DNA of 64,000 bases. Source: Propionibacteriales bacterium. GTDB taxonomy: Bacteria > Actinomycetota > Actinomycetes > Propionibacteriales > Nocardioidaceae. Under the pieces are notes generated by a model, which did no database searches, was not told where the DNA came from, and was given only the letters and a program-made list of their open reading frames with translations. Of this stretch, positions 1 through 64,000 are shown piece after piece. A program made the translations under genes and the position numbers. Location: contig JAPLCB010000004.1 of assembly GCA_026392455.1 (NCBI GenBank), forward strand, positions 248,001 through 312,000. The letters run 5' to 3'. Position 1 is the first letter of the stretch. Each line of letters opens with the position of its first letter.

Positions 1-24
1 CCGATCCATGGGATGGCCCCCGGG

Positions 25-1200
25 ATGAGGACCCGCGTGACGGGAGCGGTGCTCGTGCTGGCGGCCGCCGCGGCTCTCGGTGGCTGCGGGGCGGAGTCGA
101 GGTCGAGCGCCGCCGGTGCGCCCGCAGCGACCCCGACGACCACGGCCCACGCCGGGCACCCGGCCTCGTCGAAGCCTGTCGAGCCACCCAAGCCGCTGCG
201 TGCCGACGAGCGGAGGGTGACGCTGTCGATGCCGGCCGCGTACACGCCGAGCGCTCCGACCGGGGTCGGTACCGATGACTACCGGTGCTTCCTGCTCGAC
301 CCGGAGGTCGCCAGGGACGCCTTCGTCACCGGCTTCGACGTGCGACCGGGGAATCCCTCGGTCGTGCACCACGTGATCCTTTTCCGGGTGCCGCCGCAGG
401 AGGTGCAGCGGGCCGAGCAGCAGGACGCCCGGACGCCGGGCCAGGGGTGGACCTGCTTCGGCAACTCCGGGTTGACCGACGACGGCGGGCTCGACGACGC
501 CCCGTGGCTGGGGGCGTGGGCGCCCGGCGGCACCGAGCGCCTGTACGGCGAGGGCCTGGGGGCGGAGTTCCCGGCCGGGTCGCGCATCGTGATGCAGGTC
601 CACTACAACCTGTTGGCCGGCACCGCGCCGGACGCGAGCTCGGCCGAGCTCCGCATCTCCGAAGACCCGGACACGACCCCGTTGGAGACGGTCCTGCTGC
701 CTGCGCCCGTCGAGCTGCCCTGCCGGGCCGGCCGAACCGGGCCGCTCTGCGACCGGGCGGCTGCGCTCAAGGACGTCCAGGCGCGGTTCGGCACCGGGCC
801 CGGATCGACGGCCAACCTGCTGCACCTGCTCTGCGGCAGCGAGCCGATCGGCCCGATCCAGAGCTGCACCCGGACGGTGCAGCGGCCGCAGACGATCCGG
901 GGGGTCGCCGGGCACATGCATCTCCTGGGCGAGGCGATCACGATCCGGGTCAACCGGGGGACGGACCGGGAGCTCACGGTCCTGAACATCCCGGTCTGGA
1001 ACTTCGACGACCAGGGCAGCACGCCGAAGGCTCCGATCGCCCTGAAGCGCGGGGACACCGTGACGGTGACCTGTCGCCACTCCCAGCGGTTCCGCGACCT
1101 GGTGCCCTCGTTCGAGGGGCAGCCCGAGCGGTACGTGATCTGGGGCGAGGGGAGCACCGACGAGATGTGCCTGGGCATCCTGCTGGTCACCCGCCCCTGA
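25..1200 (+). CDS. Lipoprotein with copper type II monooxygenase (PHM/DBH-like) fold
   Basis: The 391-residue protein begins with a lipoprotein signal (MRTRVTGAVLVL..GGC, lipobox Cys near residue 23) followed by a Ser/Thr/Pro-rich linker, so it should be anchored outside the membrane. It carries the ligand pattern of peptidylglycine/dopamine monooxygenases: HH at 115-116, an isolated His in QVHYN at 193, HMH at 297-299 and a Met in DEMC at 381. These match the two copper sites (His-His-His and His-His-Met) of that family. The substrate is unknown. ATG 25 is preferred over the in-frame ATG 13 because it begins the signal peptide. The upstream context is cut by the window edge. Confidence 0.75.
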   Translation: MRTRVTGAVLVLAAAAALGGCGAESRSSAAGAPAATPTTTAHAGHPASSKPVEPPKPLRADERRVTLSMPAAYTPSAPTGVGTDDYRCFLLDPEVARDAFVTGFDVRPGNPSVVHHVILFRVPPQEVQRAEQQDARTPGQGWTCFGNSGLTDDGGLDDAPWLGAWAPGGTERLYGEGLGAEFPAGSRIVMQVHYNLLAGTAPDASSAELRISEDPDTTPLETVLLPAPVELPCRAGRTGPLCDRAAALKDVQARFGTGPGSTANLLHLLCGSEPIGPIQSCTRTVQRPQTIRGVAGHMHLLGEAITIRVNRGTDRELTVLNIPVWNFDDQGSTPKAPIALKRGDTVTVTCRHSQRFRDLVPSFEGQPERYVIWGEGSTDEMCLGILLVTRP

Positions 1201-1286
1201 TCAACCCAGGTGCCGCGGACACCCGCCTCCCGTAGCATGGTGAGCGGGAATGTCGTCGATCAGAAGGGCTGCCCGCACGGGCACGT

Positions 1287-2312
1287 ATGAGTGAGCAGAA
1301 CAACGCCGGGACCACGCACACCGTGGTGGTGCCCAACAGCATCAACATGGTCGCGCTCCTCGGCGCCGGCGATGAGCACCTCGCTCTGATCGAGCAGGCC
1401 CTCGAGGCCGACATCCACGTCCGCGGCAACAAGATCACCCTCAAGGGCGACCCCGGCGAGATCGCCCTGGCCGAGCGGATGCTCGACGAGCTGGTGACGA
1501 TCATCCGGACCGGTCAGGGCCTCAACGCCGAAACCGTCGAGCGGGTGATCACCATGCTCCGGGTCGAGACCAACGAGCGTCCCGCCGACGTGCTGTCGCT
1601 GAACATCCTGTCGAACCGGGGTCGCACCATCCGGCCCAAGACGCTGAACCAGAAGCGGTACGTCGACGCGATCGACAAGAACACCATCACCTTCGGCATC
1701 GGCCCGGCCGGGACCGGCAAGACCTACCTCGCGATGGCCAAGGCGGTCCAGGCCCTCCAGGCCAAGAAGGTGAACCGGATCATCCTGACCCGGCCGGCGG
1801 TCGAGGCAGGGGAGCGGCTCGGTTTCCTCCCCGGCACCCTGAGCGAGAAGATCGACCCCTACCTGCGCCCGCTGTACGACGCGCTGCACGACATGATCGA
1901 CCCCGAGACGATCCCCAAGCTGCTGGCGTCAGGCACCATCGAGGTGGCACCGCTGGCGTTCATGAGGGGGCGCAGCCTCAACGACTCCTTCATCATCCTG
2001 GACGAGGCGCAGAACACCTCCCCGGAGCAGATGAAGATGTTCCTGACCCGGCTCGGCTTCGGCTCCAAGATCGTCGTCACCGGCGACACCACCCAGGTCG
2101 ACCTCCCGTCGGGGACCAAGTCGGGACTCCGGGTGATCGAGGGCATCCTGGACGACATCGAGGACATCTCGTTCAACCGGTTGACCACCTCCGACGTCGT
2201 CCGGCACCGCCTGGTCGGCCGGATCGTCGCCGCGTACGAGGAGTTCGACGCCGAGGCGGAAGCCCGCAAGGCCGCGTCGCACAGCAACCCACGCTTCGGA
2301 GGCAACGAGTGA
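1287..2312 (+). CDS. phoH: PhoH family ATPase
   Basis: This 341-residue P-loop ATPase has Walker A GPAGTGKT at 139-146 and a Walker B FIILDEAQN near 235-243, followed by a VTGD sensor motif, all typical of the PhoH domain. PhoH-like proteins are thought to act in RNA metabolism, and the gene is usually next to ybeY. Here its stop overlaps the ybeY start by four bases (GTGA), so the two are probably co-translated. The N-terminal 100 residues form the small nucleic-acid-binding-like region common to chromosomal PhoH. Length and order match actinobacterial phoH1 (Rv2368c in M. tuberculosis). Confidence 0.92.
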   Translation: MSEQNNAGTTHTVVVPNSINMVALLGAGDEHLALIEQALEADIHVRGNKITLKGDPGEIALAERMLDELVTIIRTGQGLNAETVERVITMLRVETNERPADVLSLNILSNRGRTIRPKTLNQKRYVDAIDKNTITFGIGPAGTGKTYLAMAKAVQALQAKKVNRIILTRPAVEAGERLGFLPGTLSEKIDPYLRPLYDALHDMIDPETIPKLLASGTIEVAPLAFMRGRSLNDSFIILDEAQNTSPEQMKMFLTRLGFGSKIVVTGDTTQVDLPSGTKSGLRVIEGILDDIEDISFNRLTTSDVVRHRLVGRIVAAYEEFDAEAEARKAASHSNPRFGGNE

Positions 2313-2800
2313 GCATCGAGGTCATCGACGAGTCCGGGCTCGACCTCGTCGACGTACGCCGCACCCAGCGGCTGGCCGCGTTCGTGATGGACGCGATGCG
2401 GGTCCACCCGCTGGCCGAGCTGGTCATCAAGGCGGTCGACGAGGACACCATCGCCGAGCTCAACGCGAAGTGGATGGAGAAGGACGGCCCGACCGATGTC
2501 CTGGCCTTCCCGATGGACGAGCTGCGGCCCGGGACGGTCAACGAGGAACCCGAGGAGGGCGTCCTGGGCGACCTGGTGCTCTGCCCGGCGGTCGCGGTCA
2601 GGCAGGCCGACGAAGCCGTTGCCCGGGGACAGATCGGTTACGGCGTCGTCGACGAGCTCGAGATGCTGACCGTCCACGGCATCCTGCACCTCCTCGGCTA
2701 CGACCATGCCGAGCCCGAGGAGCACGCGACGATGTTCGGCTTGCAGGCACGGCTGCTGGTCTCCTGGCAGGGGCACCTGGGCGAGGTTGCCCGCCCGTGA
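2309..2800 (+). CDS. ybeY: Endoribonuclease YbeY (rRNA maturation factor)
   Basis: The 163-residue protein has the zinc-binding signature HGILHLLGYDH at 123-133, the hallmark of the UPF0054/YbeY family. It acts in 16S rRNA 3'-end processing and ribosome quality control. An upstream conserved segment (LNAKWMEKDGPTDVLAFPMD) corresponds to the family's LN..yR..d..TDVLSFp motif. GTG 2309 overlaps the phoH stop. The next gene starts eight bases after its stop, so phoH-ybeY-CNNM form one transcription unit. Confidence 0.95.
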   Translation: MSIEVIDESGLDLVDVRRTQRLAAFVMDAMRVHPLAELVIKAVDEDTIAELNAKWMEKDGPTDVLAFPMDELRPGTVNEEPEEGVLGDLVLCPAVAVRQADEAVARGQIGYGVVDELEMLTVHGILHLLGYDHAEPEEHATMFGLQARLLVSWQGHLGEVARP

Positions 2801-2807
2801 ACCTGCG

Positions 2808-4127
2808 ATGAGTGCGGACAGTCCGGGCGCCGTCCTCGCCGTCCTCGGCCTGGTGCTGGTCGCGGGCCTGCTGAGTGCAGCCGAGGCTGCGTTCTCCGGG
2901 TTCTCGCGATCGCGTGCCGAGGGACTGGTCGCCGAGGGCCGGGCCGGTGCCGGTCGGGTCCAGCAGGTCGTGGAGGACTCGGCCCGCTTCGCGAACACCA
3001 CGCTGCTCGTGCGGCTGCTGGTCGAGATCTCGGCGGTCGTGCTGGTGACCTACATCGTCCAGGCTCACCTCGACCAGGGTCGCTGGGTGCACTTCGGGGT
3101 CACCGTAGCGCTGATGCTGGTGGTCTCCTTCGTCGTGATCGGTGTCGGTTCCCGGACCCTGGGCCGGCAGCACGCGGAGTCGGTCGCGCTCGCCTCGGCC
3201 GGGGTGATCCTGGTGCTCACCCGGGTCCTCGGTCCGTTGCCGCGGCTGCTGATCGCCCTCGGGAACGCACTCACCCCCGGCAAGGGTTTCGCCGCCGGTC
3301 CGTTCGGTTCGGAGGCCGAGCTGCGCGAGCTGGTCGACCTCGCCGAGGCCAGCAGCCTGATCGAGTCCGACGAACGCGCGATGATCCACTCGGTCTTCGA
3401 GCTCGGTGACACGATCGTCCGGGAGGTGATGGTCCCGCGTACCGACGTGGTGTTCATCGAGCGGCACAAGACGCTGCGCCAGGCGATGTCGCTCTTCCTG
3501 CGCAGCGGGTTCTCCCGGGTCCCGGTCGTCGGGGAGGACCTCGACGACATCGTCGGCTTCCTCTACCTCAAGGACGTCAGCCGCCGGGTCTTCGACCGCA
3601 AGGACGCGGAGAGCACCGAGCACGTGGAGACCTTGATGCGGTCGGTCCTCTGGGTCCCGGACTCGAAGCCTGCCGACGACCTCCTCCGCGAGATGCAGTC
3701 CTCGCGCAAGCACGTCGCCGTGGTGGTCGACGAGTACGGCGGCACCGCGGGACTGGTCACGATCGAGGACATCCTCGAGGAGATCGTCGGCGAGATCGCC
3801 GACGAGTTCGACCAGGACGAGATCGGGGTCGAGGTGCTGCCCGACGGGTCGGTCCGGGTGCCGTCGCGCTACCCGATCGACGACCTCGACGAGATCCTCG
3901 ACGGTGTCGAGATCATCGACGACGAGATCGACTCGGTCGGCGGCTTGATGGCCAAGCACCTCGGGAAGGTTCCGATCCCGGGCTCGGAGATCGAGTTCGC
4001 GGGACTGCGCTTCCGCGCCGAGGAGGCCAAGGGTCGGCGCAACAAGATCGGTACGGTGCTGATTGTCCGGGTCGTTCCGCTGGACGTGGAGGCGACCGAT
4101 CCGGACACCGCGTCGGCACTAAAGTGA
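2808..4127 (+). CDS. CNNM/HlyC-CorC family transmembrane CBS-domain protein
   Basis: The 439-residue product has an N-terminal CNNM (DUF21) region with several hydrophobic segments in the first 170 residues. A tandem CBS pair follows (VMVPRTDVVFIE near 205 and HVAVVVDEYGGTAGLVT near 305), and then a CorC/HlyC C-terminal domain. The family is linked to magnesium/cobalt efflux; the older name hemolysin is misleading. ATG 2808 starts a hydrophobic N-terminus; longer in-frame starts would overlap ybeY. Position after ybeY is conserved in actinobacteria (Rv2366c-like). Two paralogues lie at 40666-43067. Confidence 0.88.
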   Translation: MSADSPGAVLAVLGLVLVAGLLSAAEAAFSGFSRSRAEGLVAEGRAGAGRVQQVVEDSARFANTTLLVRLLVEISAVVLVTYIVQAHLDQGRWVHFGVTVALMLVVSFVVIGVGSRTLGRQHAESVALASAGVILVLTRVLGPLPRLLIALGNALTPGKGFAAGPFGSEAELRELVDLAEASSLIESDERAMIHSVFELGDTIVREVMVPRTDVVFIERHKTLRQAMSLFLRSGFSRVPVVGEDLDDIVGFLYLKDVSRRVFDRKDAESTEHVETLMRSVLWVPDSKPADDLLREMQSSRKHVAVVVDEYGGTAGLVTIEDILEEIVGEIADEFDQDEIGVEVLPDGSVRVPSRYPIDDLDEILDGVEIIDDEIDSVGGLMAKHLGKVPIPGSEIEFAGLRFRAEEAKGRRNKIGTVLIVRVVPLDVEATDPDTASALK

Positions 4128-4468
4128 GCGCCATGCTCACGAACCCCGAGGACAACAAGCTGGTCGTCCTGGCGAAGGCGACCCGTGCCCGGACCGGTGC
4201 CGCGCAGGGCGCGGCGCTGCGGGACCTGGACGGCCGCACCTACGCAGGAGCCACGGTGGACCTGCCGTCGCTGCAGGTCAGCGCCCTGGGCGTTTGCATC
4301 GCGATGGCCGTCGCCAGTGGCGCCAAGGGTGCCGAGGCCGTGGTCGTCCTGGGGGAGTCCCCGGCCGCCGAGGCCGACCTGGCTGCGCTGCGCGAGTTCG
4401 CCGGGACGGGTGTGCCCGGCTACCTGGGCTCGCCGAACGGCTCGGTTAACGAAACCATCACGACCTAG
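4124..4468 (+). CDS. Cytidine-deaminase-like protein lacking catalytic residues
   Basis: The 114-residue protein resembles a short cytidine deaminase: the segment GRTYAGATVDLPSLQVSALG lines up with the family's G..ytG.NVENasYglt.CAE. The zinc-binding and catalytic Cys-Ala-Glu is replaced (ALG) and no PCxxC motif follows, so deaminase activity is unlikely. GTG 4124 overlaps the stop of the CNNM gene. The position between the CNNM gene and era matches Rv2365c of M. tuberculosis (from memory), which suggests a conserved non-enzymatic role. Function is unknown. Confidence 0.7.
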   Translation: MSAMLTNPEDNKLVVLAKATRARTGAAQGAALRDLDGRTYAGATVDLPSLQVSALGVCIAMAVASGAKGAEAVVVLGESPAAEADLAALREFAGTGVPGYLGSPNGSVNETITT

Positions 4469-4511
4469 GTCCTGCCCGTCAGGCGTGCGACGTCATGCCT
4501 AGTGTGGCGGT

Positions 4512-5894
4512 GTGGGTCTCACTGGACCATCTCCTCACACCGCGGCCGTCGATCGGCTGCGGTCGTCCTACGCTGCCATCGGCCCGGGGAACCCGGTGCG
4601 CCTCGCGAAGCGGACCTCGAACCTGTTCCGGCAGCGGGTACGGAGCACAGCCCCTGGTCTGGATGTCTCCGGCCTGGACGGGGTGATCTCGATCGACCTC
4701 GAGAACCTCACCGCGGACGTGCAGGGCATGTGCACCTACGAGGACCTGGTGGCCGAGACGCTCGTCCACGGTCTGGTCCCGTACGTCGTGCCGCAGCTGC
4801 GCACCATCACCCTGGGTGGTGCCGTCACCGGTCTCGGGATCGAGTCAACCTCCTTCCGCAACGGTCTGCCGCACGAGTCGGTGATCGAGATGGACGTGTT
4901 CACCGGTGCCGGTCAGGTGGTCACCGCGACTCCGACGAACGAGCACGCCGACCTGTTCGCGAGCTTCCCGAACTCCTACGGCTCGCTCGGCTACGCGACC
5001 CGGCTGCGGATCAGGCTCGAGCGGGTGCCGGCGTACGTGGCGCTGCGGCACGTCCGGTTCCACGAGCCGGAGAAGCTGGCCGCAGCGATCGAGCAGATCG
5101 TCGAGGACCGCGCGTGGGAAGGGATCGGGGTCGACGGCTTGGACGGCGTCGCGTTCGCGCCGGGGGAGTACTACCTGACCCTGGCGACCTGGTCGGAGCA
5201 CGCGGACGCGCCCCCCTCGGACTACACCGGGACGGACATCTACTTCCGCTCGATCCAGGAGCGGGCCCAGCACCACGGTGGTGTGGACGTCCTGACGATG
5301 CACGACTACCTGTGGCGCTGGGACACCGACTGGTTCTGGTGCTCGGGGGCGTTCGGTGCCCAGGACCCGCGGATCCGCCGGTTCTGGCCCCGTCGTTGGA
5401 AGAGGTCGGATGTGTACATGAAGCTGCTGGCCCTCGACCTCCGGTTCGGGATCGCCGACCGGCTCGACCGACGGGCCGGGCGACCGGCCCGGGAACGGGT
5501 GATCCAGGACATCGAGGTGCCGGTGACACGGATCGCCGAGTTCCTGGACTGGTTCGACGCCGAGATCGGGATGCGACCGGTCTGGCTCTGCCCGCTGGTG
5601 TCGACCGGCCATTGGCCGACCTACCCCCTCGAGCCCGGCGAGGTGTACGTGAACGCCGGCTTCTGGGGCACCGTGCACGTGGGGCCCGATCGCGTGGATG
5701 CTCCCCGCAACCGCGCGATCGAGGCGAAGGTGCACGAGCTCGACGGGCACAAGTCGTTGTACTCCGACGCGTTCTACGACCGCGAGACGTTCGAGCTTCT
5801 CTACAACGTCCGGAATCTGACCGCGGTCAAGGAACGTTACGACCCTGACAGCCGGTTCAAGACCCTCTACGCCAAGGCGGTGTCCCGAGCATGA
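4512..5894 (+). CDS. tmsA: FAD-binding oxidoreductase, probable 10-methylene acyl reductase TmsA/BfaA
   Basis: The 460-residue flavoprotein has a PCMH-type FAD domain. Visible parts are VPQLRTITLGGAVTGLGIES near 97-116, preceded by TYEDLVAETL, and FASFPNSYGSLGYATRLRIR near 149-168. These resemble DHCR24-like sterol reductases and the actinobacterial TmsA/BfaA family. In tuberculostearic-acid-type synthesis TmsA reduces the 10-methylene intermediate made by TmsB. The next gene is that methyltransferase and overlaps by four bases, which strongly supports the pairing. Start GTG 4512 gives an N-terminus typical of the family. No tmsC-like gene is present. Confidence 0.78.
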   Translation: MGLTGPSPHTAAVDRLRSSYAAIGPGNPVRLAKRTSNLFRQRVRSTAPGLDVSGLDGVISIDLENLTADVQGMCTYEDLVAETLVHGLVPYVVPQLRTITLGGAVTGLGIESTSFRNGLPHESVIEMDVFTGAGQVVTATPTNEHADLFASFPNSYGSLGYATRLRIRLERVPAYVALRHVRFHEPEKLAAAIEQIVEDRAWEGIGVDGLDGVAFAPGEYYLTLATWSEHADAPPSDYTGTDIYFRSIQERAQHHGGVDVLTMHDYLWRWDTDWFWCSGAFGAQDPRIRRFWPRRWKRSDVYMKLLALDLRFGIADRLDRRAGRPARERVIQDIEVPVTRIAEFLDWFDAEIGMRPVWLCPLVSTGHWPTYPLEPGEVYVNAGFWGTVHVGPDRVDAPRNRAIEAKVHELDGHKSLYSDAFYDRETFELLYNVRNLTAVKERYDPDSRFKTLYAKAVSRA

Positions 5895-7186
5895 GCATCC
5901 TCTCCCCGACGACCTCGATCGCGGATGCGTTCGCCGCGCTGCTGATCGGCGACATCCCCTTCCGGTTCACCGCGTACGACGGCAGCAGCGTCGGCCCGGA
6001 GGACTCCCGGTTCGGCCTGGACCTGAAGAACGAGCGCGGCCTGTCGTACCTGGTGACGGCCCCCGGCGACCTCGGTCTGGCCCGGGCGTACGTGATGGGA
6101 GACCTGGAGATCCTCGGGGCCCACCCCGGAGATCCGTACGAGGCGTTGGCGTACATCAAGGGCAGCAGGACCGGGCTGAAGTTCCGGGCGCCGTCACCGA
6201 TCGAGGCGTTGAGCCTGGTCCGGACGGTCGGCCTGGCCCACCTGGTACCGCCGCCGGTCCCCGAGCAGGAGCACCTCCCGCGCTGGCGCCGGTTGATGGA
6301 GGGTTTCCTGCACTCGCCCGAACGTGACGCCGAGGCGATCAGCCACCACTACGACGTGTCCAACCGTTTCTACGAGCTCGTCCTCGGCCCGTCGATGACC
6401 TACACCTGCGCCTGCTACCCGGACGTGACCTCCACGCTGGAGGAGGCCCAGTTCCACAAGTACGACCTGGTCGCGGGCAAGCTCGACCTGCGACCCGGCC
6501 AGCGGCTGCTGGACGTCGGCTGCGGTTGGGGCGGGATGGTCCGGCACGCGGCCCGCGAGTACGGCGTGCGGGCGCTCGGCGTGACGCTCTCCGCGGAGCA
6601 GGCCTTCTGGGCGCAGCAGAAGATCAAGGAAGAAGGCCTGGAGGGCCTCGCCGAGGTACGCCACCTCGACTACCGGTTGGTGGACGAGGGCGACTTCGAC
6701 GCCGTCAGCTCGATCGGTCTGACCGAGCACATCGGGGTTGCCAACTACCCCGCCTACTTCGGTTTCCTGCGCGACCGCCTGAAGCCGGAGGGGCGGCTGC
6801 TCAACCACTCCATCACCCGGGCGGACAACAAGAAGACCAGCACCGGGGCGTTCATCGACCGGTACGTCTTCCCCGACGGGGAGCTGACCGGCTCGGGTCG
6901 GATGATCTCCGAGATCCAGGACGCCGGGCTCGAGGTGCACCACGCGGAGAACCTGCGCGAGCACTACGCCCGGACGTTGTCCGGCTGGAACCAGAACCTG
7001 GTCGAGCACTGGGACGAGTGCGTCGCCGAGGTCGGCGCGGCGACGGCGCGGACCTGGGGCCTGTACATCGCCGGTTCCCGGATGGGGTTCGAGACCAACG
7101 AGATCCAGCTGCACCAGGTGCTGGCCACGAGGACCACCCCCGAGGGAAGCAGCGGCTACCCGTTGCGGCCGACCTGGACCCCCTGA
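5891..7186 (+). CDS. tmsB: SAM-dependent fatty-acyl methyltransferase, probable TmsB/BfaB
   Basis: The 431-residue protein belongs to the cyclopropane-fatty-acid synthase family. HHYDVSNRFYELVLGPSMTY near 155-174 is the family signature. LLDVGCGWGGMVRHAA near 205-220 is the SAM-binding motif I, and GLTEHIG follows near 276. Paired with tmsA it most likely transfers a methylene from SAM to C10 of oleoyl chains on phospholipids; the partner then reduces the product to a 10-methyl branch. A plain cyclopropane synthase is the alternative. The coding end is followed directly by a tandem repeat block rather than a clear terminator. Confidence 0.78.
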   Translation: MSILSPTTSIADAFAALLIGDIPFRFTAYDGSSVGPEDSRFGLDLKNERGLSYLVTAPGDLGLARAYVMGDLEILGAHPGDPYEALAYIKGSRTGLKFRAPSPIEALSLVRTVGLAHLVPPPVPEQEHLPRWRRLMEGFLHSPERDAEAISHHYDVSNRFYELVLGPSMTYTCACYPDVTSTLEEAQFHKYDLVAGKLDLRPGQRLLDVGCGWGGMVRHAAREYGVRALGVTLSAEQAFWAQQKIKEEGLEGLAEVRHLDYRLVDEGDFDAVSSIGLTEHIGVANYPAYFGFLRDRLKPEGRLLNHSITRADNKKTSTGAFIDRYVFPDGELTGSGRMISEIQDAGLEVHHAENLREHYARTLSGWNQNLVEHWDECVAEVGAATARTWGLYIAGSRMGFETNEIQLHQVLATRTTPEGSSGYPLRPTWTP

Positions 7187-7189
7187 TCC

Positions 7190-7289
7190 GTTGAGTCGGG
7201 CGTGACGCACTGTTGAGTCGGGCGTGACGCACTGTTGAGTCGGGCGTGACGCACTGTTGAGTCGGGCGTGACGCACTGTTGAGTCGGGC
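7190..7289 (+). repeat. Tandem 22-bp direct repeat, about 4.5 copies
   Basis: A 22-base unit beginning gttgagtcgg and ending gacgcact is repeated head to tail without change at 7190, 7212, 7234 and 7256. A fifth, incomplete copy starts at 7278. The array begins four bases after the tmsB stop. Copies are adjacent with no spacers, so it is not a CRISPR array. Together with the next repeat it fills the intergenic space before the siderophore-interacting protein gene. Confidence 0.95.
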
Positions 7290-7293
7290 CCGA

Positions 7294-7524
7294 CGCGTGA
7301 TCGTCGCTGCGCTCCTCAGCGCTCCTCGCTACGCCCGAACCGGAGCAAGCTCCGTTCGGCTCCGCTCGATCGCGTGATCGTCGCTGCGCTCCTCAGCGCT
7401 CCTCGCTACGCCCGAACTGGAGCAAGCTCCGTTCGGCTCCGCTCGATCGCGTGATCGTCGCTGCGCTCCTCAGCGCTCCTCGCTACGCCCGAACTGGAGC
7501 AAGCTCCGTTCGGCTCCGCTCGAT
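7294..7524 (+). repeat. Tandem 77-bp direct repeat, three copies, each with a hairpin
   Basis: Three head-to-tail 77-base units start at 7294, 7371 and 7448. The last two look identical and the first differs by one visible base (accgg versus actgg). Each contains an internal inverted repeat, cgaac-(c/t)-ggagc-aa-gctcc-gttcg, able to form a hairpin with a one-base bulge. The rest is rich in gctcctc and ctccgctcg blocks. The array ends 16 bases before the next gene's GTG start, so it also contains any promoter of that gene. No ORF of note is present. Confidence 0.95.
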
Positions 7525-7540
7525 CGCGTAACCTCGACCC

Positions 7541-8311
7541 GTGCCTGCCCGCCCCGAAGCCCGTGCCTCCACCGGTACGGTCACCGACCGTGAGGTTCTC
7601 GGCGACCACCTGATCCGGGTGACGATCGAGGTCGACGGCGGGTTCAGCAGCACCGGCGTACCCGACGAGTGGGTCGCGCTGACCGTCCCCGGGCAGTTCC
7701 AGACGCGCTACTACACGGTGCGCTCGTTCACCGGTACCCAGGTGGTGCTCGACGTCGTGATCCACGACGAGGGCCTGGTCACGCAGTGGGCCCAGACCGA
7801 CTGCGTCGGCGACGTCGTCGGCCTCTCCGACCCGAAGGGCTCCTTCGAGCTGCCGGCGGACGCCGCCTGGGTGGTGCTCGTCGGCGACCTGACCGGCCTC
7901 CCGGCGATCGCCCGGATCGGTGAGTCGACGGACCTGCCGGTCACGGCGTACGTCGAGACCCCGGACCACCCGCTGAGTGGCTACACCGACCTTCCCGTCA
8001 CCTGGGTGGATGCGCCAGGGCCCGAGCAGAGCGGTCTCGCCGCGCTGGTCCGCGGCCTCGACTGGCCCGCCGGGGCCGGCTACTTCTGGATGGCCGGCGA
8101 GTCCGCGCAGATGCGCGAGATCCGCCGTCACGTGCGGCACGACGTGGGCATGGCCCCGACCGCGTACGACGTCATGGGCTACTGGAGCGCGAGCCGGGGC
8201 CGGCAGCGCCGCGCGGTCGACCCCGGGCCGATCTACGCTGCGGGGAAGGCTGCGGGCAAGGACGACGGTCAGATCTGGGACGACTACGACAAGGCGCGAG
8301 GCGACACATGA
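7541..8311 (+). CDS. Siderophore-interacting protein (FAD/NAD(P)H flavoreductase)
   Basis: The 256-residue protein has the FAD-binding signature RYYTVRSF near residue 57 and a C-terminal NAD(P)-binding SIP domain (WVVLVGDLTGLPAIARIG near 110-127, and YFWMAGESAQMREIRRHV near 182-199). Members reduce ferric siderophores to release iron in the cytoplasm. GTG 7541 lies just after the repeat array. The stop overlaps the era start (ATGA), so expression is coupled to era even though the functions differ. No siderophore transport genes are adjacent. Confidence 0.85.
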   Translation: MPARPEARASTGTVTDREVLGDHLIRVTIEVDGGFSSTGVPDEWVALTVPGQFQTRYYTVRSFTGTQVVLDVVIHDEGLVTQWAQTDCVGDVVGLSDPKGSFELPADAAWVVLVGDLTGLPAIARIGESTDLPVTAYVETPDHPLSGYTDLPVTWVDAPGPEQSGLAALVRGLDWPAGAGYFWMAGESAQMREIRRHVRHDVGMAPTAYDVMGYWSASRGRQRRAVDPGPIYAAGKAAGKDDGQIWDDYDKARGDT

Positions 8312-9234
8312 CCGACAGCACCTCCTTCAAGAGCGGGTTCGCCTGCTTCGTCGGCCGACCGAACGCCGGCAAGTCGACGTTGACCAATGCGCTGGTGGGT
8401 TCCAAGGTCGTGATCACTTCCTCGAAGCCGCAGACCACCCGGACGGTCGTCCGCGGGATCGTGCACCGCGAGGACGCCCAGCTGGTGCTGGTCGACACCC
8501 CTGGCCTGCACCGCCCGCGGACGTTGCTGGGCGAGCGCCTCAACGACCTGGTGAAGACCACCTGGTCGGAGGTCGACGTGGTCGCTGTCTGCTTCCCGGC
8601 GAACGAGAAGCCCGGGCCCGGTGACCGGTTCATCGTCAACGAGCTGGCCAAGGTGCGGAAGTCCGTCAAGTTCGCGATCGCGACCAAGACCGACCTGGTG
8701 ACCCCGGAGGAGCTGGGCGAGCACCTGCTGCGGATCGCTGAGCTCGGCGCCGAGACCGGCACCGAGTGGGCGCAGATCGTGCCGGTCTCGGCCAAGAACG
8801 GTGACCAGGTGCAGCTGCTCGCGGACCTCTTCGTCGAGCAGCTCCCGGTCGGGCCGCAGCTCTACCCGGACGGCGACCTGTCCGACGCCCCGGAAGAGGC
8901 GATCGTCGCGGAGCTGATCAGGGAGGCGTCGTTGGAAGGCGTCCGTGACGAGCTGCCGCACTCGATCGCGGTGGTGGTCGAGGAGATGGGCCTCAAGGAG
9001 GACCGACCCGCGGACAAGCCGCTGCTCTACATCCACGCGAACCTGTACGTCGAGCGCGACTCCCAGAAGGGCATCATCATCGGCCACAAGGGGTCGCGGC
9101 TCAAGGAGGTCGGGATGGAGGCGCGCCAGCAGATCGAGGCCATCCTGGGCACCCCGGTCTACCTCGACCTGCGGGTCAAGATCGCCAAGGACTGGCAACG
9201 CGACCCGCGCCAGCTGCGCAAGCTGGGCTTCTAG
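8308..9234 (+). CDS. era: GTPase Era
   Basis: The 308-residue protein shows the G1 motif GRPNAGKS at 16-23, G3 DTPGLH near 63-68, G4 TKTD near 129 and a C-terminal KH domain (GIIIGHKGSRLKEVG near 253-267). Era binds the 3' end of 16S rRNA and assists 30S assembly, in keeping with the nearby ybeY. In other actinobacteria era directly follows the Rv2365c-like gene; here tmsAB, repeats and the SIP gene lie between them. Length is normal. Confidence 0.95.
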   Translation: MTDSTSFKSGFACFVGRPNAGKSTLTNALVGSKVVITSSKPQTTRTVVRGIVHREDAQLVLVDTPGLHRPRTLLGERLNDLVKTTWSEVDVVAVCFPANEKPGPGDRFIVNELAKVRKSVKFAIATKTDLVTPEELGEHLLRIAELGAETGTEWAQIVPVSAKNGDQVQLLADLFVEQLPVGPQLYPDGDLSDAPEEAIVAELIREASLEGVRDELPHSIAVVVEEMGLKEDRPADKPLLYIHANLYVERDSQKGIIIGHKGSRLKEVGMEARQQIEAILGTPVYLDLRVKIAKDWQRDPRQLRKLGF

Positions 9235-9307
9235 CAGGGGGCTGGTGCCGGTCGTCAGCTCTCGGCAGTCACCCAAGGACTTCGGTACCGTGCACGCGGA
9301 GCGCTAG

Positions 9308-9442
9308 GTCGGCGCGTGCCCCGGTGGCGAGCAGCAACCGCTCCGGTTCGCGATGGCGGTGCTGCCCGACCCGGCGTTGCTGCTCCACGACGAGCCGACC
9401 ACCGGGATGGACGTCGAGGACCGCCGGGCCGCACGGGTCTGA
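9308..9442 (+). pseudogene. Remnant of an ABC-transporter ATPase (signature motif to Walker B)
   Basis: Between era and dgt one frame reads GGEQQPLRFAMAVLPDPALL then LHDEPTTGMDVEDRRAARV and a stop (9323-9442). This is the ABC signature (usually SGGEQQRLR) followed by Walker B (LLLLDEPT) and the D-loop region, with changes such as R to P in the signature and L to H before the DEPT. A stop at 9305-9307 bounds it upstream and there is no Walker A. It is therefore a decayed internal fragment, roughly 40 codons, of a DrrA-like or similar ATPase gene. Confidence 0.8.
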
Positions 9443-9464
9443 CGTCGTGGATAAGGTCGGGCGC

Positions 9465-10721
9465 ATGACGACCTGGGACGACCTCTACGACGACGATGCC
9501 CGCGCGCGCCTCGTCGACGAGCCGGTCAAGCGGGTCCCGGCCCCGGAGCGGACCCCGTTCGAGCGCGACCGGGCGCGGGTGGTGCACTCCGCGTCGTTGC
9601 GCCGCCTGGCCGCGAAGACCCAGGTCCTCGGCCCGCAGGCAGACGACTTCGTCCGGAACCGGTTGACCCACAGCCTGGAAGTTGCCCAGGTGGCGCGCGA
9701 CCTGGCGCACCCGCTGGGCTGCCACCCCGACCTCGCCGAGACCGCGGCGCTGGCGCACGACCTGGGGCACCCGCCGTTCGGGCACAACGGCGAGGAGGCC
9801 CTGGACCGGTTGGCTCAGTCGTGCGGCGGTTTCGAGGGGAACGCCCAGACGTTGCGGATCCTCAGCCGGCTGGAGGCCAAGTCCGTCGACGCCGACGGAC
9901 GCTCGATCGGGCTCAACCTCACCCGCGCCACCTTGGACGCGTGCACCAAGTACCCGTGGGTCCGTGGCGGTGGCCCGCGCCCGACCCGGAAGTTCGGGGT
10001 CTATGCCGACGACCTTCCGGTCTTCACCTGGTTGCGCCGTCCGGTCGACGGCCCGCGCCAGTGCGTCGAGGCCCAGGTGATGGACTTCGCCGACGACGTC
10101 GCCTACTCGGTGCACGACCTCGAGGACGGCATCGTCGCGGGGCACATCGACCTGCACCTGCTGGACTCTGCGACCGAGCTCAGCGGTGTCTGGGAGACCG
10201 TCCGGGACTGGTACCTGCCCGAGGTCGACGACAACGAATTGACGGCGGCCCTGGACCGGGTCCGCAGCGTCGGGACCTGGCCGACCCGCCCGTACGACGG
10301 CACCCGGGCCGCGCTGGCCTCGTGGAAGAACCTGACCAGCGACCTGATCGGGGTCTTCTGCGGCAGCGTGCACACGGCCACCCGGGCGGAGTTCGGTTCC
10401 GAACCGCTGGTCCGGCACCAGGCGGACCTGGTCGTCCCGGTGACCACCGAGCACGAGATCGCCGTGCTCAAGGGGATCGCGGCGCACTACGTGATGCGCT
10501 CGGAGCAGCGGATCTCCTTGATGGAACGCCAGCGCCAGCTCGTGGACGAGCTGTTCGCCGCGCTGCTGAGCACCGACGGGCGAGCGCTCGACGCCAGCCT
10601 CAAGGCGGACTACCTCGAGGCTGGCGACGATGCTGCCCGGACCCGGGTGGTGATCGACCAGGTCGCCTCGTTGACCGACGCGAGCGCCATCAGCTGGCAC
10701 CGTCGACTGACCAGCCGCTGA
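9465..10721 (+). CDS. dgt: Deoxyguanosinetriphosphate triphosphohydrolase-like protein (dNTPase)
   Basis: The 418-residue HD-domain protein contains RNRLTHSLEVAQVARDLA near 64-81 and ALAHDLGHPPFGHNGEEAL near 94-112, which hold the His/His-Asp metal ligands of dGTPases. MDFADDVAYSVHDLEDG near 205 supplies the later Asp of the site. It hydrolyses dNTPs to nucleoside and triphosphate, setting nucleotide pools. ATG 9465 was chosen because the in-frame extension upstream runs over the ABC-ATPase remnant. The neighbour dnaG keeps the actinobacterial dgt-dnaG order, with two small reverse-strand genes between. Confidence 0.92.
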   Translation: MTTWDDLYDDDARARLVDEPVKRVPAPERTPFERDRARVVHSASLRRLAAKTQVLGPQADDFVRNRLTHSLEVAQVARDLAHPLGCHPDLAETAALAHDLGHPPFGHNGEEALDRLAQSCGGFEGNAQTLRILSRLEAKSVDADGRSIGLNLTRATLDACTKYPWVRGGGPRPTRKFGVYADDLPVFTWLRRPVDGPRQCVEAQVMDFADDVAYSVHDLEDGIVAGHIDLHLLDSATELSGVWETVRDWYLPEVDDNELTAALDRVRSVGTWPTRPYDGTRAALASWKNLTSDLIGVFCGSVHTATRAEFGSEPLVRHQADLVVPVTTEHEIAVLKGIAAHYVMRSEQRISLMERQRQLVDELFAALLSTDGRALDASLKADYLEAGDDAARTRVVIDQVASLTDASAISWHRRLTSR

Positions 10722-10743
10722 CCTCGGCTCCGCAGGGGTGCGT

Positions 10744-11016
10744 TCAGCCGGTGGGTAGGTCGATCGTCGCCCCGTGCGGACGGAGATCTGCGTCGACCTC
10801 CGTTTCGGACCGGACTGCCTGGACCGCCTTGTCGGCCAGTGCCGACCCCTGGTCGTGGGCGAACTCGACGGCTTCGTGGACCTTCTCGCGCACGTCCGGG
10901 TTGGTCTTCACCCTCAGGAAGTACGTCCGGATCTGTTCGTAACGTTCCTCGCCTGCCTTGGCTCCCAGCACGTAGCCAGCAGCGAAGGACGCCACGGCGA
11001 CTGCTCGCTTGATCAT
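10744..11016 (-). CDS. Small YtxH-like membrane-associated protein
   Basis: The product is about 90 residues. It starts with a short hydrophobic stretch containing FAAGYVLGAKAGEERYEQI, the glycine-rich motif seen in YtxH-like proteins, and continues as a charged, probably helical tail. ATG 11016 is favoured over GTG 11022 because GAGG lies about eight bases upstream of it. It follows, in the same direction and by only ten bases, the gene at 11027-11326, so the two are probably an operon. Exact function is not known; a stress-related envelope role is typical but inferred. Confidence 0.65.
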   Translation of the reverse strand: MIKRAVAVASFAAGYVLGAKAGEERYEQIRTYFLRVKTNPDVREKVHEAVEFAHDQGSALADKAVQAVRSETEVDADLRPHGATIDLPTG

Positions 11017-11026
11017 CGCCACCGCC

Positions 11027-11326
11027 TCACTTCAGGACGCGGCGGACGAGGACGAGGGCGACGACGCCCAGGACTAGGCCGACGAGCAGTCCGCGACGCG
11101 GGCGCCCCTCGGAGTCCGTCGCGTTCTCCAGGAGCGTCGCTGCACTGCTCTCCGCCCGGGTGCGGAGGGCATCGGTGTCCAGCTTCTCCACGAGTCCGCT
11201 GACGTCGATCTTGTCCGTGATCGCGCCGACGTCGATCTTGTCGGTCAAGCCGCCGACGGTCTCGGCCAACCGGTCTCGCTGCTGGCCGATCTGCTTGCTG
11301 AGGTCTGGTGCCTGATTTCGGGACAT
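11027..11326 (-). CDS. Small protein with C-terminal membrane anchor, DUF3618-like
   Basis: The 99-residue protein begins MSRNQAPDLSKQIGQQRDRL and has amphipathic repeats (TDKIDVGAITDKIDVSGLVE). It ends in one transmembrane helix (GLLVGLVLGVVALVLVRRVLK). The start at 11326 has AAGGGAG about eight bases upstream. The layout (helical soluble part, then a C-terminal anchor) resembles small actinobacterial DUF3618-type proteins. It lies upstream of the YtxH-like gene and is divergent from dnaG. Function unknown. Confidence 0.65.
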   Translation of the reverse strand: MSRNQAPDLSKQIGQQRDRLAETVGGLTDKIDVGAITDKIDVSGLVEKLDTDALRTRAESSAATLLENATDSEGRPRRGLLVGLVLGVVALVLVRRVLK

Positions 11327-11435
11327 CAGGGGACTCCCTTCCTGGGTTGTTACCTCTGGTGTACCCAACGGAGCCGATCCGACACCTGGGCCGAGCACGC
11401 TGACGGCTGTCCGGCCGCCCACGTAGGATCGGGGC

Positions 11436-13301
11436 GTGCCAGGCCGGATCAAGGACGAAGACATCGCGACGGTGCGTGAGACCGCGCGCATCGACGAGGT
11501 CATCGGCGCCTACGTCACCCTGCGCAACGCGGGTGGCGGCAACATGAAGGGGCTCTGCCCGTTCCACGACGAGAAGTCGCCGTCGTTCAACGTGACACCG
11601 TCGCGCGGTATGTACCACTGCTTCGGCTGCAACGCCGGTGGCGACGTCATCAAGTTCGTGATGGAGATGGACGGTCTCTCCTTCACCGAGACCGTCGAGC
11701 GGCTCGCCGAGAAGGTCGGCGTCCCGCTCCGGTACGAGGACGGCCCCGGTCCGGCGCGCAACAGCGGGGGGCCGCAGCGTCCCCGTCTGGTCGAGGCGCA
11801 CAAGCTCGCGGCCGCCTACTACGCCGACCAGCTGGCCACCCCCGAGGCGATGCAGGCGCGGCAGTTCCTGGACACCCGCGGGTTCGACCAGGACGCGGCC
11901 GCCCACTTCGGGGTCGGCTTCTCGCCACGCGGTGGGGAGGACCTGACCCGGCACTTGAAGCAGCTCGGCTTCTCCGAGGCCGAGCTGGTCGCGGCCGGTG
12001 TTTCCGGACAAGGCGGGCGTGGCCTCTACGACCGGTTCCGGGGGCGGCTGATGTGGCCGATCCGGGACTCCAGCGGGGACGTGATCGGTTTCGGTGCCCG
12101 CCGGATCTTCGACGACGACCGGATCGAGGCCAAGTACCTCAACACCTCCGAGACCCCGATCTACAAGAAGAGCCAGGTGCTCTACGGCATCGACCTGGCC
12201 CGGCGCGAGATCGCCACCGCCAGCCAGGCCGTCATCGTCGAGGGCTACACCGACGTGATGGCCGCGCACCTGGCCGGGGTGAAGACGGCGGTCGCGACCT
12301 GCGGCACTGCCTTCGGTGACGACCACGCCCGGGTGATCCGTCGGCTGCTCCAGGACCACGACGAGTTCCGCGGGGAGGTGATCTTCACGTTCGACGGCGA
12401 CGCCGCCGGGCAGAAGGCCGCGATGCGGGCGTTCGAGGGCGACCAGAACTTCGCCGGCCAGACCTATGTCGCGGTGGCTGCGGACGGACTCGACCCCTGC
12501 GACCTGCGTCTGCAGCAGGGGGACGCTGCGGTTCGCGACCTGGTCGCCTCACGGGTGCCGCTGTACCGGTTCGTCCTGGGCAACGTGGTGGCCCGCTACG
12601 ACCTCGACCGGGCCGACGGCCGGATCGACGCCCTTCGCGAGGCAGCCAAGCTGGTGACCGCGATCCGGGACCGGTCCAAGGTGGACGCCTTCGCCCGGGA
12701 GCTGGCGGGAATGCTCGGCATCGACCCGAACGACGTGCAGCGCGAGGTCCGTCGTGCGGCGAGCCGGTCGTCGGGAGCGGCCGTTGCGGCGCCTCCGCAG
12801 CAGCGCCCCGACGTGGGCCTGCCGGACGCGCGGGACCCGAAGTACGTGCTGGAGCGGGAGACCCTCAAGCTCGTCGTCCAGCGACCCGGGATCATCGGCA
12901 ACCTGCTCGCCGAGGTCACCGAGGACGCGTTCACGCACCCGGCGTACCGGGCCGTGTGGGCGGTCGTGACGCTGGCAGGCGGGGTGGCCGCGGCTGACGA
13001 GCAGTGGACCGCCCGGTTGCAGGCGAACACCGCCGACGAGCGGGTGCACTCCTTGCTCTCCGCGCTCAGCGTCGAGCAGGTGATGACCAGCAAGGAGCCG
13101 GACGCGGCGTACGCGGCTCAGCACGTCCACCGGCTGCGCGAGGTCGCCGCGATGCGCCGGATCGAGGACCTGAAGTCCAAGCTGCAACGGACCAACCCGA
13201 TCGACGACCAGCTGGAGTACAACCGGATGTTCGGCGAGCTGGTCGCTCTGGAGCAGCACCGCCGCCAGCTGCGCGAACTGGCCCTGGACTCGACGTCGTG
13301 A
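11436..13301 (+). CDS. dnaG: DNA primase
   Basis: The 621-residue primase has an N-terminal CHC2 zinc finger (C41, H44, C62, C65). Its catalytic Toprim domain shows VIVEGYTDVM with Glu269 and FDGDAAG with Asp320 and Asp322. A C-terminal helicase-binding region follows. It makes RNA primers for replication. GTG 11436 gives the standard actinobacterial N-terminus (PGRIKDEDI). The stop overlaps the start of the next gene (GTGA). Length is normal for the family. Confidence 0.96.
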   Translation: MPGRIKDEDIATVRETARIDEVIGAYVTLRNAGGGNMKGLCPFHDEKSPSFNVTPSRGMYHCFGCNAGGDVIKFVMEMDGLSFTETVERLAEKVGVPLRYEDGPGPARNSGGPQRPRLVEAHKLAAAYYADQLATPEAMQARQFLDTRGFDQDAAAHFGVGFSPRGGEDLTRHLKQLGFSEAELVAAGVSGQGGRGLYDRFRGRLMWPIRDSSGDVIGFGARRIFDDDRIEAKYLNTSETPIYKKSQVLYGIDLARREIATASQAVIVEGYTDVMAAHLAGVKTAVATCGTAFGDDHARVIRRLLQDHDEFRGEVIFTFDGDAAGQKAAMRAFEGDQNFAGQTYVAVAADGLDPCDLRLQQGDAAVRDLVASRVPLYRFVLGNVVARYDLDRADGRIDALREAAKLVTAIRDRSKVDAFARELAGMLGIDPNDVQREVRRAASRSSGAAVAAPPQQRPDVGLPDARDPKYVLERETLKLVVQRPGIIGNLLAEVTEDAFTHPAYRAVWAVVTLAGGVAAADEQWTARLQANTADERVHSLLSALSVEQVMTSKEPDAAYAAQHVHRLREVAAMRRIEDLKSKLQRTNPIDDQLEYNRMFGELVALEQHRRQLRELALDSTS

Positions 13302-13828
13302 GGCTCTTCCGCCGCGGCGAGCAGGCGCCGGCCGTGATCGTCGAGGCTGCCGGGCTGCAGCCCCGCGAGAAGGTGCTGGCGTTCGCCCAGGCGACCAGCG
13401 CCGCGGGGTCGCCGTGCTGGCTGCTCGGCAGCCGGTTCGCCCTCTACCTGGTCACCCCTGGCGAGGCCGGCGTCCGGCTCGGCTGGGAGTCGATCCAGGC
13501 AGCGGACTGGGACCAGGAGGCCGAGAGCCTGACCGTCTCCGAGGTCGGTGAGTTCGGCGCGGCCCGAGCCGGGTACGTGGTGTCGATGGAGGCACCCGTC
13601 CTGCTGCTGCAGCTGATCCGCGAGCGGGTGACGGCCAGCGTCGTGCTCCAGCGGGGGTACCTGATGGACGGCAAAACGGGGTTCAAGGTCATCGGGCGGC
13701 GCGCGCCCAGCGGTGGTCCGATCGCCTGGATGCACGAGTACGACGTCGGGATCGACCCGGAGGCACCGGAAGTCCGGGCTGCTGCTGCCGAGGCCCTGGT
13801 CCGCGCCCGCGCCGACGTCGGGGAGTAA
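13298..13828 (+). CDS. Conserved protein of unknown function downstream of dnaG
   Basis: The 176-residue soluble protein has no signal peptide or recognised catalytic motif. Its middle part (CWLLGSRFALYLVTPGEAGVRLGWESI) looks like the beta-rich, PH-like fold of actinobacterial proteins found directly after dnaG. GTG 13298 overlaps the dnaG stop, so it is the second cistron of that unit. Its stop is about 55 bases before tRNA-Asn. A replication link is suggested only by the context. Confidence 0.7.
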   Translation: MRLFRRGEQAPAVIVEAAGLQPREKVLAFAQATSAAGSPCWLLGSRFALYLVTPGEAGVRLGWESIQAADWDQEAESLTVSEVGEFGAARAGYVVSMEAPVLLLQLIRERVTASVVLQRGYLMDGKTGFKVIGRRAPSGGPIAWMHEYDVGIDPEAPEVRAAAAEALVRARADVGE

Positions 13829-13882
13829 ACCGGTACCGATTGGCGACCGACCGGGACGGCTTGCTAATCTTTCCGGGCACGA

Positions 13883-13955
13883 TCCCCTGTAGCTCAATTG
13901 GCAGAGCATTCGACTGTTAATCGGAGGGTTGTTGGTTCGAGTCCAACCGGGGGAG
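13883..13955 (+). tRNA. tRNA-Asn (anticodon GTT)
   Basis: A full cloverleaf is present: acceptor TCCCCTG pairs with CGGGGGA (one G-T), with D-loop AGCTCAATTGGCAGAGC. The anticodon loop CTGTTAA carries anticodon GTT, and the T-arm contains GGTTCGAGTCC. Discriminator G13955 is followed by an encoded CCA (13956-13958). Confidence 0.97.
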
Positions 13956-13962
13956 CCACCAG

Positions 13963-13995
13963 CAGAGGCCCGCATCTTCAGGATGCGGGCCTCTG
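13963..13995 (+). terminator. Strong hairpin after tRNA-Asn
   Basis: A perfect 14-base inverted repeat, cagaggcccgcatc / gatgcgggcctctg, flanks the loop ttcag. It lies five bases after the CCA end of tRNA-Asn. There is no long T-run, as is common for high-GC actinobacterial terminators. Confidence 0.85.
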
Positions 13996-14026
13996 TCGTG
14001 GTTTTCGGTCGTGTAGAAAGGGCCGC

Positions 14027-14461
14027 ATGCAGACGCGTCGACTGGCCCCTTCGGCTGCCGTGCTGATCGCCGTTGTCGCCCTGGCGACCGGTTGTGGCGG
14101 AGACGACGGTCCGAAGTCCGCTCCGACGGCGTCGGCCTCGGTGACCGGTCCCGGGACGGATCCGGTCGAGAACATCGCGACCGGTGACCGTTTCGTCGAG
14201 GCGTTGGCGGCCAACACCGAGCGGAGTCTCGCTGCGGCAGCCGCGCTGGCCGCGCCCGGCTCCGTTGCGCAGAGGTACGTCGTGGCCGCCCAGCAGGCAC
14301 TCGTTCCCGGGAGCGAGGCGTTCCGGCTGACCCGGGTCAGTGAGGGCCGGTTCCGGCTCTGCGACGCCGACGGCTGCACCGTGCTCACCGCTCTGGCGTT
14401 GAGCGACGGCAAGGTCAGCTCGTTCCGGGTGATCAGCCCTGTGGTGCGGAACACTCCCTGA
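14027..14461 (+). CDS. Small lipoprotein of unknown function
   Basis: The 144-residue product has a lipoprotein signal ending in the lipobox ALATGC (Cys near 23), then a short Ser/Thr/Pro-rich linker and a compact domain. Two Cys (RLCDADGCTV) could form a disulfide. ATG 14027 follows AAAGG by about seven bases. The gene stands alone between the tRNA-Asn terminator and the DEAD-box helicase. No function is recognised. Confidence 0.75.
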   Translation: MQTRRLAPSAAVLIAVVALATGCGGDDGPKSAPTASASVTGPGTDPVENIATGDRFVEALAANTERSLAAAAALAAPGSVAQRYVVAAQQALVPGSEAFRLTRVSEGRFRLCDADGCTVLTALALSDGKVSSFRVISPVVRNTP

Positions 14462-14522
14462 AACTGTTGCTTCACGGGTCTGCGAATAGGTAGGGAACCC
14501 TCCGGGCCACTACCCTTGGTCA

Positions 14523-16280
14523 GTGACTGAGATCGATACTGCCGTGACCTTCGACGACCTCGGTCTTGACCCCAAAGTGCTCAAGGCCATCAAGGACGTC
14601 GGCTACGAGACCCCTTCCCCCATCCAGGCCGAGGCCATTCCGGTCCTCCTCGGTGGCGGCCACGTCGTCGGGCTCGCCCAGACGGGCACCGGCAAGACGG
14701 CCGCGTTCGCGCTGCCGATCCTGTCCCGCATCGACCTGAGTCAGAAGACCCCCCAGGTCCTGGTCCTGGCACCGACCCGTGAGCTCGCGCTCCAGGTCTC
14801 CGAGGCCTTCGAGAAGTACGCCAGCGGCATCAAGGGCCTGCACGTCCTGCCGGTCTACGGCGGCCAGGGGTACGGCGTCCAGCTGTCCGCGCTGCGGCGT
14901 GGCGTGCACGTCGTCGTCGGTACGCCGGGCCGCGTCATGGACCACATCGAGAAGGGCACCCTCGACCTGTCCGAGCTGCGGTTCGTGGTCCTCGACGAGG
15001 CCGACGAGATGCTCAACATGGGTTTCGCCGAGGACGTCGAGTCGATCCTCTCCGGTACGCCGGAGGACAAGCAGGTCGCGCTGTTCTCCGCCACGATGCC
15101 GGCGCAGATCAAGCGAATCATCAAGCGGCACGCGCCGGACGCCACCGAGGTCAAGGTCAAGTCGTCCTCGACGACCGCGGCGAACGTCGAGCAGCGCTTC
15201 CTCAAGGTGGGCCACCCGCAGAAGGTCGACGCGCTGACCCGGATCCTCGAGGTCGAGAACTTCGACGGCATGATCATCTTCGTGCGCACCAAGCACGCCA
15301 CCGAGGAGCTCGCCGAGAAGCTGCGCGCCCGCGGGTTCTCCGCTGCCGCGATCAACGGTGACGTCGCCCAGGTCCAGCGGGAACGCACCGTCGACCAGCT
15401 CCGCAAGAGCAAGCTCGACATCCTGGTCGCCACCGACGTCGCCGCCCGTGGTCTCGACGTTCCGCGGATCAGCCACGTGATCAACCACGACATCCCGACC
15501 GACACCGAGTCCTACGTCCACCGGATCGGCCGTACCGGTCGGGCGGGCCGCGCCGGCGTCGCGATCTCGTTCGTCACGCCGCGGGAGAACCACCTGCTGC
15601 GGGCGATCGAGAAGACCAACCGGACCACCCTGGTCGAGATGCGGCTCCCGTCGGTCTCCGACGTCAACGCGTTCCGCGTCTCCAAGTTCACCGACAAGAT
15701 CAGCGCCGCGATGAGCGACCCGCAGCTGGGCCTGTTCCGCGAGCTGATCGAGGACTACGAGCGCAACAACGACGTCCCCGCGCTCGACATCGCAGCCGCG
15801 ATCGCGGTGCTCTCCCAGGCCGGTCAGCCGCTGTTCGTCGAGGACATGCCCGAGCCGATGCGGGTCCCGTACAAGGAGCGCTCGAACGACCGTGCCCCGC
15901 GAAGCGGGGCCGGTGACCGCCGCGGGTTCGCCAGCTACCGGATCGAGGTCGGCAAGCGCCACCACGTCGAGCCGCGCCAGATCGTCGGAGCGCTCGCCAA
16001 CGAGGGCGGGCTGTCGCGGGAGGACTTCGGCAAGATCGAGATCAAGCCGGCGTTCTCCATCGTCGAGCTCCCGGTCGACCTGGACCCGGCCGTGCTCGAC
16101 AAGCTCTCCGGGACCCGGATCTCCGGTGTCCTGATCGCGATCAAGCCCGACAAGTTCGACCGGGGTCACAAGCGCGGTCACACCGGGCCGACCGGGAGCC
16201 CGAACAAGAGCTGGAGCGCGACCGGGGGAGCGTCGTACACCGGCGCCAAGAAGCCGCGTCACAAGAAGCGCGAGGACTGA
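14523..16280 (+). CDS. deaD: DEAD-box ATP-dependent RNA helicase (DeaD/CsdA type)
   Basis: The 585-residue protein has the full DEAD-box set: Q motif with PSPIQAEAIP near 36, AQTGTGKT near 56, PTRELALQV near 84, VLDEADEML near 157, SAT near 188 and HRIGRTGRAGR near 331. The C-terminal part carries a DbpA-like RNA-binding domain (FASYRIEVGKRHHVEPRQIV) and a basic tail (KKPRHKKRED). Such proteins unwind RNA in ribosome assembly, decay and cold response. GTG 14523 gives the standard N-terminus. Confidence 0.93.
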   Translation: MTEIDTAVTFDDLGLDPKVLKAIKDVGYETPSPIQAEAIPVLLGGGHVVGLAQTGTGKTAAFALPILSRIDLSQKTPQVLVLAPTRELALQVSEAFEKYASGIKGLHVLPVYGGQGYGVQLSALRRGVHVVVGTPGRVMDHIEKGTLDLSELRFVVLDEADEMLNMGFAEDVESILSGTPEDKQVALFSATMPAQIKRIIKRHAPDATEVKVKSSSTTAANVEQRFLKVGHPQKVDALTRILEVENFDGMIIFVRTKHATEELAEKLRARGFSAAAINGDVAQVQRERTVDQLRKSKLDILVATDVAARGLDVPRISHVINHDIPTDTESYVHRIGRTGRAGRAGVAISFVTPRENHLLRAIEKTNRTTLVEMRLPSVSDVNAFRVSKFTDKISAAMSDPQLGLFRELIEDYERNNDVPALDIAAAIAVLSQAGQPLFVEDMPEPMRVPYKERSNDRAPRSGAGDRRGFASYRIEVGKRHHVEPRQIVGALANEGGLSREDFGKIEIKPAFSIVELPVDLDPAVLDKLSGTRISGVLIAIKPDKFDRGHKRGHTGPTGSPNKSWSATGGASYTGAKKPRHKKRED

Positions 16281-16421
16281 CTCCGGTCGGTGCCGGGAGT
16301 CGCACCAGCGACACCGGAGCGACACCGGAGCGACACTCTGCGCACCTCCGTTTGCGTCGTACGCCGGTCGACCTAGGCTGCGCGGGTTCTGCCTGACCCG
16401 TTCCGCTGAGGGAGTCTGCAC

Positions 16422-17318
16422 ATGCGTCGGTTGCTAGCTGTCCTGGTCGCCCTGCCCGGTCTGCTGCTCGGTACCTTCGTGGTGGTCCCGGCGGCTTCGG
16501 CCGACGGCGGCGACCTCCCGGTGCCGTACTCGATCTTCCCGATGTCGCTGGTCGGGCTGGCGCCCGGCGGGAACGCTCCCGGCACCAACGACTGGTCGTG
16601 CAGACCAACGGCGGCGCACCCGCGGCCGGTGGTGCTGGTGCACGCCACCGGGGTCAACGGCGTGGCGAACTGGCAGACCTACGGACCGTTGCTGAAGAAC
16701 AACGGGTACTGCGTCTTCGCCCTGACCTACGGCACCCTCAGCCGGATCTACCCGTTGAACCGGTTCGGTGCCCTGGGCCCGATGGAGGCGAGCGCCGAGC
16801 AGCTGCGCGTCTTCGTCGACTCGGTGCTGGCAGCGACCGGCGCTGACCAGGTCGACCTGGTCGGGCACTCGCAGGGAACGCTGATGCCGAACTACTACGT
16901 GAAGTTCCTCGGCGGTGCTCCGAAGGTCCACGCCTACGTGTCCCTGGCTCCGCTCTGGCACGGCTCGTTGACCAGTGGCGTGTTCGCGAGCGCCGTCCGG
17001 GTCTTCGGGCTCCCGGCGATCCCGGTCTGCACGGCCTGCGACCAGTGGGCCTGGAACTCGGCCTTCATCCAGAAGATGCACCAGGGCGGGGGAGCGGCGG
17101 TCCCGGGGGTCAGCTACGTCAACGTGATCACCCGGTACGACCAGGCAGTGGTTCCGTACACCAGTGGCTACGAGCCGGGCATGACGAACATCCTGCTCCA
17201 GGACCTGTGCCCCTTCAACATCACCGAGCACATCCACATGGGCGCGAGCCGGCCTGCCTCCCAGGTGGTCCTGAACGCTCTCGATCCGGAGCACCCCCGA
17301 CCCGTCACATGTCAGTGA
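16422..17318 (+). CDS. Secreted lipase/esterase, class 2 type (copy 1)
   Basis: The 298-residue alpha/beta hydrolase has an N-terminal signal peptide (MRRLLAVLVALPGLLLGTFV, cleavage after SADG or nearby). The nucleophile elbow GHSQGTLM lies near 147-154. Candidate acid and His are in the TRYDQAVVPYTSG and EHIHMGA segments. HATGVNGVANWQTYGPLL near 68 supplies the oxyanion region. This matches secreted actinobacterial triacylglycerol lipases. The next gene is a close paralogue in tandem; a 66-base stretch (16668-16733) is identical between them. Confidence 0.87.
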   Translation: MRRLLAVLVALPGLLLGTFVVVPAASADGGDLPVPYSIFPMSLVGLAPGGNAPGTNDWSCRPTAAHPRPVVLVHATGVNGVANWQTYGPLLKNNGYCVFALTYGTLSRIYPLNRFGALGPMEASAEQLRVFVDSVLAATGADQVDLVGHSQGTLMPNYYVKFLGGAPKVHAYVSLAPLWHGSLTSGVFASAVRVFGLPAIPVCTACDQWAWNSAFIQKMHQGGGAAVPGVSYVNVITRYDQAVVPYTSGYEPGMTNILLQDLCPFNITEHIHMGASRPASQVVLNALDPEHPRPVTCQ

Positions 17319-17350
17319 CGCCCGGGGCCGGCGCACCTATGCTTCGCTGC

Positions 17351-18265
17351 ATGCGTCGACTCACTGCACCTCTGCTGGCTCTCGTTCTCGGTCTTCTCGT
17401 GGCGGGTCCGGCGCAAGCCGTTGACGCTCCGCTGCCGGTGCCGTACTCGTTCCTGCCGACGGCACTGTTCGGAGGGATCCCCGGGTCCGACGCACCCGGG
17501 ACGAACGACTGGGCCTGCAAGCCCGGCCCCGCACACCCCAACCCGGTGGTCCTGGTCCACGGCACCGCCGGCAACCGCAGCACCAACTGGCAGACCTACG
17601 GACCGTTGCTGAAGAACAACGGGTACTGCGTCTTCGCCCTGACCTACGGCTCGACCTTCCCGCTGCCGTACCCGGACGCCCTGGGCGGTTTCGGGGACAT
17701 GCGGACCAGCGCGGTCCAGCTGAAGGAGTTCGTCGACCGGGTGCTGTCCGCGACCGGGGCGGGCGAGGTCGACCTGGTCGGGCACTCCCAGGGGACCCTG
17801 ATGCCGAACTACTACGTGAAGTACCTGGGCGGTGCCGCCAAGGTCGACAAGTACGTCTCGCTGGCGCCGGTCTGGGAGGGCACCCGGCTGGCGAGCCCGA
17901 TCACCCTGGCTGCCGGGGTCTTCGGGGTCCCGGCCGAGCAGACCCCGATCTGCGTGGCCTGCGCCCAGTTCGCCCCCGGCACCGCGTTCATGGGCCAGAT
18001 CCAGGCCGGTGGGACCGCCGCGCCCGGCGTCACCTACACCAACATCATGACCAAGTACGACGAGCTCGTGGTGCCGTACACGAGTGGGCGTCAACCGGGG
18101 ATGACCAACATCGTCGTCCAGGACCGGTGCAACCTGGACTACAGCGAGCACTTCGAGATCGCGGCTGACAAGAACGCCAGCCTCTACGTGCTGAACGCCC
18201 TCGATCCGGGGCACCCGCGGCCGATCACCTGCTCGTTGGTGCTCCCGTTCGTCGGCGGCTTCTGA
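17351..18265 (+). CDS. Secreted lipase/esterase, class 2 type (copy 2)
   Basis: The 304-residue protein has signal peptide MRRLTAPLLALVLGLLVAGP, the HGTAGNRSTNWQTYGPLL oxyanion region, GHSQGTLMPNYYVKYLGG with the nucleophile Ser, and a C-terminal His in SEHFEIA. It has the same architecture as the preceding gene and lies 32 bases after it. ATG 17351 was chosen over the in-frame ATG 17339 because it begins the signal peptide. The identical 66-base segment at 17585-17650 points to recent duplication or gene conversion. Confidence 0.87.
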   Translation: MRRLTAPLLALVLGLLVAGPAQAVDAPLPVPYSFLPTALFGGIPGSDAPGTNDWACKPGPAHPNPVVLVHGTAGNRSTNWQTYGPLLKNNGYCVFALTYGSTFPLPYPDALGGFGDMRTSAVQLKEFVDRVLSATGAGEVDLVGHSQGTLMPNYYVKYLGGAAKVDKYVSLAPVWEGTRLASPITLAAGVFGVPAEQTPICVACAQFAPGTAFMGQIQAGGTAAPGVTYTNIMTKYDELVVPYTSGRQPGMTNIVVQDRCNLDYSEHFEIAADKNASLYVLNALDPGHPRPITCSLVLPFVGGF

Positions 18266-18382
18266 GACTCGCCTGGCCTGAAACTCCGGGCAGGTGTTTG
18301 ACACCTCCTGCCACCCGCCCTAGTTTGCGAGTGGGTGAGGGCCCGGAGCGCTGCGGCGCGTGACCAGATCAGAGACTGTTCG

Positions 18383-20674
18383 ATGCGGCGTTTCCTCCTT
18401 GCTCTTGCGGTGGCCTTCTCGGCGATCGCCCTCGTGCCCCAGCTCGCCGGAACGGCGTCCGCGCACGTCGAACGGCCGTCGTACTGGCCGGACCCGACCG
18501 CGGACTGCACGGTCTCGCCGTGCGCCGGCGGCGTCATCCCGCGGGCCAGGTCGTTGGCCTCGGCGCTGGACCGGAGCAAGCCCGGCGTCACCCGGGTGGT
18601 CTGTGCGCCGAACTCGATGGTGCTGCTGAAGCGCTCGATCGCGAAGGCGCGCAAGTACGGGTACAACATCCGTCCGACCGACCACCGCACGTTCAGCGCG
18701 AAGGCGGCCGCCAACCTGCTCCGGGTGAACAAGGCACTGCTCCAGCGGTGCAACTACCGGCAGATCCAACCTGCCGTGAACGCCTCGGGCAACAACGACC
18801 GCGTGGTGGTGATGCCCGGGCTCTACACCGAGCCGCGGTCACGGGCCCAGAAGACCTTCGACCCGGCCTGCGCGAAGTACCACACCTTCTCCGACAGCGG
18901 AGACCCCGGCGCACTGTCCCACGAGGCCCAGATCCGGTGCCCGAACGACGCGAACCTGATCGCCATCATCGGCCGCGGTCTCGGTGGCGGTTCCAAGGCT
19001 GACCCGAGCCCGCCGCGCGAGGACCGGCACGGTGTCCCGAACGCAGGTCGGTGCATCCGGTGCAACTTCCAGCTCGAAGGGTCCGGGGTCGTTGCCGACG
19101 ACGTCATCATCGAGGCCGGGAGCGCGGCGGCCGGCGACGGCGGTCCGTCCGCGGCCGGGCACAAGAAGGACGTCGGCATCTTCGTCGACCGGGCCGACGG
19201 CATCGTGCTGCGCAACATCAAGATCCGGCACGCCCGCGAGCACGGCATCTACATCATCGAGACCGACGGCTACCTGTTCGACCGGTTCAAGGCTTACTAC
19301 GCCGGCGCCTACGGCGTGCTGTCGTTCGTGGGTGACCACGGAGTGGTGCAGAACTGTGATGCCAAGGGCAGCGGTGACTCCGGGGTCTACCCGGGATCGG
19401 GTGCCCCGAGCCTGCTGGAGAGCCGCAACAAGACGTTCTACCCGACGGCCCGGATCAGCCAGATCTACCGCTGGTGCGACAGCCACCACAACACCGGTGG
19501 TTTCTCCGGCACCAACTCCAGCGGCACCCTGATCACCCAGAACAACTTCTACGACAACGCCCTCGGTCTGACCACGGACGTCTTCACGGCCGCTGGGCAC
19601 CCGGGCTTCCCGCAGGCTGGGAACGTGATCGACGGCAACAACTTCTACTCCAACAACTTCAACCCGTTCAAGGCCGGCTCCGACGTGGTGCCGTTCATCC
19701 CGGCGCCGGTCGGTTCCGGGCTCTGGCTGGCGGGCGGCAACGAGAACGTCGTCCGGCACAACCGGTTCTTCAACAACTGGCGCTACGGCACGATGATCTT
19801 CGCTGTCCCGGATGCGACCGTCTGCGGACCGGTCCTCGGCGACCCCGAGGCCACCATCCCCGGCTGCAACGCCCTCGGGATCAGTACGTCGTACGGGAAC
19901 AGGACGTACGGCAACACCATGGGTGTCGCGCCGAACGGGGACGTCCGTCCGAACGGCACCGACTTCTGGTGGGACGCGTTCCCGACCAACACCGGCAACT
20001 GCTGGTGGAACAACACGGCAGCGCCCGGGAAGAGGGTCAGCTCGAACACGTCCCTCCCGGGCTGCAGCGGCGGTACCAAGCCGGAGGAGAGCATCGGTCT
20101 GGGCAACGTGGTCGCCGAGTCCGAGCTGCTGGCCTGCCTTGCCGGGTTCCAGCTCGCGGGCTACCCGGCCGGCAGCGACGACATCTGCACCTGGGCGATC
20201 ACCCCGAAGAAGCCGGGCACCAGCTCGGCCCGGGACTCGGCGTCCGCGGCCGAGGTCTCGGCTCGTCAGCAGTCGATCATGTCGTCGTTCTGCGAGGCCG
20301 GCTTGGGCAAGCGGACCTGCAAGCCCTACCAGCAGGGCCTCTCCGGACTGGGCTGGCTGAACGCCACCCTGGCCCCGCTGCTCGCGCCGTCGGTGAAGCC
20401 GGGAGCCCCGAGCAGCAGGCCGTTGAGCACCTACACCTGCAGCTGGTGGAACCAGGCGTCCCCGAGCGCCCGGCTCGAGCTGGTCCAGCGGATCCGGGGC
20501 TTCAACGCCAAGCAGGTCCAGGGCGACAGCTCTGCCGTCGGCTACGGCTCCACGCTGACCGACAGCGCGGCCACCCAGCTCTTCAAGGGGCGTTGCACCA
20601 GCGGGTACGCCGGTGGCTTCGCGCTCTACAAGATCTACGGTGCGGCAGCAGCCTTCACGGCAGCAAACTCCTGA
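18383..20674 (+). CDS. Large secreted right-handed parallel beta-helix protein
   Basis: The 763-residue protein has a signal peptide (MRRFLLALAVAFSAIALVPQ, cleavage near TASA). From about residue 250 to 520 it has repeated turns with N/G-rich steps, such as RNIKIRHAREHGIYIIETDG, NCDAKGSGDSGVYPGSG and NVIDGNNFYSNNFNPF. These are typical of beta-helix proteins related to pectate lyases and polysaccharide-active enzymes. Several Cys pairs fit an extracytoplasmic protein. The C-terminal 200 residues are not recognised. Whether it is an enzyme cannot be said. ATG 18383 was preferred to GTG 18335 because of the signal. Confidence 0.75.
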   Translation: MRRFLLALAVAFSAIALVPQLAGTASAHVERPSYWPDPTADCTVSPCAGGVIPRARSLASALDRSKPGVTRVVCAPNSMVLLKRSIAKARKYGYNIRPTDHRTFSAKAAANLLRVNKALLQRCNYRQIQPAVNASGNNDRVVVMPGLYTEPRSRAQKTFDPACAKYHTFSDSGDPGALSHEAQIRCPNDANLIAIIGRGLGGGSKADPSPPREDRHGVPNAGRCIRCNFQLEGSGVVADDVIIEAGSAAAGDGGPSAAGHKKDVGIFVDRADGIVLRNIKIRHAREHGIYIIETDGYLFDRFKAYYAGAYGVLSFVGDHGVVQNCDAKGSGDSGVYPGSGAPSLLESRNKTFYPTARISQIYRWCDSHHNTGGFSGTNSSGTLITQNNFYDNALGLTTDVFTAAGHPGFPQAGNVIDGNNFYSNNFNPFKAGSDVVPFIPAPVGSGLWLAGGNENVVRHNRFFNNWRYGTMIFAVPDATVCGPVLGDPEATIPGCNALGISTSYGNRTYGNTMGVAPNGDVRPNGTDFWWDAFPTNTGNCWWNNTAAPGKRVSSNTSLPGCSGGTKPEESIGLGNVVAESELLACLAGFQLAGYPAGSDDICTWAITPKKPGTSSARDSASAAEVSARQQSIMSSFCEAGLGKRTCKPYQQGLSGLGWLNATLAPLLAPSVKPGAPSSRPLSTYTCSWWNQASPSARLELVQRIRGFNAKQVQGDSSAVGYGSTLTDSAATQLFKGRCTSGYAGGFALYKIYGAAAAFTAANS

Positions 20675-20681
20675 CGGCGGC

Positions 20682-20707
20682 GGGCTCAGCACCCACGTGC
20701 TGAGCCC
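20682..20707 (+). terminator. Hairpin terminator after the beta-helix gene
   Basis: A perfect 11-base inverted repeat, gggctcagcac / gtgctgagccc, has the loop ccac. It starts eight bases after the beta-helix gene stop and is extended by ggcgg/ccgcc outside. It marks the end of the core region before the accessory island. Confidence 0.85.
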
Positions 20708-20738
20708 GGCCGCCGATCTCGGTAGTCATCCGTGCATC

Positions 20739-20927
20739 TGACCCCTGGGCTGACCCTGGGCTGACCCCTTGAGCGCACGGGTCTGACCCTGGCCGTTTCG
20801 GAAGAGCTGACCCCACACGCCCGCCGCCCAACGGGCGGAGGGCGGGCGGGTCAGATCGACGGCTGATGTGAAGGTCGTCCAGCGGCAGCGCCAGCAGGCA
20901 ACCGTTATTGCGCGCGTGCACGCGCGC
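20739..20927. repeat. Intergenic region with short direct repeats and an 18-bp palindrome
   Basis: The roughly 310 bases between the beta-helix gene and the next gene hold no convincing ORF. Around 20739-20771 the word ctgaccc recurs three times in close succession (ctgacccctggg, ctgaccctggg, ctgacccctt), and gtctgaccctgg appears again shortly after. At 20910-20927 lies a perfect palindrome, gcgcgcgtgcacgcgcgc, about 60 bases upstream of the next start. It could be an operator. This is the likely left edge of the accessory island, but no attachment sequence is recognised here. Confidence 0.6.
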
Positions 20928-20986
20928 GTAGCAAACGCACGACCGCGACCTCGTTCGTGCGCCGGCGGACAGGCAGACTCACTCCC

Positions 20987-22351
20987 ATGGCCCGCCGCTT
21001 CCCGCCCCTGACCGAGCGTCAGGTCGAGGTCCTCCAGTGGATCAGCGACGGCTGCCCAGACGGTGTGTGGGCTGACTTCACCTACAAGCGCACCAGCTAT
21101 GCACTCGCCGAGCGCGGCCTGGCCGAAGTCGACCGTCGTCGCGGCTCCTGGTCTGCCCGGACAACCTCCGGAGGGGAGCACTACCTGAGCCACGGCGCCT
21201 ACCGCACGGATCCAATCGTCGCAGCTACACGACCGTCGCAGGCACACGCAACCACGAGCAGCAAGCAAGGAACGACTCGTAACGGTCGGTACGAGGTAGA
21301 TGCCGTCGAGCTGATCGCCGATCTCCAACGAGCGGAGGATGGGGCGATCACCGTCACCGACCCTGCCGCCTCAGTCCGCGCCGGATACCGAAGCGCGCTG
21401 AGCCAAGCCGTGAACACTGGGCTCGTTCCCGACGGCTACAAGCTGACCTACACCGGGCGCGACCGAGGTGACCTGGTCATCCGCCTGCTTCCGCACGACA
21501 ATGAACCGCCTGCGGAGGCACTTCCGCCGATCCGCATACCCGAGAGCCTGCGCGGTGCCGCGGACGCCGTAGTGCATTTGAAGGCAGCGCCCGAGCTCCT
21601 CGCAGTCAGCAACGACATGCGTCCTCGTGCGCTTCGAATCCTGGCTGGCATCGCGGGGGAGTGCACGGGCCGCGGATGGACATTCGCGCAACGCCCCGAC
21701 GGCGAGCCCACCTTCCAGATCACCGTCACCGAGGTCGAGTTCGTGTTCTGCCTCTTCGAGGAGATCGAGCGACGCGACGTTCCGATCGCCGAGGAGCTCG
21801 ACGGCGCCAAGTACGAGTGGCAGCGCGTACGGTCGAGTGTTCAGCAGGTGCACTCGGGTCGTCTCGCACTTCGGCTCGGCGAGCGATACTCGACCATCAC
21901 GTGGGCCGACCGGAAGCGCTGGACGCTTGACGACAAGCTTCCCCAGATGTTCGAGCACCTGCGAACCACTGCAGTCGACGTGCTGGCTGCACGGGAACGT
22001 CAGGCTCGAGACCTCGAGGAGCGCACCCGGGCCTGGGAGAAAGCGGTCGAGAGCGCACGCAAGGCCTACGTCGCGCAGGTCAACCGAGACCAGCTGCACG
22101 AGCAGCTGGCCGACCGCGACTCGGCTGTTCGCATGCGTGCATACGCGGCGGATCTGGAGGCGTCGCGCGGGGGCGAAGCCGACCGTGGCGTGTTGGTCGA
22201 GTGGGTTGAGTGGATCCGGGCCGAGGCCGACCGCGTCGACCCACTCCTGCACCCGAAGCGCCTCGGAAAGAGGACCCCGCCGGAGGTCCGGTCGACCGAC
22301 CTGGAGCCCTTCATGCCGCGCGGCATGAGCCCCTGGCGCCCTCCCGGCTAA
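20987..22351 (+). CDS. Unrecognised island protein with N-terminal winged-helix-like segment and coiled coil
   Basis: This 454-residue soluble protein is not recognised. The first 65 residues (LTERQVEVLQWISDGCPDGV, later RTTSGGEHYLSHG) look like a small helix-turn-helix domain. The centre is mixed alpha/beta. Residues 320-420 are strongly helical and charged (RERQARDLEERTRAWEKAVE), probably a coiled coil. It ends PFMPRGMSPWRPPG. ATG 20987 avoids a 10-residue extension with no RBS. It converges with the next gene. Base composition is near host level. Function unknown; the island context suggests an accessory role. Confidence 0.6.
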   Translation: MARRFPPLTERQVEVLQWISDGCPDGVWADFTYKRTSYALAERGLAEVDRRRGSWSARTTSGGEHYLSHGAYRTDPIVAATRPSQAHATTSSKQGTTRNGRYEVDAVELIADLQRAEDGAITVTDPAASVRAGYRSALSQAVNTGLVPDGYKLTYTGRDRGDLVIRLLPHDNEPPAEALPPIRIPESLRGAADAVVHLKAAPELLAVSNDMRPRALRILAGIAGECTGRGWTFAQRPDGEPTFQITVTEVEFVFCLFEEIERRDVPIAEELDGAKYEWQRVRSSVQQVHSGRLALRLGERYSTITWADRKRWTLDDKLPQMFEHLRTTAVDVLAARERQARDLEERTRAWEKAVESARKAYVAQVNRDQLHEQLADRDSAVRMRAYAADLEASRGGEADRGVLVEWVEWIRAEADRVDPLLHPKRLGKRTPPEVRSTDLEPFMPRGMSPWRPPG

Positions 22352-22366
22352 AGCGCTTCGTTCGGA

Positions 22367-23251
22367 TCATTCCTTTGCCCGAAGCAGTTCCACCGGCGTG
22401 CCTAGCTCGCGCGCCAGTCGAGCGGCTTGCGCCTCGTGACCTGCCGCACGGAGCTGGTCGATCGCGTCCTGGGCGACATCGCCAACTCGCTTGATCTCCA
22501 CCCGCAGCGCCACCAGCTCGTCGTGCTGGTCGGCGGCCTCGGCCCCGCACCAGTCCCGCAGGATCGTGCGCTTCGGCTTGTCGTGCTCCTCGTCCCACTT
22601 GATCAGGAAGTCCGGCTCGATGTGGCCGGTCTGGCCGCGGCTCGCGCGGTAGGAGTGGCCGTGGATCGCCTCTCTCGCGGCGGTGCGTTCTTGGGCGGCG
22701 ACGCGCTCCATGATCGGGCCCGGGTTCCGGCGCGCAAGCGTCTCCGCGATTCGCTGGGTCACGTCCCACGGCGCAATCAGTACACCGTCTTCCTCGAAGG
22801 CATCGGAATGAACGACGACCTCCTCGGGCGTGACGTCCAGGATCGTGGCTAACGCGCGGAGGTCCTTGATCGAGGTGGCGCCGCTGTTGCGATAGCCGAG
22901 CCAAGCGATGTCGCGATCGAGAAGCGCGTCGTAGACCTCCTCGGCGGCCGCCTCGCGTGGACTGTCCTGCTCGGGACCGGCGGCGTGGATCTTGCCCCAG
23001 CGCTCCTCCCTAGCCCGGTAGGCGCCGACCTCGGTCCACAGCACCTTGAGACGGGCCGGCGGCACCCAGTCCTCGCGTCCCTCGAACTCGTCGTCGATGA
23101 ACCTGACAAGCACCCTGGCAGGCGTCTGCGTACCGTGGCGCACGACTTCAACCTCGACCAGCGGGTCGATGCCCCGCTGCCGATACGCCCAGCTCTCACC
23201 GACCTCCACGTCCTCATGATCGCGGATCTGCGCTCTCGGCACGACCCACAA
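22367..23251 (-). CDS. Unrecognised island protein
   Basis: The product is up to 294 residues and not recognised. The first 60 residues are a small beta-rich segment (PLVEVEVVRHGTQTPARVLV...FEGREDWVPPARLKVLW). A helical region follows with SGATSIKDLRALATILDVTP, which reads like a helix-turn-helix or homeodomain-like helix pair. The C-terminal 80 residues are charged and helical. The start is uncertain: TTG 23251 is the longest and GTG 23242 is possible. It converges with the upstream neighbour and diverges from the HamA-like gene across 219 bases. A regulator of the island is one possibility. Confidence 0.55.
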   Translation of the reverse strand: MWVVPRAQIRDHEDVEVGESWAYRQRGIDPLVEVEVVRHGTQTPARVLVRFIDDEFEGREDWVPPARLKVLWTEVGAYRAREERWGKIHAAGPEQDSPREAAAEEVYDALLDRDIAWLGYRNSGATSIKDLRALATILDVTPEEVVVHSDAFEEDGVLIAPWDVTQRIAETLARRNPGPIMERVAAQERTAAREAIHGHSYRASRGQTGHIEPDFLIKWDEEHDKPKRTILRDWCGAEAADQHDELVALRVEIKRVGDVAQDAIDQLRAAGHEAQAARLARELGTPVELLRAKE

Positions 23252-23470
23252 TCAATAAAGTCGTGGGTCCGCACCGCCAGGTTTCTGTCGGTTGTCAATG
23301 TCAAAGTTGCGGTCATGTTCGTCGCGAGGACCACCGACTGTTATCGGCCCCGCAACTCATGGCATTGGTCATTGGTCACGGCCGGGGTGTGCCCCGCCAC
23401 CGTGAATCGGGACATAGATACGACGTTGAAATCGCGGTCGTGTATCAGCGATGGGCCTAGTCTGATCCAC

Positions 23471-24268
23471 GTGATCCCACACGCACGTGAAGAGATCAAG
23501 GCACTCGCTGCCAGGAGCAACATCGTGTCTCTGTCCGCGGTTGACGGGTGGAATGTTCAGGAGTGGGAACTCACGACCGCAGATGTCCAACGAGTCGTCA
23601 AGGCGTATCAAGCGATCTTGTCTGTCGACCTGGATGCAGACCTTGATCAGCTGCTGATCGATCTCGGGGTGGACCGCCTAGGCCCGAAGCCGGACTCAGA
23701 GCAGCATGCCAAAGTAGCGCGAGCTGATGCCATCGAGTTGGTCGCCGCCGCAACAGTCGTTGCTGTTGAGCAGGTCGGCCTCGACGACATCCACATGCCG
23801 AATGTTCCGAAAATGGCGACCAAGAAGAGTGATAGCGGCATCGACGTACTCGGAGTTGAACTCGATTCAAATGAGGTGGGTGACTTGGTCGCGGGGGAGC
23901 GCCTCGTGTTGGTCAGCGTCAAACACACCATCGGCAAGTACGCGAGCGGGATGCGCTCAAAACTTGAGGCGTCGTTGAAGGACGACCTATCGGGTCCTTA
24001 CATCTACCGCCAACTCACCAACCTACAAGGACGGATGATTCAGGCAGGGGTGCCGGAGGCGACGGCCAACCGAGTCATCTACTTCATGAGAGAGACTCTT
24101 TCCAATCCGAATGTGCGCATCATCGGCGTTGCAGCCGCGGAGCCGGATCCAGACTGCAATCTTCAAGACCAGACGGGCCTCCTGGAACATACCGATAGCC
24201 CGGACGCACACTTCAGAATGCTCCTCGTGCCTGGGCTCAAGGCGCTGCACACGAAGCTCGTTCCCTAG
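23471..24268 (+). CDS. HamA-like (DUF1837-type) nuclease candidate of a Hachiman-like defence pair
   Basis: The 265-residue protein has an alpha-helical N-terminal part. From about residue 85 it has a PD-(D/E)XK-like layout: a helix with Glu100, then GIDVLGVEL with Asp125, then LVLVSVKHT with Lys151, followed by helices. HamA of Hachiman (DUF1837) has a similar size and pairs with a Ski2-like helicase, exactly as here. The usual acidic residue two before the Lys is Ser149, which is unusual. GTG 23471 was chosen; frames running further upstream overlap the opposite gene. The stop overlaps the helicase start (TAGTG). GC is clearly lower than in flanking core genes. Confidence 0.62.
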   Translation: MIPHAREEIKALAARSNIVSLSAVDGWNVQEWELTTADVQRVVKAYQAILSVDLDADLDQLLIDLGVDRLGPKPDSEQHAKVARADAIELVAAATVVAVEQVGLDDIHMPNVPKMATKKSDSGIDVLGVELDSNEVGDLVAGERLVLVSVKHTIGKYASGMRSKLEASLKDDLSGPYIYRQLTNLQGRMIQAGVPEATANRVIYFMRETLSNPNVRIIGVAAAEPDPDCNLQDQTGLLEHTDSPDAHFRMLLVPGLKALHTKLVP

Positions 24269-27246
24269 TGGCTGCGCCGGACTTCGCGCAGTCGCGAAGG
24301 CAGTTGCGGAGGGCACGCGTACAGAACGCGCTCACAATGCCGAGGCAGGGAGTCAACTCACGCCTGCACCGTGATCGGCTCCTCGAGATCTTGGCGTTTG
24401 AACGTCTCGACGACGACCTGTCATTCGGGCGACTTGCCGAGGATCAAGTCGAGACCATTGTCGCTATTGCATTGGCTGATATTCCGGATGATCCTATCGA
24501 TCGCGCGTTCGTACTGCTCGAGTGCCTTACTCTGCTGATCCGCGACGGCCAGTTCGCTCGGATGAAGATCTTGGCCTCGCGACTTCAGGCCGTCTCGCGC
24601 GAAGCGTCGGCCGGACGTCGATTTCTACGACTAAGTATCAGCTCAATCGCGTTGTCGCTAAGCGGACATCCCAACCGAGCCGCTAGCAACTTGGACCGTG
24701 GGCTCCGTCCCGAAGCCGATCCAAGCGCTGAGGTTGATGTTCGCCATGAACTGGCAGTGGCTGCGGCAATCAAATCTGTCCTCGTCGAAGACGAACTCGA
24801 GTTCGCAATGCGCGCGCGGGATCTATTCACGCGCCTCGGCGATGGCTTAAGTGTCGCGCTGCTGGATACGACCATTGCATGGCAGCGAGCGCGTGAGGCC
24901 GCCGATCCGCTTTCGGTGCTCCAACTGGCAGATCCGACCTTCGAGCGTCCGGAGTTGGTCGAATACGTTAGACGGCGTGGAATCGAGGTGCTTTTCCCGT
25001 CGCAGATCGCAACCATCAACGAGGGATTGACGACCGACGAGGAACTGACTGTCTCGCTGCCGACTTCGAGCGGGAAGACGCTTCTGGCAGAGTTCAAGAT
25101 CGCGGCGACGCTCGCACGCACCCCGGAAGCAACGGTGATCTACGTCGCTCCATACCGGCTGTTGGCTCGGCAAGTCACGCGGTCGTTCGAGCACCATCTG
25201 TCGCGCCTGGGGCATCGAATCCAGGACCTAGGAAGCGGATACGACCTAGAGGTTAGATCCGATCTTGGGGGCGTATTGATCTGCACGCCCGAACGTCTGG
25301 ACGCACTTCTACGCCAAGCAAGCTCAGAAGGCGACGTCCGCGAGGCATTCTCTCGGTGCCGGCTGGTGGTCTTTGACGAGATGCATCTAATTGGTAGATC
25401 CGGTCGAGGGCCGCGATTCGAGCTCCTCCTCACACGGCTGCGAATGGCGTACCCGGACGCTGGTTTCCTGGCCCTGTCGGCAGCGAGCCAAGGTGTCGAC
25501 GAAGTGGCTTCGTGGCTCACCAGTGGGCGCCTCGTGAAAGGTGCGCGCCGACCGACTGGAACCATCGAGGTCTCGTGGCGAACAAACGGTGAGTTGGTGC
25601 AACGCGTTGATCGAATGAAGCCGACCCTCGTCGGCGAACTCGGTCGGTCGTCGAGACCGATTGATGACGCCGTGCTCTTGATATCGCGGTTGTCGTCCGC
25701 ATATCGCCCTGTCCTTGCAGTTTGCACGCAGCGCGCGTACGCAGAATCCATTGCGACTCGCCTGGTGGAGTCGGATCCGCTCGGGAATCGACTCTGGGTC
25801 GAAGAGTTGCAACCGGAGCAAGTGGAGTTGCTTGAAGCGGCCGTTGAGGTCGTCGCGTCGATGATGGGCATGAAACACCCTCTGACGACTTGTCTCCGCA
25901 ACGGTGTCGGATTTCACCACGCGGGTGTCCCATCCATCGTTCTTGGGCTCATTGAGGAGTTGGCAGCCGAGCGAGTCTTGCGGGCCGTCTCGGCGACGAC
26001 AACGGTCGCGGAGGGTGCGGATCTTCCATTCCGGGCCGTGGTGATTCCTCACCTGAACTTTCAAGGAAATTCGCGCAAGCTCGAACGCGACCTTTACTTG
26101 AACATCATCGGGCGAGCTGGTCGGGTGAACGTTGCCATGGAGGGTGTCGTGTTCATCCTCGATTCGAATGCCGAAACGCTTCGACATCATGTTTCGACCA
26201 CGCTGTGGACGACAGCCGAGGTCGGTCGAGTGCGAGGCCAACTCACCACGATTACCGATTTGCCGCGGACCCCGGACGAGACCAATTGGTACGGTGAGTT
26301 TGAGTCTCAGGTCATGGGCTGGCTTGGCGATGGCGACAGCTACCACGCGGATCAGGCCGAGTTGCTTGCCGCATCGACCTTCACCTTCCAATCTGGGAAC
26401 TCGATCGAGAAGCGACATGTGCGAGACCTGACGCAAACAGTCCTCGTATCGCTTGAACGCAGCGGCTTCGCGCAAGCGGCCAGCCCATTTCGACTCACAG
26501 AGCGTGGCGTACGCGCGCGACTAACCGGGCTCACCACCACTAGCGTCGCGCGACTTGAGGCCGCGATTGAGGAGGGCGTCGCGGGGTGGCTTCCGTCCCT
26601 GCTCGGAGTCGTCGAACTCTCGAGGATGCAACTAGAGCAGATCGCGCGAATCATCTTCGAGACTAGCGAAACCATGTCGCATTCTCTTTGGCTGCGGAGA
26701 GGACGCAAGAACGATGCGGGTCGTGCCGCCTACCTCGACTCGTTCGCCCGTATGAGAGTCGACGAGCACGAGCAGAGTGACACCTTCTGGGCAGAGGTCA
26801 ACGCGGTCGTGCTCTGGATGGACGGCAACCCATTCGAAGTGATCGCAGACAGCATGCCGACCTTTGGCCGCACCGGCCTTTTCGGCGGTAGTGATCAAGC
26901 AGGCCGGGTTTCGGATGTCGCTGAGTACGTGTCGAAGATTGGGTATCCCGGTAGTTGGAGTTGGTCAGCTGCGCGAACTCTCGTGAAGGAGATCCTTGCC
27001 CTTGACTTGCCCGCCTGGATCGGTGGAGCAATCGAGTTTGGCGCATCCACCGAGACGGCAGTTTTTCTGATGAGGTCAGGCTTCTTGTCGCGTCCCGGCG
27101 CCTTACATCTAGCCACGCTGCTTGGGCCTTCGTGGGAAACCGCATCTGAACTGCTGCGTGACGACGACAGTTTCGACTCGGAACTCGTTGCAGTCGATCA
27201 GGAGCGACTTGAACAGCTTCGGTTCCTCCTCAGGAATCCAAACTAG
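24268..27246 (+). CDS. Ski2-like superfamily 2 helicase, HamB-like
   Basis: The 992-residue helicase has a helical N-terminal domain of about 230 residues. Two RecA domains follow: Walker A LPTSSGKT at 264-271, DEMH box at 370-373, LSAAS near 405, FHHAGVP near 550, ATTTVAEGADLP near 575 and motif VI IIGRAGR near 613-619. A C-terminal helical region follows. Size and motif spacing fit HamB of the Hachiman system. GTG 24268 shares one base with the upstream stop, so the pair is translationally coupled. Two TTA leucine codons (near 24846 and 27101) and low GC support recent acquisition. Confidence 0.72.
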   Translation: MAAPDFAQSRRQLRRARVQNALTMPRQGVNSRLHRDRLLEILAFERLDDDLSFGRLAEDQVETIVAIALADIPDDPIDRAFVLLECLTLLIRDGQFARMKILASRLQAVSREASAGRRFLRLSISSIALSLSGHPNRAASNLDRGLRPEADPSAEVDVRHELAVAAAIKSVLVEDELEFAMRARDLFTRLGDGLSVALLDTTIAWQRAREAADPLSVLQLADPTFERPELVEYVRRRGIEVLFPSQIATINEGLTTDEELTVSLPTSSGKTLLAEFKIAATLARTPEATVIYVAPYRLLARQVTRSFEHHLSRLGHRIQDLGSGYDLEVRSDLGGVLICTPERLDALLRQASSEGDVREAFSRCRLVVFDEMHLIGRSGRGPRFELLLTRLRMAYPDAGFLALSAASQGVDEVASWLTSGRLVKGARRPTGTIEVSWRTNGELVQRVDRMKPTLVGELGRSSRPIDDAVLLISRLSSAYRPVLAVCTQRAYAESIATRLVESDPLGNRLWVEELQPEQVELLEAAVEVVASMMGMKHPLTTCLRNGVGFHHAGVPSIVLGLIEELAAERVLRAVSATTTVAEGADLPFRAVVIPHLNFQGNSRKLERDLYLNIIGRAGRVNVAMEGVVFILDSNAETLRHHVSTTLWTTAEVGRVRGQLTTITDLPRTPDETNWYGEFESQVMGWLGDGDSYHADQAELLAASTFTFQSGNSIEKRHVRDLTQTVLVSLERSGFAQAASPFRLTERGVRARLTGLTTTSVARLEAAIEEGVAGWLPSLLGVVELSRMQLEQIARIIFETSETMSHSLWLRRGRKNDAGRAAYLDSFARMRVDEHEQSDTFWAEVNAVVLWMDGNPFEVIADSMPTFGRTGLFGGSDQAGRVSDVAEYVSKIGYPGSWSWSAARTLVKEILALDLPAWIGGAIEFGASTETAVFLMRSGFLSRPGALHLATLLGPSWETASELLRDDDSFDSELVAVDQERLEQLRFLLRNPN

Positions 27247-27259
27247 TCACTCGATGCGG

Positions 27260-27925
27260 CTAATCATCGTCTTCACGAACACTGCTTTCTGGTGCGCTTC
27301 CGTTGGGCTCGTCGGTATCGGCCCAAAGCGCAACGACTGCCATCCAAGGGACATCGCCCACTCTCGGGAGACCAATCCAGCCTGCGGTCCTGTCTGATCC
27401 AAGGTCGCCTGCCCATAGCAAGAACAGATCTCGGCAGAACGACACATCGCGACGGTCGCGCGGTCGGGGATCGCCGTCGTACGTCAGGGTCCAATCAGGG
27501 GTCGAGAACGGGTAGTAAGCGCTTGAGTTCCGTCTAGCAGCCGACTCCCGTGTCGCAGAAGTGGACCAGTCGAAGTCGCTGAGAAAGTCGGGTGTAAGGC
27601 CGCGGTCGATTGGAGACTTGACCACCCGAAGGCGGAAGCCGCCGAGACCGAGCAAGGCGATGCCAGTGTCCATCTCGGGCCGCACGCCAGGAGCGATACT
27701 GGCTTCCTCAACCGTCGCGACGATTCTGTTGTTTACGTTCCGGCTAGTTTGATAGCCAAGGACGTTGGTGTCGTCGAAGTGCTCCTCCGGCGACCAGCGC
27801 GCACGGTTCTGCTTCCAGACCTCGCCGACCAGCTTCCTCAAGAAGTCAATCACTCCAGCATCGGCGTACGCGGTCCGAGCGCTCTCAAGATGCGCGAGGG
27901 CTGCTTCGTCCCACAGATCGTTCAT
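27260..27925 (-). CDS. Unrecognised island protein downstream of the helicase
   Basis: This 221-residue soluble protein is not recognised. The N-terminal third is helical (LAHLESARTAYADAGVIDFLRKLVGEVWKQ cut here for length), and the rest looks beta-rich with FCRDLFLLWAGDLGSDRTAG. ATG 27925 has AGG six bases upstream; a longer in-frame version to 28102 would add a Cys-rich, unlikely N-terminus. It converges with the helicase gene across 13 bases and diverges from the HNH endonuclease gene. It could be an accessory part of either defence system, but nothing in the sequence decides this. Confidence 0.5.
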   Translation of the reverse strand: MNDLWDEAALAHLESARTAYADAGVIDFLRKLVGEVWKQNRARWSPEEHFDDTNVLGYQTSRNVNNRIVATVEEASIAPGVRPEMDTGIALLGLGGFRLRVVKSPIDRGLTPDFLSDFDWSTSATRESAARRNSSAYYPFSTPDWTLTYDGDPRPRDRRDVSFCRDLFLLWAGDLGSDRTAGWIGLPRVGDVPWMAVVALWADTDEPNGSAPESSVREDDD

Positions 27926-28131
27926 ACGCCTAGTTTCGTCTCCGTCGCCGACATTTCGGCGCAGTTGTGAGACGTTGGCGACCGGCATCCGTACGGCTCT
28001 TGGATTCGGAAACGGGAAACATGGGCATTGGTGCATCCCCTTAGAAGCTCGCCAGCTGCATTCTTTCGGTGTACCTATCGACTTGCAGTGATCGTCCAAC
28101 ACTTGGCCGATGCTCCTGTAACTTCAGGGTC

Positions 28132-29337
28132 GTGCCGCTCATATTTCGCAAGCAGCCGTCGGGCGCTGCGTCGGCCGCTGCTGGCTCAGCCTCGCGCGGC
28201 CGAGGTGAGTACGAACTCGTGGGCGAGGAGGGTAACTACAGCGCTCGTTCCTTACGGGAGCACGGGTTCATCTGGGAGACGCCCTTCGGTACGAAAGAAT
28301 CCGAGATCGCGCTGAGTAACCAAGGCGGCAAGTGGCGTCTTAGGATTACGGCGGCTTCGGGCGTGCCGCACATCCACCGCCAAGGCGCGACTCTCGCGCT
28401 GCTGCCACGCCCTGTTCGTGACGAGAGCCGCGTCTCTCACGGCAAGCCAATCGTCCTGGAAGACCGCTATCTTCTGGATATCCAGGTCGGTCTGCTTAAG
28501 GTGGAGGACGGCATGGCCACGGTAACGCCGGCCATCTACACCGGACGGTCGGGCACCGCTGCCGATCTCGACCATCTCGTTAATCTCCAGGCGCCCGATC
28601 GGTTCGCGCGGTTGGAGCGTCTCTGGGCGTCGATGGATGCCTTACCAGACCGCGTCGCCGAGACCGTTGACGTCCACCGGCAGTACGTCGTCGGCCCGGA
28701 CCTCATCGGCCTTCCGGCAGAGCGCTCCGTGCGCGCTGTTGTCGATGCGCTCGAGGCTGAGGACGTCCCTTGGTACATCCCAGGTTCAGACCCGCTCGAT
28801 GCGCTTGAGCTCCTTGCGGGAATCACCACCGTCATTCCTGACCTGCCGTTGCCCAACGAAGCGCCGCCCGACAGCCCGGAGATTCGGCGTCGCTTGGAGG
28901 TTGCGCTGCGAATCACTAAATCGCGTGGCAAAGGGCACGCCAACTTCAAGAAGGATGTTCAGCGTGCCTACAACTTCACCTGTGCGTTCTGCGGCTTCAA
29001 AGCGTTGAATGTTCCTGGCTTCGGCCGTTTTGGCAACGACGCGGCGCACATCCTGCCCTGGAGCCAGTACGACCTCGACCACGTGACCAACGGCCTACAA
29101 CTTTGCCGCCCGCACCACTGGGCGTTCGACAACAAGATCCTGCTGTTGCGAGCCGACAGCGGCGTCTACCGAGTCGAGCTGAACACGAACCTCACGGACG
29201 GGATCACCGACCAGGCGACTATGGGTTTGCTGCTTGAAGCCGTCGGTGTAATCCCAGACGAACGACTCCCCAAGCCCTCTGAGCGTCCGAGCCCCGAGTT
29301 CATCGAGAAGCTCTATGAAGGGCTTGAGGGGTACTAG
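28132..29337 (+). CDS. HNH endonuclease, probable type II restriction enzyme
   Basis: The 401-residue protein has a C-terminal HNH domain. Cys284-x2-Cys287 start a zinc knuckle, then GNDAAHILPW with His306, NGLQLCRPHHWAFDNK with Cys and HH at 328-329. The first 270 residues are a separate, unrecognised domain that may recognise the DNA site. Its stop is four bases from the stop of a convergent C5 methyltransferase gene, the arrangement of a type II restriction-modification system. GTG 28132 is the best-placed start. Confidence 0.75.
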   Translation: MPLIFRKQPSGAASAAAGSASRGRGEYELVGEEGNYSARSLREHGFIWETPFGTKESEIALSNQGGKWRLRITAASGVPHIHRQGATLALLPRPVRDESRVSHGKPIVLEDRYLLDIQVGLLKVEDGMATVTPAIYTGRSGTAADLDHLVNLQAPDRFARLERLWASMDALPDRVAETVDVHRQYVVGPDLIGLPAERSVRAVVDALEAEDVPWYIPGSDPLDALELLAGITTVIPDLPLPNEAPPDSPEIRRRLEVALRITKSRGKGHANFKKDVQRAYNFTCAFCGFKALNVPGFGRFGNDAAHILPWSQYDLDHVTNGLQLCRPHHWAFDNKILLLRADSGVYRVELNTNLTDGITDQATMGLLLEAVGVIPDERLPKPSERPSPEFIEKLYEGLEGY

Positions 29338-29341
29338 GCGG

Positions 29342-30313
29342 TCAGGCGACGCCCTCGGCTCCTGACTCGGACGCGTAGTCGGCCATAACCTCGGCGATGC
29401 GTCCGCCAATCCACTCGGCGACGTTCACCGTGACGGCGTTGCCGCAGGCGTGGTAGCGAGCTGAGTCCAACTTGTCGATGTTGCCGTTGAAACTGTCCAC
29501 ATCGGTCCAGCCGTCAGGGAATCCCTGGAGCCTCTCGGTCTCCAGCGGGGTCAGTCGGCGGACGCGGCCTTCCGGGTACGAGACGTAGTTGCGCGACCAG
29601 TCCGTTCCGGTGTGGCGGGCGCTTTCTGCGTAGAGGCAGTGGGCGAGCTTTTTGACGAAGCCTCGCTCAGGATCTCCAACGCTGATCTGAAAGGGGGAAA
29701 CAGATTTCGGCCCATCCGGTCCGCTCTTCTCAGAATCCCTGTCGCCGCGTTCGGACTCAAAAAGTACTGCTCCGGCACGCGCCGGACCTCCAAGAGTTCC
29801 GACAATGAAGACTCGGGTACGTGACTGGGGGACGCCGAAGTAGCGACTGTCAAGGACTCGCCACGCCACGCCATACCCGAGGTCGGCCAGCGTCCGAATG
29901 ACGACTGCGAAATCTCTTCCTTCGTGGGAAGAGAGGAGACCCGCAACGTTTTCGAGGACGACAACAGGGGGGCGAGCTTCCGCAAGTAGTCGAGCAAACT
30001 CAAAGAAGAGCCCCGACTGCTTACCGCGGAGTCCACTCCTCGGACCCATTCGAGCAAGAGAGACGTCTTGGCAGGGGAATCCGCCTGCCCAGATCGTTGC
30101 GTCCGGGATGTCACTAGCGGTCACCTCTCGAATGTCTGTTGCCTTGGGCACGTCGGGCCAGTGGTGCTTGAGCACGTCCTGGCAGAAGTCTTTGATTTCG
30201 CACTGGAAGACCGTGCGCATGCCGGCGCGCTCGAACCCAAGGTCGAACCCACCGATTCCGGCGAAGAAGGAGGCCACCGTGAGGTCTGTGCTCACGTCAC
30301 TCTTCTTGCTCAA
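29342..30313 (-). CDS. DNA (cytosine-5-)-methyltransferase
   Basis: The 323-residue enzyme has the C5-MTase motifs in order: FFAGIGGFDLGFERAG (I), GGFPCQDVS with catalytic Cys81 (IV), VVLENVAGLL (VI), QSRTRVFIVG (VIII), RLTPLETERLQGFPDGW (IX) and GNAVTVNVAEWIG (X). The target-recognition region between VIII and IX is short. It protects the host against the neighbouring HNH endonuclease. TTG 30313 is preferred because AGGGAG lies about five bases upstream; an in-frame GTG at 30361 would add 16 residues. Confidence 0.9.
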   Translation of the reverse strand: MSKKSDVSTDLTVASFFAGIGGFDLGFERAGMRTVFQCEIKDFCQDVLKHHWPDVPKATDIREVTASDIPDATIWAGGFPCQDVSLARMGPRSGLRGKQSGLFFEFARLLAEARPPVVVLENVAGLLSSHEGRDFAVVIRTLADLGYGVAWRVLDSRYFGVPQSRTRVFIVGTLGGPARAGAVLFESERGDRDSEKSGPDGPKSVSPFQISVGDPERGFVKKLAHCLYAESARHTGTDWSRNYVSYPEGRVRRLTPLETERLQGFPDGWTDVDSFNGNIDKLDSARYHACGNAVTVNVAEWIGGRIAEVMADYASESGAEGVA

Positions 30314-30361
30314 CTCATCTCCCTGTGCATGTAGCGGGACGGTATTCGACCCCACCGACAC

Positions 30362-30643
30362 TCACACTGCCGGGCCCAAGGTCACGATAACCCGAAATGA
30401 CACTGGTGTAACTCATTGGGCCCAGCGTTCCTCTAGTCGTCGTCATCGTGCAGCGCCCGAGTGAGGAGTCCTTCGGACCGTCCAACTAAGTGGGCACTTT
30501 GTGCGTCGCGAGGGTTGGCTCAAGGCACGGCACATTGAACCCGGACGCTTGCCGCACGTCCTGGACGACGTCGCGCGACAGATGATGCCGCGTGGTAGCC
30601 GCGAATGTCGCGGAGTGTCGGTAGGTGCTGCTCGAATGAAGTC
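30362..30643. other. Intergenic region between methyltransferase and next pair
   Basis: About 280 bases between divergent genes hold no convincing ORF, RNA gene or strong hairpin. If the methyltransferase starts at the longer GTG (30361), this region begins just outside it. It must carry the promoters of both directions, but no clear -35/-10 pair can be named. Confidence 0.5.
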
Positions 30644-31261
30644 ATGTCGCTCACATCGCCCGCCATTGCAGTTCGTCTGCGGCGCTTGTGGGCTGGGGAG
30701 ATCGTGACATCAGACGAACTCATGGCCAGCGTCCTCAGTGGTGACTGGCACGGAGTTGAGTTAGAGCGGAAGGGGCCGAATCTGACAGTCGTCGGACCCG
30801 GATCGGGCCGAGCCGCGATCAAGGGGCCGCTCGGGGACTTGCTGGCTCGCCGAGCTCGTGAGGTGACAGGGGGCGCAATTACGTCGGTCCAATGGCGCGC
30901 AAGCAGCCGATTCACTCCGGCTCGCCGGGATAGGACCACCGACGTGGACGTATTTAACGTTGAGGATCCGCTACTCGAAACCTATCCCGAGATACTTGCC
31001 GACGTTCGGTCATCCATCCCGACCAGTGCATCGCCCGAAGCTTGTGCCGCAGTCGGAGCTCTGAGGTTGGTCGGCGCTTCACGACATCGCTTGTGGTTTG
31101 CCGCCGAAACGCTCGCAGCGCGCGACGCCCTTGGGACGGTGCCCGGCGCAAGGGCGGCTTTGGTAGTCACAGTGCAGAACTACCAGGCGGCGAAGCGTCC
31201 GCTACACCACGTCCTGATTGACCCGTCCTATCGCGCAAAGCAACAACGGCTCCTGCCGTGA
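30644..31261 (+). CDS. Unrecognised protein, partner of the ImmA/IrrE-like protease
   Basis: This 205-residue protein is not recognised. It begins with a helical segment (MSLTSPAIAVRLRRLWAGEI) and has an Arg-rich middle. It ends with ALVVTVQNYQAAKRPLHHV. No signal peptide or membrane segment is present. ATG 30644 gives the best start. The next gene begins 22 bases after its stop on the same strand, so the two form a likely operon. Antitoxin, regulator or substrate of the protease are all possible and none is shown. Confidence 0.55.
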   Translation: MSLTSPAIAVRLRRLWAGEIVTSDELMASVLSGDWHGVELERKGPNLTVVGPGSGRAAIKGPLGDLLARRAREVTGGAITSVQWRASSRFTPARRDRTTDVDVFNVEDPLLETYPEILADVRSSIPTSASPEACAAVGALRLVGASRHRLWFAAETLAARDALGTVPGARAALVVTVQNYQAAKRPLHHVLIDPSYRAKQQRLLP

Positions 31262-31283
31262 TGGCCGTCGACGAGGAGCAGAG

Positions 31284-32165
31284 ATGACCCAACTGACGCT
31301 CCCGGGTCTACAGCCCGAACCGTTCGCCCCAGCGCTCGTCCCGGCGCAGCAAGCGCGGCGCACATCCCTCGACCGCATCGTCGACAACCTGCTTCTGGAG
31401 ATGCGTCCTGGCGACATCGTCAGCCAACTGATAGCGCTGCGCCCGCACGCCGCCTTCAATGCGCTGCTGGCGATTGCTCAACTGCCTTACGCCGCCATGC
31501 TGCGTACTCAGTCTCGATGGGAATCTGAGTGGGGGCGCCGAATCCGACCGGGGCAGCACCCCATTGTTCTGCTGGCTCCCTTCGGTCCAGTGGAGCTCTA
31601 CTTCGATGTCTCTCAGACTGAACCTGGAGAGCATTCCCGATCGCTGCCACTCGAACATCAGAGCCTGTTCACGATGACGGACGCCCCGGGCGCCGAGAGG
31701 CTGCGAGTCCGGATCATCGAGGACGTCAAACAGTACGGCGTACGCGTAGTCAGCTCCGAGGTTGGTACCCCGCTGGCAGGCAAGATCCAGCAGGTGAGTG
31801 TTCATGGTTCCCAGACCTCCAAAGGCAGGGACGTCCCCGTTCGGTGGATCATTACCTTGGCTGCGTCCCATTCATCGACCGAACAGTTGTCCACCTTGGT
31901 GCATGAACTGGGCCACCTCTTCTGCGGACACGTTGGGTCTGATGACAAGGACAAGTGGGCCCAGCGATCCGACATCGATCCTGCGACCATGGAATTTGAG
32001 GCCGAGACTGTCACGCAGATCGTCTTCGGACGACTTGTGCCGGATACAGAACTCCCCGCATATAGCGAGCGAGTTCTTGCAGACGCTTCCGCAGCCTCCC
32101 GAGCTGACTGGGTCCACGTGGTCCAGGCGGCCGACCGGGTGATGAAGCCGTTCTCGAAGAACTAA
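31284..32165 (+). CDS. ImmA/IrrE-type zinc metalloprotease domain protein
   Basis: The 293-residue protein has the zinc motif HELGH at 207-211 with a downstream EAETV near 236-240 that can supply the third ligand. This is the pattern of ImmA/IrrE (M78-like) peptidases. Residues 75-110 (SEWGRRIRPGQHPIVLLAPF) resemble the N-terminal region of ArdC-like proteins. Such enzymes cleave repressors or are tied to mobile elements and anti-restriction. ATG 31284 has GAGGAGCAGAG just upstream. It is the last gene before the tRNA-derived sequences at the island edge. Confidence 0.78.
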   Translation: MTQLTLPGLQPEPFAPALVPAQQARRTSLDRIVDNLLLEMRPGDIVSQLIALRPHAAFNALLAIAQLPYAAMLRTQSRWESEWGRRIRPGQHPIVLLAPFGPVELYFDVSQTEPGEHSRSLPLEHQSLFTMTDAPGAERLRVRIIEDVKQYGVRVVSSEVGTPLAGKIQQVSVHGSQTSKGRDVPVRWIITLAASHSSTEQLSTLVHELGHLFCGHVGSDDKDKWAQRSDIDPATMEFEAETVTQIVFGRLVPDTELPAYSERVLADASAASRADWVHVVQAADRVMKPFSKN

Positions 32166-32225
32166 TACAGATCTCGGGGGAGCGGCTTCGCTCGGTCTGC
32201 CAGCCTGGGGCTCATCAAAAGTGGG

Positions 32226-32299
32226 TAGGGCAGGTCGGACTTGAACCGACGATCCAACGATTATGAGTCGTTTGCTTTAACCAACTAAGCTACTGCCCT
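32226..32299 (-). tRNA. tRNA with CAT anticodon (Met elongator or Ile2 type)
   Basis: On the minus strand a complete 74-base cloverleaf can be drawn: acceptor AGGGCAG / CTGCCCT, D-arm GCTTAGTTGGTTAAAGC, anticodon stem AACGA / TCGTT with loop CTCATAA, T-arm GTCGGTTCAAGTCCGAC and discriminator A. CCA is not encoded. The CAT anticodon fits elongator Met or a lysidine-modified Ile; the sequence alone does not decide. It is more AT-rich than the other two tRNAs here and resembles the fragment at 32376-32417. Confidence 0.88.
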
Positions 32300-32375
32300 G
32301 CGGCCCAGACCTGCTGACGAGCCGATGCGACACGATACAAGGACCACATTCCATCGTGTCGCCACGAGCACAGAC

Positions 32376-32417
32376 CTCATAATCCTTGGGTCGTGGGTTC
32401 GAGCCCCACCCGCCCTA
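32376..32417 (+). other. Orphan 3' half of a CAT-anticodon tRNA, probable attachment-site remnant
   Basis: From the anticodon loop CTCATAA onward the plus strand follows a tRNA 3' half: TCCTT, variable GGGTC, T-arm GTGGG-TTCGAGC-CCCAC, acceptor CCGCCCT and A. The five bases before the loop (cagac) do not pair with TCCTT, so the 5' half is missing. It is about 80% identical to the same part of the intact tRNA 76 bases away on the other strand. This is what integration into a tRNA 3' half leaves behind. Confidence 0.75.
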
Positions 32418-32438
32418 CTCATGCCGAATCCTGTCCGC

Positions 32439-33110
32439 CTAGTCCGGCGGCGACGTCACCGGACTCAGTAGCAGGGCGGCGGCGACCTCGGTCAGCGTCG
32501 GCACCAGCTCGGGCAGACGGGCCACGCCGCGGGTGCTGACGTGCTGGACCAGCAGGGCCTCGGTCGCGCCGACGATCGCCCGGGCCGCACTCTCGCTGGG
32601 CGGCGGGTCGGCGTCCGGCGCCGTACCCCGATGCACCAGGTCCTGGATCAGGTCGACGCCGACCTGGTACATCCGGTTCCGGCGTCGCCGTGCTCGGGGA
32701 CCTGCCTCGGCTGCCGTGATCAGCAGGATCTCGGTGAACTCCGGTCGGGCTGCCAGCTCCTGGCACAGGGTGGCGAAGGAGGCCCTGACCCGGGCCTCAC
32801 GTCCGTGGACGCCGGTCAGCGCCGCGGTGACGGCGCCGGTCACCGCGGCGGAGTTCTCGTCGAACGCCGCCAGGAAGCAGTCCTCCTTGTCGGTGAAGAG
32901 CTCGTAGAACGTCCGGCGCGAGATCCCGGCGACCCTGATCAGGTCGGCGACCGTCGTCCGGGCGTAGCCGTCGGCCGCGACCTGGGCGACTGTCGCGGCC
33001 AGCAACCGGTCGCGCTGGGAGCGGCGGACGTCGGCCGGATTGAGGTGGTGCCGACCTCGCGGCAGGCCAGGGTCCGTGGTTGTCGCTGAGGGTTGTGCGT
33101 CTCCTGGCAT
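32439..33110 (-). CDS. TetR/AcrR family transcriptional regulator
   Basis: The 223-residue regulator has a TetR N-terminal helix-turn-helix (RDRLLAATVAQVAADGYART, TVADLIRVAGISRRTFYELF) and a divergent ligand-binding domain. ATG 33110 is preferred to a longer form because the HTH begins near residue 30 as usual. It is divergent from the secreted hydrolase gene at 33218, with an imperfect palindrome between them at 33122-33147. It likely represses itself and that gene. Confidence 0.87.
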   Translation of the reverse strand: MPGDAQPSATTTDPGLPRGRHHLNPADVRRSQRDRLLAATVAQVAADGYARTTVADLIRVAGISRRTFYELFTDKEDCFLAAFDENSAAVTGAVTAALTGVHGREARVRASFATLCQELAARPEFTEILLITAAEAGPRARRRRNRMYQVGVDLIQDLVHRGTAPDADPPPSESAARAIVGATEALLVQHVSTRGVARLPELVPTLTEVAAALLLSPVTSPPD

Positions 33111-33121
33111 GCTGCCAGCAT

Positions 33122-33147
33122 ATCGAAAAACACCATTGTTTCTCGAT
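33122..33147. promoter_or_regulatory. Candidate TetR operator, imperfect palindrome
   Basis: Arms atcgaaaaac and gtttctcgat are inverted repeats with one mismatch and a 6-base spacer (accatt). The site sits 12 bases upstream of the tetR start and about 70 bases before the divergent hydrolase start, where an autoregulatory operator is expected. Confidence 0.6.
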
Positions 33148-33217
33148 GGTCGAACAGGTGAGGCACGACGCCGGCGGCAGGGAGAGAGCCGTCGCCGTCG
33201 GGCCCAGGGAGGAAAGC

Positions 33218-34660
33218 ATGCGCAAGAACAGATGGTGGCTGGCCGGAGTGGCACTCACGGCCGTGGCCCTGACCTCGGTGAGCGCGGTGGCGGCCAGCCT
33301 GCCGTCGCCGAACGACCAGCTCAGGCAGCTGCAGCGGCAGAAGGAGTACCTGACTCCGGCGTTCCAGGCGAAGCTCGCCGAGGTCAGCAAGGAGAACCTC
33401 GCGGAGGCCAAGCGGATCCTCAAGACCGATCCCGAGCGCGGGTTCGAGACCACGGTCTGCTGGAGCCTGGTGTCGTTCTGTGCCGGGGATGCGCGGCTGT
33501 ACGACTGGGAGAAGAACGGCTACGGGATGGTCGAGCCGGTGCTCTTCACCAATCGCAACGGTGCCACCATCTCCGGTCACGTCTGGGCGACCCGGTCCGG
33601 TGCTGCCAAGCGACCGCTGATCGTGATCACCAACGGGTCGGTCCAGGCCACCGAGCAGATGTACTGGTGGGCGGCCCAGACGCTCGCGAAGGCCGGGTTC
33701 GTCGTCCTCACCAGCGACCCGCAGGTCCAAGGGCGCTCGGACTTCTTCGGCGAGGGTCGCGACAAGCTCACCGGCCTGCCGCAGCAGCTGCGCGGCGGCA
33801 CCTTCTACGGCGGCATGGTCGACGAGATCGACTTCGGTGTGTCCACGCCGGCCGACACCTTCTGCCCCAGGCTCTCGAGCACCAAGACCAGTCACTGCGC
33901 GAAGCAGGAACGTCGGGTCACCGAGGGCTTCAACAACGCGTTCAACCCGTACTGGGAGATGATCGACCCGACCGCCAAGGTCGGCGTCGCTGGTCACAGC
34001 TACGGCGCCATGGGAGCGAGCTGGACCGGTCAGCAGGATCCCCGGGTCGGGGCGATCGTGGCCTGGGACAACCTCTGCCAGCTGCGCAAGCTCCCCGGCA
34101 TCGCGCTGGTGGCGAGCTGCCAGCCCGGTTTTGAGGGCCCGGTCCCGGAGTACCGCACCCCGGCACTGGGAATCAGCAACGACTACGGCGCGTACTTCGT
34201 GCCGCACCCGACGATCGTCCAGCCGGGTGGCCACGCGGCGGCCTCGATGGAGATCTCCGACCACGACGTCGACAGCGGCCAGCTGGTCGTCCGGGGCGGC
34301 ACCCACTTCGAGTACGACTGGGCGCCGCTGCCGTTCCTGGCGGCGACGTTGCGCGGCGTCGACATGACGGCCTGGTACACCACCGCGTGGTTCGACAAGT
34401 ACCTGCGCCACGATCCGACGGCGGACGCCCGACTGCGGACCACCCGGTGGTTGACCGACGCCCGCGACCGAGCCGTCGACCCGAAGGGTGGCGGGAACGT
34501 GCTGTCGAACACCTACCTGTCCCGGATGGACATCGGTCGGCACGGCGGTGAGCGGTTCGACTGCGAGGACCTGGTGTCGCAGTGCCCGGGCATGGGTCCC
34601 GACGGGGAGGCGCCGGACTACTCGTTCCTGGAGACGGCCACCACTCCCGACGGGAGCTGA
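33218..34660 (+). CDS. Secreted alpha/beta hydrolase
   Basis: The 480-residue protein has a signal peptide (KNRWWLAGVALTAVALTSV) and an alpha/beta hydrolase core with the nucleophile elbow GHSYG near 261-265. Later Asp/His candidates are in SDHDVDSG and RGGTHFEYDW. Cys residues (VCWSLVSFCAG) fit an exported protein. Strong RBS (GGAGG) lies six bases before ATG 33218. Controlled probably by the divergent TetR. The substrate (lipid, ester or steroid) is unknown. Confidence 0.78.
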   Translation: MRKNRWWLAGVALTAVALTSVSAVAASLPSPNDQLRQLQRQKEYLTPAFQAKLAEVSKENLAEAKRILKTDPERGFETTVCWSLVSFCAGDARLYDWEKNGYGMVEPVLFTNRNGATISGHVWATRSGAAKRPLIVITNGSVQATEQMYWWAAQTLAKAGFVVLTSDPQVQGRSDFFGEGRDKLTGLPQQLRGGTFYGGMVDEIDFGVSTPADTFCPRLSSTKTSHCAKQERRVTEGFNNAFNPYWEMIDPTAKVGVAGHSYGAMGASWTGQQDPRVGAIVAWDNLCQLRKLPGIALVASCQPGFEGPVPEYRTPALGISNDYGAYFVPHPTIVQPGGHAAASMEISDHDVDSGQLVVRGGTHFEYDWAPLPFLAATLRGVDMTAWYTTAWFDKYLRHDPTADARLRTTRWLTDARDRAVDPKGGGNVLSNTYLSRMDIGRHGGERFDCEDLVSQCPGMGPDGEAPDYSFLETATTPDGS

Positions 34661-34666
34661 ACCCGG

Positions 34667-34707
34667 CGTCGGGGCCCGACCGCAGCTGTCGCGGTCGGGC
34701 CCCGACG
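34667..34707 (+). terminator. Strong hairpin after the secreted hydrolase
   Basis: A perfect 17-base inverted repeat, cgtcggggcccgaccgc / gcggtcgggccccgacg, has loop agctgtc. It starts six bases after the hydrolase stop. There is no T-run, as is usual here. Confidence 0.88.
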
Positions 34708-34791
34708 TGCCTGGCGACCGCGGAACTCGGTCGCCCGGTCGGACTCACGGGTTCGCTACGCTGCGGACTCGGACCCGGAGGAGAAGTGCAG

Positions 34792-35292
34792 ATGCGCAGA
34801 CGTGTTGGTGTGGTCGTCCTGGTGGCGGGTTTCCTGCTCACCTCGTGCGGCGGCGACGAGATCCCGGACGCTACCTCCTCCCCGTCGACGGCAGCGTCCA
34901 GTGCTGCTCCGGCCCTCCCGTCCCCGGCGGCCACCCCGGGGGAGAAGTCGGCCGCATCGGCCCACCAGGTCGTGGACCGCTACCTCGACGCGCTGTTCGC
35001 GGGAGAGCCGAAGAAGGCGTGCCTGTTGCTCACCCCCCGCTACCAGAAGGCGAGCATCAAGGAGGCTGCGAGCTCGGGTGCTCGACCCGACGCTGACTGT
35101 GCGGCCGCGATCAGGTCCAGCATCAACTTGATCGCCACCGTCGAGGTTCTCCGCGCAGACTTCGCGGTGACCGCGGTCAAGACGTCCGGTGACACAGCCA
35201 CGGTCACGGTTGATGCGCCCGACGGGTTCCAGGACGTCACGTACGTGCTGCGGTGGGTCGCCAAGCGTTGGCTGATCGACGACGAAGGTTGA
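34792..35292 (+). CDS. Small lipoprotein of unknown function
   Basis: The 166-residue protein has a lipoprotein signal (MRRRVGVVVLVAGFLLTSC, lipobox LTSC), a Ser/Pro/Ala linker and a C-terminal domain. That domain has the helix-sheet pattern of small NTF2-like/DUF4878-type lipoproteins (AHQVVDRYLDALFAGEPKKA ... TYVLRWVAKRWLIDD). ATG 34792 follows AGGAGAAG by about seven bases. It stands alone between a terminator and a small Cys-rich gene. Function unknown. Confidence 0.75.
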   Translation: MRRRVGVVVLVAGFLLTSCGGDEIPDATSSPSTAASSAAPALPSPAATPGEKSAASAHQVVDRYLDALFAGEPKKACLLLTPRYQKASIKEAASSGARPDADCAAAIRSSINLIATVEVLRADFAVTAVKTSGDTATVTVDAPDGFQDVTYVLRWVAKRWLIDDEG

Positions 35293-35420
35293 GGCCAGGC
35301 TCGGGACCTAGGTCACGATTCGGACACTCCGATGTCCTTTTTGCGCGTATCGCGTCACGAAGTGCCGATCAGGGTGTTCCCTAGAGGTAACACTCAGATC
35401 GAGTTGAAAGGGAGAGCACC

Positions 35421-35603
35421 ATGTCGTGCACTCATTCGCCGCGTTGTCCGGAAGCCACCGCTCCCGACTGCTGCAGCGCCCACACCGTCTCGGACCACAT
35501 GGAGCAGGGCTGGTGCCAGCTGTGCAACGGCGTCATCCTGTTCGACGACGGCCGCTACCTGGCCCCGGACGGGCACATCGAGCAGGTTCCCCTGTCCGCC
35601 TGA
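35421..35603 (+). CDS. Small Cys-rich DUF5999-like protein
   Basis: The 60-residue product begins MSCTHSPRCPEATAPDC and contains EQGWCQLCNGVILFDDGRYL, which closely follows the pattern of actinobacterial DUF5999 proteins (C.H.P.CP...eQGW..LCNGV..F.d). Six Cys suggest metal binding. A strong RBS (AAAGGGAG) precedes ATG 35421. It converges with the beta-propeller gene, stops separated by two bases. Function unknown. Confidence 0.75.
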   Translation: MSCTHSPRCPEATAPDCCSAHTVSDHMEQGWCQLCNGVILFDDGRYLAPDGHIEQVPLSA

Positions 35604-35605
35604 GC

Positions 35606-36721
35606 TCAGCGCAAGGTCGAGACGGCAGGCACGCGGTTGGGTACGCCGCGTTCGCCGACCTCGACATCAAGGATGACGTGGTGGGTCCGGTCGCCGGCGA
35701 TCGGTGACTGGTTCGCCACCAGGACCCTGGTCCCCAGGAACGTCGCGTTCGACGGGCCGTCGAACGGAACCGGAGACCCGTTCCGCCCTGAACCGGCCGA
35801 CTTCGGGAAACGTTCGAGCTCCTTGCCGGTCGGTGAGAGCACCACCAGCTGGTTGGTCAGACCGACGTTCGCGATGTAGATCCGTCCGGACCGTCCGATG
35901 CCGAACCCGTCGGGAAGATCCGTCGGTTTCGAGGTCCACAGCGTGCGCAGCGCACCCGGTCTGCCGGTCGATGCCACGCCCAACCGGTACAGCCGCCCCG
36001 AGGTCGGGTTCGCCAGCAGGTCGGCCACCGTCTGCTGAGCGATCAGGAACGACCGGGTGCTCGCTTGGTAGACCAGCCCGGTGGTGCCGAACCCGAGGCT
36101 GGAGTCCAGCGCGCTGGACGAGAACCAGACCTTGGGAACACCGCCGCGGGCGGGAATCCGCCAGATCACGGCCTGGCCGTAGTCACTGACGTAGAGCGCA
36201 CCGTCCGCACCCCAGGTCGCGTAGTTCGGGATCGGCTTCTCGTCGGTCGCGTTCGGCGAGCACGGCCGGACGTTGGTCGAGCACAACGGCAGGTCGGGCA
36301 GCGTCGCCTGGCGCTGGAACCTTCCGGTCCGGGTGTCGAGGGTGAGGACGCCGGCCGTCGACTTCTCCAGCAGGACCAGGCGGCCGCGGGCGTCCTGGTT
36401 GGCGACCTGGACCCCGGGGGAGTGGGCCAGGTCCTGACCGGGCACGGTCCAGGAGCGGAGCAGGGTGCCGCCGGCGGTCCACTCGAAGACCCGGGAGCGC
36501 GACTTGCTGCCGGTCGCGGCGTAGTTGGCGGCGTACACCCGGCCGTTGCTGTGCACGAAGACGTACGCCGGGGTGCCGGGGAACGGCACCCGGGAGAAGA
36601 CCCGGGTGTTCCACTTCGCACGCGTCGCGGACGTAGCGCTGTCGGGGGCCATCGAGACCAGGGTGACGCCCAGGACGGCGCTCGCGGCGACGGCGACGAG
36701 CTTGCGCAGCGGTGCCCTCAC
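35606..36721 (-). CDS. Secreted NHL/SMP-30-like beta-propeller protein
   Basis: The 371-residue protein has an N-terminal signal (LRKLVAVAASAVLGVTLVSM). It then has repeated blades of the kind GADGALYVSDYGQAVIWRIP and GIGRSGRIYIANVGLTNQLV, typical of six-bladed SMP-30/NHL propellers. GTG 36721 overlaps the stop of the amine oxidase gene (GTGA), so the two are co-translated. It may act on, or bind, a product of the oxidase outside the membrane; this is inference. Confidence 0.7.
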   Translation of the reverse strand: MRAPLRKLVAVAASAVLGVTLVSMAPDSATSATRAKWNTRVFSRVPFPGTPAYVFVHSNGRVYAANYAATGSKSRSRVFEWTAGGTLLRSWTVPGQDLAHSPGVQVANQDARGRLVLLEKSTAGVLTLDTRTGRFQRQATLPDLPLCSTNVRPCSPNATDEKPIPNYATWGADGALYVSDYGQAVIWRIPARGGVPKVWFSSSALDSSLGFGTTGLVYQASTRSFLIAQQTVADLLANPTSGRLYRLGVASTGRPGALRTLWTSKPTDLPDGFGIGRSGRIYIANVGLTNQLVVLSPTGKELERFPKSAGSGRNGSPVPFDGPSNATFLGTRVLVANQSPIAGDRTHHVILDVEVGERGVPNRVPAVSTLR

Positions 36722-38202
36722 AGCCGGTCCAGCACTTCGGTCGCCGCACGCTTGCCCGAACGGACCGCGCCGTCCATGTAGCCGTTCCAGTAGGTCGAGG
36801 TCTCGGTCCCGGCCCAGTGCACCCGGCCGAACGGGATCCGGATCGAGGGCCCGAACTTCGTCATCGTTCCGGGAGCCATGATCGGCACCGGTCCGCCGCC
36901 GGTCCAGCGCTCCTTGGTCCAGTCGTGCTCGGTGTACTCGATCGGCTTGAGCGCCTTCGGCCCGACCATCTGCGCAAAACCCTCTAGGACAGCCCTGCGA
37001 CGCTCGGCGAGCGGCAGGTGGGCGTACTGGCGGTGGGTCGACCCGCCGACGAACGCGAGCAGAACCCCGACCTTGCCGCTGGGGGGTGAGTTGTCGAAGA
37101 CCGCGCGGGTCGCGCCGGCGTCCGCGAGCCCTGACCCGCTGAGGCCGTCGGCCCGCCAGAAGGGAGTCGAGTACACGGCGTCGCACTTCATCAGCTCGCC
37201 CATCCTCCAGTGGGTCAGCAGGTTGTGCCGCCGGGTCGGGAGCTGCGGGTACCAGTCCACGCCGAGGACCTTGGGGGGCGGCGTCGCCATGATGACGCGT
37301 CGGGCCCGGACGACGCCGCGGGTGGTGTGCACCACGGCGCGACCGTTGCCCTGGTCGATCCGGTTCACCGCAGCACCGAGGGCGACGATGTCGCCGAGCC
37401 GCTGGGCCAGGCGGAGCGGGACCAGCTGGCTGCCCCCGACGAACCGGCGCTCCTGGGCTCCGCCCTTGGTGTCCGCGTTCAGCCCGAACGTGCCGGTGGT
37501 GCGCTCGTTGCCCGAGCACGCGATGTAGTGGACGACGAAGAGCAGCGAGAGCTGGGCCGGGTCGGCGCCGAAGCCGGGCTGGGTCCAGCACTTCAGCAGG
37601 TTCGTCACACCGGCCGCGTTGACCGCGTTCTTCCGGATGTAGTCCGCGAGGGTGATCGCGTCCCACTGAGCTGCCTTGGGGTGCGACCACGGCGCGTCGA
37701 CCGGCATCTCGGCAGCCATGCTGTCCAGGTTGCCCAGCAGCACGGCCGCGTCCAGCAGGATGGTGGGATCCGGCGGCACGGTGCCGGTGTAGGTGGACCG
37801 CATGCCGCGGGAGATGTAGACGTTGTTGCCGGCGACGTACTCGGGGAAGGTCGCCACCTTGAGCTCCCTGGCCAGCGCCATGATGTGGTCCTGGGTGGGG
37901 CCGACGAACGCGCCGCCGGCCTCGATCACCCCGCCCGCCTCCAAGCGGTGGTTCAGCAACCGGCCCCCGACCCGCCTGCGTGCCTCGACGACCAGCACCG
38001 AACGACCGGACCGGGCGACCTTGCGAGCGGCGACGAGACCGGAGAGTCCGCCGCCGACGACGACCACGTCGACCTGGCGGGGCAGTGATCCCTGCAGGGT
38101 CGCGGCGGTCACCGACTCCTCGAGGAGTCCGACACCGAGCGTGCCGAGCCCGGTGGCCATGGCTCCCCTGATCAGGGTCCGGCGGTCGAGGGGGAGGGTC
38201 AT
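36718..38202 (-). CDS. FAD-dependent amine oxidase with Tat signal
   Basis: The 494-residue flavoprotein has a twin-arginine start (LDRRTLIRGAMATG), then the dinucleotide motif VVVVGGGLSGLVAARKVA near 45 and RRVGGRLL near 79. The C-terminal FAD motif is IPFGRVHWAGTETSTYWNGY near 455-475. This is the flavin monoamine oxidase layout, predicted to be exported by Tat. CAGGAG lies seven bases before ATG 38202. It forms an operon with the beta-propeller gene and diverges from tetR; the palindrome at 38249 lies between. Confidence 0.85.
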   Translation of the reverse strand: MTLPLDRRTLIRGAMATGLGTLGVGLLEESVTAATLQGSLPRQVDVVVVGGGLSGLVAARKVARSGRSVLVVEARRRVGGRLLNHRLEAGGVIEAGGAFVGPTQDHIMALARELKVATFPEYVAGNNVYISRGMRSTYTGTVPPDPTILLDAAVLLGNLDSMAAEMPVDAPWSHPKAAQWDAITLADYIRKNAVNAAGVTNLLKCWTQPGFGADPAQLSLLFVVHYIACSGNERTTGTFGLNADTKGGAQERRFVGGSQLVPLRLAQRLGDIVALGAAVNRIDQGNGRAVVHTTRGVVRARRVIMATPPPKVLGVDWYPQLPTRRHNLLTHWRMGELMKCDAVYSTPFWRADGLSGSGLADAGATRAVFDNSPPSGKVGVLLAFVGGSTHRQYAHLPLAERRRAVLEGFAQMVGPKALKPIEYTEHDWTKERWTGGGPVPIMAPGTMTKFGPSIRIPFGRVHWAGTETSTYWNGYMDGAVRSGKRAATEVLDRL

Positions 38203-38248
38203 CTGGCTACTCCTGCGTGCTCGAGATTCAGGGCGTCGTGACTCAAAA

Positions 38249-38275
38249 GCGAACATGTGTCAGGTTTATGTTCGC
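38249..38275. promoter_or_regulatory. Candidate TetR operator, 8+8 palindrome
   Basis: Perfect inverted arms gcgaacat / atgttcgc are separated by 11 bases. The site lies between the divergent amine oxidase (starts 38202) and tetR (starts 38292) and is 16 bases before the tetR start. A single operator could control both directions. Confidence 0.65.
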
Positions 38276-38291
38276 ATGTTACAGTCCGTTC

Positions 38292-38927
38292 GTGCCCGCT
38301 GTCACCTCACCGCCCCCGACCGGCTCGGTCGGTCTGCGCCGCAGGCCGACCCAGGCCCGCTCCCGCGAACGTGTCGAGCGGATCCTGGACGCTGCCTCGG
38401 CGATCGTCGTCGGGCACGGCGTCGAGGCGCTGAGCACCCGCGACATCGCGGCGTCGGCCGAGATCCCGATCGCCTCGCTCTACCAGTACTTCGCGGACCG
38501 CGACGCGATCCTGGTCGCGCTGGTCGAGCGCGACACCCTCGAGATGGACGAGCAGGTGGCGCTCGACCTGGCCGCGGTCGAGGACCTGTCGATCGTGTCC
38601 CTCGTCGAGACCACCATGCGTGCCTACGTGAAGGTCTACGCGCGTCGGCCCGACTTCGTCGAGATCTGGTTGCGGGGGCGGACCAACGCCGCGGTCCACG
38701 AGTTCGGTCGCCAGCACAACCGCCGCACCGCCGCCGAGCTTCGCGCCTTCGCGATCGAGGCCGGGCTGGCCCGCGCCGACCTGCCGGCCGCTGCGGCCGA
38801 GCTCGCCGTCGAGATCGGCGACCGCTGCTTCCAGCTTGCCTACGAGAGCGATCTGGCCGGCAACGACTACCTGGTCGAGCAGGGGATCGCGATGGTCTCG
38901 TCCTACCTGCGCGGGTTCTCGCGATGA
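38292..38927 (+). CDS. TetR family transcriptional regulator
   Basis: The 211-residue protein shows a TetR helix-turn-helix (RVERILDAASAIVVGHGVEA, LSTRDIAASAEIPIASLYQY) near 27-70 and a helical ligand domain. GTG 38292 gives a normal-length N-terminus; an in-frame ATG at 38271 would fall inside the palindrome. Its stop overlaps the aldolase start (ATGA), so it heads the tetR-aldolase-kinase operon and probably also controls the divergent amine oxidase. Confidence 0.87.
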   Translation: MPAVTSPPPTGSVGLRRRPTQARSRERVERILDAASAIVVGHGVEALSTRDIAASAEIPIASLYQYFADRDAILVALVERDTLEMDEQVALDLAAVEDLSIVSLVETTMRAYVKVYARRPDFVEIWLRGRTNAAVHEFGRQHNRRTAAELRAFAIEAGLARADLPAAAAELAVEIGDRCFQLAYESDLAGNDYLVEQGIAMVSSYLRGFSR

Positions 38928-39592
38928 GTGATGTCGGGGCGCTGCGCGCCGAGGTCGCTCGAGCCTCGCGCCGGCTCGCAGCCGAAGGCCTGCTGATCGG
39001 CACGGCCGGCAACGTCAGTGTCGTCGACCCCGACACCGGGAACCTGGTGGTGACCGCTACCGGAGTCGTCCTGGCCGAGTGCGCCGACGAGCACGTCAGC
39101 GTCGTCGACCCTCGCGGTCGTCTGGTCGCAGGCGACCTCGAGCCGACCTCCGAGATCGGGCTGCACCTTTCGGTGGTCGCTGCCGGTGGTGTCGGCGCGG
39201 TCGTCCACACCCACGCCCCGGCGGCCACCGCGGTCGGCTGCGTCCGGGACTCGTTGCCGGTGATCCACTACCAGCAGCTGCTGCTGGGGGGCGAGATCCC
39301 GGTGGCGCCGTACGCGACCTTTGGTACGCCGGAGCTGGCGGCAGCGGTCAGCAGGACCCTGATCGGTCGCTCGGCGGCGTTGATGGCCAACCACGGCGCG
39401 GTCACCACGGGCGGCAGCCTGGACAAGGCCGTCGAGAACGCGCTCCTTCTGGAGTGGTGCTGCCGGCTGCTGATCGACAGCTCGGTGCTCGGCGAACCCC
39501 GGTTCCTCGACGAGGCCGCCCAGACGGCAGTCGTCGAGGCCGCCATCGCCCGGAACTACGGCACGACCCGCCCTGCCCAGGAGGAGAACTGA
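38924..39592 (+). CDS. Class II aldolase/adducin family protein (fuculose-phosphate-aldolase type)
   Basis: The 222-residue protein has TAGNVSV near 26-32, SEIGLHL near 74, the zinc-binding HTHAP near 93-97 and NHGAVTTG near 152. These are the zinc His and acid residues of L-fuculose-1-phosphate aldolases and related enzymes. ATG 38924 overlaps the tetR stop; its own stop overlaps the sugar kinase start. The pair with a kinase suggests phosphorylation then retro-aldol cleavage of a sugar or sugar acid. The substrate is unknown. Confidence 0.85.
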   Translation: MSDVGALRAEVARASRRLAAEGLLIGTAGNVSVVDPDTGNLVVTATGVVLAECADEHVSVVDPRGRLVAGDLEPTSEIGLHLSVVAAGGVGAVVHTHAPAATAVGCVRDSLPVIHYQQLLLGGEIPVAPYATFGTPELAAAVSRTLIGRSAALMANHGAVTTGGSLDKAVENALLLEWCCRLLIDSSVLGEPRFLDEAAQTAVVEAAIARNYGTTRPAQEEN

Positions 39593-40530
39593 TGTCCGAG
39601 AGCTTCACCGTCGCCGCGGTCGGCGTACACGTCCTGGACAGTCACGTGCTGCGCGTGGAGGGCATCCCGGACGGGTCCGACGGTGCCGTTGTCGACACGA
39701 TCCGCTGGTCCGCTGCCGGAACCGCCGGTGGGACCGGTCTGGTCCTCGGCCGGATCGGGGCCGACGTCCACTGCATCGGGGCAGTCGGCGATGACCCGAT
39801 CGCCGCCACGTTGCGGGGGCTGCTGGACGCGGCCGGGCTGGACACCAGCCGGCTGGTCACCAAGGAGGGCCTGCAGACGTCCTCCAGCGTGATCCCGGTC
39901 CGCCCGAACGGCGACCGTCCGGCGTGGCACTGCATCGGCGCCAACGGTGCGCTCACCCTCGACGACATCGATCTCGCCTCGGTCCCGGGCCTGACCCACG
40001 TGCACCTCGGGGGACCGGAGTTCCTGGGCGGTCCTGCTGCCGGCGAGCTGCTGGCCCGGGCGCACGAGCTCGGGTGCACGACCTCGGTCGACGTGCTCGC
40101 GCCTGGTGATCCCGACCTCCTCGCCTGGATCGCCGACTGCCTGCCGCACACCGACTACTTCCTGCCCAACGACGAGCAGGTGCTCGGCTTCACCGGTGCT
40201 GCGACCCTGCTCGAGGGCGCTCGGGTGCTGGTCGCTGCGGGCGCCGCCTGCGTAGCCGCGACCCAGGGGTCGAAGGGGGCCGTGGTCGTGACCGCGACCG
40301 AGGAGCACGAGGTCCCGGCGTTCGAGATCGACGTCGTCGACACCACCGGCTGCGGTGACGCGTTCTCGGCCGGCTTCCTCCGGGGCCGTTCCCTCGGGCT
40401 CGGCCTCGCCGAGTCGGCCGGCCTCGGCTGTGCCACCGCCGCCCAGGTCGCGACCGGTGTCGGCACCGATGCCGGCGACTACGACTGGGCCCGGATCACC
40501 GAGTTCGCCCGGACCGCCCCGACACGCTGA
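39592..40530 (+). CDS. PfkB family sugar kinase
   Basis: The 312-residue protein has the PfkB C-terminal signature DTTGCGDAFSAGFLRG near 249-264 with the catalytic Asp, and an N-terminal WSAAGTAGGTGLVLGRIGAD segment like ribokinases. ATG 39592 shares a base with the aldolase stop. It is the third gene of the tetR-aldolase-kinase operon and probably phosphorylates the sugar that the aldolase cleaves. Confidence 0.85.
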   Translation: MSESFTVAAVGVHVLDSHVLRVEGIPDGSDGAVVDTIRWSAAGTAGGTGLVLGRIGADVHCIGAVGDDPIAATLRGLLDAAGLDTSRLVTKEGLQTSSSVIPVRPNGDRPAWHCIGANGALTLDDIDLASVPGLTHVHLGGPEFLGGPAAGELLARAHELGCTTSVDVLAPGDPDLLAWIADCLPHTDYFLPNDEQVLGFTGAATLLEGARVLVAAGAACVAATQGSKGAVVVTATEEHEVPAFEIDVVDTTGCGDAFSAGFLRGRSLGLGLAESAGLGCATAAQVATGVGTDAGDYDWARITEFARTAPTR

Positions 40531-40544
40531 GCAAGGTCCACACC

Positions 40545-40558
40545 CCAATGGTCATTGG
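40545..40558. repeat. Short palindrome and possible dispersed intergenic repeat
   Basis: A perfect palindrome, ccaatg-gt-cattgg, follows the kinase stop by 14 bases and may act in termination. The following bases to about 40650 are rich in gcggagcgcagcggagc-like blocks similar in flavour to the 77-base repeats at 7294, and hold no ORF. Confidence 0.5.
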
Positions 40559-40665
40559 TCTGAGGCGTGGTAGCTGGCAAGGCGGAGGAGCGCAGGCGTC
40601 CTTCAGCGGAGCGCAGCGGAGCGGACGTCAAGTGACGACAACGCCGCCAGGTGCCACGGATCAGA

Positions 40666-41703
40666 TCAATGATGGGCGGCGTCGCGGATCTCGCCGACGA
40701 GCTCCTCGATGATGTCCTCCAGCGTGGTCACACCGACCACGGCGCCGGCGTCGTCGACGACCCGCGCCATGTGGGCTCCCTGGGACTGGACCGCGTGCAG
40801 GGCATGCACCAAGGTGTCGTTCTCCCGGACGTTGGCGAACTGGCGGATCCAACGGTCCTCGACGACCTGGGCCCGACCCTGCGGGTCGTAGCCGAGGACA
40901 TCCTTGATGTGCAGGTACCCCACGAGCGTGCCGGTGTCGCTCACGACCGGGAACCGGGAGAACCCGGTCTCCGCGCAGACGGCCTCGACCTCGGTGACCC
41001 GGGCGCCACGGTTGACCGTCTGCAGCCCCGCCATCGGGAGGTAGACGTCGGCCACGGTCCGCGAGGTGAAACCGAGTGCGCCGGAGAGCCGTTCGTACTC
41101 ACCCTCCTCGAGCAGGCCTTCGGCCCGGGACTCGTCGACGAGGGCCTCGACCTGCGCGTGCGTGAACACCGACGAGATCTCGGCCCGGGGCTCGATCCCC
41201 ACCATCCGGAGGATGCCGTTCGCGACGCCGTTGAGGACCCAGACGATCGGCTTGAGCACGGTGACGATCACCATCATCGGAGCGCCGAACACCAGGGCGG
41301 CCCGCTCCGGCCCGGCCAGGGCCAGGTTCTTCGGGACCATCTCGCCGAGGACGACGTGCAGGTAGACCACGAGGGTGAGCGCGATCCCGAAGGCGACCGG
41401 GTGCACAGCGCCGTGCGGGAGCCCGACCTGCTCGGCGAGGGGTTCGAGCAGGTGGGCCAGCGCGGGTTCGGCGACGGCGCCGAGTCCCAACGAGCACACC
41501 GTGATACCGAACTGGGCCCCGGCCATCACCAGCGAGACCTGCTCCATCGCTGCCAGGGCCGACTTCGCGAGACGCGAACCGGCTTGGGCCTTCGGCTCGA
41601 TCTGGGTACGCCGCGCCGAGACCAGGGCGAATTCGGCGCCGACGAAGAAGGCGTTGCCGATCAGCAGCAGCACGCCCAGGATCAGGCCGACCTCGGTGCT
41701 CAC
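40666..41703 (-). CDS. CNNM/CBS-domain transmembrane protein (second of a pair)
   Basis: The 345-residue protein has the CNNM transmembrane region in the first 140 residues (GLILGVLLLIGNAFFVGAEF) and then a CBS pair (VYLPMAGLQTVNRGARV, MARVVDDAGAVVGVTTLEDI). It lacks the C-terminal CorC/HlyC domain that its neighbour has. GTG 41703 overlaps the stop of the upstream paralogue, so both are made together and may form a heteromer. A metal-efflux role is likely. Confidence 0.85.
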   Translation of the reverse strand: MSTEVGLILGVLLLIGNAFFVGAEFALVSARRTQIEPKAQAGSRLAKSALAAMEQVSLVMAGAQFGITVCSLGLGAVAEPALAHLLEPLAEQVGLPHGAVHPVAFGIALTLVVYLHVVLGEMVPKNLALAGPERAALVFGAPMMVIVTVLKPIVWVLNGVANGILRMVGIEPRAEISSVFTHAQVEALVDESRAEGLLEEGEYERLSGALGFTSRTVADVYLPMAGLQTVNRGARVTEVEAVCAETGFSRFPVVSDTGTLVGYLHIKDVLGYDPQGRAQVVEDRWIRQFANVRENDTLVHALHAVQSQGAHMARVVDDAGAVVGVTTLEDIIEELVGEIRDAAHH

Positions 41704-43067
41704 TGGTCCACCGCCGAGGTTCGTTCGTGGCGCAGCGAGATCCGGTCGACCCGGAGCCCGTCCATCCGCTCGACCCGTAGCAGAGCGAACTCCTCCACGG
41801 GGTCCTCGTCGTCGTCGTCGGGCGGTACCACCGGGAGGGTGATCCGGACGTCGTCGCCGCGGACGGGAATCCGGCCGAGCGCCTGGACCAGGAGGCCGGC
41901 GACGGTGTCGTAGTCCTCGTGCTCAGGGAGGTCGAGCCCGGTGGCGTCCAGCACCTCGTCGGGCCGCAGCAGCCCGGAGACGATCCAGGAACCGTCGGGC
42001 CGACGGCGCAGTCGCGCGCCGGGCCGGTCGTGCTCGTCGGCAATGTCGCCGACGATCTCCTCGACGACGTCCTCGAGGGTGACGACCCCGGCGGTTCCGC
42101 CGTACTCGTCGGAGACGATCGCCATCTGGAAGCCTTCGGCGCGCAGCAGCGCCAGCAACGGGTCCAGCCGCAAGGACTCGGGGACCACGGTCGCCGCCAC
42201 CATCACTTCGCGGACCCGGGTGGAGGGGCGGTCGCTGCGGGCCACGGCAACGGCCTGCTTGACGTGCACCGAGCCGACGACGTTGTCGGTGCTGCCCTTG
42301 ATCACCGGGAACTTGGAGTACCCGGTCGCGGCCGAGAGCTCGATGATCTCGGTGACCGGGTCGCTCGCGTCGACGGTGGCCATCCGCATCCGTGGGGTCA
42401 TGATCTCGCCGGCCGTGCGGGGCCCGAAAGCGATGGAGCGTTGCACCAGGTGGGCGGTCTCGCTGTCGAGGGTGCCCTCGGTGGCGGACCGGCTGGCCAG
42501 GGAGGCGAGCTCCTCGGACGACCGGGCGGACCGGAGCTCCTCCTGCGGTTCGACCCCCAGGGAACGGACGACCGCGTTCGCAGATCCGTTGAGCGCACGG
42601 ATCGGGATGGCGATGGCAGCGGTGAACATCCGTTGCACGGCCTGGGTGGCTTTCGCGGTGGCCAGCGGCAACGCGATGGCGACGTTCTTGGGGACCAACT
42701 CTCCGAAGATCATCGTCGCGAAGGTGGCGATGGTGAGACCGAGGGCGACCGCGGTCGGGGTGACGGCCCCTTCCGGAACGCCGACGGCGTCCAGCGGGTC
42801 CTCGAGCAGGGTGGCGATCGCTGGCTCGGCGAGGAAGCCGATCGCGAGGTTGGTCAGGGTGATCCCGACCTGGGCCCCGGAGAGCTGGGTCGACAACGAC
42901 CGCAAGGCCTGCGAGACGCCGGCTGCGCCGCGGTCGCCGCCGGCCGCGGCGCGCTCCACCTCGGCCCGGTCGACGGTGACGAGAGCGAACTCGGCGGCGA
43001 CGAACAACCCGCACGCCACCATCAGGGCGAGCGAGACACCGAGCAGGACCCATTCCATGGTGGTCAT
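41700..43067 (-). CDS. CNNM/CBS-domain transmembrane protein with CorC domain
   Basis: The 455-residue protein has the CNNM region (WVLLGVSLALMVACGLFVAA), a CBS pair (IMTPRMRMATVD near 222, AIVSDEYGGTAGVVTLEDVV near 320) and the CorC/HlyC C-terminal domain. It is the first gene of a two-gene operon with 40666-41703. It resembles the product of 2808-4127 in domain order. ATG 43067 was chosen; an in-frame ATG at 43058 is possible. Confidence 0.87.
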   Translation of the reverse strand: MTTMEWVLLGVSLALMVACGLFVAAEFALVTVDRAEVERAAAGGDRGAAGVSQALRSLSTQLSGAQVGITLTNLAIGFLAEPAIATLLEDPLDAVGVPEGAVTPTAVALGLTIATFATMIFGELVPKNVAIALPLATAKATQAVQRMFTAAIAIPIRALNGSANAVVRSLGVEPQEELRSARSSEELASLASRSATEGTLDSETAHLVQRSIAFGPRTAGEIMTPRMRMATVDASDPVTEIIELSAATGYSKFPVIKGSTDNVVGSVHVKQAVAVARSDRPSTRVREVMVAATVVPESLRLDPLLALLRAEGFQMAIVSDEYGGTAGVVTLEDVVEEIVGDIADEHDRPGARLRRRPDGSWIVSGLLRPDEVLDATGLDLPEHEDYDTVAGLLVQALGRIPVRGDDVRITLPVVPPDDDDEDPVEEFALLRVERMDGLRVDRISLRHERTSAVDQ

Positions 43068-43161
43068 TGTGTCGGGTCCCGCCTAGGTCTGCCGACCGAG
43101 GTGGGCCGTTGCACACTGGAACGTGTTCCAATTCGCCTCGGCTCACGGGAGAATGGGACCC

Positions 43162-44103
43162 ATGGCTGACATCGAACGCCCCCGGCTCGAAGGTTCCGTT
43201 GCTGTCCGTGGAGGGCGCCGGCTCTCGTTCGCGGAGTTCGGGACGCCCCAGGGGGCTCCGGTGTTCTGGTTGCACGGCACCCCGGGCGGGCGGCGTCAGG
43301 TGCCCGTGGAGGCCCGCCGCTTCGCCCTCGAGAACGACTTGCGGATCATCGGCGTCGACCGCCCCGGGATCGGTACCTCCACCCCGCACCTGTACGACGA
43401 CGTTCTCGACTGGACCGGCGACCTGACGTTGCTCGCGGACAACCTGGGCCTGGACACCTTCCGGGTGATCGGGCTGTCCGGGGGCGGTCCGTACGCCCTG
43501 GCCGCGGGAGCTGCCCTTCCCGAGCGGGTGCACGGGGTGGGCGTTCTCGGCGGCGTGGCGCCGACGAAGGGCGCCGACGCGATCCGTGGGGGACTGGTCG
43601 AGATCGCGCCGTACGCGGCGCCGGTCCTGGGTGCGGTCCGACTGCCGTTGAGCTACGCGCTCGCGGCCGGGATCCGGATGGTCCGTCCACTCGCCGGGGT
43701 CGCGATCGGGACCTACGGTGTCTTCCAGCCCCGAGGTGACCGCGAGCTGCTGGCGCGCCCTGAGTTCAAGGCGATGTTCCTGGACGACCTGATCAACGGG
43801 GCTCGGTTCCAGGTCGGCGCTCCGCTGGCTGACATCATCCTGTTCACCAAGCACTGGGGCTTCGACGCCGCCGACGTGACCGTGCCGGTGCGCTGGTGGC
43901 ACGGCAACGACGACCACATCATCCCGCACGCCCACGGCGTGCACATGGCCGCCAGGCTCCCGGACGCGGTGTTCGCGACCATCGACGGTGAGTCGCACCT
44001 GTCCGGCATGAACGTCGCGACCGAGGTGCTGGCGACCCTGATGGAGCTCGGCCCGCGCAAGGTCGCTCGGAAGCGGACGGTTTCAGGCACCCCGAAAGCC
44101 TGA
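43162..44103 (+). CDS. Alpha/beta hydrolase
   Basis: The 313-residue protein has VFWLHGTPGGRRQ near 36 (oxyanion HGTPG), the nucleophile elbow GLSGGGP near 111-117, a late Asp in WWHGNDDHIIP and His in GESHLSG. No signal peptide is seen, so it is cytoplasmic. The family covers esterases, haloalkane dehalogenases and epoxide hydrolases; the substrate is unknown. ATG 43162 was chosen over ATG 43153, which lies too close to the GGGAGA sequence. It diverges from the CNNM pair. Confidence 0.8.
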   Translation: MADIERPRLEGSVAVRGGRRLSFAEFGTPQGAPVFWLHGTPGGRRQVPVEARRFALENDLRIIGVDRPGIGTSTPHLYDDVLDWTGDLTLLADNLGLDTFRVIGLSGGGPYALAAGAALPERVHGVGVLGGVAPTKGADAIRGGLVEIAPYAAPVLGAVRLPLSYALAAGIRMVRPLAGVAIGTYGVFQPRGDRELLARPEFKAMFLDDLINGARFQVGAPLADIILFTKHWGFDAADVTVPVRWWHGNDDHIIPHAHGVHMAARLPDAVFATIDGESHLSGMNVATEVLATLMELGPRKVARKRTVSGTPKA

Positions 44104-44249
44104 TCTGATTCGGTGTCCCACTGGTGCCAGAGCTCGTCATGGGTCACAATGGGGTACACAAGTTCACACTCGTCACAGAACGCTGTTCTGACACCGCAGG
44201 AGACCGCCGGGGAAGGCGTACCTCAACGCCGGAGTCAGAGGAGGCTGAA

Positions 44250-44753
44250 GTGACACGTACCGCGACCCGTGGAGTCTTGTTCATCCACTCGGCGCCGTCT
44301 GCGCTGTGCCCGCACGTCGAGTGGGCCGCAGGCGGTGTGCTCGGCAACCCCATCAACCTGGAGTGGACCCCTCAGCCCGCCCAGGCCGGCACCTACCGTG
44401 CTGAGTTCTCCTGGACCGGCGATGCCGGCACCGCTGCTGCGATCGCCTCTGCCCTGCGTGGCTGGAACCAGCTGCGCTTCGAGATCACCGAGGAGCCCAC
44501 CTCGTCGACCGAAGGGGCACGCTTCTCCTACACCCCCGAGCTCGGGGTCTTCCACGGCGTCACCGGGATGCACGGCGACCTGATGATCCCCGAGGACCGG
44601 TTGAAGGCCGCGGTCGTCAAGACGGCCCTGGGCGAGACCACGCTCGAGCTCGAGATCGACAAGCTCCTCGGGAAGCCGTGGGACGACCAGCTGGAGACCT
44701 TCCGGTACGCCGGTGACGGAGTGCCGGTCCGCTGGCTGCACCAGGTTGTCTGA
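44250..44753 (+). CDS. DUF3145 family protein
   Basis: The 167-residue protein begins TRTATRGVLFIHSAPSALCP and has HVEWAAGGVLGNPINLEWTP near 21-40, the pattern of the actinobacterial DUF3145 family. In Streptomyces a DUF3145 gene lies just after the fabD-fabH-acpP-fabF cluster, which is about 3 kb away here. GTG 44250 follows GAGGAGG by about seven bases. Biochemical role unknown; the linkage hints at fatty-acid synthesis. Confidence 0.85.
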   Translation: MTRTATRGVLFIHSAPSALCPHVEWAAGGVLGNPINLEWTPQPAQAGTYRAEFSWTGDAGTAAAIASALRGWNQLRFEITEEPTSSTEGARFSYTPELGVFHGVTGMHGDLMIPEDRLKAAVVKTALGETTLELEIDKLLGKPWDDQLETFRYAGDGVPVRWLHQVV

Positions 44754-44898
44754 CCAGGACGCGGCAGCGGCCTTGATCACCCAAGGTTGAGGGAGCCCTG
44801 CGGGTGAGCTGCGCCTGTCCTGAGGTGTGAGCGCAGCGAGCCTCGAAGGGAATCCGCAACCGCGGCTCGAAACCTGGTGACCCGCGCGCTCGAGGTGC

Positions 44899-46425
44899 CT
44901 ACCCGGCCTTGCCGGGTCCCAGCGGCTCGCACGCCTTCGACGGCCCGGCGTAGTCCGGTGACTGCAGGACCACCACCGGGCCCGAGCGCAGCACCTCGAT
45001 GTACCCGCCTGCCCGGTACTCCGCCAGCACCACCAGCGGTGGCCGGCCGTCGTTGCCACCGGTGTCCTTGGCCACCGTGTTGAACACCGCGAAGTCCGCG
45101 GTACGTCGCTGGGTGTCGATCAGCGAGACGTAGTTCCGGGTGGTCAGGTGGGTGCCGAGCTTGTTGTCGGCCTCGACGCAGGTGTCGTGGGGCAGGAAGT
45201 CCAGGACCCGGTTCCACTCCGCGTTGGTCGGCTTCACGCCGGTGACCGAGAGCGACCCCCGCAGCTCCCACAGGGCGCGCGGGCGGTGCGCCAGCGGGAT
45301 CGTCACCGACGCCAGGAGTGCTGCCACCATCCAGCCGGCCAGGAGCCGCCGGCAGGTGCGGGCCCGAGGGGTCGACGCGAAGAAGCCGAGCTTGTGGGCG
45401 CCGTCGACCATCGCCAGCACCAGGATCAGCCAGGGGAGGGCGTTGTAGTGGAACATCGGCAGCCACAGGTTCTCGCGCGAGTTGAACATCCGGCCGGCCA
45501 GCAGCGGCAGCGCGAGCAGCACGTACGGCGAGCGCAGCGGCAGCAGTGCCAGCGGCGCGACGAGGTAGACGATCGTCTGGGTCTTCACGACCGGGGTGAA
45601 CAGCAGCTCGGCGGCGTGCCACGGCTTGGTCACGATGCTGACCAGGATCTCCGGCAGCGAGTCACCCAGGGCGTCGTACTGGCTGGTGTACGCGTAGCCC
45701 GCGGTGGCGAAGTGCGGGATGACGACCGAGGTCACCAGGACGTAGACGACCAGACCGGCAGCAACCAGTCCGAGCGCCGGGAGGCGCCTGCGGCCGCTCT
45801 GCACCAGGCGGATCAGGCCCAGCACCGCGACGATGATGCCCATGTCCTCGCGGACCAGCAGCAGCACGGCGGCCCAGAGCAGCAGCTGGCGGTCGTTGCG
45901 GCGGTCCAGCGCGTCGATCGCCAGGGCGAGCACCGGCATCGCGAACGCGATCTCGTGGAAGTCGAAGTTGATCATCGTCATCACCGGCCAGCCGAGGCCG
46001 TACGCGCCGGCCACCACCAGCGCGAACCAGGCGTCGCCGCGTCGTGCCGTGAACCGGTGGACCACCGGCACCGAGGCGGCCACCAGCACGGCCTGGACCA
46101 CGATCAGTACGTACGGGGTGTTGAAGAACCAGTACAGCGGCGCGATCGTGATGATGATCGGGTGGAAGTGGTCGGCCCAGATGTTGTAGTCCGGGCCCTT
46201 CATCGGGACGACCGGTTTGTCGAAGTGCGCATAGGCACGGATCGCCTGGTCGAAGATGCTCAGGTCGTACGCCGCTGTCCGGAACATCAGCTGCGCCCAG
46301 ATGCCGTGCACCAGGTAGACCGCCAGCACGCCCAGGGTGAGCAACGTGATGGCCCTGTTCCCGGGGGCGAACGCCGACCTGAGGACTGCGAGCAACTTCT
46401 GCCGGGGAGTGGTGACCCAGGTCAC
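44899..46425 (-). CDS. DUF2079 polytopic membrane protein
   Basis: The 508-residue protein has about ten transmembrane segments and the DUF2079 pattern near the N-terminus (AAYDLSIFDQAIRAYAHFDK, then WADHFHPIIITIAPLYWFF). DUF2079 proteins resemble membrane glycosyltransferases of the GT-C fold; an Asp pair after the first helix fits this. GTG 46425 overlaps the stop of the upstream GT87-like gene. Substrate unknown; the two probably act in one cell-envelope glycosylation step. Confidence 0.8.
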   Translation of the reverse strand: MTWVTTPRQKLLAVLRSAFAPGNRAITLLTLGVLAVYLVHGIWAQLMFRTAAYDLSIFDQAIRAYAHFDKPVVPMKGPDYNIWADHFHPIIITIAPLYWFFNTPYVLIVVQAVLVAASVPVVHRFTARRGDAWFALVVAGAYGLGWPVMTMINFDFHEIAFAMPVLALAIDALDRRNDRQLLLWAAVLLLVREDMGIIVAVLGLIRLVQSGRRRLPALGLVAAGLVVYVLVTSVVIPHFATAGYAYTSQYDALGDSLPEILVSIVTKPWHAAELLFTPVVKTQTIVYLVAPLALLPLRSPYVLLALPLLAGRMFNSRENLWLPMFHYNALPWLILVLAMVDGAHKLGFFASTPRARTCRRLLAGWMVAALLASVTIPLAHRPRALWELRGSLSVTGVKPTNAEWNRVLDFLPHDTCVEADNKLGTHLTTRNYVSLIDTQRRTADFAVFNTVAKDTGGNDGRPPLVVLAEYRAGGYIEVLRSGPVVVLQSPDYAGPSKACEPLGPGKAG

Positions 46426-47753
46426 GCCGAGACCGCGGGCGTGGCCGCTACCACGTCCTCACGTCGCGTCTGGGTCCAGACCTGACGGCAGGCGATGACG
46501 GTGAGCCAGACCAGCAGCACGTTGCGCGCCACCAGCAGCAGCGTGACCGGCACGGTCCCGTTGGTGTCCCGCATCAGGTGGGTGTACAGGATCGGGAAGA
46601 TCAGCTGGGTCATCACCGCGATCACCATCAGCAGTCGGACCGCACGGCGCACGGTGGCGTCGGCCGGGGCCCGGACCATCAACGCGGCCAGTGGGCCACC
46701 GAGCCAGAGGATGTACTGAGGGCTGAGGACCTTGTTGGTCACCGTCATGATCGCCACGGTCGCGAGGACCAACCACGCCAGTGTCTCCGCCGACATCGCC
46801 GGCAGCGTCCGGGCGCGCAGCCACAGCACCCCGAGCAGCAGCAGCCCGCCGAAGAACAGGGCCTGGGTCAGCGCCAGCGAGGTGCCGACGCCGGTACCGA
46901 AGATCTCGGCCGACTTGAACGTGCTGGTGAGCACCAGCCAGCGCTCCGGGTCCAGCGACCGCACCAGCATCAGCGGGGCTGCCGGGACCGACTCGATCTG
47001 CAGTCCGCGACCGGACTGCCAGTGCAGCGGCGACATCAGCCGGTCCATCCCGCCGACCAGGAGGCTCATCAGCGCCAGTCCTCCGCCTGCGGCGCAGAAC
47101 GCGACCAGCACCCGCCACCGGTCGACCCGACGGATCAGGAATGCCGGGAGGAGGATCGCGGGCCAGAGCTTCAGGGCTGCCCCGATCGCGACCATCGCGC
47201 CGCTCAGGGCCGGGTGCTTGATCGCCGCGAGCACGGCACCGCCCACCAGGACGGCGGGCACCAGGTCGAACCGGAAGTAGGTCATCGGGCCGATGGCCGG
47301 GAGGAACCAGAGCCAGAAGGTGACGGCCTCGCTGCGACGGTGGCCACTGACGTGCCAGAGCAGGGCCAGGAAGAATGCGTCGAGGACCAGCATCGACCCG
47401 ACGAACACCGCGGCGAACGCAACGGCGTTCCCGGCGGCGAAGAGGTACTCGGGGACCAGGATGCCGAGCACCGGGAGCGGGTACTCCGGCAAGGTCTGCC
47501 CGACGCCGATCCCGGAGACCAGGTTCTGCAGGCTGTGGGTGTAGTAGTCCACGTCGCCGCCGACCGCGTCCGCCACGGCGAAGGTGACCGCCAGGGTCAG
47601 CAGCCGGCTGATCACCCACCACGAAGCGGTCACAGCGGCGGTCTCGCCGACGAGCGGGCGCGGGAGCCACGTCCGGGCAGGCCGAGCCGCGGTCCCGTCG
47701 GGGAACCGCGCGGAGAAGTCCTCCGGGGCTCGGGCGCGCTGCGTGTTCGCCAT
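46422..47753 (-). CDS. GT87-like (DUF2029) membrane mannosyltransferase-type protein
   Basis: The 443-residue protein has ten or more hydrophobic helices. Features of polyprenyl-phosphate-mannose-dependent GT-C enzymes are visible: EYPLPVLGILVPEYLFAAG near 89, GAALKLWPAILLPAFLIRR near 190 and NKVLSPQYILWLGGPLAALM near 345. Such enzymes add mannose on the outer face of the membrane. It is first of a two-gene operon with the DUF2079 gene. The specific acceptor cannot be read from the sequence. Confidence 0.75.
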   Translation of the reverse strand: MANTQRARAPEDFSARFPDGTAARPARTWLPRPLVGETAAVTASWWVISRLLTLAVTFAVADAVGGDVDYYTHSLQNLVSGIGVGQTLPEYPLPVLGILVPEYLFAAGNAVAFAAVFVGSMLVLDAFFLALLWHVSGHRRSEAVTFWLWFLPAIGPMTYFRFDLVPAVLVGGAVLAAIKHPALSGAMVAIGAALKLWPAILLPAFLIRRVDRWRVLVAFCAAGGGLALMSLLVGGMDRLMSPLHWQSGRGLQIESVPAAPLMLVRSLDPERWLVLTSTFKSAEIFGTGVGTSLALTQALFFGGLLLLGVLWLRARTLPAMSAETLAWLVLATVAIMTVTNKVLSPQYILWLGGPLAALMVRAPADATVRRAVRLLMVIAVMTQLIFPILYTHLMRDTNGTVPVTLLLVARNVLLVWLTVIACRQVWTQTRREDVVAATPAVSA

Positions 47754-47983
47754 CGTCGTCCTGAACTGGATTCAGGGCCTGCCGCGGACCCGCGCCGTTG
47801 CGGGTGAAGCAGACCGAGTGTTCGCCGTCAGAGTCCGGGCGGACCGTCCAGCGTCCACGTGAGTCAAACCTTAGGGTCGCAACGCGGGGTAGCCGTGGTC
47901 AAACGCCAGCGGCGGTGTGGTCGTCACGATTTGGTTTCGGTTCGGCCCTTCGGGCGTGCAGAGCGGTCACGACGTGACGGCGA

Positions 47984-49404
47984 TCACAACGGGATGTTGG
48001 TGTGACTGCCGCGCTGGACCAGGCCGGTCCCCGCGATCGCTCGGGCGATCGCGGAGCGGGTCGCCTCCGGTTCGACGACCTCGTCGATGACCCCGATCTC
48101 GACCGCCTTCTCGACGCCGCCAGCGATCCTGGCGTGCTCCTCGGCGAGCTCGGCCTCGACCGCTGGACGGATCTCCGCAGAGACGTCGGCGAGCTTGCGT
48201 CGGTGCAGGACGCGGACAGCAGCCACCGCGCCCATCACCGCGACCTCGGCACCCGGCCAGGCGAAGACCTTGGTGGCCCCCAGCGAGCGCGAGTTCATCG
48301 CGATGTAGGCGCCGCCGTAGGTCTTCCGGGTGACCACGGTGACCCGCGGGACAACGGCCTCGGCGAAGGCGTGCAGCAGCTTGGCACCGCGGCGAACGAC
48401 GCCGTCCCACTCCTGGCCGACACCCGGTAGGTACCCCGGGACGTCGACGAGCACGATCAGCGGGATCCCGAACGCGTCGCACATCCGGACGAAACGGGAC
48501 GCCTTCTCGGCCGATGCCGAGTCCAGGCAGCCACCCAGCCGCAGCGGGTTGTTGGCGATCACGCCCGTCGTCCGGCCGCCGAAACGGCCCAGGGTGGTGA
48601 CGATGTTGGGCGCCCACTTGGCGTGCAGCTCGATCCCGCTGCCCTCGTCGAGGACACCGGCGACGAGCGGGTGCACGTCGTAGGCGCGCTTCTTCGACTC
48701 CGGGAGCAGGCCGCCGAGGTCGGTGTCGACGACGGCATCCACGTCCAAGGTGCCCTGGGCGCCCAGCAGGACGGCGATGTCGCGGGCTGCGGTGAGCGCC
48801 TCGGTCTCGGACTCGGTGAGGACGTGCACCACGCCGGAACGCCGGCCGTGCGGCTCCGGGCCGCCCAGACGCAGCATGTCCACGTCCTCGCCGGTCACCG
48901 AGCGCACCACGTCGGGCCCGGTGACGAAGATCCGTCCCTCCGGGCCGAGGATCACGACGTCGGTCAGGGCGGGGCCGTAGGCCGCGCCCCCCGCGGCAGG
49001 ACCGAGGACCACCGAGATCTGCGGGATCGTGCCGGAGGCCTGCGTCATCGCGAAGAAGATCTCGCCCACGGCGTGCAGGGAGAGAACGCCTTCGGCCAAC
49101 CGGGCGCCACCGGAGTGCCAGAGCCCGATGATCGGCACCCGGTCGGTCAGGGCGCGCTGGTAGGCCGCGACGACCACCTTGCAACCGCGCTCGCCCATCG
49201 CGCCGCCCATCACGGTCGGGTCGGAGCAGAAGGCGACGCAGGTCTTGCCGTTCACCCGGCCGACCCCGGCGAGCATGCCGGAGTCGTCGACCGCCGACAG
49301 CGTCGAGAAGATGCCGTCGTCGAAGAGGGCGGCCAGCCGGTTCAGCGGGTGGCGGGCGTCCTCGTGGGTCTGGGTCTCGATCGCCTCGACCAGCGGGGCG
49401 GCGG

Positions 49405-49408
<4 letters not shown>
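47984..49408 (-). CDS. accD: Acyl-CoA carboxylase carboxyltransferase beta subunit (AccD type)
   Basis: The 474-residue protein has the crotonase-like carboxyltransferase fold. SGGARLAEGVLSLHAVGEIF near 98 and GPAAGGAAYGPALTDVVIL near 135 form one oxyanion site, and DVPGYLPGVGQEWDGVVRRG near 323 with YGGAYIAMNSRSLGA near 365 form the other. It supplies malonyl-CoA (or methylmalonyl-CoA) for fatty-acid synthesis together with a biotin-carrying alpha subunit encoded elsewhere. The start overlaps the fabF stop, making it the last gene of the fab operon, as for accD6 of mycobacteria. Confidence 0.88.
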
Positions 49409-50664
<1,256 letters not shown>

Positions 50665-50691
50665 CGCGCGTCTCCTGAGAACGACTGCGGA

Positions 50692-50940
50692 TCAGGCGGC
50701 GGACGCGTTCTCGATGAAGCTGACCGCGTCACCGACCGTCTTGAGGGTCTTGACCTCGGCGTCGGGGATACTGATCGAGAACTTGTCCTCGGCGGCCGTG
50801 ACGACCTCGAGCATCGAGATCGAGTCGACGTCGAGGTCGTCGGTGAACGACTTCTCGAGCTGGATGTCGGAGGCAGGGATGCCGGTGACCTCGTTGACGA
50901 TCTCAGCGAGGCCGATCCGGATCTCTTCAGTGGTTGCCAT
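50692..50940 (-). CDS. acpP: Acyl carrier protein
   Basis: The 82-residue acidic protein has the phosphopantetheine site DVDSISMLEV with Ser40, where E. coli ACP has DSLDTVE. It carries growing acyl chains for FabD, FabH and FabF, all in the same operon. ATG 50940 follows GAAAGGAACC (AAAGG about eight bases upstream). Length and net negative charge are normal for ACP. Confidence 0.95.
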   Translation of the reverse strand: MATTEEIRIGLAEIVNEVTGIPASDIQLEKSFTDDLDVDSISMLEVVTAAEDKFSISIPDAEVKTLKTVGDAVSFIENASAA

Positions 50941-51005
50941 GGTGGTTCCTTTCGTGGTTTTGCTACAGGGGGATGGTGCCGTGTTGCCGGGAAAGATGGG
51001 GGGAC

Positions 51006-52013
51006 TCAGGGGATCCGGACGACCTGGGCCGCGTAGGTGAGCCCGGCGCCGAAGGCGATCATCAGGGCCAGGTCGCCGCTGCGTGCGGTGCCGTCGGCGT
51101 ACATCCTGGCCAGGGCCAGCGGGATCGAGGCGGCCGAGGTGTTGCCCTGGTCGGCGATGTCCCGGGCGATCCGGACGTGGTCGGGCAGCTTGATCGCCTT
51201 GGCCATCGCATCGATGATCCGCATGTTCGCCTGGTGCGGGACGAACAGGTCGAGGTCGTCGACGGTGATCCCGGTCCGGTCCAGCGTGAGCTGGGCGACC
51301 TTGGCCATCTCGTAGGAGGCCCACCGGAAGACGGCGGCGCCGTCCATGGCGATGTGCGGCAGAGTGCGGTCCTCGCTGCCGAACGCTTCGACCCAGTCGG
51401 CGCTGAGCTCGATCGCGTGGTGCTGCTCGCCGTCGGAGCCCCAGACGACCGGACCGATCCCGGGGACGTCCGAGGGGCCGACCACCACGGCGCCGGCGCC
51501 GTCGCCGAAGATGAAGGCGGTACCGCGGTCGGTCTCGCTGACCAACGTGGAGAGGCGCTCGGCGCCGATCACCAGCACGTGGCGCGCGGTGCCGCCGCGG
51601 ATCAGGTCGGCGGCGATGGCGATGCCGTGGGAGAAACCGGCGCAGGCGGCTGCGATGTCGAAGGCAGCGGGGCCCTGGGCGCCGAGAAGGTGCGCGATCC
51701 GTGGTGCCAGGCCGGTGATCTGCTGGGTGTTCGTGCAGGTCGCCAGGATCACCGCGTCGATCTGGGCCGGCTCGATCCCGGCATCGGTGAGCGCGGCTCG
51801 AGCGGCGGCGAGGCTCATCGACTCCAGGGTCTCGTCAGGGCCCACCCAACGGCGTTCGGTGATCCCGGACCGGCGCTGGATCCACTCGTCGCTGGAGTCG
51901 ATCGCGTCCACGATCGCCGCGTTGGGGACCACACGCTCGGCCCGGTGAACACCGAGGCCGATCACCGCGGCGTGCGGCGATCCGGTGGGCAACGTCCACG
52001 TCGCCGCGGTCAT
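51006..52013 (-). CDS. fabH: Beta-ketoacyl-ACP synthase III
   Basis: The 335-residue enzyme has Cys124 in AAACAGFSHG, a His in VPHQANMRI near 255 and a later Asn in DQGNTSAASIP, the Cys-His-Asn triad of KAS III. It starts fatty-acid synthesis from acyl-CoA and malonyl-ACP. In actinobacteria this enzyme often takes branched primers. ATG 52013 overlaps the fabD stop (ATGA). Confidence 0.94.
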   Translation of the reverse strand: MTAATWTLPTGSPHAAVIGLGVHRAERVVPNAAIVDAIDSSDEWIQRRSGITERRWVGPDETLESMSLAAARAALTDAGIEPAQIDAVILATCTNTQQITGLAPRIAHLLGAQGPAAFDIAAACAGFSHGIAIAADLIRGGTARHVLVIGAERLSTLVSETDRGTAFIFGDGAGAVVVGPSDVPGIGPVVWGSDGEQHHAIELSADWVEAFGSEDRTLPHIAMDGAAVFRWASYEMAKVAQLTLDRTGITVDDLDLFVPHQANMRIIDAMAKAIKLPDHVRIARDIADQGNTSAASIPLALARMYADGTARSGDLALMIAFGAGLTYAAQVVRIP

Positions 52014-53206
52014 ACGGCCACGCCCTCGGGATGCACCCGGACCAGGGGCTGGCCGGGGGAGACCAGGTCACCGTCCTCGACCAGCCACTCGACGATGGTG
52101 CCGCCGTACGGTGCCATCACTGCGGTCTCGTCCCGCGTCGAGCGGACCAGCCCGACCGAGGAGGCAGCAAGGAGCAGCTCACCCTCCCCGCCGGCGCTGC
52201 GGACGAAGGTGCCCTTGGTGGGGGAGACCAGCATCCGCCAGGTCGGGTGGATGTCGATCGGCGACGGCGCGCCGTGCTTGTCCACGAAGGCCCGGGCCGC
52301 GTCCAGCTGGTCGGGGGTCTTCAGGGCGAAGGTCTCGACCGGCTGGGCACTGCCCCGGAAGTAGCGCTGGGCGATCCCGGTGAGCGTGCCGGCCGGAGGC
52401 ATCTCCAGGATGCCGGTGACGCCGAGGTCCCGCATGGTCGCCAGGCAGAGGTCCCACCGGACCGGGCGGGCGACCTGCTTGACGATGCGGCGGACGACGT
52501 CGCGTCCGTCGTGGACGACCTGGCCGTCGGCGTTCGAGATGACCACGGCCCGGGGGTCGTGGGTGGAGACAGCGGGCGCCAGCTTGGCCAGGGCGGTCAC
52601 CGCTGGTCCCATGTGCTCGGTGTGGAACGCGCCGGCCACCGAGAGCGGGATCAACCGTGCCTTGGCCGGCGGGTGCTCGGCCAGCGCGGCGAGCTGTTCG
52701 AGCGTGCCGGCGGCGACGATCTGCCCGCCGGCGTTCATGTTGGCCGCGACCAAGCCGTGCGCGGAGAGCGCGGCCAGGACCTCGGCCTCGTCACCGCCGA
52801 GCACCGCGGTCATCCCGGTCGGGGTGGCGGCGGCTGCGTGAGCCATCGCCCTCCCGCGCTCACGGACCAGCACCATCGCCTGCTCCGCGCTGATCGCCCG
52901 GGCGCCGGCGGCCGCGGTGAGCTCGCCGACGCTGTGGCCAGCGACCGCGCCGATCCGGCCGAACGCGTCCGAGGGGTGCGGGAATAACGAGAGCGCTGCC
53001 ACCAGCCCGGACGCGACCAGCAGCGGTTGGGCGACCGCGGTGTCGCGGATGGTCTCCTCGTCGGCCTCGGTGCCGTAGTGCGCGAGATCGAGCCCGGCCA
53101 CGGCGCTGAGCCAGCCGAGACGGTCGGCGAACTGCGGATCCTCCAGCCAGGGGCGGAGGAAACCGGGGGTCTGGGCCCCCTGTCCGGGGGCGACGATGAT
53201 CAGCAC
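52010..53206 (-). CDS. fabD: Malonyl-CoA:ACP transacylase with C-terminal biotinyl-like domain
   Basis: The 398-residue protein starts with a normal FabD: VAPGQGAQ near 5-12, nucleophile Ser92 in AGHSVGEL and His in GAFHTEHM near 196. From about residue 328 there is an extra 70-residue domain. VSPTKGTFVR resembles the BCCP start (APMVGTFYR), and MAPYGGTIVEWLVEDGDLVS then PGQPLVRVH resembles its second half. The usual EAMKM is replaced by a segment with no Lys (VRSTRDETAV), so it cannot be biotinylated or lipoylated. E. coli FabD is about 309 residues. First gene of the fab operon. Confidence 0.9.
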   Translation of the reverse strand: MLIIVAPGQGAQTPGFLRPWLEDPQFADRLGWLSAVAGLDLAHYGTEADEETIRDTAVAQPLLVASGLVAALSLFPHPSDAFGRIGAVAGHSVGELTAAAGARAISAEQAMVLVRERGRAMAHAAAATPTGMTAVLGGDEAEVLAALSAHGLVAANMNAGGQIVAAGTLEQLAALAEHPPAKARLIPLSVAGAFHTEHMGPAVTALAKLAPAVSTHDPRAVVISNADGQVVHDGRDVVRRIVKQVARPVRWDLCLATMRDLGVTGILEMPPAGTLTGIAQRYFRGSAQPVETFALKTPDQLDAARAFVDKHGAPSPIDIHPTWRMLVSPTKGTFVRSAGGEGELLLAASSVGLVRSTRDETAVMAPYGGTIVEWLVEDGDLVSPGQPLVRVHPEGVAV

Positions 53207-53274
53207 CCGTTCACTCTCGCCGAGGGTCCGTCGGCGACACGGGTCCGCAGCGCACGAAATACTCAGGGGAGTTC

Positions 53275-53291
53275 TTGGAGGTTTCCTACAA
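53275..53291. promoter_or_regulatory. Candidate operator of the fab operon, imperfect inverted repeat
   Basis: On the plus strand ttggagg-ttt-cctacaa is an inverted repeat with one mismatch. It overlaps the stop codon of the PucR-type regulator gene and is 69 bases upstream of the fabD start. PucR-like regulators (MabR, FasR) bind upstream of fabD in other actinobacteria, so this is the natural candidate site. Confidence 0.5.
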
Positions 53292-54431
53292 AGAGCCGTG
53301 GTCCAGGCGTCCGAGTGTCAAGGCGATCCGGAGGGTGTAGGAGTCCCGTGGATCGGTCGGTTCCAGGCTGGTGAGCTCGGCGGCCCGTTTCAGGCGGTAC
53401 CGGACAGTGTTGGCATGCACGAACAAGGTCCGGGCGGTGCCCTCGATCGAGGAGCCGCCGCCGAGGTAGGCCTCGGCCGTCTCCAGAACGGAGCCGCCGG
53501 CTTCGGCGAGCGGCTCGAAGACGCGGGCGACCAGGGTGCGCCGGGCGGTGAGGTCGCCAGCCAGCGCTCGTTCCGGCAGCAGGTCGTCGGCAAGGACCGG
53601 CCGGGGAGCGTCCGGCCAGCCGCAGGCGACCCGCAGCCCGGAGTGCGCGGCATCGGCCGAGGCCTTCGCCTCGCCCAGCGACCCGGTCACCGGACCGACC
53701 ACGACCGGGCCCGGGGCGAACGCCTCGGCCAGAGCCGCGGCCGGCCGGCCGACCTCGTCGACGCCGCCCAGGATGACGACCAGCCGGTCGCCCTGGACGG
53801 CGCACAGGCAGCCCAGGGACTTCTCCCGGGCGATCCGGCGTACCTGCTGGAGGGTGTCGCCGTTGCCGAGGCTGCCGGTCATCACGACGACGTTGCCCTC
53901 GGAGTCCCAACCCAGCGCGCTCGCCCGCGAGGAGATGGTCTCGTCATCCTCGCCGCGCAGCAGCGAGTCGACCACGAGGGCCTCGAGCCGAGCGTCCCAG
54001 GCCCCGCGCTGCTCCGCGGCACGGGCGTACACCTCGGCCGTGGCGAAGGCCAGCTCGCGGCCGTAGTGGTTCAGGGCGCTCCGGGCACTCTCCGCGTCCT
54101 CCCCGAGCAGCTGGTCGAGGTTCTCGTCGACGACGATGATCGAGACCCGGACCATGGCCACCGTCTGCTGCAGGGTGATCTCGCCCGCCATCTCCCGGGG
54201 CGCGACGCCGAAGACCTCGGCCCGGATGGCAGCCGACTCCTCGGGGTGGCGGTACCAGTCGATGAAGGACTTGATGCCGGCTTGGACGATCAGCCCGATG
54301 AACGAGCGGTCGGCGGCCGGAAGCTCGGCGACCCACGGCATGTCGGTGTCCATCCGGCTCAGGGCCGCCGTGCTCAGAGCGCCGCTCGAGCGGGTCAGCC
54401 GCTGAGCGATCTGGGCACGGGAGCGGGTCAC
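53286..54431 (-). CDS. PucR family transcriptional regulator of fatty-acid synthesis (MabR/FasR-like)
   Basis: The 381-residue protein has a central GGDEF-like region of the PucR family (DRLVVILGGVDEVGRPAAAL). Its C-terminal PucR helix-turn-helix reads LETAEAYLGGGSSIEGTART then LFVHANTVRYRLKRAAEL. It lies directly upstream of fabD in the same direction, the position of mabR (Rv2242) and of fasR in Streptomyces. GTG 54431 gives the start VTRSRAQIAQRL; a longer in-frame start at 54476 is less likely. It probably activates or tunes the fab operon in response to acyl-CoA. Confidence 0.85.
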   Translation of the reverse strand: MTRSRAQIAQRLTRSSGALSTAALSRMDTDMPWVAELPAADRSFIGLIVQAGIKSFIDWYRHPEESAAIRAEVFGVAPREMAGEITLQQTVAMVRVSIIVVDENLDQLLGEDAESARSALNHYGRELAFATAEVYARAAEQRGAWDARLEALVVDSLLRGEDDETISSRASALGWDSEGNVVVMTGSLGNGDTLQQVRRIAREKSLGCLCAVQGDRLVVILGGVDEVGRPAAALAEAFAPGPVVVGPVTGSLGEAKASADAAHSGLRVACGWPDAPRPVLADDLLPERALAGDLTARRTLVARVFEPLAEAGGSVLETAEAYLGGGSSIEGTARTLFVHANTVRYRLKRAAELTSLEPTDPRDSYTLRIALTLGRLDHGSL

Positions 54432-54625
54432 GGAGCCATCCTGCCCTGTGGTCGGGGTTACCCGCGGGTTCGGCACAATTCATCGACAACTCGCGTCACA
54501 GGCGTCCCAGAACCCCGTTGCAACCCTGACGGGGTAACAGATCCGACATGTTCATCTGGTTGACTCGTTCCCGATCGGTGGCGTTTCCCCGCCGAGCACA
54601 GGTGACCCGGATGGGGGAGTTGCGC

Positions 54626-55591
54626 GTGGTTGAGGCACTCGAGGTTCAGCACGTCACGATCCACGGCCACCGCCGGGCCTACGTGAAGATGGGGCCCGCG
54701 TCCGGCGACGCCCCCGCGCTCCTGCTGCTGCACGGACTGGGCTGTGACCACACCACCTGGGAACCGGTGATCCGCAAGCTCGCCAAGAAGTACACCGTGA
54801 TCGCCCCCGACCTGCTCGGCCACGGACAGAGCGCCAAGCCGCGCGCGGACTACTCCGTGGGCGGCTATGCGAACGGGATGCGCGACCTGCTCACGGTGCT
54901 GAACATCGACAAGGTCACGGTCGTCGGGCACAGCCTCGGCGGGGGCGTGGCGATGCAGTTCGCCTACCAGTTCCCCGAGCGCACCGAGCGGATGGTCCTG
55001 GTCGCCCCCGGCGGACTCGGACCGGAGGTCACGCCGATGATCCGTGCGGTCGGGCTTCCGGGCTTCAAGGCAGCGATGGCGGTGCTCACCCTTCCCGGTA
55101 TCCGGCACGTCGGGGTCGCCGGGATGCGGGCTCTCGCGAAGTCCGGGATGACAGCGACCCACGACCTCGACGAGGTCGCCGAGATCTACGAGTCCTTCAA
55201 GGACCCACGGGCCAGGGCCGCCATCGCCCACGTCGTCCGGGCCGTCGTCGACACCCGGGGTCAGATCGTCACGATGGTCGACCGGGCCTACCTGACCCAG
55301 GCGATGCCGATGCTGGTGGTCTGGGGCACCAACGACATGGTGATCCCGGTCAAGCACGCGGAGACCGTGGCCACCATCGCGCCGGGCGCCCACGTCGAGG
55401 TGCTCGGCAACTCCGGCCACTTCCCGCACAAGGACCACCCGGAGCGGTTTGCGAAGATCCTCCACGACTTCATCCGCTCCACCCAGCCCGCGTCGTACCA
55501 CCGCGGCCGCTGGCGTACCCTGCTGCGCAACGGCCCGCTGGCGCCGATGACCGAGCAGCTGCACCTGGCGCGAGCAGTACCGATCGCCTAG
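54626..55591 (+). CDS. Alpha/beta hydrolase
   Basis: The 321-residue protein has LLLLHGLGCDHTTWEPVI near 30 (oxyanion HGLG), the nucleophile elbow GHSLGGG near 112, a late Asp in WGTNDMVIPVKH and His in NSGHFPHKDHP. It is close to MhpC/menaquinone-type hydrolases; the substrate is unknown. GTG 54626 has GGGGGAG six bases upstream; in-frame ATG 54611 is an alternative. It is divergent from the PucR regulator and converges with aceE. Confidence 0.8.
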   Translation: MVEALEVQHVTIHGHRRAYVKMGPASGDAPALLLLHGLGCDHTTWEPVIRKLAKKYTVIAPDLLGHGQSAKPRADYSVGGYANGMRDLLTVLNIDKVTVVGHSLGGGVAMQFAYQFPERTERMVLVAPGGLGPEVTPMIRAVGLPGFKAAMAVLTLPGIRHVGVAGMRALAKSGMTATHDLDEVAEIYESFKDPRARAAIAHVVRAVVDTRGQIVTMVDRAYLTQAMPMLVVWGTNDMVIPVKHAETVATIAPGAHVEVLGNSGHFPHKDHPERFAKILHDFIRSTQPASYHRGRWRTLLRNGPLAPMTEQLHLARAVPIA

Positions 55592-55600
55592 TTGTCGAGA

Positions 55601-55630
55601 GGGGCCTGACACTCGTTCGAGTCGGGCCTT
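55601..55630. terminator. Hairpin between convergent genes
   Basis: ggcctgacactcg and cgagtcgggcc can pair with a two-base bulge and one G-T. The hairpin lies ten bases after the hydrolase stop and is followed by a T-rich ttct. It could end transcription from both sides. Confidence 0.55.
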
Positions 55631-55637
55631 CTGCTCC

Positions 55638-55690
55638 GCGCCGGGCCCTCTTCAACGGTGCGCCGGGCCCTCTTCAACGGTGCGGCGGGC
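55638..55690. repeat. 22-bp tandem repeat, two full copies and a partial third
   Basis: A 22-base unit starting gcgccgggcc and ending caacggt occurs at 55638-55659 and 55660-55681, followed by a diverged partial copy (gcggcgggcc). It fills the gap between the hydrolase terminator and the aceE stop. No spacer and no ORF are present. Confidence 0.85.
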
Positions 55691-55702
55691 CTTTCTCGAC
55701 GA

Positions 55703-58519
55703 TCAGGCGTCGCCGCCCTCCTGGGCCACGCCGGACGTCGCTGTCGGGTCGTCGATCTGGTACTTCGTGAACGCCGCGGCGACCACGTCGCGGGCGATCT
55801 CGCCGCGGTTCGCCAGCGCCTGCAAGGCCTGGACCACCACCGAGGGTGCGTCGACGTTGAAGAACCGCCGGGCAGCCGCACGGGTGTCGGCGAAGCCGAA
55901 GCCGTCGGTGCCCAGGGTGTAGTAGTCGCCCGGTACCCACCGGGCGATCTGCAACGGGACCGAGCGCATGTAGTCGGAGACCGCGACGAACGGCCCGGAA
56001 GCTCCGTCGAGCTGGCTGGTCACGAACGGGACCGGCGGCTCCTCGGTCGGGTTCAGCAGGGCTGACCGTTCTGCCGCGACGGCGTCCCGGGCCAGCTCGT
56101 TCCAGGACGTGACCGACCAGAGGTCGGCGCTGACGCCCCAGTCCTCGGCCAGCAGCCGCTGCGCCTCCAGGATCCAGGGGAAGCCGACCCCGGAGGCCAG
56201 CAGCTGGACCTTGGGCCGGTCGGGACCGAGGTCCGGGCCGGTGCCGAACGGGTAGAGGCCCTTCAGCAGGGCGGCAACGTCGAGATCCTCGGGCTCGGCC
56301 GGTTGGCTGACCGGCTCGTTGTAGACGGTCACGTAGAAGATCACGTCCTCGCCACGGGGGTGCTCGTCGGTGACGGTGTACATCCGCTCGAGGCCCGACT
56401 TCATGATGTGGGCGATCTCGTGGGCGTGCGCGGGGTCGTAGTGGACGACCGCCGGGTTGGTCGCCGCCAGCAGGGGGGAGTGCCCGTCAGCGTGCTGCAG
56501 GCCTTCGCCGGTCAGCGTGGTCCGGCCCGCGGTGGCGCCGATCAGGAAGCCTCGGGCCAGCTGGTCGGCCATCGCCCAGATGGAGTCACCGGTGCGTTGG
56601 AAGCCGAACATCGAGTAGAAGATGTAGAACGGGATCATCGCCTCGCCGTGCGTCGCGTACGACGACCCGGCAGCGGTGGCCGAGGCGACGGCCCCGGCCT
56701 CGGAGATGCCTTCGTGGAGCATCTGGCCGTCGCTGGCCTCCTTCCACTTCAGCAGCTGCTTGCGGTCGACGGCCTCGTACTGCTGGCCACCAGGGTTGTA
56801 GACCTTCGCCGTCGGGAACATCGCGTCCATGCCGAAGGTCCGGTACTCGTCGGGGGCGATCGGGACGATCCGCTTGCCGATCTCGGGGTCCTTCATCCAG
56901 TCCTTCAGCAGCCGGACGAGGGCCATCGTGGTGGCGACCTTGTTGGTGCCCGACCCCTGCTTCAGCTCGGCGTACACCTCGTCGCCGGGCACCTTCAGCG
57001 GGCGTGACCGGATCACCCGGCGAGGGAGCGACCCGCCGAGCTGGCGGCGTCGCTCCATCATGTACTCGATCTCGGTGGACTTCTCGCCCGGGTGGAAGAA
57101 CGGCGCCGTCCCGGAGGCCTCGTACGCGGCGGTGATCTCCTTGTCGCTCATCGGCAGGTAGAGCCGGTCGCGGAACTTGAGCAGGTCCGGGAGCTTGAGC
57201 TTCTTCATCTGGTGGCTGGCGTTCTTGCCCTCGAGGCCCTCGATCGTCCAGCCCTTGATGGTGTGCGCCAGGATCACCGTCGGCTGGCCGACGTGCTTGG
57301 TCGCGGAGTCGAAGGCCGAGTAGACCTTGCGGTAGTCGTGCCCGCCGCGGGGCAGCTTCTCGATCTGCCGGTCGGACATGTGCTCGACCATCTTGCGCAG
57401 CCGCGGGTCGGGGCCGAAGAAGAACTCCCGGTTGTACGCGCCGTCCTCGGTCGAGAACGTCTGGAACTGGCCGTCGGGCGTCGTGTTCATCTGGTTGACC
57501 AGGACGCCGTCGACGTCGCGGGCGAGCAGGTCGTCCCAGTCGCGTCCCCAGATCACCTTGATCACGTTCCAGCCAGCACCGCGGAAGTTCGCCTCGAGCT
57601 CCTGGATGATCTTGCCGTTGCCGGTGACCGGGCCGTCGAGCTGCTGCAGGTTGCAGTTGATCACCCAGGTGAGGTTGTCGAGCTCTTCACGGGCCGCGAC
57701 CCGGATCGCCCCCAGCGACTCGGGCTCGGCCATCTCGCCGTCACCGAGGAAGGCCCAGACGTGCTGGTCGGAGGTGTCCTTGATGCCGCGGTTGGCCAGG
57801 TAGCGGTTGAAACGGGCCTGGTAGATCGAGTTGATCCCGGTCAGGCCCATCGAGACCGTCGGGAACTCCCAGAACTCCGGCATCAACCGCGGGTGCGGGT
57901 ACGACGACAGACCCTTGCCGACGCCGTGCTGGACCTCCTGACGGAAGTTCAGCAGCTGCTGCTCGTCGAGCCGGCCCTCGAGGAAGGCTCGGGCGTAGAT
58001 CCCGGGGGACGCGTGACCCTGGACGTAGATCTGGTCGCCGCCGCCAGGGGCGTCCTTGCCGCGGAAGAAGTGGTTGAAGCCGACCTCGTAGAGGCTGGCG
58101 CTGGACTGGTACGTCGCGATGTGGCCGCCGACCTCCAGGCCCGGGCGGTTGGCGTCCGAGACCATCACCGCGGCGTTCCAGCGGATGAAGGCGCGGATCC
58201 GGCGCTCGACGTCCTCGTCGCCGGGGAACCAGGGCTCCCGCTCGGGCGGGATCGTGTTGATGTAGTCGGTGCTGCGCAGCGCTGGTACACCGATCGCCTT
58301 CTGACGGGCTCGTTCGAGCAGGCGCAGCATCACGTAGCGGGCCCGTTCGCGGCCGCGATCGTCGATCAGCGCGTCGAACGAGTCGATCCAGTCGTTGGTC
58401 TCGTCCGGGTCGATGTCCGGCAGCTGCGTCGGCAGCCCCTCGTGGATGACGGGCGGCGCTGCCGGAGCAGTGCGTGGCTGAGCGGAATCTGCGGCGGTCA
58501 CGTCCGGGGCATCTGGCAC
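55703..58519 (-). CDS. aceE: Pyruvate dehydrogenase E1 component, homodimeric
   Basis: The 938-residue enzyme has the thiamine-diphosphate motif [14 protein letters not shown] near 258 followed by [11 protein letters not shown] near 288. [16 protein letters not shown] near 168 is typical of E1p. It decarboxylates pyruvate and passes the acetyl group to the lipoyl E2, feeding acetyl-CoA to the fab operon next door. GTG 58519 gives the normal N-terminus. Position next to DUF3052 and ahpE matches Rv2241-Rv2238c. Confidence 0.96.
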
Positions 58520-58752
58520 CCTTGCATCTTGGCACGATCAAACGCGCGAAGAAATCTACTGATCAGTACGGGTCTCCCGGGTGCTGGCGCCCGGCTCCGG
58601 GGCCCGGTTTCGCGCCCCCGGCAACGTCCACTGGGCGGTCCTCGGAGGTGCCGGGCTTGCGAAGTGAGGCGTGTGTCCGCTGAACTTGGGCCTAACTTTC
58701 ACAGCGCTCCGGAGAATCCGGGGCCGGGTGACGACTGAAATGAGGCATCGAC
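58520..58752. other. Divergent promoter region between aceE and the DUF3052 gene
   Basis: About 230 bases with no supported ORF. It must hold the promoters of aceE and of the DUF3052-peroxiredoxin unit. The sequence ttgcatcttggcac near the aceE start and ctaactttcacag near 58690 are the most promoter-like parts, but no consensus can be stated with confidence. Confidence 0.45.
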
Positions 58753-59169
58753 GTGAGCTCGTCCGCAGGGGACGCCAGCCAGGTAGGGGATCGGTTGGGC
58801 ATCAAGCCCGGCATGGTCGTTCAGGAGTTGGGCTGGGACGACGACGTCGATGACGCGGTTCGCGTCGGGATCGAGGACACCATCGATTCCGACCTCGTCG
58901 ACGGCGACCACGGCGATGTCGTGGACGCGGTGGTGCTGTGGTGGCGCGACGGTGACGGCGATCTGGTCGATGCTCTGGTCGACGCCAAGACCGACCTGGT
59001 GGGCGGCGGTCCGATCTGGTTGCTGTGCCCGAAGGTGGGTCGGACGAACTCCGTCGACGCGTCCGACGTCGCCGAGGCTGCGCCGATCGCCGGCCTGGCG
59101 ACCACGACGACGATTCCGGTGAGCGCAGACTGGTCGGCGACCAAGCTGGTCGCACCGAAGAACCTCTGA
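58753..59169 (+). CDS. DUF3052 family protein
   Basis: The 138-residue acidic protein has GDRLGIKPGMVVQELGWDDD near 12-31 and WWRDGDGDLVDALVDA near 63, the pattern of DUF3052. It ends with VSADWSATKLVAPK. The same gene lies between aceE and ahpE in mycobacteria (Rv2239c region). Its stop is directly followed by the peroxiredoxin start, so they form one unit. Function unknown. Confidence 0.85.
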   Translation: MSSSAGDASQVGDRLGIKPGMVVQELGWDDDVDDAVRVGIEDTIDSDLVDGDHGDVVDAVVLWWRDGDGDLVDALVDAKTDLVGGGPIWLLCPKVGRTNSVDASDVAEAAPIAGLATTTTIPVSADWSATKLVAPKNL

Positions 59170-59631
59170 GTGCCACTCCAGGTGGGCGACCCCGCCCCGG
59201 ACTTCGCGCTCCGCGACCAGCACGGAGCAACCTTCCGCCTCGCCGACCACGTCGGTGAGAAGTCGGTACTGGTGGTGTTCTACCCGTTCGCTTTCAGCGG
59301 GGTCTGCACCGGCGAGCTGACCGGGTTCCGCGACCGGCTGGGCGACTTCGAGACCGCCACCTCGACCCTGGTCGCGATCTCCTGCGACCCGATCTACAGC
59401 CAGCGCGCTTTCGCGGACCGGGACGGCATCTTCTTCCCCCTGCTGTCCGACTACTGGCCGCACGGCGCGGTCGCCTCGGCGTACGGGGTCTTCGATGGCG
59501 ACCAGGGCTGCCCGACCCGGTCGTCCTTCGTGGTCGGCAAGGACGGTGCGATCAGCTGGGCGATCCACAACGAGCTCGGTGAGCCGCGTGATCTTGACGT
59601 CCAGGCCCTCCAGCTGGCACGGACCGCCTAG
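59170..59631 (+). CDS. ahpE: Peroxiredoxin, AhpE-like
   Basis: The 153-residue thioredoxin-fold protein has the peroxidatic Cys46 in FYPFAFSGVCTGEL, with the Thr and the later Arg of the active site. No resolving Cys in the usual 2-Cys position is seen. This fits AhpE, a 1-Cys peroxiredoxin of M. tuberculosis that reduces organic peroxides. GTG 59170 follows the DUF3052 stop without a gap. The place beside aceE supports the name. Confidence 0.85.
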   Translation: MPLQVGDPAPDFALRDQHGATFRLADHVGEKSVLVVFYPFAFSGVCTGELTGFRDRLGDFETATSTLVAISCDPIYSQRAFADRDGIFFPLLSDYWPHGAVASAYGVFDGDQGCPTRSSFVVGKDGAISWAIHNELGEPRDLDVQALQLARTA

Positions 59632-59708
59632 TCATTTCGGGCTATTTACGGCTCTCATCGGTCAGTTTGGTTTGTATCTGACAGCCGACCTGTCAAGATT
59701 GCGGTGCC

Positions 59709-59742
59709 GCGACCGCTGATGACCCGAGACGTCAGCGGTCGC
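59709..59742 (+). terminator. Hairpin after the peroxiredoxin gene
   Basis: A perfect 11-base inverted repeat, gcgaccgctga / tcagcggtcgc, with a 12-base loop lies 77 bases after the ahpE stop. It is followed by tgcctttcct, a weak T-run. It ends the DUF3052-ahpE unit before tRNA-Val. Confidence 0.7.
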
Positions 59743-59836
59743 TGCCTTTCCTGGCCCCGATTCATGGGGCAGGGAGCACTTTTGCTCCCGCTCGGGTCGA
59801 GCACCTAGTCTTTGTGCGGCCCTCGCGGCCCGTCCG

Positions 59837-59907
59837 GGTGCATAGCTCAGCGGTAGAGCGCTTCCCTTACAAGGAAGATGTCGGGGGTTCGATCCCCTCT
59901 GCACCCA
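59837..59907 (+). tRNA. tRNA-Val (anticodon TAC)
   Basis: The cloverleaf is complete: acceptor GGGTGCA / TGCACCC, D-arm GCTCAGCGGTAGAGC, anticodon stem CTTCC / GGAAG with loop CTTACAA (anticodon TAC), T-arm GGGGGTTCGATCCCCTC and discriminator A. CCA is encoded at 59908-59910. Confidence 0.97.
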
Positions 59908-59935
59908 CCAACACGATCTGGCGGAGGAAGTGGCC

Positions 59936-60598
59936 GTGAACGAGAAGGTCCGAGCCTGGCTCTACCTGGTCCTGGTGGCGTTGGTCGTCCTCGGGGTCAC
60001 CGCAGCGGTCTTCCTGGTGCCGTACCTCAAGGATCGCAACCAGGCCAACCGGATCAGCGACCTCCCGATCGACACCCTCGGAGCCACTCCGGAGGAAGCC
60101 GGGTGCAAGCCGGTCGCCACCAAGAAGGTGAGACTCAGCAACGTCAGCCGGCACGTCGACAACGGCCAGGCCCTGACGTACGACGAGGCGCCCCCGGCGT
60201 TCGGGAAGCACTGGGCGGTCCCGCTCGCGCTGAGCGAGTACCGGGTGCTCTTCACCGTCGAGGACCGCCCCGCGAAGGAGCTCCTGGTGCACAGCCTCGA
60301 GCACGGCTACACGGTGCTCTGGTACGACGCTGTCCTGGCGCGCGACCCCGAGCAGATGCAGGTCCTCAAGGACGTGATGACCGAGTTCCAGGTCAAGGAC
60401 GCAGTCGTCGCAGCACCGTGGACGGCCAAGGACGGCGGTCCGTTCCCGGCCGGGACGCACGTCGCGCTGACGCACTGGTCGGTCGAGGACGGCGAGAAGG
60501 GCGTCTGGCGCTACTGCGGCGGTGTCAGCGGGGCTGCGATCAAGGAGTTCATCATCGAGTACCCGCACACCGACGCCCCGGAGGGCGGCTTCTCGTAG
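59936..60598 (+). CDS. DUF3105 family membrane protein
   Basis: The 220-residue protein has one N-terminal transmembrane helix (AWLYLVLVALVVLGVTAAVF) and an extracytoplasmic DUF3105 domain. Motifs are PPAFGKHW near 85, LLVHSLEHGYTVLWYD near 116 and THVALTHWSVEDG near 172, with conserved His. GTG 59936 is preferred over GTG 59930 because GGAGGA is seven bases upstream of it. Function unknown. Confidence 0.85.
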   Translation: MNEKVRAWLYLVLVALVVLGVTAAVFLVPYLKDRNQANRISDLPIDTLGATPEEAGCKPVATKKVRLSNVSRHVDNGQALTYDEAPPAFGKHWAVPLALSEYRVLFTVEDRPAKELLVHSLEHGYTVLWYDAVLARDPEQMQVLKDVMTEFQVKDAVVAAPWTAKDGGPFPAGTHVALTHWSVEDGEKGVWRYCGGVSGAAIKEFIIEYPHTDAPEGGFS

Positions 60599-60641
60599 CG
60601 TTAGATTGGCCTTCGACCCGATGTGATGGAGGCCGCTTTCC

Positions 60642-62171
60642 GTGATCGTTCCGTTCAGTGCCGCAGACTTCCTTGACCGTGCTCTTGCGGTGTACCGCCA
60701 CCGGATCGGGGTCGTCGACGAGCCGGACCAGCCGGCTGCGTCGTGGGGCTCGCTGACCTACGCCGAGATCGGCAGCCGGGCGCGGGCGATGGCGGCCCGG
60801 CACGACGCCCTGGGCCTGGAGGTGGGTGACCGGGTCGCCTTCGTCTCGCACAACAGCGCCCGACTGCTGACCGCGTTCTTCGGCGTGTGCGGCTACGGAC
60901 GGGTCCTGGTGCCGGTGAACTTCAGGCTCTCGGCCGGGGAGATCAGCTACATCGTTCGGCACAGCGGTGCTCGGGTTCTCTACGTCGATCCTGAGCTCTC
61001 CGAGGCCCTGGCCGGGGTGGAGTGCGAGTTCACGTTCGTGCTCGGCGCGGACGAGGACCTGGTGCACCCGGGGGTTGAACCGCGAGCCTGGGAGCACGAC
61101 GAGAACGCGACCGCCACGATCAACTACACCTCGGGGACGACCGCGCGGCCCAAGGGCGTCCAGATCACGCACCGCAACATCTGGACCAACGCGGTGACCT
61201 TCGCCCTGCACGCCGGGGTCACGGACCGTGACGTCTACCTGCACACGTTGCCGCAGTTCCACGCGAACGGCTGGGGGATGCCGTTCGCGATGACCGGCCT
61301 CGGGGTGCCGCACATCATCCTGCGCAAGGTGGACGGGGCCGAGATCCTGCGCCGGGTCGAGGAGCACGGCGTCACCGTGATGTGCGCGGCACCGGCGGTG
61401 GTCGCTGCCGTGCTGGAGGCTGCGGCGACCTGGGAGGGAGAGATCCCCGGACGCGACAGGGTCCGGATCATCGTCGCCGGTGCGCCGCCGCCGACGAAGA
61501 CCGTCGCGCGGGTCGAGTCGGAGCTCGGCTGGGAGTTCATCCAGATCTACGGGCTGACCGAGACCTCGCCGGTCCTGACGGTGAACCGGACCCGGGCCGA
61601 GTGGGACCACCTGTCGGGTGAGGAGCGGGCCGCGAAGCTGGTCCGGGCCGGCAGCCCGGCTCTGGGGGTCACCCTGAGGATCGACGACGAGGGCGAGGTG
61701 CTGGCGCGCTCCAACGTGGTGCTCGAGGGGTACTGGGAGCAGCCCGAGGAGACGGCAGCGGCCCTGGCCGGTGGCTGGTTCCACACCGGGGACGGGGGAG
61801 TCATCGACGACGAGGGCTACCTGGCGATCCAGGACCGGAAGAAGGACGTGATCATCACCGGGGGTGAGAACGTCTCCTCGATCGAGGTCGAGGACGCGAT
61901 TTTCTCCCACCCCGACGTCGCCGAGGTCGCCGTGATCGGGGTCCCCGACGAGAAGTGGGGCGAGACCATCAAGGCGCTGGTGGTCAGGGCAGAGGGGTCG
62001 ACGCTGACCGAGGCCGAGCTGATCGACTACGTGAAGTCGAAGGTCGCCCGCTACAAGGCGCCGTCCTCGGTGGAGTTCCGTGACGTGCTGGCGCGGACCG
62101 CCACCGGCAAGCTGCAGAAGTTCAAGCTGCGGGAGCCGTACTGGGAGGGTCGGGACCGGCAGGTCAACTGA
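60642..62171 (+). CDS. Acyl-CoA synthetase (long-chain fatty acid-CoA ligase type)
   Basis: The 509-residue AMP-forming enzyme has the P-loop NYTSGTTARPKGVQITHRN near 162-180, the GLTETSPV motif near 306, and the hinge and catalytic segments YLAIQDRKKDVIITGGENVS near 395-414 and GKLQKFKLRE near the C-terminus. It activates a carboxylic acid, probably a fatty acid, to its CoA ester. GTG 60642 has GGAGG upstream by about eleven bases. It stands alone. Confidence 0.88.
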   Translation: MIVPFSAADFLDRALAVYRHRIGVVDEPDQPAASWGSLTYAEIGSRARAMAARHDALGLEVGDRVAFVSHNSARLLTAFFGVCGYGRVLVPVNFRLSAGEISYIVRHSGARVLYVDPELSEALAGVECEFTFVLGADEDLVHPGVEPRAWEHDENATATINYTSGTTARPKGVQITHRNIWTNAVTFALHAGVTDRDVYLHTLPQFHANGWGMPFAMTGLGVPHIILRKVDGAEILRRVEEHGVTVMCAAPAVVAAVLEAAATWEGEIPGRDRVRIIVAGAPPPTKTVARVESELGWEFIQIYGLTETSPVLTVNRTRAEWDHLSGEERAAKLVRAGSPALGVTLRIDDEGEVLARSNVVLEGYWEQPEETAAALAGGWFHTGDGGVIDDEGYLAIQDRKKDVIITGGENVSSIEVEDAIFSHPDVAEVAVIGVPDEKWGETIKALVVRAEGSTLTEAELIDYVKSKVARYKAPSSVEFRDVLARTATGKLQKFKLREPYWEGRDRQVN

Positions 62172-62190
62172 CGGCCCCGACCTACGCCCC

Positions 62191-62958
62191 TCAGGAGTAG
62201 TGCTTGCGCAACTGGGTCGTCAGCTCGGTGAAAGGTTCGACTGAGCTGCGTCGGGCTGCCGCGTTGAGCGCGTCCCAGGGCCCCTCCTCGATGGACCCGC
62301 TGACCACGGTGCCGTCGTTCTGCTCGAGGAGGAGTCCGAACGCGTGCGGTCGGAGCAGCTTCGCGCCGTCCGGGTACCCGGCATGGGGGACGAGGGTCCT
62401 GATCTGGGGCGGTTGCTCGTACTGGAACACCCCGTCACCAGCGTCGCCGACGAACAGCACCCGGGTCCCGACCGGGACGGCGGTGCGGAGCTCGGCGAGG
62501 CTGGTCACTGCGCTCTTCGCGCCCGGGTTCCGGAACGGGGTGCCGTCCGGGTTGACGAGTTCACCGCCACGTGGCCTGGTCACGTAGATGAAGCCATCCT
62601 TGACCTGGGCAGAGCCTTTCCAGGCGGTGCGAACCTTGATCTTGAGTACGGCGGTGTAGAGACGTTCGTCGTAGTCGAGCATCACAGCACCGTCCGTCCA
62701 GGAGACGACCTCACCCGAGACAACCGTCGGCATCTTGTCGGCAAGCTCCCCGATGGTCTTGCTGGTGTCTTGGGTCGATCCCTGGCCTCCACCGCGGAGT
62801 AGGTCCCCGTCCACCGTCGGGCGCTCGACGCGCTGATCCGAGGAGCTCGCGGAGCTCCCAGAGGTTGAGCTTGGCGGACGAGCTGCGGGGTCGTCAGAGG
62901 CACAAGCGCTCAGGGCGCCCAGGCAGATCACTGTCAGAAAGGTGGTGGTCATTTTCAT
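62191..62958 (-). CDS. Lipoprotein of unknown function
   Basis: The 255-residue product has a lipoprotein signal (MKMTTTFLTVICLGALSAC, lipobox LSAC), then a Ser-rich linker and a beta-rich domain (VVSGEVVSWTDGAVMLDYDE, VKDGFIYVTRPRGGEL). ATG 62958 follows GAAAGGG by about nine bases. It is 14 bases downstream of the secreted protease gene and shares its direction, so they probably form an operon; it could be an inhibitor or partner, which is inference. Confidence 0.75.
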   Translation of the reverse strand: MKMTTTFLTVICLGALSACASDDPAARPPSSTSGSSASSSDQRVERPTVDGDLLRGGGQGSTQDTSKTIGELADKMPTVVSGEVVSWTDGAVMLDYDERLYTAVLKIKVRTAWKGSAQVKDGFIYVTRPRGGELVNPDGTPFRNPGAKSAVTSLAELRTAVPVGTRVLFVGDAGDGVFQYEQPPQIRTLVPHAGYPDGAKLLRPHAFGLLLEQNDGTVVSGSIEEGPWDALNAAARRSSVEPFTELTTQLRKHYS

Positions 62959-62972
62959 CGTTCGATGCCCTT

Positions 62973-63542
62973 TCAGCTGAACCACGGATTGATGTGCACG
63001 GACTTGTGATGGGTGCCGTACTGGGTTTCCCACGCTGCGCCGGTGGGCGCGAACTTGTTCCGCATGCAGCTGTGGACGGTGTCGTTGCCCGGCAACGTCA
63101 GGTAGTGACTTACTCCGAGCGAATGACCCAGCTCGTGGCAGGAGACCTGTCGATACGTGGCGATCGGATGGGCGGTCCGGTCCATCACCTGTTTGGACAT
63201 CGTGATCCGCCAGTGGTCGCACCGCCCGTTCGGCCAGTACGCGAGGCATTGGGTGTACCCAGACAGCGTTGGGTCCGGCGTTGGTCCCTGCACCCACCGA
63301 ACGTCGGTGTGGGAGTCACAGGTCGCGTAGTACGCCGTGTCCACGACCGTCTGCTCTCGTAGCCGCGTCATAGCAGCGTCCAGGTACGACCTCAGGGTGG
63401 TGACGTTGTCGTAGCACCACGTGTGCAGCCCGGTGTCGGGCCGCCCGTCGATGAAGTCGGCATCTGCGGTTGCGGCGCTCGCCGGTCCCAGGACTAGACC
63501 GACGATCGCCAGCCCTCGGGCGGTCCGAAGTCGTGGGCGCAC
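62973..63542 (-). CDS. Secreted metzincin-type zinc protease
   Basis: The 189-residue protein has a signal peptide (GLAIVGLVLGPASAATA) and the extended zinc motif HELGHSLGVSH (His136, Glu137, His140, His146). A Met in SCMRNKF is a candidate Met-turn. This is the metzincin pattern (matrixin/snapalysin-like). Several Cys fit an exported protein. GTG 63542 follows GGAGGG by five bases. The lipoprotein gene follows it. Substrate unknown. Confidence 0.82.
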   Translation of the reverse strand: MRPRLRTARGLAIVGLVLGPASAATADADFIDGRPDTGLHTWCYDNVTTLRSYLDAAMTRLREQTVVDTAYYATCDSHTDVRWVQGPTPDPTLSGYTQCLAYWPNGRCDHWRITMSKQVMDRTAHPIATYRQVSCHELGHSLGVSHYLTLPGNDTVHSCMRNKFAPTGAAWETQYGTHHKSVHINPWFS

Positions 63543-63648
63543 GAAACCCTCCGTTCTGGTGGGCGCGGGATTGCGCCACGTCCGTAAGACCCGGCTCCGG
63601 CTCCCTGCTTGCGCGGTTTCCGGAACTTTCTGGCGCTAGCCTTCGGGC

Positions 63649-64000
63649 ATGCGCCTGGAAGACGTCATCGCCCTGGTCGAGGGCTGGTACCCGCCGCACC
63701 GCGCGGAGGAGTGGGACGCGGTCGGGCTGGTCTGCGGTGACCCCGCGTCCGAGGTGCGCCGGATCCTGCTGGCGGTCGACCCGGTGCAGGCCGTCGCCGA
63801 CGAGGCGATCGCGCTGGGGGCGGACCTGGTGATCGTGCACCACCCGCTCTACCTGCGCGGCACGACCACAGTGGCTGCCAGCACGTCCAAGGGCAAGGTC
63901 GTCCACGACCTGATCCGGGCCGGCTGCGGGTTGCTCACCGCGCACACCAACGCCGACTCACCGACCGGCGGGGTGAGCGAGTCGATCGCCCTCGCGCTGG
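63649..64000 (+). CDS. Nif3-like dinuclear metal-centre protein (5' part)
   Basis: The first 117 codons are inside the window. MRLEDVIALVEGWYPPHRAE then EWDAVGLVCG matches the Nif3/YbgI start. VIVHHPLYLRG near 59-69 carries the HH metal ligands and LLTAHTNADSPTGGVSE near 96 carries the second set. The protein is usually about 260-370 residues and forms a hexamer with two metals per subunit. The reading frame is open to the window end. Confidence 0.88.
   Translation, partial: MRLEDVIALVEGWYPPHRAEEWDAVGLVCGDPASEVRRILLAVDPVQAVADEAIALGADLVIVHHPLYLRGTTTVAASTSKGKVVHDLIRAGCGLLTAHTNADSPTGGVSESIALAL

Follow-up and report, generated by a model that had tools for sequence, protein, structure and literature searches.

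Hachiman, in which the DUF1837 nuclease HamA is encoded together with the Ski2-like helicase HamB, is the known system closest to the locus described here, and the pair from E. coli ECOR31 (PDB 8VX9/8VXY) serves as its reference. In the ECOR31 HamA, the glutamate and lysine of the D-GExK motif are reported as E138 and K140, and the double change E138A,K140A as abolishing defence (PMC12278908). Two systems that have been termed Hachiman variants or fusion Hachiman are described as likewise departing from the D-GExK motif (PMC12278908, PMC12799240). In the first, AbpAB, a HamA domain that is catalytically inactive is joined to a Cap4-like nuclease and accompanied by the helicase AbpB, and the second, HamMAB, consists of a protease-HamA fusion, the MBL-fold pro-nuclease HamM and HamB.

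The window, by which we mean the whole 64,000-nucleotide stretch of DNA analysed, encodes a HamA-like protein (HamA') and directly after it a HamB-like helicase (HamB'), which is the gene order of Hachiman (Table 1). The TAG stop codon of HamA' (24266-24268) and the GTG start codon of HamB' have one base, the G, in common, and the coordinates, sizes and translational coupling given for the two frames in a preliminary description were confirmed. Both genes start with GTG, and both starts agree with those of homologues: among 30 aligned rows, one of them the query, 21 begin at the same residue as HamA', for which reason the open frame further upstream was excluded from the gene, and the start of HamB' is followed by a conserved N-terminal xxPDFxxSRRQLRRAR. 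Gene order, coupling and protein sizes are all shared with the ECOR31 system.

Table 1. Positions in the window of the genes, domains and residues discussed in the text
Feature	Position	Strand	Basis
HamA-like protein (HamA'), 265 aa	23471..24268	+	ORF, homologues, fold match to HamA
E89 codon	23735..23737	+	113/113 non-gap rows; helix Glu of ordinary HamA (E89 of P0240)
D121 codon	23831..23833	+	D/E in 115/116; non-acidic there in 4/4 ordinary HamA compared
D125 codon, motif Asp	23843..23845	+	Asp in 116/116; aligns with D125 of P0240
S149-V-K151-H152, replaces GExK half-motif	23915..23926	+	S149 aligns with motif Glu E147 of P0240
HamB-like Ski2-family helicase (HamB'), 992 aa	24268..27246	+	ORF, sequence models, Foldseek
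N-terminal all-helical domain, residues about 1-210	24268..24897	+	Matched in HamB; outside Hel308 matches
Helicase motif I, PTSSGKT, residues 265-271	25060..25080	+	
Helicase motif II, DEMH, residues 370-373	25375..25386	+	
RmrT-like gene	27260..27925	-	PADLOC RmrT; tail-to-tail with helicase, 13-bp gap
tRNA-Met gene	32224..32299		

The two proteins were compared to known families by sequence models and by predicted fold. HamA' itself gave no Pfam, PADLOC or NCBIfam match at E 1, and when 60 of its relatives were searched, 17 were matched by the PADLOC HamA1 model (best E-value 2.5e-6) and none by the PDC-M23 models. Its fold matched that of HamA over 219 residues, which is the structural match that the preliminary description had made decisive for its assignment. 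The helicase motifs of HamB', PTSSGKT, DEMH and GRAGR, are intact, and intact motifs are shared with ECOR31 HamB; 57 of 97 relatives have Gln in place of the His of DEMH. The highest-scoring PADLOC model was PDC-M23B with 178.6 bits, practically tied with HamB1 at 177.1 bits, so that naming the family by best sequence model fails and the helicase core leaves the choice undecided; no mention of PDC-M23 was found in the literature searched. By Foldseek, the first-ranked match was HamB, with 881 residues aligned over a span of 1-992 that includes the N-terminal helical domain of HamB, and the helicase is thus not closest to a family never linked to HamA. Matches to Hel308 begin at residue 212-219, past this domain, and six Brr2 rows extend into the first 61 residues of HamB' but align just 595-604 residues. 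Judged by VIA Z alone, Hel308 (32.6) would stand above HamB (27.6, 49th among the 50 rows listed); HamB was nevertheless preferred because of the aligned length.

HamA' and HamB' also occur and diverge together. When contig sizes were compared, 40 of the 79 HamA' matches on contigs no shorter than 4 kb had a size identical to that of one of 113 contigs with helicase matches (the 113 used from the best 120 of 181 helicase homologues, with capped lists of candidates scored for both proteins), equal size being an indirect sign of the same contig; in a control with sizes shifted by 1-30 bases, 0.43 coincidences were seen on average and 3 at most. The distance matrices of the two proteins correlated with an r of 0.953 over 38 pairs (at most 0.255 in 2000 shuffles), two pairs on 9593-base contigs being omitted as ambiguous, and with an r of 0.882 over the 23 of these pairs that are more distant (at most 0.527 in shuffles). 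Two further loci were read directly: in L014 (genome G480) the relatives of HamA' and HamB' are adjacent, overlapping and in the same order as in the window, and in L015 (genome G548), where part of the record reads N, the helicase follows a match confined to the end of HamA'. The diverged Hachiman pair proposed in the preliminary description is thus supported by both folds, gene order, coupling, shared contigs and co-divergence.

The active site of HamA' is where the pair departs from the ECOR31 system. G123-I-D125 and S149-V-K151, to which the preliminary description had drawn attention, are both present in the translated frame and conserved in an alignment of 116 sequences (the 119 records among the matches listed, after removal of P0002 and of the query, which occurred twice). 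The motif was mapped by a profile alignment (A3) of the HamA' family against four ordinary actinobacterial HamA proteins, a single comparison with probability 68 and an E-value of 4.7e-5, which pairs E89, D125, K151 and S149 of HamA' with E89, D125, K149 and E147, respectively, of the ordinary HamA P0240. Equivalents of E89, D125 and K151 are likewise shared with ECOR31 HamA, the motif stretch of which reads LKTEAKSRA. HamA' accordingly combines a PD-(D/E)XK fold and the Asp and Lys of D-GExK with Ser at the position of the second acid, followed after the Lys by a His. Over the alignment, Ser occupies position 149 in 114 of the 115 rows without a gap there, V150 is found in 113 of 115, K151 and H152 are each kept in 114 of 115, and D86 in 114 of 114; the exceptional row (P0037) is garbled over the whole motif stretch and looks frame-shifted. 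The altered nuclease motif of the preliminary description is therefore a real Glu-to-Ser change, and to judge from the alignment it is no strain peculiarity but a fixed state of the HamA' family, which argues against simple decay. Compared with the ordinary proteins, the acid at 143 appears to be old, and H152 and the acid at 121 appear to be new, lineage-specific polar residues near the motif. A further difference from ECOR31 is the loop MPNVPKM..KSDSGID ahead of the motif Asp, extremely conserved among HamA' relatives.

Several residues were considered as substitutes for the lost Glu. Of the two suggested in the preliminary description, Asp125 is no more than the Asp of the usual motif, and Glu143, although its position is acidic in 114 of 115 rows, is a weak candidate for a new ligand since the residue opposite it (D141 of P0240) is an invariant Asp even in ordinary HamA. 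A Ser before the motif Lys is shared with restriction enzymes of the Cfr10I/NgoMIV type, which have an SxK half-motif and a Glu moved to a helix; Cfr10I has an SVK triplet and Glu204. A Glu migrated as in Cfr10I would lie about 14 residues past the motif Lys, and E166, 15 past K151, was rejected in this role, its position being Glu or Asp in just 40 of 111 rows.

Because D-GExK was looked for and not found, the window pair was filed apart from ordinary Hachiman; it is a Hachiman-like variant. It also differs from the two described systems with which it shares this feature. AbpAB carries a Cap4-like nuclease before its HamA domain, whereas HamA', with its 265 residues and homologue-backed start, has no second nuclease domain, and its motif is invariant and merely different. 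HamMAB as described (PMC12799240) resembles the window in combining a HamA without D-GExK with a helicase and one more gene, but the window has neither a protease fusion nor an adjacent MBL nuclease, its extra neighbour is RmrT-like, and its motif, though altered, is conserved and not missing. The HamA' variant was not found in the literature searched, which comprised openly available main texts. Since the altered nuclease escapes the models now in use, the annotation of such loci probably shows the helicase alone.

The distribution of HamA'B' is sporadic. In four genome samples that overlap, HamA' was found in none of 196 relatives beyond the window's own genome (1/197), in 3 of 394 genomes of the class (the window's and two others), in 1 of 396 genomes of the phylum (the window's own) and in 2 of 148 relatives of G480. 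No further loci were obtained from plasmids and phages searched with HamA' and with HamB', from viral contigs searched with HamA' or from genome contigs searched twice; the helicase as query against viral contigs recovered three distant helicases at 23-28% identity. HamA' and HamB' are encoded within a stretch of low GC (0.595-0.622, about 60%, over 23-32 kb, against 0.655-0.715 in the flanks), which also encodes a methylase, an HNH protein and an RmrT-like gene and near the end of which stands the tRNA-Met gene. This stretch looks like an acquired defence island; no long direct repeat was recognised at its ends in a non-exhaustive look over the repeat list. An ordinary Hachiman is encoded in the same genome (L016, at G000:C4), with a HamA carrying AEVK (8851-9702; 209.8 bits with HamA1) and a HamB (9699-12680; 934.8 bits with HamB1), and altered and ordinary Hachiman thus coexist in one cell.

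On balance, the pair is probably a Hachiman-like nuclease-helicase defence system with a rebuilt nuclease active site. Its role in defence, its cutting of DNA, the trigger and the metal-binding residues are predicted here by analogy with ECOR31 HamAB. HamB' would bind HamA' through its extra N-terminal helical domain, patrol DNA and keep HamA' in check until a free DNA end or damaged DNA arising from phage infection starts its ATPase; HamA' would then be released and cut DNA, ending the infection and the cell together. E89 and D125 would hold the metal ion, K151 would serve as the motif lysine, and S149, H152 and perhaps D121 may assume the role of the lost Glu. A rebuilt site is preferred because the invariance of these Ser, Lys, His, Asp and Glu residues suggests selection on chemistry, and because PD-(D/E)XK enzymes whose acid is substituted or relocated are described (PMC1189080). 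Against it stands the loss from HamA' of the (D/E)xK acid, which is described as needed in ECOR31 HamA (PMC12278908); moreover, no new invariant acid is proven as a stand-in, E166 being acidic only in the minority of rows given above, and AbpA is reported as a precedent in which a HamA domain persists in a working system although its site is inactive (PMC12278908).

The RmrT-like gene, which the preliminary description had left unmentioned, bears on a second explanation. RmrT is described as the toxin of RosmerTA and its partner RmrA as an HTH/ImmA-protease antitoxin (PMC10440598). The third gene of the window matches the PADLOC RmrT model with 96.5 bits (3.6e-28), and although its open frame reaches 28102, alignment with RmrT agrees with a start at 27925. 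L014 encodes an RmrT-like protein (2.1e-26 with the same model) in the same place and orientation and with the same gap, whereas L015 has no RmrT-like ORF, though the helicase is present; an RmrT-like gene without RmrA thus accompanies HamA'B' in two of two whole loci, or two of three counting L015. The proteins of the window and L014 are 50-51% identical, compared to 35-38% for the next nearest found, and for the other RmrT-like proteins found the identity is 25-38% overall. Unlike in RosmerTA, the gene stands beside HamA'B' and has no adjacent RmrA (no RmrA-like ORF in 20-36 kb of the window), and its product is about 25-32% identical to the RmrT of RosmerTA in relatives. Among nine other loci with RmrT-like matches, eight pair an RmrT-like with an RmrA-like ORF, and the ninth (L052) matched neither. 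The RmrA model scored 490.6-569.7 bits in four of four control genomes, whereas its best scores were 22.5 bits in the genome of the window and 26.8 bits in that of L014, where the match spans model positions 14-295 and lies far from the locus. This arrangement is suggestive, and the RmrT-like gene may belong to the HamA'B' system.

HamA' could then be a fixed adaptor that has lost its nuclease, with the RmrT-like protein as effector, restrained by HamA'B' instead of RmrA and freed when HamB' senses damage. We regard this as possible but doubtful. It would agree with the family-wide loss of the motif Glu, with the conserved place of the toxin gene and the close similarity of its product in both whole loci, with the RmrA-like partner of eight of the nine other RmrT-like loci and the confinement of strong RmrA scores to the control genomes, and with AbpA and HamMAB, which are described as pairing an inactive HamA with another effector (PMC12278908, PMC12799240). 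However, this evidence comes from two loci, both from one branch of the family, and L015, which lacks the toxin gene, belongs to the other; S149-V-K-H is invariant in both branches, which is not obviously required of a mere scaffold. Weak, partial RmrA-like matches do occur in both genomes, and in L014 an HTH/TPR ORF lying some 2 kb upstream of HamA' matches RmrA at 9.6e-5; a toxin gene without its antitoxin may also stand next to a defence system by coincidence in a defence island. Likewise possible but doubtful is a three-gene descendant of Hachiman in which HamA' gave up cutting and HamA'B' became both antitoxin and trigger of the RmrT-like toxin, which would be released when the helicase senses damaged DNA; if true, a toxin of a toxin-antitoxin family would be governed by a sensor of genome integrity and not by a protease antitoxin.

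That the pair is ordinary Hachiman with a tolerated substitution of no special meaning, in which E89 or water replaces the Glu and HamA cuts as usual, seems unlikely. E89, D125 and K151 are kept, and PD-(D/E)XK enzymes are described in which Asn or Gln stands in for the acid or the acid has changed its place, as in the carboxylate migration of NgoMIV (PMC1189080). S149 and the new H152 are, however, as conserved as catalytic positions, so that the site looks selected rather than tolerated, and the pair falls outside PADLOC HamA and reaches 177.1 bits with HamB1, where the ordinary pair in the same genome has 209.8 bits with HamA1 and 934.8 bits with HamB1. A housekeeping nuclease-helicase pair for DNA repair, to which a helicase core equally close to Hel308 and HamB would lend itself, is highly improbable given the sporadic distribution (none of 196 other relatives, two others of 394 genomes in the class), the low-GC island with its methylase, HNH protein and RmrT-like gene, and the HamA fold of the first protein.

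The mechanism by which HamA cuts is known from one motif only. With a rebuilt active site as the preferred reading, a family of more than 100 proteins with a fixed Ser for Glu and a His after the Lys offers a test of cutting by a different metal site against a new role, and the presence of ordinary and altered HamA in one genome makes the two comparable in one host. Inactive HamA has, according to the accounts of AbpAB and HamMAB, been repeatedly combined with new effectors (PMC12278908, PMC12799240), and the RmrT-like neighbour, if functional, would show the swap of an effector by a DNA-damage sensor.

The RmrT-like gene (RmrT being the toxin of RosmerTA) lies tail-to-tail with the helicase and lacks an adjacent gene for the antitoxin RmrA, both in the window and in L014 (genome G480). 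In L015 (genome G548), a relative of the helicase is present and no RmrT-like ORF was found; the ORF adjoining the helicase relative is presumably TcmP-like. The HNH protein, which matched a model for restriction of phosphorothioated DNA partially and below the cut-off, perhaps constitutes a restriction-modification pair together with the C5 cytosine methylase. The genes for the 218-residue protein and the M78 peptidase lie where the low-GC island ends, adjoining tRNA-Met.

Features of the window and of its own genome (G000)
Feature	Location	Strand	Remarks
RmrT-like gene	window 27260-28102	-	
HNH protein	window 28069-29337	+	Pfam HNH_2, 7.1e-9
C5 cytosine methylase	window 29342-30361	-	TIGR00675, 1.1e-66; adjoins HNH protein
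Uncharacterised 218-aa protein	window 30605-31261	+	overlaps peptidase gene
M78/IrrE-type peptidase	window 31218-32165	+	PF06114, 31.5 bits
Second, ordinary Hachiman pair	L016:8851-12680 (G000:C4 about 248850-252680)		

The HamA of the ordinary pair carries AEVK, and its HamB comprises 993 residues. Three loci (L008, L009 and L010), from relatives belonging to the same taxonomic order, contain long open frames of 1157-1246 residues, apparently encoding fused HamA-HamB proteins, with a HamA-like part carrying EAK followed by a helicase part.

The highest conservation in HamA' was found in the stretch MPNVPKM...KSDSGID (columns 109-125 of alignments A1 and A2), which is more conserved than in ordinary HamA. 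As this stretch, ahead of the motif Asp, is placed where ECOR31 HamA has its HamB-contacting loop (residues 102-117), it may by analogy form a contact with HamB'.
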